Shown here piece after piece: positions 1 to 40,781 of a DNA stretch of 40,781 bases; the first letter of the stretch is position 1, and every line of letters starts with the position of its first letter. Origin of the DNA: Candidatus Pyrohabitans jungbluthii (GTDB lineage Archaea; Hydrothermarchaeota; Hydrothermarchaeia; Hydrothermarchaeales; BMS3B). The position numbers were made by a program, and so were the translations under genes. The DNA lies in assembly GCA_002010065.2 (NCBI GenBank), contig MTMD02000012.1, forward strand, positions 1-40,781, read 5' to 3'. The notes beneath the pieces are model-generated. The model had not been told where the DNA came from. It made no database searches and worked only from the letters and a program-made list of their open reading frames with translations.

Positions 1-1238
1 GCTAGCTTTTTCATATCATCAAGTTTGAAACTCCTAAAAGCGTCATGGTCTGTAACCAAGACTATGCAATCTGCATCTCTAAAAATCTCCATAGGCTCTG
101 CATATTTTGCACCTTTATTTGCGGTTTCTTCCGCGCTTACATAGGGGTCGTAGGCATACACCCTGGCATTCATCTCTCTAAGCTCGCGGATAATTATCTC
201 GCTTGGAGTATTTCTTACATCGCCGGTGTTCTTCTTGTAGGAAACTCCCAAAATCACTACCTTAGAGCCATTGACAGGTTTTTTCAACCGATTAAGCCCC
301 TTAACTATGAGATTAACTACATGCAGTGGCATGGAATCGTTGACACTTCTGCCAGCGAGGATAACTTTAGGATGAAAGCCCAGCTGCTGTGCCTTAAATG
401 TGAGATAATATGGGTCAACAGGCAGGCAGTGACCACCTACACCGGCGCCGGGATAGTATTTAACGAAGTTCCACTTCGTTGCCGCCGCCTCGATTACTTC
501 ATAAACGTCGACGCCCAAACGTTCGAAAATCAGAGCAAGTTCGTTCATTAAAGCTATGTTCAAATCTCTCTGAATGTTCTCAATAATTTTAGCTGCTTCG
601 GCGGTTCTGATATTATTAACCTTATAAACATCCTTGGCTATGAGTCTGTAAAGTTCTGCCGTTATTTCAAGCCATTTCTCATTAATCGCCCCCACTACGC
701 GCACAACCTTATCCACAGTATGCTCCGGATCACCAGGATTGTACCTCTCTGGAACGTAAGCTAAGCCGAAATCTTCACCTGCTTTTAGACCTGTACTCTC
801 AAGCACAGGCTTAAGGTCGGCTTCTGTACATGTGGGATGTACTGTGCTTTCAAGTACCACAAGTTTGTTCTTGGTTAAGCCCTTTGCTATGGTCTCTCCA
901 GCATTGAGTACGGCACGTAAATCTGGAATCTTTTCCTCAGTCACTGGTGTGGGAACGCAAATTATCGCTACATCGCTCTTTCTTGCTGCTTCAATGCCGT
1001 CAATGGTGGCGGTAAAATGTCCAGCTTTTAAAGCTTTATTGAGAGCGTCATCAATATCAAGCTCCCTCAGGTGGGATTCGCCATTATTCAGCTTTTCCAC
1101 GATGCTTCTATTTAAATCTACTCCAATTACCTTAAAACCTTTGGTTGCAAACTCCAAAGCGGTGGGCAAACCCACATAGCCAAGACCATAGACCGCAATG
1201 GTTAATTTTCGTCTTTTTATCTTATTTAGGATATCCAT
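1..1238 (-). CDS. wecC: nucleotide-sugar dehydrogenase, UDP-N-acetylmannosamine/glucosamine 6-dehydrogenase type (3' end cut by window)
   Basis: My own translation of the minus strand from the ATG at 1238 stays open for 412 codons to the window edge. The N-terminus holds a Rossmann NAD site (VYGLGYVGLPTA). A middle dimerisation region contains the helix TAEAAKIIENIQRDLNIAL. The catalytic cysteine lies in GVGGHCLPVDPYY, and the C-terminal UDP-binding domain begins around VVILGVSYKKNTGDVRNTPSE. These are the three domains, in order, of UDP-ManNAc/UDP-GlcNAc dehydrogenases, which oxidise C6 of the sugar to a carboxylate in two NAD-dependent steps. Only about 10-30 C-terminal residues should be missing. 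It fits the polysaccharide genes further right (ManC, Wzz-like). The exact sugar substrate cannot be told from sequence, so the symbol is tentative. Confidence 0.88.
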   Translation of the reverse strand, partial: MDILNKIKRRKLTIAVYGLGYVGLPTALEFATKGFKVIGVDLNRSIVEKLNNGESHLRELDIDDALNKALKAGHFTATIDGIEAARKSDVAIICVPTPVTEEKIPDLRAVLNAGETIAKGLTKNKLVVLESTVHPTCTEADLKPVLESTGLKAGEDFGLAYVPERYNPGDPEHTVDKVVRVVGAINEKWLEITAELYRLIAKDVYKVNNIRTAEAAKIIENIQRDLNIALMNELALIFERLGVDVYEVIEAAATKWNFVKYYPGAGVGGHCLPVDPYYLTFKAQQLGFHPKVILAGRSVNDSMPLHVVNLIVKGLNRLKKPVNGSKVVILGVSYKKNTGDVRNTPSEIIIRELREMNARVYAYDPYVSAEETANKGAKYAEPMEIFRDADCIVLVTDHDAFRSFKLDDMKKL

Positions 1239-1274
1239 TTCACACACCACAGCCTAAATTTACTACAAAAAATT

Positions 1275-1338
1275 TTGTTTGTGTGATAGATTCTTCGCGT
1301 ATTTGTATGGTTATGCCGGTGATTAATGCTTTTTTCAT
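1275..1338 (-). pseudogene. decayed 5' fragment of GDP-mannose 4,6-dehydratase gene, copy 1
   Basis: Reading leftward from 1338 the strand encodes [10 protein letters not shown], the hallmark first residues of GDP-mannose 4,6-dehydratase (Gmd). It then jumps to bases encoding NTRRI (1289-1303), which normally lies about 30 residues further on, in a different frame. The middle is deleted and nothing of the remaining protein follows before the wecC start at 1238. The fragment sits between the PIN toxin gene and wecC. The 32 bases 1309-1340 are identical to 2283-2314. Gmd identity comes from the recognisable start motif plus NTRRI, so it is inference from a short stretch. Confidence 0.6.
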
Positions 1339-1340
1339 TC
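1309..1340. repeat. 32-bp direct repeat, copy 1 (partner 2283-2314)
   Basis: Bases 1309-1340 match 2283-2314 exactly. Similarity continues weakly to the right (both go on to a ctctgg/tcttgg-ttt stretch). A second short shared block (gattct-t/c-cgcgtatt) lies at 1289-1303 and 2192-2206. Both copies are the start of a Gmd-like reading frame on the minus strand. Confidence 0.85.
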
Positions 1341-1370
1341 CGATACTTCTCTGGTTTGCCTGTTGTTACC

Positions 1371-1841
1371 CTACTTTAGCAGCTCCTCTTCAACTTCTTT
1401 GCTGAATAGATAGCCGTCCTTTTCCTTCAGGTCGGATATTATCTGAGCTATATCATCGCTTTTCAAAATGCCTCTCTTTTTACACGCAAAAAGCAGCTCC
1501 GGAATGTTAAACGATGTTACATTCTCATTTGAAGCTGCTTTTTCTGCTTTCCTATCTTCTATAAATACAATTTTCCCCTCAGATGCAGCGATTACACTCA
1601 ATTCACCGGACCCAAGCTCAGGATATTTATTTTTTAACTCAGAAATGTCAGTAGATTCCAATATCTCAATATCTTTTTCTTTCATAGCTTTTACCAGTGG
1701 TTTAATCAGGTTTTTGCACCTGCTTATCTCATCATACACTTCAGCGGTTAGAAATATTCTTTCAACAAAATTGAAAACCAGGTCGATGCGGTTTATTTTA
1801 AGCAGAGCGCTGAGAAAACCCGTGTCTACTACAGCATACTT
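1371..1841 (-). CDS. PIN-domain toxin (VapC-like), start codon unresolved
   Basis: The frame encodes a whole PIN fold: KYAVVDTGFLSALLKI (first acidic residue), TAEVYDEI (second), GSGELSVIAAS (third) and FIEDRKAEKAA (fourth). It ends in a helical tail (KSDDIAQIISDLKEKDGYLF). PIN toxins are Mg-dependent ribonucleases. The first half, with the first catalytic Asp, lies upstream of the first usual start codon (GTG at 1739). No ATG, GTG or TTG exists in this frame between the preceding stop and 1739. The frame overlaps the end of the antitoxin gene, so translation may be coupled or start at a rare codon, or the toxin may be inactive. Starting at 1739 would remove the first catalytic Asp. The coordinates mark the conserved frame, not a proven start. 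Confidence 0.7.
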   Translation of the reverse strand, partial: KYAVVDTGFLSALLKINRIDLVFNFVERIFLTAEVYDEISRCKNLIKPLVKAMKEKDIEILESTDISELKNKYPELGSGELSVIAASEGKIVFIEDRKAEKAASNENVTSFNIPELLFACKKRGILKSDDIAQIISDLKEKDGYLFSKEVEEELLK

Positions 1842-2128
1842 AGGAGTTTCTCTGTCTTCTCCTTCAGTTCCTCTGCGGATTCCGGACCCCTCCTTATTGG
1901 AATGTTGTTTCTGATCAGAAGCTCTTTCATCTCCTCATAGGACAGTCTGGCTATCTCAGAAGCCTTCCCCAAGCTGATTTTCCCTTCTCTATAAAGCTCC
2001 ATGGCAACTTTTTCCCGCAGGTCTTTATTTGTCAGCAGAAACAGATCCATCGCTTCATTCAGCAGCTTCTCTCTGTTGTAGCCGAGTTTTGAAATAGCAT
2101 TAAGTATATATTCCACCTCTGTGCTCAT
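1829..2128 (-). CDS. UPF0175 family antitoxin
   Basis: This 99-residue protein has the UPF0175 pattern: a basic and helical N-terminus, the core LREKVAMELYREGKISLGKA, then SEIARLSYEEMKELLIRNNI and a flexible IRRGPES tail. UPF0175 proteins are helix-turn-helix antitoxins that bind and repress their own promoter and neutralise a PIN toxin. I chose the ATG at 2128, preceded by GGTGG about six bases upstream, over a GTG further up because the extra residues resemble no family member. The stop overlaps the PIN toxin frame by a few bases, the usual antitoxin-first order. Confidence 0.8.
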   Translation of the reverse strand: MSTEVEYILNAISKLGYNREKLLNEAMDLFLLTNKDLREKVAMELYREGKISLGKASEIARLSYEEMKELLIRNNIPIRRGPESAEELKEKTEKLLSML

Positions 2129-2185
2129 TCTGATTCCACCACTTAAATTATTATTTATTAACGTAACCATGAAAAAGTAAATTAT

Positions 2186-2312
2186 TCAACCGATTCTCCG
2201 CGTATTGAAGGTGCTGGCTCTACGAACGATGCTATGCACCCTTGCTGAGAAGAAGCTCCGCAAGGTAGCTTCCATCTTGCCCGGTTATGCCGGTGATTAA
2301 TGCTTTTTTCAT
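2186..2312 (-). pseudogene. decayed 5' fragment of GDP-mannose 4,6-dehydratase gene, copy 2
   Basis: From the ATG at 2312 the strand encodes [20 protein letters not shown] and then LLSKG, the conserved first residues of Gmd (GDP-mannose to GDP-4-keto-6-deoxymannose). The frame then breaks. In another frame it resumes as SIVRRASTFNTRRIG and stops at 2186. About eight bases seem to be missing at the break, as if lost between two GGT triplets. The rest of the gene is absent and the UPF0175/PIN pair follows. It lies directly downstream of the broken PIN gene at 2347-2821. Confidence 0.72.
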
Positions 2313-2314
2313 TC
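2283..2314. repeat. 32-bp direct repeat, copy 2 (partner 1309-1340)
   Basis: Identical to 1309-1340. The two copies bracket the UPF0175/PIN module and stand just downstream of two different PIN toxin frames, which suggests duplication or recombination at the start of a gmd gene. Confidence 0.85.
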
Positions 2315-2346
2315 TATCCCTCTTGGTTTCTTACTGGAGAACAATT

Positions 2347-2821
2347 CTATTTCAGAACATCAAGATTCAAATCTCTAAAGAGTTTTACATCAAGATTATA
2401 TTCCGCAGAGAATGGGGTAAGCTTATCGTACAAAGGCTTATCGTTTGTGATCAGGGTGGTACCGTACAGTATAGACGTTATCGCTATAAGGTTGTCAAAA
2501 CCTCCTGCTTAATTTTCACGGCGTAGTCTAGGACTCTTTCTTTTAAATCGGAATCAAAAAGGACGACCTCTGCAGAATCTTCTATCTCCACAGCGGCATC
2601 TTTCCCAAATTCTTCTTTTCCGGTGAGCAGCGATACCACCGATGCAACTTCCACGATTACAACAAAGGGAAGTATCAGTCTATGCTCTCCGGTTATTATA
2701 GCCTCGTAAAGCTCCTTAGCTTTGATATGCAGATCTTCCACTCTTCATGCTTCTTTTTGTTTTTATGCAGAGGTGGAACAAAGGCATAGACCAGCACATT
2801 ACTGTCCAGGGTTATGTCCAT
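2347..2821 (-). pseudogene. PIN-domain toxin broken by two frameshifts
   Basis: Three consecutive pieces in different frames make one PIN protein. The first is MDITLDSNVLVYAFVPPLHK from the ATG at 2821. The second runs from about 2741 (VEDLHIKAKELYEAI, then PFVVIVEVASVVSLLTG) to about 2505. The third starts with GFDNLIAITSILYGTTLITN and ends at 2347. Joined, they contain the PIN acidic positions D (TLDSN), E (IVEVASV), D (FDNLIA) and D (ITNDKP) in the right order and length. Single-base shifts near 2745 and 2506 inactivate it unless they are sequencing errors. It lies next to the second gmd fragment. Confidence 0.75.
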
Positions 2822-2833
2822 TTAGTATTGCAC

Positions 2834-2958
2834 CTTCAAATGCACCAGGTCATTTCTCGGCTATTTTTCTGTCTCTTTTTTATCTCTAGGCTCTTAATGG
2901 CTTTCAACGCTCCACCTAAATCCCCATAGTTTTCGGTTAATGCTGACGATACCCCAAG
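2834..2958 (-). pseudogene. possible remnant of an antitoxin for the broken PIN toxin
   Basis: Upstream of the broken PIN gene the minus strand reads TENYGDLGGALKAIKSLEIK followed by a lysine-rich tail and a stop. This resembles the helical C-terminal end of small archaeal antitoxins. No start codon or DNA-binding half is present, and the upstream sequence turns GC-rich. The assignment rests mainly on position and residue style. Confidence 0.35.
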
Positions 2959-3010
2959 CTACCCCCGCCCCAGCCTCTTATCATCCCCCCGTCCCGCATT
3001 CGGGGTCAAT

Positions 3011-3367
3011 TCAGCTGGAGAGGAAAGATTTCACGAAGCTCGGTGAAAGTGAGGAGTACTTCCTCACAGCCTTGATGAACGCCGCTTTTTGAGTGGTAAA
3101 GGTCATGAAGTAATCATCGTCAAAGCCTTCGACTTTTTCGAGTTCTTTGAGGATGAGTCTTATCTGGGCGTCGGAGAGTAGCTTCTCCCCGCGGTAATTC
3201 TTCATCTCCGCCAGCACATTGGCGAAGTAGCCCAGCTTCTTTGCTTTATCCGGGGAGATGTTCTTGATGTATCCGCACTCCCGGCATGCAGGGTGAGGTG
3301 CTATTAAGCCATTGTGCGCGGGTAGGTAGTGCCTCTCATGGGAGTCGCGGTGCTCGCATGCCATCAT
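3011..3367 (-). CDS. small archaeal protein with putative zinc-binding N-terminus, function unknown
   Basis: The 118-residue product has a cluster of possible metal ligands in its first 32 residues: C4, H6, H10, H13, H18, H25, then CREC (C28, C31) followed by GY. The rest is predicted helical with many charged residues (KAKKLGYFANVLAEM, DAQIRLILKELEKVEG). This looks like a zinc ribbon followed by a helical domain, as in small archaeal regulators, but I do not recognise a named family. Two adjacent ATGs at 3367 and 3364 are both possible starts. It lies inside the toxin-antitoxin island with no obvious operon partner. Confidence 0.6.
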   Translation of the reverse strand: MMACEHRDSHERHYLPAHNGLIAPHPACRECGYIKNISPDKAKKLGYFANVLAEMKNYRGEKLLSDAQIRLILKELEKVEGFDDDYFMTFTTQKAAFIKAVRKYSSLSPSFVKSFLSS

Positions 3368-3479
3368 GGTAAAGTTGATGAAGGGGAATATAAGCTTAAC
3401 TCTCCGGGGCGGTGGTTAGCTGCGCGCTCTCCCGGCATGCAGAATGAAGTGGTAAAGAAGGAACTCTTTTTGTCTATAT

Positions 3480-3857
3480 TCAGAGTTTTAGATATTTCTT
3501 TACAGCTTCGATGACAATATCGATTTCCTCCACCACCCTGCCCCTCATTGGTGATTCCTCAAAGACCCATTCTTTTCCCGTCCTTTTTTGAAAATGGTGC
3601 GGGTAGCTATCCAAATTTCTGATTTCGTCAATTTTCTCATGAGGGTAGTCGTCCCAGCCTATAACTCGCTTATCTCCCTCCCAAGGCAGAGTTAAATCAA
3701 CCAGACCATAAGAGTAGCTCCCTGTGGTTGGATCATAGTATATCTCCAGGAAGAGGGTTTCACTCACAAAGGCACGGATTTTCGCTCCCACAACTTTGAC
3801 TTCCAGAAAAATACCGCTCTCTTCCAGCTTCTTCTTAACATCTCTGTACCAAGGCAT
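3480..3857 (-). CDS. TumE-like toxin-family protein (DUF6516-like)
   Basis: The 125-residue product starts with a helix (RDVKKKLEESG), followed by beta-rich segments with FVSETLFLEIYYD and YSYGLVDL. It then has the IGWDDYPHEKI and YPHHFQKRTG motifs and ends in a helix (EIDIVIEAVKKYL). The W-D-x-x-PH stretch followed by a His-His pair is the pattern I associate with DUF6516/TumE toxins, which work with a small antitoxin encoded upstream. The gene directly overlaps that partner (its ATG at 3857 shares bases with the upstream stop). The assignment comes from motif memory and gene pairing, not alignment. Confidence 0.55.
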   Translation of the reverse strand: MPWYRDVKKKLEESGIFLEVKVVGAKIRAFVSETLFLEIYYDPTTGSYSYGLVDLTLPWEGDKRVIGWDDYPHEKIDEIRNLDSYPHHFQKRTGKEWVFEESPMRGRVVEEIDIVIEAVKKYLKL

Positions 3858-4153
3858 TAAATCGACTCCAGGAGGCGTGCAAGCTCCCTGAGCTCATGTC
3901 TTATCGCCCGCCACTCCAGCAGGTCGTTATATGCCTTGTGGTCTTCGGGAGGTATCCCTTTTTCTTTTATTATGTCTTCTAATTTTTCGAGGGAGCCGTA
4001 TTTCTCTGTGAGTCTTTTTTCTGCCAGCTTTAATTCTACCATTCTCTCGTTTATTTTGGTAATTACTCCTGTTAATACGACATCTTCCTCTGATGATGGG
4101 AGAATTTCCAGAGCCCTTGAGAGTACGCCCTTCACCCTTGCTCCAGTGCCCAT
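3857..4153 (-). CDS. helical partner of the TumE-like protein (probable antitoxin)
   Basis: This 98-residue, almost entirely helical protein has an N-terminal segment with hydrophobic spacing (VLSRALEILPSSEEDVVLTG) and a charged helical body (VELKLAEKRLTEKYGSLEKL, then WRAIRHELRELARLLESI). It precedes the TumE-like gene with overlapping stop and start, the normal arrangement for an antitoxin and toxin. I see no helix-turn-helix of the TumA kind. If the toxin assignment is right, the antitoxin is of another type. The function is inferred from position. Confidence 0.5.
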   Translation of the reverse strand: MGTGARVKGVLSRALEILPSSEEDVVLTGVITKINERMVELKLAEKRLTEKYGSLEKLEDIIKEKGIPPEDHKAYNDLLEWRAIRHELRELARLLESI

Positions 4154-4275
4154 ATGTATTGAAAGAGATGTTTAACTAATATAATTCTTTTGCATCATAC
4201 CAAGCAATGTTCACAGCTTAATCATTTATTGCCTAAGGCAACATCGCGAGCGGTGTAACCCATGAGCGCCCTCAA

Positions 4276-5625
4276 TTAGCATCTACCATACTCGTCTTCC
4301 AAGCGTATTATATCGTCTTCCTCGATGTACTCGCCTGTCTGGATCTCAATCAGGTGAAGGTCAACTTTGCCCGGGTTCTCAAGGCGGTGCACCGTCGACT
4401 TGGGGATGTAGATGCTCTCATTTTCATGGACGTAGTGCTCCTCCTCGCCCTTAATCACCCTCGCGGTGCCCTTCACCACAACCCAGTGCTCCGCTCTGTG
4501 GTGGTGCATCTGCAGCGAGATGCTCTTCCCCGGGTATATGCACAGGCGCTTAACCTTATAGCGCTCTCCCTCCTCGAGAAGGGTGTAGTATCCCCACGGG
4601 CGGTGCACAGTTTTGTGGATAATCGCCTCGCTTCTGCCCTGCTGCTTGAGAAGCTTTGCTATCTCACCCACGCGCTCGCTCATTTCGCGAGAAGCGACGA
4701 GCAGCGCGTCCTTCGTATCCACGATTACCAGGTCCTCTACGCCCAGCGTTGCTACAAGGCGGTCGTCGCCGTAAATCAGGCAGGAGGAGGTATCTATTGC
4801 CAGGACGTCCCCCTTAACAGCATTACCCCTGCGGTCCTTCTTCATTATCGCATAGACGCTCTCCCAGCTTCCTATATCCTGCCATTCGCCGGAGTAGGGC
4901 ACAACCGCGGCACGGGAAGACTTCTCCATTATTGCATAATCGATGGAAATCGCAGGGATAGAGGCGTAGTTTTCAAGCATGGCGGAGTAGCTCTTCATGT
5001 GCTCTGCAATGCTTGGAGCGTGGTGATGAAATTCTTCTATCAGCAGCTCCGGCGAGAATAGGAAGATGCCGGAGTTCCACAGGTAGCCGAGCTTCAGAAA
5101 CTCCTCGGCTTTTTCCCTGCTGGGCTTTTCGATGAAGCGCTCCACCTTATAGCCAACTTCGAGCTTCTCCCCGGGCTTTATGTATCCGTAGCCCGTTGCG
5201 GGAAAGCTTGGCTTTATGCCAAAGGTTACCACGTAGCTAGAGCACAGCCTCTCCGCCTCTTTAACGGTGGTGAAAAATTCACTGCTCAGCACGTGGTCAG
5301 AGGGCATGACCACAAAGCTCTCGTTGCCGTAGTTTTCTTTTATGTAGAGGGCTGCCAGCGCAATTGCCGGGGCGGTGTTTCTGCGCCGGGGCTCGCGTAT
5401 TATCATATTCTCAGGCACAATATCTCTGAGCTCATCCCTCACGTAGAAGAACTGCTCGTTGTTGGTGAGCACCAGAATCTCGCTGAAGTGCTCCCCCGCG
5501 CGCTCCACAGCCTGGCGCAGAAGGCTCTCTTTGCCATTAAGGGCGAGGAACTGCTTCGGATAGAGCTCCCTGCTCAGCGGCCACAGGCGCGTACCTGAGC
5601 CGCCGGCGAGAATTGCACATATCAT
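4276..5625 (-). CDS. manC: mannose-1-phosphate guanylyltransferase / mannose-6-phosphate isomerase (bifunctional, type II)
   Basis: The 449-residue protein opens with the nucleotidyltransferase signature LAGGSGTRLWPLSRELYPKQ and has VVMPSDHVL and GYGYIKPGEK. It ends with the cupin-type isomerase domain (HRPWGYYTLLEEGERYKVKR; PGKSISLQMHHHRAEHWVVV). It makes GDP-mannose from mannose 1-phosphate and GTP, and the cupin half interconverts fructose 6-phosphate and mannose 6-phosphate. GDP-mannose feeds surface polysaccharide or glycan synthesis and would be the substrate of the Gmd whose remnants lie nearby. The ATG at 5625 has GGTGG upstream; a GTG 12 bases earlier is less likely. Confidence 0.93.
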   Translation of the reverse strand: MICAILAGGSGTRLWPLSRELYPKQFLALNGKESLLRQAVERAGEHFSEILVLTNNEQFFYVRDELRDIVPENMIIREPRRRNTAPAIALAALYIKENYGNESFVVMPSDHVLSSEFFTTVKEAERLCSSYVVTFGIKPSFPATGYGYIKPGEKLEVGYKVERFIEKPSREKAEEFLKLGYLWNSGIFLFSPELLIEEFHHHAPSIAEHMKSYSAMLENYASIPAISIDYAIMEKSSRAAVVPYSGEWQDIGSWESVYAIMKKDRRGNAVKGDVLAIDTSSCLIYGDDRLVATLGVEDLVIVDTKDALLVASREMSERVGEIAKLLKQQGRSEAIIHKTVHRPWGYYTLLEEGERYKVKRLCIYPGKSISLQMHHHRAEHWVVVKGTARVIKGEEEHYVHENESIYIPKSTVHRLENPGKVDLHLIEIQTGEYIEEDDIIRLEDEYGRC

Positions 5626-5693
5626 TGCACTCACCACCCATAGTTTATTTTAAAGGGTTAATAAATACTGCGATGCCCTCCCCGATTAGTTTT

Positions 5694-6902
5694 TCATTTC
5701 CTTCCATTCTCCTCTATGTAGTGGGCGAAGAAGGCTGCAAAAACGCCAACGAAGAGGCCGAGCACGCCAGCTACGGCGATATTGAGAAGCCTGTTGGGTC
5801 CCACAGGACTGCGGGGCTCCACCGCCTTTTCAACAATGCGCAGCGACTTCAGCTGCTCCTCCTTGGCGATTCTCGCCTCCTGGAGCTTCTGGGAGAGGAA
5901 GGAGTAGGTATCCTCCAGGGTTTTTATATCCCTGTCAAGCTGCTGGAGGGTGGTCTTAATCTCCTGCAGCTTTGCCTCCTTCTCGTCGATCTCCTTCTTA
6001 AGCTGGGCGGTCTCCTCCTCCAGGTAGGCGACGGAGGCGCGGAGGGTTTTCACAGAGACGCGAATATCTGCGAGGTAGTCTTCAAGGGAGAGGTAAACCT
6101 TGTTCTCAATTGCAATCTGCAGCAGTATTGACTCGTCCAGCTTTGAAGATGTGCTCCTGCCGGAAAGCTCCTTCTCTAGGGCGGAAAGCTTCTCCTCCTG
6201 GGCTGCGAGCGTAGCGCTTTTATTGTGAAGCTGTGAGAGCTGGTTCTTGTACACCGCGGTAAGCGCTGCGAGCTCACTCTCGAGGGTTGTGGTGGGGTTT
6301 GCCTTGATCAGCTCAAGCCTCTGCTGCTCCTTCTCCTTCAGTTCTTCACTGACCTCCTCATAGCGAGCGGCGATAAACTCGTAGCTCTGGGCTGTGCTCG
6401 AGGCAAAGAGGTCTGCGTTCTTCTCTATAAAAATCTCTGCCCAGGTGTCAGCTATTGCTTTGATAGTCGCTGGATCGCTGCCCCTAACCTTCATTGTTAG
6501 CAGCACCGTCTTTGCCTGGGTGGGAGATGCTCTCTTATCTTTAAAAATCTCCAGCTTTGGCTCCATTTGCCTTCTCAGCGCCTCAGGGGGAAGGGGTCTG
6601 CCATCGGCACTCTTAAGGTCCAGCCTGTCTATAATCTCCACTAGGAGGTCGTTGCTGAGGGCGAGTTTTTCGTATATCGCCGGGGTGAAGAGGGTGGATT
6701 CACCAGCTTTTTCGCCCAGCATCTCGGATATGGGCGGAGAGATTAAAACGCTTGTGGTGGTTTCATACTGATTCTGGAGCATGAAGAAGGAGAATATCGC
6801 AGAGGAGAAAACAGCTGCTAAGAATACCGCAATAACAATGTGCTTCTTTTTCCAGAGCACTTCCAGGTAATCCCGCAAATCAATCTCGTACTCCTCCTCC
6901 AT
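5694..6902 (-). CDS. Wzz-like polysaccharide chain-length determinant / co-polymerase
   Basis: The 402-residue protein has the classical layout. It has a cytoplasmic start (EYEIDLRDYLEVLWKKK), a membrane helix at about residues 22-42 and an extracytoplasmic domain with a long coiled coil (roughly 165-345, heptad-rich). A proline-containing segment (VEPRSPVGPNR) precedes a second membrane helix near residues 372-392. Such proteins control the length of exported polysaccharides together with a polymerase and flippase. No cytoplasmic tyrosine kinase domain follows the second helix. It is on the same strand as manC, about 70 bases upstream of it, so the two may be co-transcribed. Confidence 0.85.
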   Translation of the reverse strand: MEEEYEIDLRDYLEVLWKKKHIVIAVFLAAVFSSAIFSFFMLQNQYETTTSVLISPPISEMLGEKAGESTLFTPAIYEKLALSNDLLVEIIDRLDLKSADGRPLPPEALRRQMEPKLEIFKDKRASPTQAKTVLLTMKVRGSDPATIKAIADTWAEIFIEKNADLFASSTAQSYEFIAARYEEVSEELKEKEQQRLELIKANPTTTLESELAALTAVYKNQLSQLHNKSATLAAQEEKLSALEKELSGRSTSSKLDESILLQIAIENKVYLSLEDYLADIRVSVKTLRASVAYLEEETAQLKKEIDEKEAKLQEIKTTLQQLDRDIKTLEDTYSFLSQKLQEARIAKEEQLKSLRIVEKAVEPRSPVGPNRLLNIAVAGVLGLFVGVFAAFFAHYIEENGRK

Positions 6903-6988
6903 GGGCTCTGATATGCACCGGAGGTTTAAAAAACTTTGCCTTCATCGCGTGGAAATGCCAAAAACAGGAATAAAATGTGGCAGGGGTA

Positions 6989-7062
6989 TGCCCCCGCCGG
7001 GATTTGAACCCGGGCCTAGACCTCCGCAGGGTCCCGTTCTATCCAAGCTATACTACGGGGGC
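6989..7062 (-). tRNA. tRNA-Arg (anticodon GCG)
   Basis: The minus strand folds into a full cloverleaf. The acceptor GCCCCCG/CGGGGGC pairs over seven bases, the T arm is CCGGG-TTCAAAT-CCCGG, and the anticodon loop CTGCGGA gives GCG (Arg, CGC/CGT codons). The anticodon stem begins with a G-U pair. No CCA is encoded. Confidence 0.93.
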
Positions 7063-7092
7063 TTCCAGCAATAAGCGCAGCGTAACTTCGTC

Positions 7093-7114
7093 ACCCTATC
7101 CTGATGGATAGGGT
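7093..7114. terminator. perfect hairpin between surE and tRNA-Arg
   Basis: Bases 7093-7101 and 7106-7114 form a nine-pair stem (accctatcc/ggatagggt) with a four-base loop. It lies directly after the surE stop and before the tRNA-Arg 5' end on the same strand. Its position suggests a terminator or an RNA-processing signal. There is no long T run. Confidence 0.45.
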
Positions 7115-7121
7115 AACCTTA

Positions 7122-7910
7122 TTAATATTTTCTTAATATCTCCGCCAGCTCCTCCATATCTTTGAGGTTGGCGTAGCTGGTGAAGTCCAGGCTGAGGGGC
7201 GAGATTGAGATACACTTCTCCACCCGCACAGCATGCACGTCGGTACCCGGTTCGGAGTCGTAAATGGGGTCGCCGTCTATCCAGAAGTACGTCCTGCCTC
7301 TGGGATCGCGGCGCTTCTGCAAACGGGTGGTGTACATCCTCCTCGCCAGGCGGGTAACCCTCACCCCACCTTTTGGCTCTTCTGGCACGTTAATGTTAAG
7401 AAGGTCAACCCCTCTGGGCAGACTCCGGGCGAGCACATATTCTGCGCACTTTCTGAGCACCTTTATACCCCAGGTGAAGTCCACCTCGGGCTGAATCTGC
7501 TCAAACTTTATCCTGCTCTCCGCATGCAGGGAAATTGCAATAGAGGGTATGCCTTGGCTTGCGCCCTCCATGGCAGCGCCCACAGTACCACTCGTCGTGG
7601 CCTCGCAGCTCATGTTCTCCCCTATATTTATTCCAGAAACCAGGAGGTCTGGCTTCTCGCCGAGTACGCCGTACATTCCCACGATAACCGCGTCCACGGG
7701 GGTGCCGTCTATCGCATATGCGCGTGCGCCGTCGATGTTGGCTTGAGAAATGCTCACCGGCGAAAACAGAGACATGCTTCTCCCAACTCCGCTCTTCTGC
7801 GTCGCAGGAGCTACCGCTGTTATCTCTCCCAGCCCTTCCAGTGCCTTAACCGCCGCTTTTAGTCCAGGTGAGTTTATGCCGTCGTCGTTGACCACTAGAA
7901 TTTTCTTCAT
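7122..7910 (-). CDS. surE: 5'/3'-nucleotidase SurE
   Basis: The 262-residue protein begins ILVVNDDGINSPGL, where the paired Asp residues bind the metal, and contains VSGINIGENMS, SGTVGAAMEGA and INVPEEPKGG. All are conserved SurE positions. SurE is a cytoplasmic metal-dependent phosphatase acting on nucleoside monophosphates and sometimes exopolyphosphate. The ATG at 7910 follows a strong GGAGG-type site and starts exactly where family members begin. An in-frame upstream start adds 22 residues without similarity. The upstream end faces tRNA-Leu on the opposite strand. Confidence 0.93.
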   Translation of the reverse strand: MKKILVVNDDGINSPGLKAAVKALEGLGEITAVAPATQKSGVGRSMSLFSPVSISQANIDGARAYAIDGTPVDAVIVGMYGVLGEKPDLLVSGINIGENMSCEATTSGTVGAAMEGASQGIPSIAISLHAESRIKFEQIQPEVDFTWGIKVLRKCAEYVLARSLPRGVDLLNINVPEEPKGGVRVTRLARRMYTTRLQKRRDPRGRTYFWIDGDPIYDSEPGTDVHAVRVEKCISISPLSLDFTSYANLKDMEELAEILRKY

Positions 7911-7985
7911 AACCCTTCTCCCGCCTCCTAACGTCGTGCGATAAAAATTTACAGGCGTTAACTCTCCTATAATCATCTGCTACCT

Positions 7986-8069
7986 GCGGGGGTAGCCAAG
8001 CGGTCAAAGGCGCCAGATTCAGGGTCTGGTCCCTAAGTGGGTTCGAGGGTTCAAATCCCTTCCCCCGCA
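7986..8069 (+). tRNA. tRNA-Leu (anticodon CAG)
   Basis: The 84-base class II tRNA has acceptor GCGGGGG/CCCCCGC. The anticodon stem CCAGA/TCTGG surrounds loop TTCAGGG, giving CAG (Leu, CTG). There is a long variable arm and a GGTTCAAATCC T loop. CCA is not encoded. Its last 16 bases recur at 8206-8221. Confidence 0.95.
8054..8069 (+). repeat. 16-bp tRNA-Leu 3'-end repeat, copy inside the tRNA
   Basis: The sequence aatcccttcccccgca ends the tRNA-Leu gene and is repeated exactly at 8206-8221, 152 bases away. Duplication of a tRNA 3' end is what an integrase leaves on either side of an inserted element. Confidence 0.7.
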
Positions 8070-8150
8070 TATCCAGGGGAGGGGTACTCCCCTCCCTTTA
8101 GGTTAGCCCCACCCCTTAAGGATACGAGGGAAAAACACTAAGGAAGCATA

Positions 8151-8199
8151 GCGGTATTGTAAGATACCGCGATATGATGATCAAACTTTCTGAAGTTTG
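8151..8199. other. two adjacent hairpins between tRNA-Leu and its repeated 3' end
   Basis: A seven-pair stem (gcggtat 8151-8157 with ataccgc 8164-8170) is followed by another (caaactt 8182-8188 with aagtttg 8193-8199). Between them lies atgatga (8174-8180), which resembles box C, with ctga at 8190-8193 and 8203-8206 resembling box D. A complete C/D guide RNA with C' is not present. This could be a small structured RNA, a terminator after the tRNA, or the remains of an integrated element. Confidence 0.35.
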
Positions 8200-8205
8200 G
8201 TTCTG

Positions 8206-8221
8206 AATCCCTTCCCCCGCA
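8206..8221 (+). repeat. 16-bp tRNA-Leu 3'-end repeat, second copy
   Basis: Exact copy of the last 16 bases of tRNA-Leu (8054-8069). No tRNA body precedes it, so it is an isolated 3' end, consistent with an attachment-site scar or tRNA debris. Confidence 0.7.
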
Positions 8222-8319
8222 CTACTTTTCCGCTGTTAAATTGGGATTGGAAAAACCGGGGTGAGAAATATTAATATATCACCATGTTGGAAAATATTCA
8301 AGATCGACAGTGAAATCGC

Positions 8320-9690
8320 ATGAGCGGGCATAAATTGGGCATTATGAAATCCTTGAAGGCGCTCTCTCCTATCAAAATCACAGCCATATACATGCTGGTG
8401 GGGGGACTGTGGATACTGTTATCAGACAGACTGCTGGTCGCTTTTGTCAGGGATCCAGAGGTACTCACGCATATGCAGACTCTTAAGGGCTGGATCTACG
8501 TTGCTGTTACAGCAGTGCTTCTATATCTGCTAATCAGCTACAATACGATGGTTATACGGCACTCGGAGCAGGCAATGCGGGAGAGTGAAGAAAGATACCG
8601 TCAGACTGTGGAAAATTCGCCAAACCCGATTTTCTCTGTTGACAGGGAGGGTGTTATACAGTCGTGGAATAAGGCATGTGAAAATATCTTTCAATACAGC
8701 AGAAAGGAGGTAATTGGTGCGAAGTATCACATGCTCTTGAACCCGGAGGAGCGCCGCACCATCGAGGGTATGTTGAACCAGGTATTTGAGGAGAAACGTT
8801 CATTCAGCAACGTAGAGATTTCATACAGGTGCAGGGACGGAACAGAACGTTTCATGGTTTCCCGATTGTACCCTCTGCTGGATTATGAGGGGTGGGTTAA
8901 GGCATGTGTTTTTGCCAATACAGACGTTACAGAACGCAAACGTGCTGAGGAGGAATTGAAGAGGGCCTATGAAAAACTTCAGCGTGCCCACGAGGAACTT
9001 AAAACACTGGATGAGATGAAGAGCAACATAATCGCCAACGTAAGCCACGAGCTGCGCACCCCCATAACTATTGCAAAGGGTGCCATAGAACTGGTAATGG
9101 ATGAGAAGGATCAGAAAAAGAGGAAGGAGCTTTTGAAAATTGCCCTTAATGCGCTTTTGCGCCAGAACTTTATAGTAGAAGACCTGCTACAGGCAGCGAG
9201 GCTTGAGAGGGGTGAGATGAAGCTCGAAAAAGTGGATATGGCTAATCTAATAAACCGAGTGACTGAGGAGTTCAGACCCATGCTGATGAAGAATAACATA
9301 CAGATGGAGAAGAACGTTGAAGAGGGTCTGTTTGCAACCGCGGACCCAAACCAAATAGAGCACGTGCTAAGAAACCTGATAACCAATGCCATAAAATTCA
9401 ACAAACCTGGGGGAAGTGTCATCATCGAGGCACAGAAAAGGGGGGATATGGTAGAGGTGTGTGTGAGCGACACTGGAATAGGGATACCAGAAGATCAGCA
9501 GGAGAAGATATTTGAGCGCTTCTATCAGGTGGACTCCTCGCCATCAAGGCGGTACGGAGGCACAGGAATGGGACTGGCGATTGTGAAAGAAATAGTAGAA
9601 GCTCATGGGGGAAAAGTAACTGTAGAGAGCAGGCCTGGGGAAGGTAGCAGGTTCTGTTTCACGGTGCCAGCTGCAAGATGGGAGGAGTGA
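8320..9690 (+). CDS. membrane-bound PAS-domain sensor histidine kinase
   Basis: The 456-residue protein has two membrane helices (about 20-42 and 57-75) joined by a short loop and a PAS domain (about 90-205, with [20 protein letters not shown] and [15 protein letters not shown]). A coiled linker follows, then the HisKA motif [13 protein letters not shown] with phosphorylated H243. The ATPase domain has N box [11 protein letters not shown]1 [11 protein letters not shown] box IFERFYQ and G2 [10 protein letters not shown]. It should sense an input through PAS and phosphorylate a response regulator. A truncated receiver domain begins at its stop codon (9687). A TATA-like AT stretch lies at about 8266-8278. 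The ATG at 8344 is an alternative start. Confidence 0.9.
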
Positions 9691-9779
9691 TACTGACGGA
9701 GGTGCTTCTTATTGACGACGAGCCTGAGATAAAAAGCATCCTTCGCCCTTCACTCCCCCTTTGCAAGGTACTCCACTAG
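9687..9779 (+). pseudogene. truncated response regulator (first ~30 residues of a receiver domain)
   Basis: A GTG frame overlaps the kinase stop by four bases and reads [20 protein letters not shown], the first strand, acidic pair and first helix of a receiver domain. It then meets unrelated sequence and stops at 9777-9779. The phosphorylated Asp and the rest of the domain are absent. The cut coincides with the end of the convergent Sfm1-like gene (stop at 9750). The kinase has therefore lost its adjacent partner in this genome. Confidence 0.7.
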
Positions 9780-10313
9780 GCCGGGAGTGAGCATCAGCTT
9801 CCCCTCATACACCACATAGCCGTAGGGGAGGAGTACGCGCTCATTCTCACTGAGGGAAATCTCAACCTCATGGGTAACCTCTATATCCTCAAGCCTCTCG
9901 CCGAGGTAGATTAACCTCGCCACCAGGGCTGCGGTGTCTATGCTGAGCTGCACCTTGCCAAGATGGCGCGCCCTATCGCTTAGCTCTCGTGTTATGTGCT
10001 CTGCTGTCCTCCCGCGGGGCTTCTCGTACCCCAGGATACCGCCCACCACCACCGCTCTGGCTTTTCTAAAATCCTCCTGCGTGAGGGGCTTCTCAGCACG
10101 CGGATCGAGGATTATCACCTCTTCCTCGCGGAAAAGTTCCCTGAAGCTCTGCGTGTAAACCTCGCCCAGCGTGCGGAGCTTCTCTCCCATGCCAGGAGGC
10201 ACGCTGGTAAAGGTTGCGCCTCCCCAGTAGTGCGATGCGGCGCTGTACTCTAGGTAAAGCCACTCTGAAAGCTCTGGCTCTAGGTTTTCAATCACCAGTC
10301 GAACGCGGCGCAT
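9750..10313 (-). CDS. Sfm1-like SPOUT-type SAM-dependent methyltransferase (DUF431)
   Basis: The 187-residue protein begins RRVRLVIENLEPELSEWLYL followed by EYSAASHYWG, the N-terminal signature of the Sfm1/DUF431 family. It has a knot-like C-terminal half with VVVGGILGYEKPRGRTAEHI and LPYGYVVYEGKLMLTPGLVE. Yeast Sfm1 methylates an arginine of ribosomal protein uS3; archaeal members are annotated as RNA or protein methyltransferases. The ATG at 10313 has GGTGG upstream and matches the family start. It follows the Trm14-like gene on the same strand by 34 bases, so the two probably share a transcript devoted to translation-apparatus methylation. Confidence 0.75.
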   Translation of the reverse strand: MRRVRLVIENLEPELSEWLYLEYSAASHYWGGATFTSVPPGMGEKLRTLGEVYTQSFRELFREEEVIILDPRAEKPLTQEDFRKARAVVVGGILGYEKPRGRTAEHITRELSDRARHLGKVQLSIDTAALVARLIYLGERLEDIEVTHEVEISLSENERVLLPYGYVVYEGKLMLTPGLVEYLAKGE

Positions 10314-10347
10314 GCTTCCACCACTACCCTGGGGATATTTTAACTTT

Positions 10348-11442
10348 TCAATCAAAAACAAGTATCGCCGTTGGAAGGCTGCCGTACATTATATCTATGC
10401 GCTGGGCTGGCTCCGTCTCGAAGAACTCTGGCGCACCCGTAAGGATTACCGCTCGCCGCCACGAGTCGCTGGCCAGGAGGTGGCGCTCAAATTTTTTATA
10501 AAGCCTGGCAATCTTGTACCTGCTGCCTATGCGCAGCCCGTAGGGCAGGTTTGTCACAAGCTTATCGCAGTCCAGGCTTACCCTGGTGGCGTCGCAGGTG
10601 AAAAAGCTCACCGCAACACCTGCGCGCTCTGCATTCTGTCTCGCCCCTGCGACATGCTTGGGTGAGATGTCGCACCCACGTATGGAAAGCTCCCTCTTCC
10701 GCACCCGAGCCTCCGCCTCTGCAAGCATCTCCCTGAACTCCTCTAAGGGCAGAAACTTCAGCTTCCAGAAGAGGAAGCTCTCCCTGCGCAGGAGGTTGGG
10801 CATTCTCCATGCGTAGCGCGCAGCTTCAATGCAGATGGTGCCTGAACCGCAGAAGGGGTCCAGGAGGCTCTCCTCAGCGCTCCACTCAGCGATTCTCACC
10901 AGCGCGTAGGAGATGCTTGGTTTAAGCGGTGCAGGGTGCTGGTAAACGCGGTAGCCACGTCTGTGGAGGCTTTCGCCAGTCGTATCGATGCCAACATAGC
11001 ATTTGCTCTGCCTCACCTCCACGCGCACCACTACATCGGGCGAATCCAGGTTAACTTTCAGCCTCACCCCGCGAGCTTCGGCGTAGCTGTCTATCACCGC
11101 CTGCCCTGCCACGCGGGCGACGTCCAGCGAGGTGAAGTCGTGTTCCCCCATACGCGAGGCTTTGACAGCGAAGCTCTGCTCAGGCGAAAGGTACTCGTGG
11201 AAAGCTATGCCCTTCACAGCGCGATACAGCTCATCCAGCGTGGAGAAGTCGCTTTCAAGGAGGAGGAGCACCACCCTGTGCAGCGAGTTAGAGCAGTAGT
11301 TCAGGGTGAGTATATCGCGGGCGTCGCCGCGCACGCGCAGCCTGCCTTCGCCTGCGACGCTTGCTCGTCTGCGTATAAGCTCGCGAACCTCCTGCGCTGC
11401 AACGCTTTCAATCCCGCGCTCAGTAGTGAGCAGTAGTTCCAT
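10348..11442 (-). CDS. trm14: THUMP-domain tRNA guanine-N2 methyltransferase (Trm14-like)
   Basis: The 364-residue protein has an N-terminal ferredoxin-like and THUMP region (ELLLTTERGIESVAAQEVRE to about residue 150, ending VEVRQSKCYVGIDTTGESLH). A Rossmann methyltransferase domain follows with the SAM motif LLDPFCGSGTICIEA (193-207) and catalytic TNLPYG (297-302). This layout and the RGYR stretch before the SAM motif fit Trm14, which makes m2G at tRNA position 6. TrmG10 is the main alternative. It heads a probable two-gene unit with the Sfm1-like gene. Confidence 0.8.
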   Translation of the reverse strand: MELLLTTERGIESVAAQEVRELIRRRASVAGEGRLRVRGDARDILTLNYCSNSLHRVVLLLLESDFSTLDELYRAVKGIAFHEYLSPEQSFAVKASRMGEHDFTSLDVARVAGQAVIDSYAEARGVRLKVNLDSPDVVVRVEVRQSKCYVGIDTTGESLHRRGYRVYQHPAPLKPSISYALVRIAEWSAEESLLDPFCGSGTICIEAARYAWRMPNLLRRESFLFWKLKFLPLEEFREMLAEAEARVRKRELSIRGCDISPKHVAGARQNAERAGVAVSFFTCDATRVSLDCDKLVTNLPYGLRIGSRYKIARLYKKFERHLLASDSWRRAVILTGAPEFFETEPAQRIDIMYGSLPTAILVFD

Positions 11443-11493
11443 GCTTCCACCTCACCCTTAATTATATATAACAGCTTTTACTATCGCCAGAAC

Positions 11494-13296
11494 ATGCGCA
11501 TCCCGCACCTGAATAACCCCGAGTTCAGATACCTCAAAAAGTGGTCCACAATCGCAACGCTCATAGGAATAATCTCCGGCGTGGGTGCAATAGCCTTTTA
11601 TGAGCTTCTCAACCTGGGAACAAGACTCTTCCTCGGCTACGGTGCTGGCTTCTTTCCGCCAGAGGCGGGTATGAGTCTCGAGGAGGTGCTTAACTGGTCA
11701 CCTCCGAGCAATCCCCTGCTCCTCATCCCGGTGATAACCCTGGGTGGGCTTATCTCGGGGTTAATCGTCTTCTCCCTGGCGCCTGAGGCAGAGGGTCATG
11801 GCACAGACGCCGCAATACGCGCCTTCCACCGCGAAGGCGGCAAGATTCGTAGGAGGATACCCCTCGTAAAGATGGTCGCCTCTGTGCTCACAATTTCTAC
11901 GGGAGGAAGCGCTGGTAGAGAGGGGCCAATAGCGCAGATAGGCGCGGGCTTTGGCTCCTTTATTGCAGACGTTTTTAAGCTGAGTGAGCGCGACCGCAGG
12001 ATAGCGCTGGCGGTGGGAATAGGCTCCGGCGTTGGGAGCATCTTCAAGGCACCTCTTGGCGGCGCGCTTTTAAGCACTGAGATACTCTACCACCAGGACT
12101 TTGAAAAGGAGGCGCTCATACCCAGCGTTATCGCAAGCGTTGTGGGCTACTCCATCTTCTGCCTCTACGACGGCTTCTCGCCGGTTTTCGCTGCCCAGCC
12201 CTACCAGTGGAGCCTGGCTCAGATTCCTGTATACATGATTCTCGGTGTAGTCTGTGCTGGCGTGGGTCTGCTGTATATAAAGGCGTTCTACTCCGCGAAG
12301 GCGTTCTTTGATAGTCTGAAAGTAAAGCGACACCTCAAGCCGGCGATAGGAGCCTTCGCCGTCGGTGTGCTTGCGGTTGTGCTGATGAAGCTCATACCGG
12401 AAGCTAATGGTGCCGCCGGCTTGGGAGCGCTGAGCATGGGCTACGGCTTTATTCAGCTTGCCCTGTACAACGCTCTCCCCCTGGAGATAATGTTCACCCT
12501 GATTTTCGCCAAGATAGCCATGACCGCCCTCACAATAGGCAGCGGTGGCTCGGGCGGGGTGTTTGCACCGGGCATGGTTATTGGCGCCATGGTGGGCGGC
12601 ACAGTGGGTGCAGTCTTTGCAAAGCTCTTTCCCTGGCTTGTGCCCCCCGAAGCGGTGCCGGCATTTGTAATAATAGGGATGATGGCCCTCTTCGGTGGAG
12701 TGAGCAAGGCGCCAATCGCTGTGCTTATAATGGTAAGTGAGATGACAGGCGACTACTCCCTGCTATTTCCGGCGATGGTGGCTATAGTGGGCTCATACAT
12801 ACTCACAGGCAAGCACAGCATCTACAGCGAGCAGGTGCCCACGCGAATACACTCGCCTGCGCACGCGGAGGAGTACTTCCGTGACCTGCTGCGCATCCAT
12901 CGCGTGGCTGACGCCATGCGCAGCGAGTTTCCCACAACCGCGAGACAGGAGAGTCTTACTGATGCCATGCTGAAGATGCGCCACGGTGTGAGTGCGCTGC
13001 CCATAATGAGAGAGGGCAAGATAGAGGGCATTGTGAGGCTACGCGATATTGTGCGCGTGCCTATAGAGAAGTGGAGCGATACCCGCGTGGAGGAAGTGAT
13101 GCGGGAGAGCTACTCCACAATAACGCCGGACAAGTCCCTGCACGATGCACTCGACTTCATGGAGCAGCGCGGCGTCGGCACCTTAGTGGTGGTATCGCCT
13201 GAGGACCCGTCCAAGCCCCTGGGGCTGCTCCTTAAGAGGGACGTCATAAAGATTGGAGAGGCAAAACTGGGGAGAAAGAAGGAGGTTAGCACTTAA
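11494..13296 (+). CDS. CLC-family chloride channel/transporter with C-terminal CBS pair
   Basis: The 600-residue protein has about ten or more membrane helices and the CLC signatures: GREGP (gating Glu E143), GSGVGSIFKAPLGGALLSTE and GGVFAPG. The anion-site Tyr falls in DYSLLFP. It is followed by two CBS domains (about 470-525 and 530-590) that bind adenine nucleotides in related proteins. The usual GSGIP element reads GHGTDAA, as in a subset of prokaryotic CLCs. At the position of the internal proton glutamate of E. coli ClC (E203) the sequence has Ile197, next to Glu196. This favours chloride channel behaviour or altered coupling. It converges on the next gene with an 11-base overlap of the 3' ends. 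Confidence 0.9.
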   Translation: MRIPHLNNPEFRYLKKWSTIATLIGIISGVGAIAFYELLNLGTRLFLGYGAGFFPPEAGMSLEEVLNWSPPSNPLLLIPVITLGGLISGLIVFSLAPEAEGHGTDAAIRAFHREGGKIRRRIPLVKMVASVLTISTGGSAGREGPIAQIGAGFGSFIADVFKLSERDRRIALAVGIGSGVGSIFKAPLGGALLSTEILYHQDFEKEALIPSVIASVVGYSIFCLYDGFSPVFAAQPYQWSLAQIPVYMILGVVCAGVGLLYIKAFYSAKAFFDSLKVKRHLKPAIGAFAVGVLAVVLMKLIPEANGAAGLGALSMGYGFIQLALYNALPLEIMFTLIFAKIAMTALTIGSGGSGGVFAPGMVIGAMVGGTVGAVFAKLFPWLVPPEAVPAFVIIGMMALFGGVSKAPIAVLIMVSEMTGDYSLLFPAMVAIVGSYILTGKHSIYSEQVPTRIHSPAHAEEYFRDLLRIHRVADAMRSEFPTTARQESLTDAMLKMRHGVSALPIMREGKIEGIVRLRDIVRVPIEKWSDTRVEEVMRESYSTITPDKSLHDALDFMEQRGVGTLVVVSPEDPSKPLGLLLKRDVIKIGEAKLGRKKEVST

Positions 13297-13753
13297 GCAC
13301 GGAGAAGAAGTCCTCTTCGCGGATATCCTCAGGCACAATGAGTACTGGAATCTTTCTCTTCTTAATTATCTCGGGCAGCAGGGGCTTCTCAACCAGCTCT
13401 TTCAGCCAGCCCGTGGGTGAGTAGCCCACTATAACCAGCTTTATCTCCTCGTCCCTCTCCAGCTCCTTTAACACAACCTCGTGGGAGATTCCCGTCTTAA
13501 CCCTGTACTCGATGTTGAGGCTTAGTCCGCGGAAAACCTCAAGCTCCTTCTTGGCTTTCTCTTCCACCTCCTCTTTAATGGCATCCACACTGCGCTCATG
13601 CAGTCCGCCGCCTATCAGCTCAACGGCATACCTCTCGTCGGCAACGAAGAGCAGCTTTATGTCGTACTTCAGGCTACATGCTAAGCCTATGGTGTAGCGT
13701 TCTACCGCCTTCTTCTCTGACACCCCCTCTGAAGCCAGCAGTATTTTTGCCAC
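13286..13753 (-). CDS. universal stress protein (UspA-like) family protein
   Basis: The 155-residue protein has the alternating strand/helix pattern of a Usp fold (AKILLASEGVSEKKAVERY; KLLFVADE; IEYRVKTGISHEVVLKEL; IKLVIVGYSP; IPVLIVPED). The ATP-binding G-x2-G-x9-G(S/T) motif is not present: after VIVGYSPTGW there is no second glycine cluster. It is therefore probably a non-ATP-binding Usp. The GTG start at 13753 has GGAGG upstream, and a TATA-like stretch lies about 40 bases upstream. Its neighbour CLC is convergent. Confidence 0.75.
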   Translation of the reverse strand: MAKILLASEGVSEKKAVERYTIGLACSLKYDIKLLFVADERYAVELIGGGLHERSVDAIKEEVEEKAKKELEVFRGLSLNIEYRVKTGISHEVVLKELERDEEIKLVIVGYSPTGWLKELVEKPLLPEIIKKRKIPVLIVPEDIREEDFFSVLKC

Positions 13754-13961
13754 ACGCCTCGCCTCCTTTTTGTTTAATAATCCCCGCGAGGCTACTTAAC
13801 TTTTCCGGCGGGGTGACACAGTTGATATTTATAGGATTTTGCTGTAACAGAAAGCTCTGATATAATATTGAGAATAATTAATGAAAACACTTTTCACGTC
13901 TCTGCGTAAAGCATAAATAAACCAATAGTGGTTAAGTAATTAATAGTAAGGGTGAGTGGGA
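13754..13961. promoter_or_regulatory. divergent intergenic region with AT-rich promoters
   Basis: This 208-base gap separates the Usp gene (minus) from the Panacea gene (plus). GCATAAATAAAC at about 13910-13921 is the best TATA box for the plus-strand pair, about 42 bases before its ATG, with GGTGAG just upstream of the start. On the minus strand GGATTATTAAAC serves the Usp gene. The right half is clearly AT-richer, matching the genes that follow. Confidence 0.45.
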
Positions 13962-14432
13962 ATGGCAACAGCGGATAAGAAACTTAAGATGGTTATCTAC
14001 TATATTGTAAGGGAAATGAATAGATTAGGTTATCACCTTAACAGAACAAAGCTAGTGAAACTTCTTTTCATCATTGATTATATAGCAAAAAAGGGAAGGA
14101 GAATGAGAATAGGCAGGACTATTACAGGCATAAAATATCATTATTATCATTACGGGCCATTCTCCAGAAAGATACCTAGTGCGATACAGGACATGCAAGG
14201 AAAGGAGATTATTGAAAGAGATATTGGTAATCCTTTGGACTTTGCCTCCTATTATGTGTATACTCCTGGAAACATGCCACGCTTCGAGCCAGAATTTGAA
14301 GACAGGGAAAAAGAGATTATTGATTTCGTCATAAAAGAATATGGGCCTTACCCATTGGATTCAATTTTGAAAGTTGTTTATAATCTTCCTGAAATGAGAG
14401 AAGCAAAGCCTCTAGACATAGTTTTGGAGTGA
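13962..14432 (+). CDS. Panacea-domain (DUF4065, SocA-like) protein, probable antitoxin
   Basis: The 156-residue protein matches the Panacea domain: an N-terminal helix pair (MVIYYIVREMNRLGYHLNRT), KLVKLLFIIDYIAKKGRRMR, then ITGIKYHYYHYGPFS and a C-terminal helical part (IIDFVIKEYGPYPLDSILKV). Panacea domains are antitoxins or chaperone-like partners that neutralise many unrelated toxins; SocA is the founder. The ATG at 13962 follows GGTGAG. The gene is AT-rich compared with neighbours on both sides, and ends ten bases before the next gene. It probably forms a horizontally acquired pair with that gene. Confidence 0.78.
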   Translation: MATADKKLKMVIYYIVREMNRLGYHLNRTKLVKLLFIIDYIAKKGRRMRIGRTITGIKYHYYHYGPFSRKIPSAIQDMQGKEIIERDIGNPLDFASYYVYTPGNMPRFEPEFEDREKEIIDFVIKEYGPYPLDSILKVVYNLPEMREAKPLDIVLE

Positions 14433-14442
14433 GGGGCAGAGG

Positions 14443-15597
14443 GTGGAATTTGAATCTTCGCCATCAACGTTTGAGGACCTTAAAAATTATTTGTTGAATA
14501 ATAAGTTAATGAAGTTAGAAAATGGTCGATTTAGGATTTCTGACGAAGAAAAACTCAAAGAGTTAGGATTCGGGATATTTCTCTCTTTTTTCTATAGCAA
14601 TATGCCCCCGAGGAGAACTTGGCAATTTATCAAACTTGATAAAAATCATGTGCTCTTTTTAGTACGTGAAGAAAAATTTTTACCAAAGATAAGTGAGTTA
14701 AAATTTATAAAGAATCCTTTTAATGGTATTCCAACAGGGGGTTTGAATTGTAATTTATGTCCAATAAAATACTGGATGCTTTACAATCTCTGCACACTTG
14801 AGACCGACAATGACATTAAAAATGATATAGCCATCGAAATAAATGGACTCCTTAGTGGAAGTAAGGAAAAGTGTCATGAATGCAAAAAAGATATAATAAA
14901 ATGGTTGAAAGAAAAGATAAAAACTAATGGGGTTTATGGGAGTGTATTAGGTGGCAATACATATCTGCTGAATGTAGATTCTAAATTCTTCGAATTTTTT
15001 TATTCACCTGATCCTGAAGGCATAGAATCTTACGATGTAAGTTCAGAGATAGGTGATGAGGTCGATCTAGAAAAACCTACATTAAGAAAACCGAGAACCG
15101 AGACAGCTAGAGAATATAAAGACCCTACTGAAATTTTGTTTAATTCCTTCGTTGTTATGTATATTGCATGTAAAACAGGATGTTCGGTAATTGGAGTAAA
15201 TGCCAGAATGATAAAACCATTTGAAGCTCATGAAATGGATGGTTATCTTTGGGATCCTGAAAATAAAAGGCTCATTGTGATAGAAACATCTCGGGAAATA
15301 AAAATCAATAAGAATCATCTGAAGCGCAAAATATACAATTCTGCACTAATGAACATGGTTGACCATTCAACTTACAATTATCTCTATATCACTTTTGGAA
15401 ATAAAAGCAAAGATTTCACGGAAAATGTAGGACATGTAAGACTAGTCGAAAATTTAGAAAAGAAATATAATGTCCCATTTGCTATAATTGACCTCCCTAA
15501 AAAATATCACAAAGCACGAGAAAAATTTGACCCAAAACTCCTAAAAGAAATCTATAACCATTATATAACATCTATTGAAAGGTTACTAAAATTGTAA
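14443..15597 (+). CDS. 384-residue protein with two CxxC pairs and a nuclease-like segment, partner of the Panacea protein
   Basis: I do not recognise a named family. The first half carries CNLC (C103, C106) and CHEC (C144, C147), likely one zinc site. After an acidic linker (about 185-215), residues 228-300 read like a PD-(D/E)xK core. They show a helix (PTEILFNSFVVMYIACKTG), then HEMDGYLW with E264 and D266, then LIVIETSRE with E281, then K288/K290 and a basic helix. In Card1/Can2-type nucleases the matching pieces are NE-x-D and IECK; here the Lys is replaced by Thr/Ser. The GTG start at 14443 follows GAGGG. Codon use is strongly AT-biased. The role as toxin or defence nuclease is inferred from the Panacea neighbour. 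Confidence 0.6.
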   Translation: MEFESSPSTFEDLKNYLLNNKLMKLENGRFRISDEEKLKELGFGIFLSFFYSNMPPRRTWQFIKLDKNHVLFLVREEKFLPKISELKFIKNPFNGIPTGGLNCNLCPIKYWMLYNLCTLETDNDIKNDIAIEINGLLSGSKEKCHECKKDIIKWLKEKIKTNGVYGSVLGGNTYLLNVDSKFFEFFYSPDPEGIESYDVSSEIGDEVDLEKPTLRKPRTETAREYKDPTEILFNSFVVMYIACKTGCSVIGVNARMIKPFEAHEMDGYLWDPENKRLIVIETSREIKINKNHLKRKIYNSALMNMVDHSTYNYLYITFGNKSKDFTENVGHVRLVENLEKKYNVPFAIIDLPKKYHKAREKFDPKLLKEIYNHYITSIERLLKL

Positions 15598-15882
15598 AAG
15601 TGGACTACACCTATTGAAAAGACGATGGCAGAATCAGCTTCAACCACATGTTCGTATCAAGTATCTTTCGTAGCCAGCAGATTCTCGCCTCCGTGAGGCT
15701 TCAGGCAACATCAGTCACCCTACCACTCTAGGTCCTTCTTCTGAAGCTCTAAGGAAAGTATGCTTCTCTCGAAACTCACTCAGTCCGCTCGCCCAGCTCA
15801 TTCTCGGCTTTTTCTGCATTTGAGAAGGATGTGATGAGTCAGGTGGCATAATGTTTTTAACCCCCTGCATTAAGCTAATCTC
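15598..15882. other. 285-base gap with no recognised gene
   Basis: The gap between the AT-rich Panacea pair and mutS has mixed composition. It contains a short hairpin (gcctccgtgaggc, about 15688-15700) and a 44-codon minus-strand frame (15715-15849) without a convincing ribosome site or known motif. I see no tRNA, transposase or inverted-repeat ends. The right end holds the mutS promoter. Confidence 0.4.
15853..15861 (+). promoter_or_regulatory. TATA-like element for mutS
   Basis: gtttttaac lies about 22 bases before the mutS ATG with no ribosome site between, as expected for a leaderless archaeal transcript. Confidence 0.4.
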
Positions 15883-18507
15883 ATGCCTGAGATAACACCC
15901 ATGATGCGCCAGTGGCACCGCTTCAAGCGGGAGTACAGCGATGCGATAATCTTCTTTCGCGCCGGTGACTTCTACGAGATGTTCCACGAGGACGCTGTGC
16001 TTGCTGCGAGGGAACTGGGCATCACATTAACATCTCGAGGCAGGGAGAGAGGCAAGCCCGTGCCCCTGGCGGGCGTACCCTACCATGCAATGGAGACCTA
16101 CCTGGCAAAACTTGTGAGGAAGGGTTATAAAGTTGCAATATGCGAGCAGGTTGAAGACCCAAAGCAGGCGAAGGGCGTGGTAAAGCGAGAGGTTGTTCGC
16201 GTTGTTACGCCTGGCACGCTGATGGAGGAGAGCCTGCTGGAGGAGAAGAGCAACAACTACCTGGCGGCGCTTCTCGTAGATAAAAGCGGCGCTGGAATTG
16301 CATATGCTGACCTTTCTACAGGGGAGTTCGCATGTGGTGAGTTCTCTGGGGAAGAGGCGGTGGAGGAAGCGTTGAACCAGCTGGTTGCAATCTCGCCAGC
16401 AGAGTGCCTGATTCCCGAGAGCATAAGCGAAGAGCTGGTGGAGAAGCTCGGCAAGCTGCTCCGGGACACCTTTTTCAACCGCGTAGGCGACTCAAGCTTC
16501 AGCTACTCCTCAGCCAGAGAAACCCTCGTCCAGCACTTCGGTGTGGCAAGCCTTGAAGGCTTTGGTGTCGCTGAGCTATCGCTTGGCGTAGCTGCCGCCG
16601 GAGCGGTGCTGGGCTACCTGCGGGAGACCCAGAAGAGTGCGCTGCCCCATATAACAAAGCTGCGCAGGTTGGCGATGCAGGAGCACATGCTTCTGGACGC
16701 AGCCACGCTCCGCCACCTGGAAATAACGCGCAACCTGCGCGATGGCTCCACAAAGGGCACTCTGCTAGAGGTGCTGGACGCGACGACGACTGCGATGGGG
16801 GCGAGGCTTCTCAAGCGCTGGCTTCTCCATCCCCTGACCAATGTTAATAAAATAAGGCGACGCCTCGACGCTGTGGAGGAGCTCTACAACGACTACCTTC
16901 TGCGCGAGGAGCTTCGCGAGGCTCTGAGCAAGGTTTACGATTTGGAAAGGCTTAACAGCAGAATTGCAAGTGGCTCTGCTAATGCTCGCGACTTGGTTGC
17001 GCTCAAAAATTCCCTCAGGGCGGTGCCGGAGATACGCGAGCTGCTATCCCAGAGCAAGAGCGAGCTGCTTAATGAAATAGTGGCGGAGATGCATGCCCTG
17101 GAGGATTTGGTAGAGAAGATAGAGCTTGCTATAGTGGACGAGCCTCCGGCGAGCGTGAGAGAAGGCGGGATAATAAAGCCCGGCTACAGCGAGGAGCTGG
17201 ACAGGCTTAGAGAGGCAGCCACGCAGGGTAAGCGCTGGATCGCCGAGCTGGAGCAGCGGGAGAGGCGAAGAACAGGCATCGCCTCCCTCAAAGTTGGGTA
17301 CAACAGCGTCTTCGGGTACTACATCCAGGTGACAAAGCCCAACCTTCACCTTGTACCCAAGGACTACATACGCAAGCAAACCTTAGCCAACGCGGAGCGC
17401 TTCGTCACGCCCGAGCTAAAGGAGAAGGAAGCCCTCATTCTCGGTGCGGAGGAGCGGGCGGCTAAGCTTGAGTACGAGCTTTTCACCCAGCTACGGGAGG
17501 AAGCCGCCTCCCGGGTGAAGGAAGTTCAGAGCACCGCCCATGCTCTCGCTAAGCTGGATGTGCTCCTGAGCTTTGCGAAGGTCGCCAGCGAAAGGGGCTA
17601 CGTTAAGCCAAGCGTCGACGAGGGAGAGGTAATTGAGATTAAGGAAGGTCGCCACCCCGTTGTAGAGGCTTATCAGCGTGAGTTTGTGCCCAACGACGCC
17701 TACCTCGACTCGGCGAAGGAGCAGATTTTAATCATCACAGGACCAAACATGGCGGGCAAATCAACGTACCTGCGCCAAGTGGCGCTAATTGTGCTTCTAG
17801 CCCAGGTGGGAAGCTTCGTTCCAGCGAAAGAGGCGAGGGTAGGCGTGGTGGACAGGATATTCACCCGAGTTGGTGCTAGCGACGACCTAGCTACTGGACG
17901 GAGCACCTTCATGGTAGAGATGCAGGAGGCGGCGAATATCTTAAACAACGCAACGCAGAGAAGCCTTGTCATTCTGGATGAGATAGGGCGGGGCACGAGC
18001 ACCTTCGATGGGCTCAGCATCGCCTGGGCTGTGGTGGAGTATATACACGAGCGCGTCAAGGCAAAGACGCTCTTCGCCACGCACTACCACCACCTCACTG
18101 AGCTTGAGCAACTCCTGCCTAGGGTTAAAAACTACCACATCGCCGTTAAAGAGCAGGGCAACGACATAATCTTCCTGCGCAAAATAATGCCCGGCTCTAT
18201 AGACAAGAGCTATGGCATCCACGTGGCACGACTTGCGGGCTTGCCCAGAGAGGTTATAGAGAATGCTTCGCAGGTGCTTCGCCGTCTGGAAGAGGAGGAG
18301 GTGGCAGATGACAAGGTCATAGCCAAGCGCCTGCGCAAGCGCAAGCTTGCGAAGGTTTTCGCTGACCAGGCGCAGCGTACCCTCTTCGAGAGCTTCGCAG
18401 CAAAGCCCTCGCCTGTAGAGGAGGAGCTGCGCAGGTTAAACCCCAACGAGATGACACCCCTCCAGGCGCTGGAAACGCTGTTCAAGCTTAAGGAGATGCT
18501 GCGCTAG
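15883..18507 (+). CDS. mutS: DNA mismatch repair protein MutS
   Basis: The 874-residue protein is a full-length MutS1. It has the mismatch-binding GDFYEMF (F30 and E32 of the F-x-E motif), connector and lever domains, and a clamp. The ATPase has Walker A TGPNMAGKSTYLRQ (about 620), Walker B VILDEIGRGTSTFDG and the helix-turn-helix-like region with KSYGIHVARLAGLP. A C-terminal tail (PVEEELRRLNPNEMTPLQAL) matches the dimerisation tail. It recognises base mismatches and normally recruits MutL, but no mutL is in the window. MutS1 is patchy in Archaea and generally thought to be acquired from bacteria. Base composition here is like the neighbours, so any transfer would be old. Confidence 0.97.
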   Translation: MPEITPMMRQWHRFKREYSDAIIFFRAGDFYEMFHEDAVLAARELGITLTSRGRERGKPVPLAGVPYHAMETYLAKLVRKGYKVAICEQVEDPKQAKGVVKREVVRVVTPGTLMEESLLEEKSNNYLAALLVDKSGAGIAYADLSTGEFACGEFSGEEAVEEALNQLVAISPAECLIPESISEELVEKLGKLLRDTFFNRVGDSSFSYSSARETLVQHFGVASLEGFGVAELSLGVAAAGAVLGYLRETQKSALPHITKLRRLAMQEHMLLDAATLRHLEITRNLRDGSTKGTLLEVLDATTTAMGARLLKRWLLHPLTNVNKIRRRLDAVEELYNDYLLREELREALSKVYDLERLNSRIASGSANARDLVALKNSLRAVPEIRELLSQSKSELLNEIVAEMHALEDLVEKIELAIVDEPPASVREGGIIKPGYSEELDRLREAATQGKRWIAELEQRERRRTGIASLKVGYNSVFGYYIQVTKPNLHLVPKDYIRKQTLANAERFVTPELKEKEALILGAEERAAKLEYELFTQLREEAASRVKEVQSTAHALAKLDVLLSFAKVASERGYVKPSVDEGEVIEIKEGRHPVVEAYQREFVPNDAYLDSAKEQILIITGPNMAGKSTYLRQVALIVLLAQVGSFVPAKEARVGVVDRIFTRVGASDDLATGRSTFMVEMQEAANILNNATQRSLVILDEIGRGTSTFDGLSIAWAVVEYIHERVKAKTLFATHYHHLTELEQLLPRVKNYHIAVKEQGNDIIFLRKIMPGSIDKSYGIHVARLAGLPREVIENASQVLRRLEEEEVADDKVIAKRLRKRKLAKVFADQAQRTLFESFAAKPSPVEEELRRLNPNEMTPLQALETLFKLKEMLR

Positions 18508-18587
18508 TTGTGCACAAAGTTATATTTTTTGCACAGACAGAATGCAAAAATTGCAACTTTAGGCATCGACTGTCGCCCAAACTCGCG

Positions 18588-18731
18588 CTAAGGCTTTCTT
18601 ACAAGCCTCGAGGCAATAACTACGAGTGCCACCACAAGCCAGAAGTGCAGCGGCTCTGTAACGCCGAACACGAAAAGCAGGAAGTTCAGGAGAAGCGCAG
18701 CCGCAAGCGCAAGGGCGATGAGTTTATTCAC
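18588..18731 (-). CDS. 47-residue two-helix membrane protein coupled to the Hjc-like gene
   Basis: A GTG at 18731 overlaps the stop of the upstream Hjc-like gene (bases shared as GTGA), with GGAGGGAAGGC upstream as ribosome site. The product begins NKLIALALAAALLLNFLLFV, continues through a short loop (GVTEPLHF), has a second hydrophobic stretch (WLVVALVVIA) and ends SRLVRKP. It is a positive-inside hairpin of two membrane helices. I know no family. Translational coupling and codon choice make it a credible gene missed by length cut-offs. Confidence 0.6.
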   Translation of the reverse strand: MNKLIALALAAALLLNFLLFVFGVTEPLHFWLVVALVVIASRLVRKP

Positions 18732-19216
18732 CGCCTTCCCTCCAGCATCTCCAGCAGACGCGGGAGTTCCACCACCACGTAGCCAGTGGAATCGTCCTTA
18801 AACTTTATGAGGAGCGCCTCGCCGCGTTCCGCGGCTTTTGCAACCTCTTCCTTGGTTATGCCCACAGAGTTCCTCGCCCAGGTGCTCTTCTCCTTCAAAT
18901 TCACATCAAAGCGAAAAAACTTCTCGCTAATAATCGCATACAGTTTGCGGTGCCTGTAAAAGGAGAAAACCACAAGCGGTAGTTCGTCCTCACGAGCTTC
19001 GCCGCATATCTTCTCCAGTGCTGCGCGAGAAATGCGGATACTCTCTCCGCTGCGCGTGGACTTCGCATCTATCCTGAGCTTCACCCCGCCCTTCTCGGCT
19101 ATTACATCTCCTTTTATCGCCGGCGCTAAGCCGCTAAGCGGAATTCTGTTCGCCTTATAGCCCCGGGATATGAGGAAGTCCTTTATCCTGTATTCAAACT
19201 TCTTCCAGGTCTGCAT
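18728..19216 (-). CDS. Hjc-like archaeal Holliday-junction resolvase family nuclease
   Basis: The 162-residue protein has the archaeal resolvase core. An N-terminal helix with E8 (WKKFEYRIKDFLISRGY) is followed by the basic/serine loop ANRIPLSGLAP, GDVIAEKGG with the first catalytic Asp, and KLRIDAKST, the D-x-K second motif. A helix and strands (LPLVVFSFYRHRKLYAII) complete it. Hjc enzymes cut four-way junctions symmetrically. The catalytic E/D-D-D-x-K pattern is complete, though the second acid is Asp rather than the usual Glu. It could also be a related nuclease of other specificity. It is followed by the coupled 47-residue membrane protein. Confidence 0.6.
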   Translation of the reverse strand: MQTWKKFEYRIKDFLISRGYKANRIPLSGLAPAIKGDVIAEKGGVKLRIDAKSTRSGESIRISRAALEKICGEAREDELPLVVFSFYRHRKLYAIISEKFFRFDVNLKEKSTWARNSVGITKEEVAKAAERGEALLIKFKDDSTGYVVVELPRLLEMLEGRR

Positions 19217-19264
19217 TAAATTAAGAACCCCGCCGCGGGATAAATCCCTTTCGGTTTCGCGGAG

Positions 19265-19276
19265 GTTTTTAATATG
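19265..19276 (+). promoter_or_regulatory. TATA-like element for thioredoxin reductase
   Basis: gtttttaatatg lies about 36 bases before the ATG at 19312, which has its own GGTGG site, so the predicted leader is about 10-20 bases. Confidence 0.4.
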
Positions 19277-19311
19277 GGGTATGTGATTATAACTACCTCG
19301 TGGGTGGTAAG

Positions 19312-20247
19312 ATGTACGACGTGATTATACTCGGCGCAGGTCCAGCTGGCTTGGCCGCTGGCATGTACGCGGGAAGGCTGAATATGCGCACACTGATAAT
19401 AGGTGAGGAGGTGGGCGGACTCATAGCTACGACGCAGCTGGTGGAGAACTACCCTGGCTTTAAGCAAATCTCCGGCGAGGAGCTTTCGGAGCGCTTAATG
19501 GAGCATGCCGAGGAGTACGGTGTGGAGCTGGTGGAAGCTCGAGCAATAGACGTGGAGCGCACTGCAGAAGGCTTTCGCGTGGTTACCGACGAAGATGAGA
19601 GCTACGAGGGTAAGACGCTCATCTTCGCCACGGGTACAAGGCACAGGAAGCTGCCTGCGAAAGGCGCGGAAGAGTACGAAAATCGTGGTGTTTATTACTG
19701 CGCCCTTTGCGATGGCCCGCTGTTTAAAGATAAGGTTGTAGCTGTGGTGGGTGGAAGTGACTCCGCGGCGAAGGAGGCACTCCTTCTGGCAGAGTACGCG
19801 CGCAAGGTTTACATAATCTATCGCGGAGAGGAGTTGCGAGGGGAGCCGCCGAACCTGCGCAGGATTGAGGAGAACGAGAAAATCGAGGTGATATACCGCA
19901 CAAACATCGTTGAGGTCAAGGGTGACCGCCTGCTGCGCAGCGTTGTGCTCGACCGGGAGTACAACGGGAGCAAGGAGCTTAGCCTCGATGGCGTGTTTGT
20001 AGCAATAGGCGGCGAGCCCCAGAGTGAGCTGGCGAAGAAGCTGGGCGTGGAGACGAATGAGAAGGGAGAGATAATCATAGACAGGGATTCGAGAACAAGC
20101 GTTGCCGGCGTATTCGCAGCAGGCGACGTCGTGGCAAGTAGCTTTAAGCAGGCTATTGTGGGCGTGGCCGAGGGTGTTGTGGCGGCATATTCAGCGTACC
20201 GCTTCGTAACGAGTGGCTATGTGGCGACGAGGGCGAGCGGCGAATAG
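19312..20247 (+). CDS. trxB: thioredoxin reductase (TrxB-like flavoprotein)
   Basis: The 311-residue protein has an FAD site (YDVIILGAGPAGLAAGMYAG), the redox pair C130-A-L-C133 in YYCALCDGPLF, an NAD(P) site (VVAVVGGSDSAAKEALLLAE) and the C-terminal FAD motif VAGVFAAGDV. It passes electrons from a reduced pyridine nucleotide (or, in some archaea, F420 or ferredoxin) to thioredoxin. The NAD(P) motif GGSDSA is typical, but the basic residues reading the NADPH phosphate are only partly visible (IIYRGEELRG), so the donor is uncertain. The ATG at 19312 follows GGTGG. Confidence 0.92.
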   Translation: MYDVIILGAGPAGLAAGMYAGRLNMRTLIIGEEVGGLIATTQLVENYPGFKQISGEELSERLMEHAEEYGVELVEARAIDVERTAEGFRVVTDEDESYEGKTLIFATGTRHRKLPAKGAEEYENRGVYYCALCDGPLFKDKVVAVVGGSDSAAKEALLLAEYARKVYIIYRGEELRGEPPNLRRIEENEKIEVIYRTNIVEVKGDRLLRSVVLDREYNGSKELSLDGVFVAIGGEPQSELAKKLGVETNEKGEIIIDRDSRTSVAGVFAAGDVVASSFKQAIVGVAEGVVAAYSAYRFVTSGYVATRASGE

Positions 20248-20249
20248 CT

Positions 20250-20447
20250 CTATGGCTTCTTGCTTATCACATCCACGCGCTGCTGCAGCAGGGCCATAGC
20301 CTCCGCGAGGTCTTTGAGCAGGTGCGTATTCCTGCCCACGAAAGAGGCAACCATCTTATTATCCAGCTCCCCCTCCTCCGCCTTCGTAGCTATATCTTTA
20401 AGTATCGCTTCTGCTTCTTCAGCCATTTCCTCAGAAGTCTTTACCAA
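20250..20447 (-). CDS. 65-residue helical protein, unknown function
   Basis: The short, charged protein is predicted to form two or three helices (SEEMAEEAEAILKDIATKAE; ASFVGRNTHLLKDLAEAMAL, then LQQRVDVISKK). There is no cysteine, signal or membrane segment. The GGGAGGTG site at about 20454-20461 is best spaced for the TTG at 20447; a TTG at 20450 and a GTG at 20456 are alternatives. It converges on trxB, leaving two bases between stops. I see no recognised family. Confidence 0.5.
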   Translation of the reverse strand: MVKTSEEMAEEAEAILKDIATKAEEGELDNKMVASFVGRNTHLLKDLAEAMALLQQRVDVISKKP

Positions 20448-20485
20448 CAAAAACACCTCCCTTTATATATTATGTTCGAACAGAC

Positions 20486-21430
20486 TTAAATCTCTTTTGT
20501 CCCTCTCTGCTCGAGGGCTTTAACTATTTCCGCTATTGTTTCATTAACGGGTGTGGCGATCCCCAGCTTTTTCCCGAGGCTCACAATAGCCCCATTCAGG
20601 TAGTCGATTTCCGTCCTCTTCCCCCTCTCTATGTCCTGGAGCATGGAGCTTATGTGACTCACTGTGGGGGGAAGCAGCTTCTCAAGGAGGTGCGTATAGT
20701 ACTCCTCCCATGTGAATTTGAGATGGATCCCCAGAGCATTAGCAACCTCAAAAGCTTCCCTGAGCATGGCACGCATTAGCTTGCGCGTCTCCGGCATCTC
20801 TCCAAGCTTGCCGTAGGGCACGCGAAGGATAGCAGAGAGAGGGTTGAGAGCTATGTTGTAGAATGCCTTCATCCACTTCTCCCTTATTATGTCGTCGCTC
20901 GCCTTTGTTGGTATCCCTGCATGGGTAAAGGCGGAGGCTATCTCCTTCGCTCTGGGCGTAGCTCCTCCCTCCAGGTCACCCACCAGGCATTCGCTTGCAT
21001 ATACCGTCACCTCGGCACAGCCCGGCTCCAGAAGCCTCGCGCCGAATATCGCCATGCCCCCCATTGTGCGTTGCTTTCCAACGACACTTGCTATTAGCTC
21101 CTCGTTGCCGATGCCGTTCTGCATCGACATCACTGCGGTGCCCTCTTTGACAAGAGGCAGAACTTCCTTTACGGCGCTGGCGGTGTCGTAGGACTTTGTG
21201 GTTATCATGATGAGGTCGAAGGACGCGTGCTCTGGAATCTGTTCAACCGATGTAAACGCAGCGAGGCGCGTGAAGATGTGCTCACCCCATATACCCGTTA
21301 TGGTTAATCCCCTCTCATTTATCGCTTTGATGTGCTCCCTTCTACCGATTAATGTAACGCTGTTATCGCGGGATAAGAAGCCGCCGAACACCGAGCCCAT
21401 TGCTCCAGCGCCGAAGATGAGGATGTTCAT
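20486..21430 (-). CDS. panE: 2-dehydropantoate 2-reductase (ketopantoate reductase)
   Basis: The 314-residue protein begins MNILIFGAGAMGSVFGGFL, the NADP site of PanE. It has the middle elements MQNGIGNEELIA, the catalytic Lys region IIREKWMKAFYNIALNPLSA and a helical C-domain with the substrate Ser (SHISSMLQDIERGKRTEIDY, then LNGAIV). It reduces ketopantoate to pantoate for coenzyme A synthesis. It lies 10 bases downstream of the UPF0210 gene and on the same strand, so it may be the last gene of an ACT-UPF0210-panE unit. Confidence 0.92.
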   Translation of the reverse strand: MNILIFGAGAMGSVFGGFLSRDNSVTLIGRREHIKAINERGLTITGIWGEHIFTRLAAFTSVEQIPEHASFDLIMITTKSYDTASAVKEVLPLVKEGTAVMSMQNGIGNEELIASVVGKQRTMGGMAIFGARLLEPGCAEVTVYASECLVGDLEGGATPRAKEIASAFTHAGIPTKASDDIIREKWMKAFYNIALNPLSAILRVPYGKLGEMPETRKLMRAMLREAFEVANALGIHLKFTWEEYYTHLLEKLLPPTVSHISSMLQDIERGKRTEIDYLNGAIVSLGKKLGIATPVNETIAEIVKALEQRGTKEI

Positions 21431-21440
21431 GGCTCAGCAC

Positions 21441-22805
21441 CTAATTCCTGTGCCCGTGGATCGGCGACGGTATTCTGCCGCCGCGCTTTACGAATGCCTC
21501 GCAGGAGCGCTCGCTTACTGGCATGACATAGGCATAGCCCAGCAGGCCGCCAAGCTCTATGCGCTCCCCCTCTCTGCCCGCGAGGAGCACCCTAACGCCT
21601 GTGGTTTTGTTGTTCATAACCCCTATCGCAGCTTCGTCTGCGATTAAGCCAGCGACGGTGCTTGCGCTGGTCTTCGCAGGAAGCACCACCATGTCCAAGC
21701 CCACGCTGCAAACGCTGGTCATGGCCAGAAGTTTATCCACTGTCACCGCGCCCTCGCGTGCTGCCTCTGCCATGCCTGCGTCCTCGCTCACTGGTATGAA
21801 GGCTCCGCTCAGCCCGCCCACGTAGCTTGTCGCCATGGTTCCGCCCTTCTTCACCGCATCCACGAGCAGAGCGAGCGCAGCCACGCTTCCAGGTGCGCCG
21901 CACCGCTCTATTCCCATCGCCTCTATTATCTTCGCCACGCTGTCGCCCGGGAATGGCGTCGGCGCCAGGGAGAGGTCAACTATACCGAAGCTCACACTTA
22001 ATCTCTTGCTCAGTTCCCTGCCAATAAGCTCTCCCACGCGGGTTATCTTGAAGGCAGTGCGCTTGATAACCTCCGCAACCTCCCCAAGGCTCGCCTCGCT
22101 GTGCTTCTCCAGCACCGCTCTGACTACGCCGGGGCCTGAGATACCCACATTCAGTGCCGCCTCACCCTCACCCTCGCCGTGGAATGCACCCGCCATGAAG
22201 GGGTTATCTCCAGGCGCATTCGCGAATGTGACCAGACGCGCGCAATTCATGTAGTCAAGCTCTGACGCACGTTTAACCACCTGCCCCATTCTCAGCACAG
22301 CGTCCATGTTAATACCTGCCCGCGTCGAGGCGACATTAACTGAGCTGCACACCCTCTGCGTGGAGTTCAGCGCCTGGGGTATAGCATCTATAAGCGCCTC
22401 GTCGCCGCGGGTAAAGCCCTTCTCCACCAGTGCTGAGAAGCCGCCTATGAAGTCCACATTTAGCTTCTCCGCCGCGCGCTCTAAGGCGAGAGCTGCGCGC
22501 ACCGCCGCTTCTTTCGCCTCCTCCTCGCCAAGCTCCCGCACCGCTGGCGAGATAATGTTTGCTACAGGTGTAACAGCCACACGCTTGTTAACTATAGGGA
22601 TGCTGTACTTTTCCTCTAAGGCCTGAGCCTCGCTTACCAGGCGTTCGCCAACGCTGAGAAGCTTCTCCTCAATTCGCTCGCAGGTTTCGTCTATATCGCT
22701 GGAGGCGCAGTCTTTAAGGCTCACCCCCAGCGTGACGGTGCGAATGTCAAGACGCTCCACAAGTATCATGCGAAGCGTCTCAAGAATCTCCTCCCTATCG
22801 AGCAT
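21441..22805 (-). CDS. UPF0210 (DUF711) family protein
   Basis: The 454-residue protein starts DREEILETLRMILVERLDIR and contains FIGGFSALVEKGFTRGDEAL, GAFHGEGEGEAALNVGISGPG and LAPTPFPGDSVAKIIEAMGI, all characteristic of UPF0210/DUF711. These enzymes have a glycyl-radical-like (PFL) barrel fold but no glycyl-radical motif, and their reaction is unknown. The gene follows the ACT-domain gene by nine bases, the pairing seen in many bacteria and archaea. This suggests that the ACT protein regulates it by binding an amino acid or similar ligand. Confidence 0.9.
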   Translation of the reverse strand: MLDREEILETLRMILVERLDIRTVTLGVSLKDCASSDIDETCERIEEKLLSVGERLVSEAQALEEKYSIPIVNKRVAVTPVANIISPAVRELGEEEAKEAAVRAALALERAAEKLNVDFIGGFSALVEKGFTRGDEALIDAIPQALNSTQRVCSSVNVASTRAGINMDAVLRMGQVVKRASELDYMNCARLVTFANAPGDNPFMAGAFHGEGEGEAALNVGISGPGVVRAVLEKHSEASLGEVAEVIKRTAFKITRVGELIGRELSKRLSVSFGIVDLSLAPTPFPGDSVAKIIEAMGIERCGAPGSVAALALLVDAVKKGGTMATSYVGGLSGAFIPVSEDAGMAEAAREGAVTVDKLLAMTSVCSVGLDMVVLPAKTSASTVAGLIADEAAIGVMNNKTTGVRVLLAGREGERIELGGLLGYAYVMPVSERSCEAFVKRGGRIPSPIHGHRN

Positions 22806-22814
22806 GCCCTCACC

Positions 22815-23087
22815 TTAAATACGGTGCATGTAGCGGAATATGTCCTCGTGCTGGGCGATTATCTTAACGCGCTGCTCCTCCGCTACGCGCTCAAGGCGGC
22901 GCTGAAGCTCGCGAAGCTCTTTGCCGGTTATGTCCACGATGAGCGTCATTGTCAGCAAGCCCTGCACAACCGTCTGGCTTAGGTCTTCTATGTTTATCCC
23001 CAGCTCAGCGCACGCGCTGGTAACGGCGGCTATAATGCCGGGATGATCCTCGCCGATAACCGTAATAACGGCGCGCTCCTTCTTCAT
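22815..23087 (-). CDS. ACT-domain protein, UPF0237 family
   Basis: The 90-residue protein begins RAVITVIGEDHPGIIAAVTS, has INIEDLSQTVVQGLLTMTLI and ends in a helical tail with EDIFRYMHRI. This is the UPF0237/GcvR-like single ACT domain, a ligand-binding regulatory fold. I prefer the ATG at 23087 because it matches the family start, and a TATA box stands 24-33 bases upstream with no ribosome site, as for a leaderless mRNA. It is the first gene of a unit with UPF0210 and probably panE. Confidence 0.9.
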   Translation of the reverse strand: MKKERAVITVIGEDHPGIIAAVTSACAELGINIEDLSQTVVQGLLTMTLIVDITGKELRELQRRLERVAEEQRVKIIAQHEDIFRYMHRI

Positions 23088-23109
23088 GCTCTGCGTATTG
23101 GCGGGAGAC

Positions 23110-23121
23110 GTATTTATATTT
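23110..23121 (-). promoter_or_regulatory. TATA box for the ACT-UPF0210-panE unit
   Basis: On the minus strand the sequence reads AAATATAAATAC, a near-consensus archaeal TATA box. It is about 24 bases from the ATG at 23087, implying a leaderless transcript. Confidence 0.55.
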
Positions 23122-23151
23122 GGCGCTATCCGCAAACATAGCAGGCGGTAA

Positions 23152-23159
23152 GCTTTTAT
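23152..23159 (+). promoter_or_regulatory. TATA-like element for the MFS gene
   Basis: gcttttat lies about 27 bases before the ATG at 23186 and only six before the ATG at 23165, which favours the later start as a leaderless gene. Confidence 0.4.
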
Positions 23160-23185
23160 GTGGTATGCAAAGCTTAGATAAGAGT

Positions 23186-24340
23186 ATGAGGGTATTTGTC
23201 CACCTTGCGGTGATATGCTTCCTACTCCTCTTCAGCGTTACCATGATCTACCCTGTTGTCAAGCACTACGTAATGGACAGGTATGGGGCAAGCATATCCC
23301 AGGCGGGCATGTTCGTGGCGGTCAACTTAATAGCGTATGCCATATTTGCCCTGGTGTGGGGGGCGATTTCCGACAGAATAGGCAGAAGAAAACCCTTCAT
23401 CGTTTACGGTCTCCTTGGCAACTCCCTCATGCTCTTCCTCCAGGCCAACGCCCCTAATTTAGAGCTTCTGATGCTCTTCAGGTTCATAGAGGGCATATTC
23501 ACAGTGATGGTGTACTCCATAGCCATGGCCATGGTGCTGGATATCGCGGGGAGGGAGAAATATGGCAGGGGCATGGGAACCGTCGGAATGGGCATTGCCG
23601 CGGGTATGGCCTTCGGCTCGCCCACCGGCGGCGTGCTCGGCGAGATAGAGCCGGTGCTCCCCTTCTATGCCGCCTCTGCGATAATCCTCGCAGCCTTTGC
23701 GGTGGCCCTGTTCCTTCAGGACACCCCCGCAAAAGCCTCGCGCTCTGCGCTGCGCAGCTTCTCGCTCCTTGCGGAGAGGAAGGAGCTCGCGATTCCCTAC
23801 GTCTTCTCCTTCATCGACAGGTTCACCGCAGGATTCTTTGTGAGCGTCTTTCCCATAATGCTGGGAGTTAGCTACGGGATGAATCCCAAGCAGATAGGGA
23901 TGTACCTCTCCTCATTTCTCATGCCCTTTGCGCTGCTCCAGTATGCAGGCGGCATAGCCGTGGACAGATACGGCAGGCTGAAACCGCTCATCGCCGGAAG
24001 CGTCGTCTATGCAGCGTGCATATCCCTGGTGGGAGTGCTGCACCCACCGGTGATCGCGGGTGTGCTCTTCATCGCAGGCATTATGGCTGCGGTGATGCTT
24101 CCCGCCTCGGCTGCGCTCAGCGGAGACTTTGCCCCCCGCGAATCCAGAGGCGCCGCTATAGGCGGGTTCAACTTCAGTGGCTCCCTGGGCTTTGCCCTTG
24201 GGCCGGCGGTCGCCGGAGCTATGGCGGAAAGCTATGGATTCGCCGCTACCTTCCTTCTGGCGGGTGCCTCTGTGCTTGCCAGCTTGCTCATCGCCCTTGC
24301 TCTGGTGCTGAGGTGGGGTCTGGGATTCAAAGGCAGATGA
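23186..24340 (+). CDS. major facilitator superfamily transporter
   Basis: The product has about twelve hydrophobic segments with the MFS loop motif WGAISDRIGRRKPFIVYGLL between helices 2 and 3 and its echo AVDRYGRLKPLIAG (read VDRYGRLKP) in the second half. GMGIAAGMAFGSPTGGVLGE falls at helix 5, where drug:H+ antiporters of the DHA1 type carry their antiporter motif. It is therefore most likely an efflux pump, but the substrate is unknown. Starts at 23165 or 23186 are both possible; the TATA box position supports 23186. It is divergent from the ACT gene and convergent with the ABC permease. Confidence 0.88.
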   Translation: MRVFVHLAVICFLLLFSVTMIYPVVKHYVMDRYGASISQAGMFVAVNLIAYAIFALVWGAISDRIGRRKPFIVYGLLGNSLMLFLQANAPNLELLMLFRFIEGIFTVMVYSIAMAMVLDIAGREKYGRGMGTVGMGIAAGMAFGSPTGGVLGEIEPVLPFYAASAIILAAFAVALFLQDTPAKASRSALRSFSLLAERKELAIPYVFSFIDRFTAGFFVSVFPIMLGVSYGMNPKQIGMYLSSFLMPFALLQYAGGIAVDRYGRLKPLIAGSVVYAACISLVGVLHPPVIAGVLFIAGIMAAVMLPASAALSGDFAPRESRGAAIGGFNFSGSLGFALGPAVAGAMAESYGFAATFLLAGASVLASLLIALALVLRWGLGFKGR

Positions 24341-24345
24341 GAGAG

Positions 24346-25080
24346 CTACTCACTGCTCCTTCTCACAGCGAGGATGCTGGCAAAGAAGAAGCTCAGCGCA
24401 AAGGCGAGTAGCACGGCGAAGTTTCCAAGCGGGAATTCTCTGCCGAGCATCGCCGCACGAAGGCACAGCGACGCATGCGTCAGCGGGAGCAGCTTGATGA
24501 GCGAGGCGACCCATACGGGCACCCCCTGAAGAGAGAAGAAGGTGCCGCTCAGGAACATCATGGGCGTTATGAAGAGCGTTGTGAAGGTGTTCATGTCCTC
24601 GTGGCTCCATATTATCATTCCAACAAGCATGCCCAGGCTGGCGAAGAGGAATGAAGTGACGAGGATTGTGGCAATCGCCGCGAGGTTGATGTTAATCTTC
24701 GCGCCGTACAGAAAGGCGAGGAGTATTATTATCGTGGCGCTGAGCAAGCCGCGAAGCACGCCCCCGAGCACCTTTCCCAGCACTATGGAATGCGCTGCTA
24801 TGGGGGCGACGAGATAGTTCTCAAAGGTTTTGGTATATCTGCGCGAGATGTTAAGCACCACACCAACGCTGGTGAAGCTGGTGTTCATGGTGCTCAGCGC
24901 GATTATTCCAGGGACAACGTAGTTGAGGTAGCTCACCCCCTCGAGTTGTATTCCCCTGCCCAGACCCCAGCCGAAGGCGGTGAGCAGCAGCAGAGGGTTC
25001 ACCATGCCAGAGAAAAGGTAGCGCCAGAAGCGCCGCCGGAAGGTGAGGAGCTCCCTCTCAAAAACAACGAGGAAGTCCAC
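24346..25080 (-). CDS. ABC-2 type transporter permease
   Basis: The 244-residue protein has six hydrophobic segments and the ABC-2 pattern: an amphipathic start (FLVVFERELLTFRRRFWRYL), SYLNYVVPGIIALSTMNTSF, and a late GTFFSLQGVPVWVASLIKLL followed by PLTH. It is the membrane half of a DrrB/NodJ-type exporter, for drugs, lipids or polysaccharide. A GTG at 25080 has GGAGG ten bases upstream. The TTG at 25089 is badly spaced and would overlap the ATPase stop. It is translated right after the ATPase gene. Confidence 0.88.
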   Translation of the reverse strand: MDFLVVFERELLTFRRRFWRYLFSGMVNPLLLLTAFGWGLGRGIQLEGVSYLNYVVPGIIALSTMNTSFTSVGVVLNISRRYTKTFENYLVAPIAAHSIVLGKVLGGVLRGLLSATIIILLAFLYGAKININLAAIATILVTSFLFASLGMLVGMIIWSHEDMNTFTTLFITPMMFLSGTFFSLQGVPVWVASLIKLLPLTHASLCLRAAMLGREFPLGNFAVLLAFALSFFFASILAVRRSSE

Positions 25081-25081
25081 G

Positions 25082-25930
25082 CTACTCAAACCTCCTGCCA
25101 GTGAGCTCTATAAAAACGTCCTCAAGGTTGGTCTCCCTAACCGAGAAGTCGCACGCCTCGCACCGCGCATGTTTAGCGCCGTACTCCAAAGCCTCCTCTC
25201 GAGTGGGGAAGAACCTGCGCTCCGCCATGCCCGCGTGATACACCTCAACCGCGAAGTTGCCCAGCTTTCTTTTCAGGTTTGTTGGCGAGTCTAAGGCGAT
25301 AAGCTGCCCTTCGTTTATTATGCCCACGCGGTCGCACAGTTGCTCAGCCTCCTCGATGTAGTGGGTGGTCAGGAGCACTGTAACGCCCTCGCTGCGCAGG
25401 TTTCTGATAAGGTCCCAGATTTTTCTGCGCGTCGCAGGGTCTAAACCCACGGTGGGCTCGTCCAGGAAGAGCACTCTCGGGCGATGCATCAGCGCCCTCG
25501 CGATAAGCAGTCTGCGCTTCATCCCACCTGAGAAACCCTCCACCAGGTCGTCGGCGCGCTTTTCCAGCTCCACAAATGCGAGGAGTTCGGAGATGCGCCT
25601 CTCCCGCTCGTGGTGCGGCATGTGGTAGAGTTTGCCGTGGAACTCTAAATTTTCCCTCGCCGTGAGCTCGATGTCGAGGTTTAGGTGCTGGGGCGCTATG
25701 CCTATGCTGCGCTTCACCGCTAGTGGCTCTGCAACGACGTCGTAGCCAGCGACCCACGCTCTGCCCGAGGTGGGCTTGGTAAGCGTCGTCAGCATGCGTA
25801 TTGTTGTTGTCTTACCCGCGCCGTTGGGGCCCAGCAAGCCGAAAACCTCTCCTTTGGCGACGGTGAAGCTGAGGTTGTGAACCGCCCTTATCTCCCCATA
25901 GTACTTCGTAAGCCCTTCAAGGCGAATCAT
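25082..25930 (-). CDS. ABC transporter ATP-binding protein (DrrA-like)
   Basis: The 282-residue protein has Walker A GLLGPNGAGKTTTIRML, Q-loop APQHLNLDIELTARENLEFH, signature GFSGGMKRRLLIARAL, Walker B RVLFLDEPTVGLDP and the H-loop LLTTHYIEEAE. The C-terminal extension (YGAKHARCEACDFSVRET, then NLEDVFIELTGRRFE) is typical of the DrrA/ABC-2 exporter class. It powers the permease encoded directly downstream. Only four bases separate its start from the BtpA stop. Confidence 0.93.
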   Translation of the reverse strand: MIRLEGLTKYYGEIRAVHNLSFTVAKGEVFGLLGPNGAGKTTTIRMLTTLTKPTSGRAWVAGYDVVAEPLAVKRSIGIAPQHLNLDIELTARENLEFHGKLYHMPHHERERRISELLAFVELEKRADDLVEGFSGGMKRRLLIARALMHRPRVLFLDEPTVGLDPATRRKIWDLIRNLRSEGVTVLLTTHYIEEAEQLCDRVGIINEGQLIALDSPTNLKRKLGNFAVEVYHAGMAERRFFPTREEALEYGAKHARCEACDFSVRETNLEDVFIELTGRRFE

Positions 25931-25934
25931 GCCC

Positions 25935-26723
25935 TCACCTTAGCTTCGCCACCTCTCGCATAAGCGCTTTAACGCGTTCCTCGCTCACGGGGTTTGAGAC
26001 TTTCCCTCCCTCTTTTAAGCTGGTGCCCACTATTGCGGCGTCTGCAATGCTGAGCAGAGCAGCGCAGTTCTCCACACTTAACCCGCTACCCACAATCACC
26101 GGCACTTCGCTCGCGAGCGTTGCCCGCTTCAGCTCCTCAACGCTGGGCGGCTCTCCCGTAGCTCTGCCAGTGAGGATAACCGCATCCGCCAACCCGCGGT
26201 CAACGTTGCTCGCTATCTCCTCCTCGAGGCTTAGGCTGGTGAGAGGCGAAGAGTGCTTTACGGCAACGTCTGCGAAGATTTTGATCCCCCTGCCTATTCT
26301 TTCCCTGTAGCGCAGCGTTTCATGTGCCCTGCCTTGGATTATACCCTCCCAGGCTACTCTTGCGCCTGTGTGGACGTTTACGCGGATGAACTCTCCGCCA
26401 GTGGCGGCGGCTATTGCGAGAGCCGCGGTAGCATCGTTGCGCAGCACATTTACGCCAAAGGGTAGGGGCACCTCCCTCTTAACCTCCTCTATTATGGAGG
26501 TCATAAATGCTATAACATGGGGCTCAACCCTACTAGGCGAAAAGGGCACATCGCCGTAGTTCTCGAAGAGAAGCGCATCCACGCCACCATGGTAGAGTGC
26601 CAGGGCATCGCTCAGAGCGCGCCTTCGCAACCCCTCCTCGCTGGTAAAGCGGGGTGAGCCGGGCAGGGCGAGGAGATGAACCACGCCAATTATCACTTTC
26701 TCCTTTTCGAAAAGTTTTATCAT
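25935..26723 (-). CDS. BtpA/SgcQ family TIM-barrel protein
   Basis: The 262-residue protein carries IGVVHLLALPGSPRF, GGVDALLFENYGDVPFSP, PFGVNVLRNDATAALAIAAA, FIRVNVHTGARV, KIFADVAVKHSSPL, DAVILTGRATGEPP and VIVGSGLSVENC, the conserved strand ends of the BtpA barrel. BtpA is needed for photosystem I stability in cyanobacteria; SgcQ-like members are linked to sugar or nucleoside catabolism. In archaea the reaction is unknown. The ATG at 26723 is about 22 bases from a TATA box on this strand (26745-26755). The start lies back-to-back with the ferredoxin gene, so the promoters interleave. Confidence 0.88.
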   Translation of the reverse strand: MIKLFEKEKVIIGVVHLLALPGSPRFTSEEGLRRRALSDALALYHGGVDALLFENYGDVPFSPSRVEPHVIAFMTSIIEEVKREVPLPFGVNVLRNDATAALAIAAATGGEFIRVNVHTGARVAWEGIIQGRAHETLRYRERIGRGIKIFADVAVKHSSPLTSLSLEEEIASNVDRGLADAVILTGRATGEPPSVEELKRATLASEVPVIVGSGLSVENCAALLSIADAAIVGTSLKEGGKVSNPVSEERVKALMREVAKLR

Positions 26724-26733
26724 GAGAATTACC

Positions 26734-26973
26734 ATGCATGCAGCGGATATAAATCTTCAGGAGGCTAACCCCCTGTTCAGCATTCTTGTGGATGCTGCAA
26801 AGTGTCGTGGAGTGGGTGCGTGCAAGGCAGCCTGTCCCAAAGGCCCAAAGATATGGGAGATTCGCGAGGAGGGCGGCGAGAAAAAGTGTGTTGTTAAAGA
26901 CCTGAGCTGGTGCCTTGCGTGCGCCAAATGCGTAGCTGCATGTCCGGAGGGAGCAATAACCCTGCAGTGGTAA
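26734..26973 (+). CDS. small two-cluster ferredoxin with an altered first cysteine motif
   Basis: The 79-residue protein has a complete second motif, CLACAKCVAACP (C60, C63, C66, C70). Its first motif, CRGVGACKAACP (C24, C30, C34), has Val27 where the second cysteine normally stands. C52 lies between the motifs and could be a substitute ligand. The first site probably holds a [3Fe-4S] cluster or uses C52, and the second a [4Fe-4S] cluster. It is a soluble electron carrier. In-frame ATGs at 26722 and 26734 are both possible; the earlier one would overlap the divergent BtpA start. Confidence 0.82.
   Translation: MHAADINLQEANPLFSILVDAAKCRGVGACKAACPKGPKIWEIREEGGEKKCVVKDLSWCLACAKCVAACPEGAITLQW
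26745..26755 (-). promoter_or_regulatory. TATA box for the BtpA gene inside the ferredoxin coding region
   Basis: The minus strand reads GATTTATATCC, about 22-32 bases before the BtpA ATG at 26723, as for a leaderless start. It lies within the first codons of the divergent ferredoxin gene. Confidence 0.45.
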
Positions 26974-27008
26974 CACGTATGTAAACTTTTATTATACGCT
27001 GGTGAAAC

Positions 27009-27018
27009 AAAATTTATT
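27009..27018 (+). promoter_or_regulatory. TATA-like element for the CBS protein
   Basis: aaatttattt lies about 40 bases before the TTG start at 27058 and before the AGGAGG ribosome site at about 27045. Confidence 0.4.
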
Positions 27019-27057
27019 TGTTGGACAAGGGGGAATATTGTCTTAGGAGGAAGAAAG

Positions 27058-27498
27058 TTGAAGGAGTATGTAAATGCGGATTGGGAGATAAGTTTTGATG
27101 CGTCACTGCTTATGAACCCAGAGATCGTCACCATTGCTCCAGAAATCAGAGTGAGCGAAGTTGCAAAGCTCATGATGGAGAGGAATATAAGCAGCGTTGC
27201 GGTTGCTGAGGGGGGCAAGATTGTGGGCATAATAACTGATCGCGACTTCACGCGCTGTGCTGCGATGGAAAAGCAGGCTACCACTGCTGCCGAACTCATG
27301 TCATCTCCGGTTATCACAGTAGATTACAGAGAAAATGTCCTGGACATCGCGAGAAAGATGGGAGACCACAACATAAGGCACATATTTGTGGAGAGAGACG
27401 GTGAGATTGTGGGTATAATCTCCCTGAGGGATATACTGAAAATTATGCCTGAGGCAATCTACTGCTACATCCCACACGTTGAGAAGAAGAATAAATAA
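27058..27498 (+). CDS. CBS-domain pair protein
   Basis: The 146-residue protein is two CBS domains: EIRVSEVAKLMMERNISSVA with KIVGIITDRDFTRC, then SSPVITVDYRENVLDIARKM with EIVGIISLRDILKI. CBS pairs sense adenine nucleotides or SAM and regulate partner proteins. As a stand-alone unit its target is unknown. The start is TTG, supported by AGGAGG seven bases upstream. It ends just before the convergent cytochrome gene. Confidence 0.88.
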   Translation: MKEYVNADWEISFDASLLMNPEIVTIAPEIRVSEVAKLMMERNISSVAVAEGGKIVGIITDRDFTRCAAMEKQATTAAELMSSPVITVDYRENVLDIARKMGDHNIRHIFVERDGEIVGIISLRDILKIMPEAIYCYIPHVEKKNK

Positions 27499-27520
27499 GA
27501 AAAATAGGGGGAGAACTCCC

Positions 27521-28129
27521 TTAAAGGGAGGTTATCTCCTCGTACCTCTTTTCAAGAATCGGCTTGTGAATCTCGTTGGGCTTGCCGTAGTGGCAGCGTT
27601 CGCACTTTGCCTTGTGTATCTTTATGTAGTTGCCATCGAAGTGGCAGAGCTGGCACACCAGCACATCTCCGGGACGTTTCTCAGGTACGCGGAAGTCACC
27701 CTCCTTTGTCATGTGGCAGGTCTGGCACATAGTTACGCCGAGGTCTTCGATCTTCTTTTCGTGGATCTTGTGGATCTTCTCGCCGTGGCAGGTGGTGCAG
27801 ATTCTGGGCTCAACACCCTTCGCCTCGTCCACCTTCATGAGCTTGGCAATCTGATGGAAGGTCGAAACATCACCGTGGCAGTCGGCACAGTTTATCTCAG
27901 TCACAACCTTCGTGGGTGCTGGCGCCTCGCCCACCGGCGGCTTTTCCTCCTTTGCAGATGCAAGCTCAGCCTTTAGCTTATTAAGCTCAGCCTCAAGGCT
28001 CGCGATCTGCTTATCCTTTTTCTGGATCTGCTGCGTGTAGGTGGTGGATACGTTCCCCACGTAGATCAGTGTCCCTACCAGAGCAATGGCTAAAACCGCA
28101 ATAATAATTCCCGTTACCTTGCTCGCCAT
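27521..28129 (-). CDS. membrane-anchored pentahaem cytochrome c
   Basis: The 202-residue protein has an N-terminal membrane anchor (residues 5-24), a coiled coil (about 31-60), a Pro-rich hinge (63-73) and then five haem-binding CxxCH motifs: C81ADCH, C111TTCH, C135QTCH, C159QLCH and C176ERCH. Extra histidines (for example H92, H120, H123, H172, H188) could be the second axial ligands. The haem domain should face outside the membrane and pass electrons. It resembles NrfH/NapC-like or small multihaem proteins in size, but the coiled-coil stalk is distinctive. It has its own strong TATA box and GGAGG site. Its electron partner is not visible here. Confidence 0.9.
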   Translation of the reverse strand: MASKVTGIIIAVLAIALVGTLIYVGNVSTTYTQQIQKKDKQIASLEAELNKLKAELASAKEEKPPVGEAPAPTKVVTEINCADCHGDVSTFHQIAKLMKVDEAKGVEPRICTTCHGEKIHKIHEKKIEDLGVTMCQTCHMTKEGDFRVPEKRPGDVLVCQLCHFDGNYIKIHKAKCERCHYGKPNEIHKPILEKRYEEITSL

Positions 28130-28181
28130 GTGTACCTACCTCCTCTTTTTATGAAAATCAGCTTAAAGTACATTAAAAAAA

Positions 28182-28194
28182 CTTATATAATTTT
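28182..28194 (-). promoter_or_regulatory. TATA box for the pentahaem cytochrome
   Basis: The minus strand reads AAAAATTATATAAG, a near-consensus TATA box about 55 bases before the ATG at 28129, with GAGGAGGT close to the start. It lies immediately after the ArsA-like gene, so the cytochrome can be transcribed independently. Confidence 0.55.
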
Positions 28195-28200
28195 TGGTTG

Positions 28201-29133
28201 TCAGCCGAAGAGCAGGTTCTCCATTTCCTTTATGCTCCCCAAACCTTTAATTTCGTGGGGTAAAAGGGGCACCTCCACCAGCTCAACCTCAGGGTAAGCT
28301 TCTCTCAGCTCCTTTAGATACCTCTGCTGCACCTCGGCCACGCGGCGGTGAAACTCGCACTCCGGCTCAAGTACAACGCTGTTCATCACCATTTTATTAA
28401 CCCTTATCCCGAAGTTTTCCAGTTCCTGCATCAGCCTCTTGACTTGGGATACGCTCAGCCCCTGAGGTGTACCGACTGGTATCACCTCCACCTGCGGCGA
28501 CCTGAGAAATTCCAGAAGCTCTTCGCTTAGCTTTCGCCACCCGGAGATAATGTCGAATATTTCCCTCCTGGGCTTTTTCAGCCCCAGGGTTTCGCGAATT
28601 TTTAGCATCGCCGAGTAAAGGCGCAGGTAGACCTTTGCCGCCTCGTCGAGGTGCTCTATGAAGATTATGGGCATCTTAAGCAGGCGCAGCGTATGTCCCG
28701 CAGGGGCTGTGTCCCACACTATTTTATCGTACTCCCCTTCCCTAGCCAGCCCGGCTATGTAGTCCAGCATGAACTCTTCGTCTATGCCTGGAGCGCTGCC
28801 TATGTAGTCGATGATCTCCTCCTGCACAGGCACGAGGGAGGAGAGAACCTCATACACCTCGCCCCCGAACTTCTCCTTCCAGCGGCGAAGAACCTCGTCG
28901 GTGCTGAGCTCAAGGGCATAGAGGTTATCTGTAACCTCCGTTATGCGGTCGCCAACATCGCGCTCAAATATGTCGCTCAGCGAAGGCGCCGGGTCAGAGG
29001 TGAGAATGAGGGTTTTATACCCCTTCTCGGCGAAGTGCAGCGCAGTAGTTGCGCTGAGCGTGGTTTTACCCACACCCCCCTTGCCGGCGAACATCACCAC
29101 CTTTGCGCCTCTCTCAAGTCTCAGCAGACCCAT
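28201..29133 (-). CDS. ArsA/GET3-family ATPase
   Basis: The 310-residue protein has the deviant P-loop VVMFAGKGGVGKTTLSATTA, switch I TSDPAPSLSDIF, switch II VWDTAPAGHTLRLLKMP and the ADP-binding region VEVIPVGTPQGLSVSQVKRL with VNKMVMNSV. It is a single-domain ArsA/Get3-type protein. Archaeal members act as chaperones for tail-anchored proteins or, with ArsB, in arsenite efflux. No arsenic genes are near, so the targeting role is more likely. The ATG at 29133 follows GGTGAG; an upstream in-frame start would run into the divergent cbiA-like gene. Confidence 0.88.
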   Translation of the reverse strand: MGLLRLERGAKVVMFAGKGGVGKTTLSATTALHFAEKGYKTLILTSDPAPSLSDIFERDVGDRITEVTDNLYALELSTDEVLRRWKEKFGGEVYEVLSSLVPVQEEIIDYIGSAPGIDEEFMLDYIAGLAREGEYDKIVWDTAPAGHTLRLLKMPIIFIEHLDEAAKVYLRLYSAMLKIRETLGLKKPRREIFDIISGWRKLSEELLEFLRSPQVEVIPVGTPQGLSVSQVKRLMQELENFGIRVNKMVMNSVVLEPECEFHRRVAEVQQRYLKELREAYPEVELVEVPLLPHEIKGLGSIKEMENLLFG

Positions 29134-29154
29134 AGTAAGCCTCACCACGGCAAC

Positions 29155-29164
29155 TGTTTTATTC
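29155..29164 (+). promoter_or_regulatory. TATA-like element for the CbiA/CfbB gene
   Basis: tgttttattc ends about 24 bases before the ATG at 29188, with no ribosome site between, as for a leaderless transcript. Confidence 0.45.
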
Positions 29165-29187
29165 ACCGAGGAATAAAAAGGCTGTGC

Positions 29188-30546
29188 ATGAAGGTTGCTC
29201 GCATACTTATCGCTGGCGAAAGGAGCGGCGTGGGCAAGAGCACAGTTGTTACAGGAATAATTCGCGCTCTTGCGGATGCAGGCATGAAGATCCAGCCCTT
29301 CAAGGTTGGTCCGGACTACATAGACCCCAGCCACCACACCATGGCGATTGGCGAGCCTTCAAGGAATCTGGACACCTGGCTTATGGGCGAACGCGGCGTG
29401 GTGGAGTCCTTCCTTCTAGGCTCAAAGGGCAAAGACCTGGCGGTTATAGAGGGTGCGATGGGGCTGTACGACGGCTTTTCAGGGAGCTACGAGGGCAGCA
29501 GTGCGCACATAGCGAAGCTTACCTCTACGCCAGTGGTGCTGGTGGTGAATGCTTCGAAAATCGCTGGCAGCATAGCAGCGCTCGTAAGCGGCTACAAAAG
29601 CTTCGACCCCGAGCTTAGCTTCGCTGGCGTTATTCTTAATGGCGTTGGAAGCGAGAGCCACGCAAGGATGCTGGGCGAGGCGATTGAGAGCAGGACAGGT
29701 TTACCCCTCCTGGGCTGGCTGCCGAAGAGCAGCGAGATAGAAATTCCCGAGCGCCACCTTGGCTTAATCCCCGCCGCGGAACGGCAAGAGGAGGAGGTTT
29801 ACCTCAAGCTGGCGGAGTTTGTGAGGGAGCATGTGGATCTTGAGGCGATTCTACGTGCCGCGAGAGATGCGCCGCCCCTGCCTGAGCCGCCGGCAGAGGA
29901 GGAGAAGGAGCCCACGGTTAGAGTGGGGGTCGCTCTCGATAAAGCTTTCAGCTTCTACTACTGGGAGAACTTTGAGCTTATGCGCAGGGAGGGTGCTGAG
30001 GTGGTGTTCTTTTCGCCTATAGCTGATGACACTCTCCCTGACGTGGATGGGCTCTACATAGGCGGTGGCTTCCCGGAGGTTTACGCTTCAGAGATAGCGC
30101 AGAACAGGAAGCTGATGAGGGAGATAAGGAAGAAGAGCGAGGAGGGCATGCCAATCTATGCGGAATGCGGTGGGATGATGTACCTGACCAGAGAGCTCCT
30201 CGACCTGGAAGGCAATGCGTATGAGATGACAGGCATTTTTGATGCCGTGGTTGAGATGACGCCAAAGCTTCAGGCTGTGAGGTACACCCTGGCGAGGGCT
30301 GCACGAAATACGCCCTTCTTTTGCGAGGGAGATGTTTTGAAGGGGCATGAGTTCCACTATTCAAGAATCGCCGACTTTGCCAGCGATATCTCTTTTGCTT
30401 ACTCGCTGCAACGTGGCATGGGCATCGCAGACCACCGCGACGGCTTCATAAGCAACGCCACGCTGGCGAGCTATATGCACCTGCACTTCGCGGGGAGCAG
30501 GGATTTTCTGAAGAGCTTCATAGCTGCATGTGCAGCATCGCGCTAG
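29188..30546 (+). CDS. cobyrinate / Ni-sirohydrochlorin a,c-diamide synthase (CbiA/CfbB family)
   Basis: The 452-residue protein has an N-terminal ATPase of the dethiobiotin-synthetase type (RILIAGERSGVGKSTVVTG; VGPDYIDPSHHT; LAVIEGAMGLYDG). Its C-terminal class I glutaminase-like domain has GLYIGGGFPEVYASEIAQN, the catalytic C327 in YAECGGMMYL, and HEFHYSRI. It amidates side chains a and c using glutamine and ATP. In B12 makers the substrate is cobyrinate, while in methanogens and ANME the CfbB relative acts on Ni-sirohydrochlorin for coenzyme F430. The two cannot be separated by eye. It is followed tail-to-tail by the LpxC-like gene. Confidence 0.9.
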   Translation: MKVARILIAGERSGVGKSTVVTGIIRALADAGMKIQPFKVGPDYIDPSHHTMAIGEPSRNLDTWLMGERGVVESFLLGSKGKDLAVIEGAMGLYDGFSGSYEGSSAHIAKLTSTPVVLVVNASKIAGSIAALVSGYKSFDPELSFAGVILNGVGSESHARMLGEAIESRTGLPLLGWLPKSSEIEIPERHLGLIPAAERQEEEVYLKLAEFVREHVDLEAILRAARDAPPLPEPPAEEEKEPTVRVGVALDKAFSFYYWENFELMRREGAEVVFFSPIADDTLPDVDGLYIGGGFPEVYASEIAQNRKLMREIRKKSEEGMPIYAECGGMMYLTRELLDLEGNAYEMTGIFDAVVEMTPKLQAVRYTLARAARNTPFFCEGDVLKGHEFHYSRIADFASDISFAYSLQRGMGIADHRDGFISNATLASYMHLHFAGSRDFLKSFIAACAASR

Positions 30547-31253
30547 GCGAGCAGCTTCTTAAGTACGCCTATGGTAAGGCGGTGGTACGCCCGTTTAGGG
30601 AAAATTTCCACCCTTCCCGAGCCCAGCATGCCGAGGGCGAAGATGTCGCCCAGCACATCTCCAGCCACATGAGGGAGCGTTTCTCTTGAGTAGCCCCGCA
30701 GGTAGGGTGTTGGCGCCATCGCCACGCGGAGCTTCTCCTCCTCGCTGGCCTCTTCCAGCACAAACTCATACTCGGCGCTGCGGTGAGCAACGTAGATTTC
30801 GACGTTCTCGCTGGGAAGCACGCGGATCTCACCCTCAGGGAGGCTAAGCGTTACCTCCCTCTCAATCCTGCGCAGCTCGCCGGGTAGCTTTTCAGCGCCG
30901 GCCTCCTTAAGTTTGAGGTATAGCCTCTCATCCAGCTTGCCCGAGGCGCTGCCGATGACGGCATAGGGTGGCTGTCCTTCTCGCTTGGCGTCGCGGAAAC
31001 TCTGTCTGCTGAGCTCATAGGCGCTGCTCAGCCCGGTGATGCTTGCGCAGGTGATACCAGCTAAGTAAAGGCAGCCCAGGGCGTGCTCCACCAGGTAGGC
31101 CTTTTTTCCCCCAGCGGCGAGGTCAACGCGGATATCGAAGCGGGAGACGTTGCTTACATCAGCTTCTATGCCGTTGACACTCAGCTTCTCTGCCGGCGAA
31201 ACGCGGAGGTAGTCCACCTCCACCTCCCGCGAAAGTGTAGCTCGCGAAAGCAT
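30543..31253 (-). CDS. LpxC-like zinc deacetylase
   Basis: The 236-residue protein aligns by eye along the whole of LpxC (UDP-3-O-acyl-GlcNAc deacetylase). LVEHALGCLYLAGI matches the TVEHLNAALAGLGI zinc motif (E56, H57). YAVIGSASGKLDERLYLKLK, then EAG, matches the EIPIMDGSA segment. SAEYEF and RVAMAPTPYLRG match the strand before the active site. LPHVAGDVLGDIFALG gives H195, D199 and D203, and AYHRLTIGVLKKL gives H224. All zinc and acid-base residues are present. The insert that forms the acyl-chain passage and the conserved Lys after H195 are missing, so the substrate probably is not a lipid A precursor. The ATG at 31253 has GAGGT upstream. The gene is convergent with the CbiA/CfbB gene, sharing the CTAG at the stops, and divergent from fumarase. 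Confidence 0.75.
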   Translation of the reverse strand: MLSRATLSREVEVDYLRVSPAEKLSVNGIEADVSNVSRFDIRVDLAAGGKKAYLVEHALGCLYLAGITCASITGLSSAYELSRQSFRDAKREGQPPYAVIGSASGKLDERLYLKLKEAGAEKLPGELRRIEREVTLSLPEGEIRVLPSENVEIYVAHRSAEYEFVLEEASEEEKLRVAMAPTPYLRGYSRETLPHVAGDVLGDIFALGMLGSGRVEIFPKRAYHRLTIGVLKKLLA

Positions 31254-31273
31254 GCTGTTACCTCTTACCAAAG

Positions 31274-31284
31274 CTTTTTATTTT
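31274..31284 (+). promoter_or_regulatory. TATA-like element for the fumarase genes
   Basis: ctttttatttt ends about 21 bases before the ATG at 31305 with no ribosome site, consistent with a leaderless mRNA. Confidence 0.45.
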
Positions 31285-31304
31285 CTTGCTTCGAGTTACC
31301 TGCG

Positions 31305-32138
31305 ATGCGCTCACAGCTTGTTGAGCTTATACGCGTTGCAGTCACATCATTGCCGAGGGATGTGGAGGAAGCTCTGCAGAGAGCGCTGGAGCGAGAGGAG
31401 AACCCCTTGGCTAGGCTTCAGCTTGAAACGATACTAAAAAACGTGGCCTATGCGAGAGAGCGGCGCCTGCCCCTCTGTCAGGATACAGGTGTTCCCATCT
31501 TCTTTGTGCGTGGCTTCGGCAATCTGAGCAAGGTGGAGCATGAAATTAAGCAGGCGGTTAGAGAAGCGACGCAGGCAGTGCCCCTGCGTCCCAGCATAGT
31601 TGACGCGATTACCAGAAAAAACACCGGTGACAACACCGGCGAGGGCATGCCTGTAATCCACTTTGAGGGTGGCGAGGAGCAGAGCATCACCTTCTTGGCC
31701 AAGGGCGCGGGGAGCGAGAACGTTTCGCGAGCAAAAATGCTTCCAGCAAGCGAGGGCGTGGCTGGGATAAAGCGCTTTGTGGTGGAGATAGTGCGCAGCG
31801 CTGGCGCAAAGCCGTGTCCCCCTGTGATTGTGGGCGTGGGCATAGGCGGCACCCTGGATTTAGCTGCGAAGCTGGCGAAGGAGGCACTGCTTCAGCCCCT
31901 ATCCCAGAGAAACCCCCGTGAGGAGCTTTCGAAGCTGGAGGAGGAGCTTCTGGAGGAGATCAACGCCCTGGGCATAGGCGCCATGGGTATGGGTGGAAGT
32001 ACCACGTGCTTAGCGGTAAAAGTGCTTGCATCAGCTTGCCACACCGCTTCGCTTCCCGTGGCGGTGAACATTCAATGCTGGGCGTACCGCTGGGCGAGGC
32101 TGCGAAGGGTCGACGAGGAGTGGGTGGTGGAGCAGTGA
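31305..32138 (+). CDS. fumarate hydratase class I, alpha (N-terminal) subunit
   Basis: The 277-residue protein has [54 protein letters not shown] and [14 protein letters not shown]. The cysteines in the first, third and fourth of these bind the [4Fe-4S] cluster of class I fumarases. It hydrates fumarate to malate together with the beta subunit encoded next. L-tartrate dehydratase is the closest alternative, but archaeal two-subunit proteins of this type are normally fumarases. Stop and start of the two subunits overlap by four bases (GTGA). Confidence 0.92.
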
Positions 32139-32665
32139 AGCACGAGCTTTCTACGCCTGTTGGCAGGGAAGAGGTGCTCAAGCTTCGCGTCGGCGATGTG
32201 GTTTACCTGAGTGGGGTTATTGTAACCGCTCGAGATAGAGCTCATCGCCGTGCGTTAGAGCTGCCCAAGAAAGAGATTCCGGCGAGCTTCAATGTAATCT
32301 ACCACTGTGGCCCTCTGGTCAGGAAGCAGGATGAGAGGTGGGAGGTGCTTTCAGCAGGACCAACGACGAGCGCACGCATGGAGCCCTATCTTGCGTCGCT
32401 TCTGGAGAAGTTCTCCACCAGGCTTATAATAGGCAAGGGCGGCTTCTCTCCAGCTGCAAAAGAGCTTTTTAAGAAGCACACCGCAGCGTACCTCGCCTTC
32501 ACGGGCGGAGCCGGCGCACTGGCAGCGATGGCGATTAAGCGTGTGTTAGCTGTGCACTGGCTTGACTTGGGCATACCCGAGGCGCTGTGGGTGCTTGAGG
32601 TCGCGAGATTTGGCCCCCTCGTCGTAGCCATGGATGCGCATGGGGGGAGTGTCTACCAAGAATGA
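32135..32665 (+). CDS. fumarate hydratase class I, beta (C-terminal) subunit
   Basis: The 176-residue protein has [48 protein letters not shown] and [11 protein letters not shown]. These are followed by [10 protein letters not shown] and [20 protein letters not shown], the standard beta-subunit motifs that complete the substrate site. The GTG start at 32135 overlaps the alpha stop, so translation is coupled. An upstream in-frame ATG at 32006 lies deep inside the alpha gene and is not credible. Confidence 0.92.
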
Positions 32666-32681
32666 GACCTGAAAACATCTC

Positions 32682-32984
32682 TTACTCGATGAACTCTACT
32701 TCTATCTCCAGCTTCTGTGCGATATCGCTCTGCTTTTTATCGCTGGTTAAAAGCCTGCCGTATTTCTGAGCCTGAGCTATATATAACGCATCGTATATAG
32801 AAACTTTTTCCTCAACAGAAATTTTCTGAGCTGGGCTTATATATTTCCCAAGAGACTCAAATACAATAATTTCCTGAGCTTCTTTTAAAGCATTGAACAT
32901 AAGTAAAGCGTCTTCAAGGGATATTTTACCATAAACTGAGTGATGTTTCCATACAGCATTAGAAACCTCAGCCAGAGGCGTATT
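32682..32984 (-). pseudogene. PIN-domain toxin lacking its N-terminal part
   Basis: The frame reads PLAEVSNAVWKHHSVYGKIS, later SIYDALYIAQAQKYGRLLTS, then DKKQ and a C-terminal end. It contains the second, third and fourth acidic positions of a PIN domain (E, D, D). The first strand with its Asp (about 50-60 residues) is missing: the frame joins the pfkB stop at 32984-32986 without a start codon. The gene was probably cut by a deletion that placed it against pfkB. No antitoxin is adjacent. Confidence 0.68.
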
Positions 32985-33892
32985 TAAAGCCCCTCCAGAA
33001 ACTCCTCCACCTCTTGCTTTGTGGGCAAACCAGCGCGCGCACCCACGTGGGAGATGCACTTCGCGGCGACGAAGTTGCCCAGCTTTCCGCAGGTCTCCAG
33101 GTCGTAACCTTTAAGCAAGCCGTAGAGGAAGCCCGCGGCAAAGGCGTCGCCGGCGCCGGTGGTGTCCACCACGCTTGTTTTAAACGCTGGCACGCGGAGC
33201 CTCTCCCTATCGCTGGCTATGAAGCAGCCCTCCTCGCCGAGGGTTACCACCACGATTCTCGCCCCCATATAGAGAAGCATCTCCGCCCCGCGCTCGTATT
33301 CGTTGCCGGTGAGGTGGAAGGCCTCTTCTTTGTTGAGAAATATCACCTCGCTGGCTGAGATGAACTCCTTGAGCTCCACCAGACAGCGCTCCTTGGCGTA
33401 GAGCATCCCAGGGGCAAAGCTCAGCTTCTGCTTTTTAAGCTTCGCCAGCAGTGCGCGCTGAGCTTCGAAGCCGTACTCGCCGACGAAGGAAGAGAAGTGC
33501 AGGTACTTAGCGCGCGAAGCGTAGGCGATGCTCTTTTCGGTGAGCTTCAGCAGGTCATTCGCCCCGGGATAGGCGTACATGCTTCGCTCGCCCTTCTCAT
33601 CCACCAGCGCTATTATTATTCCCGTGGGCGCATCCAGGCGCTCTATTGCGCTCGTATCCACGCCCTCGCGCCGCAGCTCGGCTATTAGGAAATCGCCATC
33701 GCTGTCTCTGCCCACTGCGCCTATAAAGCCCGTGCTCACACCTAGCCTCGCAAGACCCACGATGGTGTTTGCCGCACTCCCTCCGGCTGCCTGCGTAGCC
33801 TCTATTACAAAAACCTCCTCCCCGGGCTTAGCTATGCGAGGCACGCGGTAGATTTTGTCTAGGTTGAGGGCGCCCACGCCGACTACATCCAT
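32984..33892 (-). CDS. PfkB-family sugar/nucleoside kinase
   Basis: The 302-residue protein has the ribokinase signatures: GALNLDKIYRVPRIAKPGEE at the start, GGSAANTIVGLARLG and VDTTGAGDAFAAGFLYGLL with the catalytic Asp, and a CISHVGARAGLP C-terminus. It phosphorylates a hydroxyl on a sugar or nucleoside using ATP. The substrate (ribose, fructose 6-phosphate, adenosine or other) is not readable by eye. It stands alone between a truncated PIN gene and the glutamate synthase genes. Confidence 0.9.
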   Translation of the reverse strand: MDVVGVGALNLDKIYRVPRIAKPGEEVFVIEATQAAGGSAANTIVGLARLGVSTGFIGAVGRDSDGDFLIAELRREGVDTSAIERLDAPTGIIIALVDEKGERSMYAYPGANDLLKLTEKSIAYASRAKYLHFSSFVGEYGFEAQRALLAKLKKQKLSFAPGMLYAKERCLVELKEFISASEVIFLNKEEAFHLTGNEYERGAEMLLYMGARIVVVTLGEEGCFIASDRERLRVPAFKTSVVDTTGAGDAFAAGFLYGLLKGYDLETCGKLGNFVAAKCISHVGARAGLPTKQEVEEFLEGL

Positions 33893-33968
33893 ATTAAAAA
33901 ATAGTTTAACTGGAGATATAAAGGTTCACCTGGGCACACTGCGGCATCAAATCTCTTGCAGGCTCTGC

Positions 33969-34772
33969 TTAATGCCCCGCTTCCTTCGAATCTGAGTACA
34001 TCGCAGCGAAGGGTCGGTGCGACAGAGGCACAACCTTGGTGAACTTCGCATTCATAATCTCATCCACGTCGCCGCCAAAGTAGGAGCAGAACTCCTCAAT
34101 TTCCCGGCGCAGGAAGGCGAGGTCCTCCTTTGTAAGTTCCTCGAACTTTGCACCGTAGCCGAGCTTGTCCTCATCCACCTCGTCTCGCAGGTAAATTGCG
34201 CCGCCGTGTATTCCCGTCGCCAGCCAGTCGCCAACTATCTCAGGGTAGGTCTCCAGTCTCTGCAAGCCGAGAATAATAATCCTGCCCCCAGCCATGTACT
34301 CGCCCAGGAAGTCGCCAGCGGTGCCGCCTATAACCAGCACCGGCACCTGCTCTTTATACTCCTTCATGTGAATTCCCACGCGGTAGCCCACGTGACCTCG
34401 AACGAAAATCTTGCCTCCGCGCATGCTGTGCCCTATAATATCGGTACCGTCGCCGTGCACTATTATCTTACCCGCGTTCATGGTGTTGCCTGCGCCATCC
34501 TGCACATCGCCGTACACCACGATGGTGGGACCATTCGCAAACGCGCCTAGGTCGTCGCCCGCAACTCCGTGAATCTCTATATAATAGTCGCCTCGCAGAC
34601 CATCGGCGATAAAGCGCTGCCCGTTTACATTTATAAGCTTGAGCTTCTTCGCCCCCTGGTTTATAATCTCCTCTATAAGCGCGTTAAGCTCCCGGTAGTG
34701 CATACCCTTCGCATCGATAACCACAAACTCGCCTTCCTTAGAAACCCTCGCCTTTTCCAGCGTCGCAGCCAT
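33969..34772 (-). CDS. glutamate synthase, GXGXG (C-terminal) subunit, archaeal type
   Basis: The 267-residue protein is the right-handed beta-helix domain of GltB, with repeated G-x-x-G-x-G turns (GVAGDDLGAFANGPTIVV; DVQDGAGNTMNAGKIIVHG; GHSMRGGKIFVRGHVGY; GTAGDFLGEYMAGGRIIILG). In large bacterial GltB it is the last domain; in archaea it is a separate protein. It holds the ammonia tunnel and catalytic domains together. The ATG at 34772 follows GGGGAG and comes one base after the stop of the FMN-subunit gene. Confidence 0.93.
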   Translation of the reverse strand: MAATLEKARVSKEGEFVVIDAKGMHYRELNALIEEIINQGAKKLKLINVNGQRFIADGLRGDYYIEIHGVAGDDLGAFANGPTIVVYGDVQDGAGNTMNAGKIIVHGDGTDIIGHSMRGGKIFVRGHVGYRVGIHMKEYKEQVPVLVIGGTAGDFLGEYMAGGRIIILGLQRLETYPEIVGDWLATGIHGGAIYLRDEVDEDKLGYGAKFEELTKEDLAFLRREIEEFCSYFGGDVDEIMNAKFTKVVPLSHRPFAAMYSDSKEAGH

Positions 34773-34773
34773 G

Positions 34774-36282
34774 CTATCTCCCCGCAGGTTTAACTCCGAG
34801 AACCTCAAGGTCAACATCACTCAGGCCAACGCCACGCAGCCTATCCCTGTTGCCGCGGAGGCTCTCTATGGAGTTCAGCCCGAGGGCGCCGAGGATCTCC
34901 TTCAACTCATGGCTCCATGCCTTGAGAAGGTTCGCCGCTCTGCGTGCGCCCTCATCCGGGTTGAGGCGCTTTCTTAGCTCAGGAATTTGCGTGGCTATGC
35001 CCCACGGGCACTTGCCGGTATAGCACTTCTTGCACACAGTGCAGCCCAGCGCTACCAGCGCGGCGGTGCCTATGTACACCGCGTCGGCGCCCAAGGCTAT
35101 TGCCTTGGCGACATCGGCGCTGCTCCTTATACCTCCGCTCGCGATGATGCTGCCCCAGTGGCGTATACCCTCTTCACGCAGCCTCTGGTCCACGCTGGCT
35201 ATCGCCACCTCTATGGGAATGCCATGATGGTCGCGGTGCACCTGAGGCGCTGCTCCCGTGCCGCCGCGGAACCCGTCGAGCACAACTGCATCTGCGCCGG
35301 CGCGGATTATGCCCACCGCTATGGGCGCGACGTTGTGCACCGCAGCTATCTTCACAAATACCGGCTTCTTGTAGCGCGTCGCCTCCTTAAGGGCGTATAT
35401 CAACCGCGATAAATCTTCGATGCTGTATATGTCGTGGTGCGGCGCGGGCGAAATAGCATCGCTCCCCTCGGGTATCATTCTGGTTTGAGAGATCTCAGCC
35501 GTAACCTTTGTGCCGGGCAGGTGGCCGCCTATGCCCGGCTTCGCCCCCTGGCCGATCTTAATCTCTATCGCCGCGCCCCGCTTTAAGTACTCCTCATGCA
35601 CCGCAAACCTACCGGAGGCGACCTGGGTTATTATGTGGTCAGCGTAAGGATAAAGATCTACGTGCATCCCACCCTCACCGGTGCCCATGTAGGTGCCCAC
35701 TTCTTTGGCTGCGCGAGCCATGCTCAGCTGGGCCTCAATGCTTATGCTGCCGTAGCTCATGTGGGCAAACATTATGGGCGTCTCAAGCTTGAGGTTGGGC
35801 GCAATCTTAGTCTTGAGGTCAACGCCATTGTCCTCCTCGAGATCAACCTTCTCAGGCTTCCTCCCTATGTAGGTGCGCAGCTCCATGGGCTCACGCAGCG
35901 GGTCTATGCTGGGGTTCGTAACCTGGCAGGCATCTAAAACAAGACGGTCGAAGTAGTTGAGGTAGGGAAGCTCGTTGCCCATGGCGGTGAGAATGACGCT
36001 CCCTGTTTCTGCCTGGGTTTTAATGTCCTTCCTTACCTTATTTGTCCACACGGGGTGGGGAGAGTACTCCATTGGGTGCTTCTCTATGCTGATCGCCTGC
36101 GTGGGGCACATGTAGGCGCAGCGCAGGCACGCGACGCACTTCTCATGGTGGCGCTTCCACTTTTTCTTCTCCTTGTCATATTCATGCACCCCGAAGGGGC
36201 ACTCGCGCACGCAGCGGAGGCAGTTAATGCACGCCTCCTTATCCACGCGCACTATGAAGTCAGGCGGGAAATTTCGCACCAT
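34774..36282 (-). CDS. glutamate synthase, FMN/Fe-S (central) subunit with N-terminal ferredoxin domain, archaeal type
   Basis: The 502-residue protein starts with two [4Fe-4S] motifs, CINCLRCVRECP and CVACLRCAYMCP. The (beta/alpha)8 FMN domain follows, with ITQVASGRFAVHEEYLKRGA, KIGQGAKPGIGGHLPG and VVLDGFRGGTGAAPQVHRDH. The 3Fe-4S cluster motif is CTVCKKCYTGKCPWG. It combines 2-oxoglutarate with ammonia to form glutamate, taking electrons probably from ferredoxin. The fused ferredoxin domain replaces part of the GltD function; no gltD is present here. It is directly adjacent to the glutaminase gene (stop 36283, start 36282). Confidence 0.95.
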   Translation of the reverse strand: MVRNFPPDFIVRVDKEACINCLRCVRECPFGVHEYDKEKKKWKRHHEKCVACLRCAYMCPTQAISIEKHPMEYSPHPVWTNKVRKDIKTQAETGSVILTAMGNELPYLNYFDRLVLDACQVTNPSIDPLREPMELRTYIGRKPEKVDLEEDNGVDLKTKIAPNLKLETPIMFAHMSYGSISIEAQLSMARAAKEVGTYMGTGEGGMHVDLYPYADHIITQVASGRFAVHEEYLKRGAAIEIKIGQGAKPGIGGHLPGTKVTAEISQTRMIPEGSDAISPAPHHDIYSIEDLSRLIYALKEATRYKKPVFVKIAAVHNVAPIAVGIIRAGADAVVLDGFRGGTGAAPQVHRDHHGIPIEVAIASVDQRLREEGIRHWGSIIASGGIRSSADVAKAIALGADAVYIGTAALVALGCTVCKKCYTGKCPWGIATQIPELRKRLNPDEGARRAANLLKAWSHELKEILGALGLNSIESLRGNRDRLRGVGLSDVDLEVLGVKPAGR

Positions 36283-37362
36283 TTAGTGTATTACCTCCTC
36301 TCTAACGTCATCATAAAGACGGGCAATCACAGGATTGCCAGCGCGCGGAGCCCAGAGCTTGTCTAACTCTGGTTGCACTTCGCGTATTGCCGCCTCCTCG
36401 CTGGCGATGTACACAAAATCACCGCTCTTCGCCGCTATGAGGGGGCGCAGCTTTATGCGGTCGTTTAACCCAACCATGGTGTCTCGATTCGCGACGATTA
36501 TCGCAAAGGGTCCATTGAGCATTGCGGGCGCGTACGTCATGCGCAGCGCCGTGTATATGCTCCGCTTGGGCTCCGGCATCTTATCTATATGCTTCCAGAA
36601 GGGCGGGGTCAGAGCAATGGCAGCAGTGCGAATGCTCAACCCCTGCTTTCGTACGAGCAGGTCGAAAAGGTAGGCTACCACTTCGGTGTCGGTTAGCAGC
36701 CTGCATTTGTAGCCGTGAGCCTCAAGGTAGCGCCTATTTGTACCGTAGCTGCTTATCTCGCCGTTGTGCACAACGCTCCAGTCGAGAAGGTTGAATGGGT
36801 GCGCACCACCCCACCATCCTGGGGTATTCGTGGGGAAGCGCCCGTGGGTTATCCAGCAGTACGCTTTGTACTTCTCTATCTTGTACATCCTTGCAACGTC
36901 GTCCGGCATGCCCGTGGCCTTAAAGACACCCATGTTCTTGCCGCTGCTCGCCACGAAAGCGCCGTCAATCTCATCGTTAATTGTAAAGACAGTATCTATG
37001 ATATAATCCTCCTCCTGGGCGAGGTACTCCTTCTTGCTCTTAAACTTGTGGGGAACCTCCACGAAGTAGCGCCATACGATGTTCTCCTTGGGTATCTCCT
37101 TGATGTTGCGCATTGGCACCTCTTCGTCCTTTATTATCGCCACGCGGTCTTTGAGGAACTCCTCAGTCGCTTCTTTCGCCTCCTCATCGCGGAAGAATAA
37201 ATGCAGGGCATAGTACTCCGCGTACTTCGGGTATATCCCGTAGCCGGCGAAGCCTCCCCCACGACCATCGTAGCGGTCGCGCATCATCTTCGCCATAGTT
37301 ATAATATCATCGCCCGGGATTCTCTTGCCGTCGCGGTTGAAGATTCCACCTAATCCGCACAT
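36283..37362 (-). CDS. glutamate synthase, glutaminase (N-terminal) subunit, archaeal type
   Basis: The 359-residue protein begins MCGLGGIFNRDGKRI, where Cys2 is the N-terminal nucleophile after removal of Met. It has WITHGRFPTNTPGWWGGAHP, VVHNGEISSYGTNRRYLEAH and LTDTEVVAYLFDLL, all class II amidotransferase positions of GltB. It releases ammonia from glutamine for the FMN subunit. It is first in the three-gene order glutaminase, FMN, GXGXG. Confidence 0.94.
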   Translation of the reverse strand: MCGLGGIFNRDGKRIPGDDIITMAKMMRDRYDGRGGGFAGYGIYPKYAEYYALHLFFRDEEAKEATEEFLKDRVAIIKDEEVPMRNIKEIPKENIVWRYFVEVPHKFKSKKEYLAQEEDYIIDTVFTINDEIDGAFVASSGKNMGVFKATGMPDDVARMYKIEKYKAYCWITHGRFPTNTPGWWGGAHPFNLLDWSVVHNGEISSYGTNRRYLEAHGYKCRLLTDTEVVAYLFDLLVRKQGLSIRTAAIALTPPFWKHIDKMPEPKRSIYTALRMTYAPAMLNGPFAIIVANRDTMVGLNDRIKLRPLIAAKSGDFVYIASEEAAIREVQPELDKLWAPRAGNPVIARLYDDVREEVIH

Positions 37363-37633
37363 CTCTTTACCTCAGCAGGAGGAGTTTTTTGTAAGAGGTT
37401 AGACCACGCCTAACATCGAAAAGGCGAGCCATAATTCTAGCTCTATGGTTATAAAATTTTTGGCTGTTCAGCAGGATACCTACAGGAAAATGTAGCCACA
37501 GCAGAAAATTTTAAATATGTTTACATTTACAATATTCTTTACAGTGATGCATAACTTTATATATGGGATGTTTTTACATATATATTAACACATGTTAGAG
37601 TTGTAAAAGCCGCCTCTTTCTGGGAGCGTGAAA
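37363..37633 (+). promoter_or_regulatory. 271-base AT-rich promoter region of the DUF530 operon
   Basis: Two TATA-like stretches stand at 37555-37566 (ctttatatatgg) and 37574-37588 (ttacatatatattaa). TTTAC recurs at 37520-37524, 37526-37530, 37538-37542 and 37573-37577, with a reverse copy (GTAAA) at about 37602-37606. Such a cluster could be a regulator site, perhaps for the HTH protein of the same operon. No ORF or structured RNA is obvious in the left half. Confidence 0.4.
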
Positions 37634-39331
37634 ATGGAAGAGAGAGACACCATACCCTTGGTGAACCGCGCCACAGAGGTGCTGGATGAAATCTCCGCCA
37701 CGCTAAAGGTAGACTTGGATAGGCTCAGGCGAGATAAGCGCTACTTTGAGGAACTCTACCTCACCCTCAAGGGCAACCTGGAGGAGCTCAAACTCCTCAA
37801 GGACGAGATGGAGCAGCGCGGCTTTGACTCGCCATACTTTGCTCTGGGGCTGAGCAGGCACGGCTCGCCCTTTGGCAAGGGCAGCTACCGCCGCGAGGAC
37901 GTCGAAGATCAGCGCGATGTGGCAAGGCATAAGATGTTCTTCCGCACGAATGCGGCGTTTAAAAAGGGTACCTTTGAGCGTACCAAGAGCGCCATAGCAG
38001 CGCACAACATAGCAATAGGTCACCTGGAAGAGTTTATCTCCTTCGTGTGTGAGTGCGGCAAGGAAGCTAAGGGCAAGGAAGCTCTGAAGATAATTGAGGA
38101 GAAGGGCAGATACGTCTGCCCCAAGTGTGGCTCAGACGCAAAGCCGAAGCTTCGCGCGAATGAGCAGGGCATCTATCGCCTGGAGATTCTCCCTTACTTA
38201 ACCTACGGCGGCGAGTTCACCGTGGAAATCTCGAAGTTTACGCCCACAGAGAGGATGGCGTACCGCGAGCTTGTGGAGATCCTGCGGGAGAAGAAGAAGG
38301 GCAAGATAAAGTCGGCGACGGTTACATTTAAAGCGAAGGAGAACGGGAAGTGGGTTACCAAGCGGGAGCAGGTGGAGGTTAGCAAGGGCGAGAAGCTGGA
38401 CTACGAAGGTGTGCTGCGCAGCAAGTATGGCAGGATAATCATAGAGCATGTGCGCTACCACCACGAGCGCTCTATCCTGGTGAGCGGGCGGTACAACCGT
38501 CAGGCCCTCGCCATAGGCTATACCAAGATTTTAAAGTACAAGCGGGAGGAGATCCTGGAGTACCTGCTCTCCCGCAAGGTGGACATGGAGAAGCTGCGCA
38601 AATACGAGGAGATAAAGCGCCGCTTCGATGCCCAGCTTTACACCGCCGAGGCGTCGCAGACCTTTGCGCTGGATATGCGCATAATGGAAGAGCGCTACGA
38701 GCTGATGCAGGAGTTCGAGGAGGAGCTTAAGGCCGCTGGCTTAATGGATGAGAAGGGCAACCTTATCGAAGGCCTGGACGAGGCGATAAACTACCGCCAG
38801 AAGATACGCAAGGAGATGCTCATAAAGATACCAAAGGCGCTTTTCGCATGGGACATCTTCAAATTCCTTCTGATTAAACCCTACCGCGAGCGCCGCTATG
38901 CCAGCATATTCCCGGGTTTGCAGCCCATCCCGGATAAAGAGCAGCTTGAGGCGGCGCTTGAGATACTTCAGGAGGAGGACCTGCTTTACGCGATTCAGAA
39001 GTTCATAGACGCGACGGTAATACCTGTGAAGCGCGCCCACGAGATAGTGTTCAAGAAGTTTGAAATTGAGGAGATACTGCAGGACTACCTCAAGGTTACG
39101 TCGTCCCGCGCAGTTGGAGGCATAGCGCTCTACCTGCACAGCGATCTGGATTTGGAGATCGCCTCCAGGGTAGTCTCCTCTACAGTTGAGGAGCTCAAGG
39201 AGGTGCTCAAGGTTATAATCCGCTTAGGCAGGCGCGACGTTATACCTGAGGAGAAGCTGGAGAATCTCGAGGATATAAAGGAGATAAGAATCTCCGAAAA
39301 GGCTAAGCAGTTCTTGGAGCTGGTGAGGTGA
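37634..39331 (+). CDS. archaeal DUF530 family protein with zinc finger
   Basis: The roughly 565-residue protein is helical at the start (VNRATEVLDEISATLKVDLD) and has a zinc finger CECG...CPKCG (about residues 137-164). A beta-rich region follows (IYRLEILPYLTYGGEFTVEI), then long helices (residues 300-420) and a C-terminal helical domain. I believe it is DUF530, known only from Archaea and of unknown function; the zinc finger and basic character suggest nucleic-acid contact. The ATG at 37634 is well spaced from GGGAG; a GTG six bases earlier is the alternative. It is followed after one base by the DUF1699/HTH gene. Confidence 0.72.
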   Translation: MEERDTIPLVNRATEVLDEISATLKVDLDRLRRDKRYFEELYLTLKGNLEELKLLKDEMEQRGFDSPYFALGLSRHGSPFGKGSYRREDVEDQRDVARHKMFFRTNAAFKKGTFERTKSAIAAHNIAIGHLEEFISFVCECGKEAKGKEALKIIEEKGRYVCPKCGSDAKPKLRANEQGIYRLEILPYLTYGGEFTVEISKFTPTERMAYRELVEILREKKKGKIKSATVTFKAKENGKWVTKREQVEVSKGEKLDYEGVLRSKYGRIIIEHVRYHHERSILVSGRYNRQALAIGYTKILKYKREEILEYLLSRKVDMEKLRKYEEIKRRFDAQLYTAEASQTFALDMRIMEERYELMQEFEEELKAAGLMDEKGNLIEGLDEAINYRQKIRKEMLIKIPKALFAWDIFKFLLIKPYRERRYASIFPGLQPIPDKEQLEAALEILQEEDLLYAIQKFIDATVIPVKRAHEIVFKKFEIEEILQDYLKVTSSRAVGGIALYLHSDLDLEIASRVVSSTVEELKEVLKVIIRLGRRDVIPEEKLENLEDIKEIRISEKAKQFLELVR

Positions 39332-39332
39332 T

Positions 39333-39767
39333 ATGGGAAAGGAGATAGTGGTGCTGCGCTCCTCCCAGAAGGATGTGCTCATTGAGGAGATAAACCAGAA
39401 GCTGGACGAAACTACGAAGAAGGTGCACCTGAGTATCCGTCCGACGATAAACATCCTGGCGTCGATACTCACGGCGGCTCCCAACACAGAGGTTATCACA
39501 TGTCCCCCTTCGCTTTACGAGCGCACTCCAAAGAAGATACGCACCGCGCTGGAGAAGATAGGTATAAAGTTTGAACCCCTGCTTCTAACTCCAGGGCGAC
39601 CGCGCTCCCATCCCAACTGGAAGATACAGAAGGTTTACGAGCTTGAAGCGAAGGGCTACTCCGCCAAGGAGATAAGCGATGAGCTGGACATCCCGCTCAC
39701 GACGGTTTACTACTACCTGAAGAAGGAGGAGAACGAGGGCAAAAAGAAGAGGGAAAGGAAGAAGTAG
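39333..39767 (+). CDS. DUF1699-like protein with C-terminal helix-turn-helix
   Basis: The 144-residue protein has an N-terminal part with KKVHLSIRPTINILASIL and TEVITCPPSLYERTPKKIR, which resembles DUF1699 of methanogens. It ends with a helix-turn-helix (KIQKVYELEAKGYSAKEISD, then ELDIPLTTVYYYLKK) and a Lys/Arg tail. It is probably a DNA-binding regulator; the first domain may bind a ligand or mediate contacts. It is one base downstream of the DUF530 stop, so both should be translated from one mRNA and may work together. Confidence 0.65.
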   Translation: MGKEIVVLRSSQKDVLIEEINQKLDETTKKVHLSIRPTINILASILTAAPNTEVITCPPSLYERTPKKIRTALEKIGIKFEPLLLTPGRPRSHPNWKIQKVYELEAKGYSAKEISDELDIPLTTVYYYLKKEENEGKKKRERKK

Positions 39768-39823
39768 CTCTAAAGTTTTAACTCGTTAACCCTCGCTCCA
39801 CAGCTTGCATATTCTCTTGTCGT

Positions 39824-39896
39824 GCCGCCGTAGCTCAGTAGGTAGAGCGCCTGGCTGTTAACCAGGTGGTCGACAGTTCGAGTCTGTCCGGCGGCG
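39824..39896 (+). tRNA. tRNA-Asn (anticodon GTT)
   Basis: The 73-base cloverleaf has acceptor GCCGCCG/CGGCGGC, D arm GCTCAGTAGGTAGAGC, anticodon stem CCTGG/CCAGG around loop CTGTTAA (anticodon GTT) and T arm ACAG-TTCGAGT-CTGT. CCA is not encoded. Confidence 0.95.
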
Positions 39897-39994
39897 CTCA
39901 CCCTTCTTTTAACCCCGCTGAGTCCATCCTGAGTAGACCACTATTGTTGTCAACTTCCGGGAAATTTTAATATCAAGCACAGCCATCTTTATTT

Positions 39995-40489
39995 ATGTAC
40001 TATGAAGAGGTATTCAGAGCCCTAAATAATAAGGGAGTCAGGTATGTGGTTGTGGGGGGTATAGCTTTAAATCTCCATGGCGTGCCGAGGGCAACGGCTG
40101 ATCTTGACATCGCTGTGGCTCTGGAAAATGAAAATCTTGAAAAGATTGTTGAGGCAATGATGGAGCTTGGATTTAAGCCCCGTCTCCCCGTTACACCTCA
40201 GGAATTTTCCAATCCGCTTAACCTTGAGAAATGGAAAAAAGAGAAGAATATGAAGGTTTTCACCTTCTGGAATCCGCATAAGCCATATGAGGAAGTGGAT
40301 ATACTCATAAGCAATCCAATAAAATTTGAAGAGCTTGAGAAAACAAGGGAAGTGGTGAGGGCAAAAGGGATTGAGATTCCCATAATTTCAATAGATTATC
40401 TGATAAAACTGAAAGAATTTGCTGGCAGGAAACAGGACGAATCTGACATCGAAGCGTTGAAGAAGATAAAGAGGATGAAAGAAAAATGA
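39995..40489 (+). CDS. MNT-type nucleotidyltransferase, probable toxin-antitoxin component
   Basis: The 164-residue protein has the nucleotidyltransferase core VVVGGIALNLHGVPRATADL followed by DIA: the GG motif, the D-x-D pair and a third acidic residue in EEVDILIS. A C-terminal helical part (PIISIDYLIKLKEFAGRKQD) resembles DUF6036/AbiEii-like proteins. Such enzymes transfer nucleotides to RNA or protein in toxin-antitoxin systems. The stop overlaps the start of a 57-residue gene (ATGA), typical of these pairs. A TATA-like attttaatat lies at about 39963-39972. Confidence 0.75.
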   Translation: MYYEEVFRALNNKGVRYVVVGGIALNLHGVPRATADLDIAVALENENLEKIVEAMMELGFKPRLPVTPQEFSNPLNLEKWKKEKNMKVFTFWNPHKPYEEVDILISNPIKFEELEKTREVVRAKGIEIPIISIDYLIKLKEFAGRKQDESDIEALKKIKRMKEK

Positions 40490-40659
40490 CGAAAAAGGGA
40501 TTCTCTTATAAGGTTTCAGAAGAAGACCTGAGAAAGTGGATAAAAATGTCTGCTGAGCATAAACTTGAATGGCTTGAAGAAATAAACCGCTTTTTATACT
40601 ATTTTGCCCCTGAAAAAAGCAGAAAAATAATGACAAAGTTTAGAAAGGGTGAGATATAG
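40486..40659 (+). CDS. 57-residue protein coupled to the nucleotidyltransferase
   Basis: The ATG at 40486 overlaps the nucleotidyltransferase stop. The product is short and helical: FSYKVSEEDLRKWIKMSAEH, KLEWLEEINRFLYYFAPEKS, RKIMTKFRKGEI. Small helical partners of this kind, with a W-x-E-x-I-N motif, often follow archaeal nucleotidyltransferases of this class, and I take it as the second half of a toxin-antitoxin pair. Which gene is the toxin is not decidable from sequence. Confidence 0.65.
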   Translation: MTKKGFSYKVSEEDLRKWIKMSAEHKLEWLEEINRFLYYFAPEKSRKIMTKFRKGEI

Positions 40660-40781
40660 TATTTATACAATGAATTTTCTGGTTGCAGGAGGTGATAGGA
40701 ACCCGCTGGTGGTTCCTATATGCAGTTATTCTTTACAACGAACCTCGGGGATTAAAGGGATATGCTTGTGGGCATACTCAG
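40660..40781. other. right edge: hairpin and possible start of another gene
   Basis: A seven-pair stem (aggaacc at about 40694-40700, ggttcct at about 40708-40714) lies in this stretch. Two plus-strand frames run open to the window edge (ATG at 40671; GTG at about 40690 inside a GGAGGTGA site). Neither has a recognisable motif in the 30-37 codons visible. A TATA-like tatttata occurs at about 40659-40666. Confidence 0.3.

Follow-up and report, generated by a model that had tools for sequence, protein, structure and literature searches.

A predicted helical-stalked, membrane-tethered pentahaem cytochrome of Hydrothermarchaeota and its tethered relatives in other archaea

A pentahaem gene with its own promoter

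The window examined here, meaning the whole stretch of DNA analysed, comprises 40,781 nucleotides from the genome of Candidatus Pyrohabitans jungbluthii (15 contigs totalling 1,993,079 bases). The organism belongs to the Hydrothermarchaeota; it is neither ANME nor a member of the Archaeoglobales. A gene on the reverse strand encodes a 202-residue protein with five CxxCH haem motifs, and the following features were recognized at the locus.

28183–28198 (-), BRE/TATA-like promoter element ACCAAAAATTATATAA, identical in five genomes of the genus
28138–28145 (-), ribosome-binding site GAGGAGGT
27521–28129 (-), pentahaem cytochrome gene, 202 residues, ATG start, under purifying selection
28055–28117 (-), N-terminal hydrophobic anchor, residues 5–25, transmembrane anchor or uncleaved signal (top 19-residue Kyte–Doolittle window, 2.56 at residues 7–25)
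27944–28051 (-), predicted charged helical stalk, residues 27–62, heptad core I35, K38, I42, L45, L49, L52, L56, A59
27893–27943 (-), Pro/Ala-rich linker, residues 63–79, the least conserved part of the protein
27566–27892 (-), haem core, residues 80–188, five CxxCH and five other His (92, 120, 123, 172, 188)
27875–27889 (-), haem motif 1, CADCH, residues 81–85
27785–27799 (-), haem motif 2, CTTCH, residues 111–115
27713–27727 (-), haem motif 3, CQTCH, residues 135–139
27641–27655 (-), haem motif 4, CQLCH, residues 159–163
27590–27604 (-), haem motif 5, CERCH, residues 176–180

The open reading frame (ORF) is not a chance one, since six whole-length orthologs align with it at 96, 93, 85, 79, 73, and 71% identity. 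The closest named records are from Candidatus Pyrohabitans sp. JdFR-17 (96%) and a Candidatus Hydrothermarchaeota MAG (92%), followed by two other MAGs of archaea (84% and 70%). Within the genus pN/pS was 0.09 in the anchor, 0.15 in the stalk, 0.44 in the linker, and 0.10 in the haem part; the corresponding values between the genus of the window and the next genus were 0.17, 0.51, 0.72, and 0.16. By this measure constraint on the stalk is weaker than on the haem head. An antisense ORF at 27479–27976 (+) was taken as a shadow of the real gene, and an Rfam search across the window returned three tRNAs only, none near the pentahaem gene.

A first, sequence-only reading of this DNA had described five CxxCH motifs behind a single anchor, a coil of about 30 residues, and a Pro-rich hinge. 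The motifs in the ORF, its hydrophobicity, and a heptad test agree with that predicted layout. A class III (pilin-like) signal peptide was rejected by eye because no charged residue directly precedes the putative cleavage Gly. An AlphaFold2 model built with five orthologs (alignment A2) was poor, with a mean pLDDT of 50.4 and most of the haem part below 50.

Both the ribosome-binding site and the BRE/TATA-like element fall within the 71-bp gap upstream of the gene. Five genomes of the genus have the 16-base element 61–64 bases upstream of the ATG. A one-base variant is found in G004 and G005, at a distance of 59 bases; the neighbouring genes there are quite different and include an SMC-like gene (by eye). 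Two other genomes, G020 and G001, have different TATA-like sequences. The evidence for a promoter is this conservation and not the score, as the score of 11 in the window occurs in 1.8% of its 110-base stretches on either strand, and the score of 10 in G004 and G005 in 8.7%. Because the element is kept while the neighbours change, the pentahaem gene has its own promoter, bearing out the private promoter proposed by the sequence-only reading. A T-rich run that follows the TATA element (window 28162–28182) is kept in all seven close sequences, with one T changed in G009, and TGTAC occurs after the TATA element in five of the seven (by eye). These sequences might terminate transcription of the ArsA gene or act as an operator.

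Haem core and predicted ligation

Alignment A3 brings together 11 haem cores, from Hydrothermarchaeia and from three Archaeoglobaceae. Each core has five CxxCH motifs, and in each the non-motif His follow motifs 1–5 in the same order of one, two, none, one, and one; the L017 core has one extra, sixth non-motif His. Of the five distal His, four occupy columns that do not vary from Pyrohabitans to Geoglobus, and the first and fourth stand at different offsets in different phyla. Within Hydrothermarchaeia (alignment A1, 22 rows), His 123, 172, and 188 are present throughout, His 92 in each of the 21 rows extending that far, and His 120 in 20 rows, the other two having Met. The proximal His of the fourth motif is Lys (CxxCK) in 4 of the 22 rows. 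Five proximal and five distal His would fit five bis-His haems in the window protein, and the Lys at the fourth haem together with the replacement of His 120 in some rows indicates that ligation is not uniform across the family.

Several variants of the core were also observed. Four paralogs carry CxxCK at haem 4 (L019, L021, L031, and L033, from G016, G013, G018, and G017, respectively). Six members from family f142 (L134, L136, L139, L143, L150, and L153) have Cx5CH to Cx12CH where the second CxxCH is expected, with the rest of the core kept. The L016 frame (G021:C70) opens with the apparent tail of another pentahaem module that is truncated at the contig edge, and a single protein may thus carry the module in tandem.

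Pfam listed 24 families at E ≤ 1, and only one scored above its cut-off. This was cytochrome c7 (PF14522; 37.3 bits against 24.8), whose best stretch covers residues 77–139 only. We treat it as a generic label because a giant cytochrome with 69 CxxCH in the same genome matches it too, and the window protein differs from cytochrome c7 in its extra five-haem extent, anchor, and stalk. A single-sequence search of solved structures gave weak matches only (best E 0.14 and 0.02), and a profile search returned MtrF (3pmq, ~9e-7) as well as 3ov0, 3ouq, 28pb, MtrC, NrfH, and HAO. Most of these multihaem structures had no single stretch that passed alone, and they were read as shared CxxCH make-up and rejected as homology.

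The genome is rich in such motifs, with 209 + 112 matches to a CxxCH-type codon pattern against 33 + 37 for a reversed control. Cytochrome maturation genes are present, as shown by three matches to PF01578 (CcmC/CcmF-type) and two to CcmE, and the genome also encodes cytochrome b. The giant cytochrome is a 3,294-residue ORF outside the window (L052:2717–12598, in G000:C2) with 69 CxxCH and three Cx4CH; its cluster also encodes an S26 signal peptidase and proteins with 4, 7, and 5 haems. A stretch of about 1 kb from L052:5717 is repeated at 100% DNA identity 2,811 bases on, which reflects either recent duplication within the gene or an error of assembly; BLAST of the giant protein against itself gave its full-length match only. 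Three octahaem proteins of the same genome (L053:6139–7635, L054:8195–9775, and L055:7874–9355) have a common CGPT...RRRK tail that we take to resemble a C-terminal sorting signal, and no sorting-signal model was among their matches. Their matches to hydrazine dehydrogenase are partial (75–87 bits) and far below the cut-off of 900.

A predicted helical stalk in Hydrothermarchaeota

The best 28-residue heptad window of the protein starts at residue 33 with the core I-K-I-L-L-L-L-A (p = 0.004, 500 shuffles), and p was 0.002–0.004 in all seven close sequences, window protein included (500 shuffles each), in a home-made contrast with shuffled sequences that is not a published coiled-coil predictor and needs a Pro-free 28-residue window. 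In the low-confidence AlphaFold2 model, residues 2–61 are predicted as one continuous helix. Positions a and d of the stalk changed only somewhat less than its other positions, with pN of 0.048 versus 0.087 within the genus and 0.280 versus 0.352 to the next, which lends slight support to a tightly packed coil.

Across Hydrothermarchaeia, 12 of the 19 N-termini tested gave a heptad signal at p < 0.05. The seven failures comprise G001 (p 0.054), one copy in G017 (C158a, p 0.38), and five copies that have no Pro-free window. In G020 a lipobox-like SVIAAC replaces the transmembrane segment, yet the heptad helix is kept, with the largest heptad contrast. Ile at a and Leu at d in a heptad favour a parallel dimer. 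Oligomerisation of the stalk is thus plausible from its residue pattern, which suggests a parallel dimer.

Relatives and their tethers

In a single-sequence search of its own genome all 12 candidates were scored and only the window gene was kept, despite many cytochromes. The same kind of search matched 16 of the 23 genomes of the phylum at E ≤ 1e-5, one of them (G003) with an N-terminal piece at a contig end. The A1 profile consists of Hydrothermarchaeia rows only and is hence a non-circular test of homology outside the phylum. At E ≤ 1e-8 it matched at least 18 of 394 genomes, of which at least 15 belong to the 23 of the phylum and at least three lie outside it; these counts, like those with the A3 profile below, come from searches that scored some of the first-look candidates of many genomes (7 of 17 with A1 in the genome of the window).

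The outside matches, in G110, G200, and G217, had E-values of 1.2e-17 to 7.8e-17, and haem cores in and outside the phylum have G, P, I, and distal-His columns in common. One of these genomes is that of Geoglobus ahangari, an obligate Fe(III) reducer; G110 and G200 are presumably Ferroglobus placidus and Geoglobus acetivorans. Each of the three carries two five-haem lipoprotein-like genes in tandem. With the core profile A3, matches were found in 29 of the 59 genomes in the class of G217 and in at least 57 of 392 genomes sampled evenly from the larger phylum to which this class belongs, the E-values of the latter search being inflated because A3 already contained three Archaeoglobaceae rows. 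Outside that class its matches fall in at least five families (f142, f152, f165, f170, and f171). McrA was detected in 8 of 18 genomes tested (f142 2/3, f170 3/3, f152 2/2, f171 1/1), and was not found in the one f165 genome, seven f16 genomes, or the genome of the window. The McrA-bearing relatives look like ANME and alkane oxidisers. The homologous proteins, in these archaea and in Geoglobus-type Archaeoglobi, have ~200 residues. The homologues that the sequence-only reading had proposed to look for in ANME and Archaeoglobales were found with the A1 and A3 profiles, the ANME-like archaea being judged as such by McrA.

One branch (support 100/99) of a tree of 100 rows and 133 columns sets the 21 rows of Hydrothermarchaeia apart from the remaining 79; the tree omits the partial G001 row and cores under 100 residues, leaves many forks open, and carries a long-branch warning. 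The 14 rows labelled as coil cluster in it but need four label changes, so a single origin of the stalk is only a possibility, and they include G016, which has no Pro-free window, and both G010 copies. A Bacteroidales match (L005, 31% identity over residues 74–147), one of five loci found, was set aside as driven by CxxCH. Among viral contigs 39 stretches fit a pattern and none was confirmed.

We surveyed the tethers of 82 distinct ORFs outside the phylum, from 60 loci (L083–L085 and L095–L155) and with close relatives included. These ORFs have five CxxCH in 59 cases, four in 22, and three in one. An N-terminal hydrophobic stretch is present in 81, followed by a Cys in loose lipobox range in 70 and by a stricter pattern in 42. 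At least 20 residues lie between the hydrophobic stretch and the first haem in 78; of the remaining four, one is cut by a contig end and three are short. Tether length has a median of 48 residues (5–95% range 34–59). The Pro + Thr fraction is 0.16 in the window protein, compared with a median of 0.44 and a minimum of 0.03 in the 78 tethered relatives. A Pro/Thr-rich tether is thus a common, not a defining, family trait, and one that the window protein does not have.

Outside the phylum none of the 82 relatives gave a heptad signal at p < 0.05, 80 of them having no Pro-free 28-residue window to test. The sequence-only reading had staked its architecture on homologues keeping the stalk. As a coil the stalk was found in none of the 82, and as a tether of at least 20 residues it holds in 78. 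Judged from these sequences, the coiled coil is not a defining part of the family. Tethering, as gauged by hydrophobicity only, appears general, and anchoring looks selected. The helical stalk was seen only in Hydrothermarchaeota among the sequences compared.

Genomic context

In the genus of the window, the neighbours are genes for an ArsA-type ATPase, a CBS protein, a ferredoxin, BtpA, and an ABC transporter. All five genomes of the genus have the ArsA-type gene upstream in the same orientation, and four of them have the CBS-protein gene downstream. These neighbours do not make up a respiratory cluster, and gene position therefore does not point to an electron donor or acceptor.

Elsewhere in the phylum, one copy in G017 (C158) belongs to a cluster that includes genes for a Rieske protein, cytochrome b, subunit IV, and monohaem cytochromes. 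Another copy on that contig adjoins a NapC/NrfH-like five-haem gene. Copies in G017 (C52) and G018 (C89) lie among multihaem and S26 signal peptidase genes. In G016, G017, and G018 the CxxCK paralog comes after genes for an A-type ATP synthase. Such surroundings of the relatives suggest a part in respiratory electron transfer, although they vary among lineages. A radical SAM/methyltransferase gene adjoins the CxxCK paralog in two of these three genomes. Directly downstream of three family copies is a protein of ~340 residues with no Pfam match (L036:7417–8412 and 9026–10054; L040:6963–7979). It was rejected as a partner, being found (beside copies in G010 and G017) in only 2 of the 23 genomes of the phylum and absent from that of the window.

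Comparison with known multihaem proteins

A widely distributed group of small multihaem cytochromes (MHCs) was described as found only in ANME, Argoarchaeum, Syntrophoarchaeum, and Archaeoglobales capable of extracellular electron transfer, with paralogs among the highest transcripts in ANME and four haem motifs in each of two highly transcribed ANME-1 members (Chadwick et al. 2022, PMC9012536). The main text of that paper does not mention Hydrothermarchaeota. The Archaeoglobi and McrA-bearing branch of our family is probably this group, because the distribution fits and the f142 ORFs have four canonical CxxCH in 21 of 21 cases; the lineages matched agree with the published distribution, and four of the five families outside the class of G217 have McrA in at least one genome tested. 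The window protein differs in having a helical stalk where relatives of the small MHC branch have a Pro/Thr-rich tether.

The tandem pentahaem pair of Geoglobus is another of the closest known counterparts. Its first copy has the same five-haem, five-distal-His order as the window protein, and the first copies have an N-terminal anchor and a tether of 57–59 residues. Unlike the window protein, the pair has a lipobox-like Cys, a tether rich in Pro, Thr, and Lys, and two copies in a row. The G. ahangari pair is probably GAH_01235/GAH_01236, each listed as a ‘hypothetical protein’ with five haems and with masses of 21.5 and 22.3 kDa in Table 6 of PMC4600277; the computed masses are 22.3 and 22.5 kDa. 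PgcA of Geobacter sulfurreducens, a predicted multihaem surface lipoprotein with proline-rich repeats that acts in Fe(III) oxide respiration (PMC5732950), can be likened to the window protein by its published description only, and is bacterial and triheme whereas the window protein is archaeal and pentahaem. In the literature covered, which leaves aside most subscription journals, we found no description of a coiled-coil-stalked pentahaem cytochrome in Hydrothermarchaeota.

A proposed electron relay and its alternatives

We consider it probable that the pentahaem protein is a membrane-tethered, bis-His relay from quinol-oxidising complexes to outer multihaem cytochromes. The single N-terminal anchor would fix the protein in the cytoplasmic membrane, and a helical stalk of ~36 residues (~5 nm if fully helical) and the flexible linker would set its reach. 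Together they could place an all bis-histidine pentahaem head in the space under the S-layer. There the head may accept electrons from quinol-oxidising membrane complexes and may hand them on to multihaem cytochromes that lie further out. Given Ile at a and Leu at d, a parallel dimer would be the likeliest assembly. A bolder version holds that one pentahaem head sits on interchangeable spacers across archaea and that Hydrothermarchaeia swapped a floppy Pro/Thr tether for a rigid parallel coiled-coil dimer, giving a ten-haem, membrane-rooted stub with a fixed reach towards outer cytochromes such as the 69-haem protein. We offer this as speculation that is rather unlikely to hold.

The relay would depend on the N-terminus staying in the membrane. 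Were it a cleaved Sec signal, the mature protein would be a free shuttle of the pseudoperiplasm and the helix would serve only dimerisation or docking. Three relatives (L120, L121, and L122) have a signal-like N-terminus with fewer than 10 residues before the first haem, as such a shuttle might, but the lipobox-range Cys of the relatives (70 of 82, or 42 by the stricter pattern) and the exchange of the transmembrane segment for SVIAAC in G020 with the heptad helix kept both speak for retention, and we judge a free shuttle improbable. A single N-terminal anchor and a small multihaem head are also the make-up of CymA and NrfH, so the protein itself might be a quinol dehydrogenase of this type. 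A weak profile match to NrfH (2j7a_C, E 0.0079) and the CymA-like role raised for small anchored ANME MHCs in PMC9012536 are in keeping with this. However, NapC/NirT (PF03264) is not among the 24 Pfam families at E ≤ 1, a 36-residue stalk would keep the haems away from membrane quinol, and a separate NapC/NrfH-like gene adjoins a family member in G017 (by Pfam match) and G018 (by clustering). With no NapC domain match and a long stalk, the window protein is very unlikely to be such a dehydrogenase.

An enzymatic role, for example as a nitrite, hydroxylamine, or sulfur reductase, seems the least probable reading of all. HAO (1fgj) and NrfA (2j7a) match parts of the profile (E 0.0051 and 0.028), and the CxxCK of the four paralogs recalls the NrfA active site, which has this motif. 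In the window protein, by contrast, the sequence offers a distal His for each of the five haems, which would leave no open site, and the head has just ~110 residues. We give scarcely more credence to heads that polymerise into a cytochrome nanowire, as other small multihaem proteins do (OmcS and OmcZ, PMC9012536). The anchor and stalk would need to be removed, and no PDB match is named a filament subunit, although names settle little, 28pb_A (E 4.8e-5) being called only ‘Cytochrome c’.

Implications for archaeal electron transfer

How electrons travel from membrane to surface in archaea, which mostly have no outer membrane, is the question that the pentahaem family addresses. Hydrothermarchaeota have many c-type cytochromes, and Carr et al. 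(2019, PMC6775978) suggest iron reduction as one role. A stalked cytochrome fits the suggestion made there that these archaea may reduce extracellular ferric oxides via c-type cytochromes, like Ferroglobus and Geoglobus. Small multihaem proteins of this kind were already known in methane-oxidising and iron-reducing archaea; what is new here is the predicted helical stalk in Hydrothermarchaeota. The haem head recurs in archaea with McrA, in a genus of iron reducers, and in a phylum not yet cultured, and it is nearly always tethered, by spacers that differ. Such variety of spacer on one head suggests that reach and anchoring are selected traits, and a rigid and a floppy spacer on the same head would make a concrete pair of constructs with which to test them.
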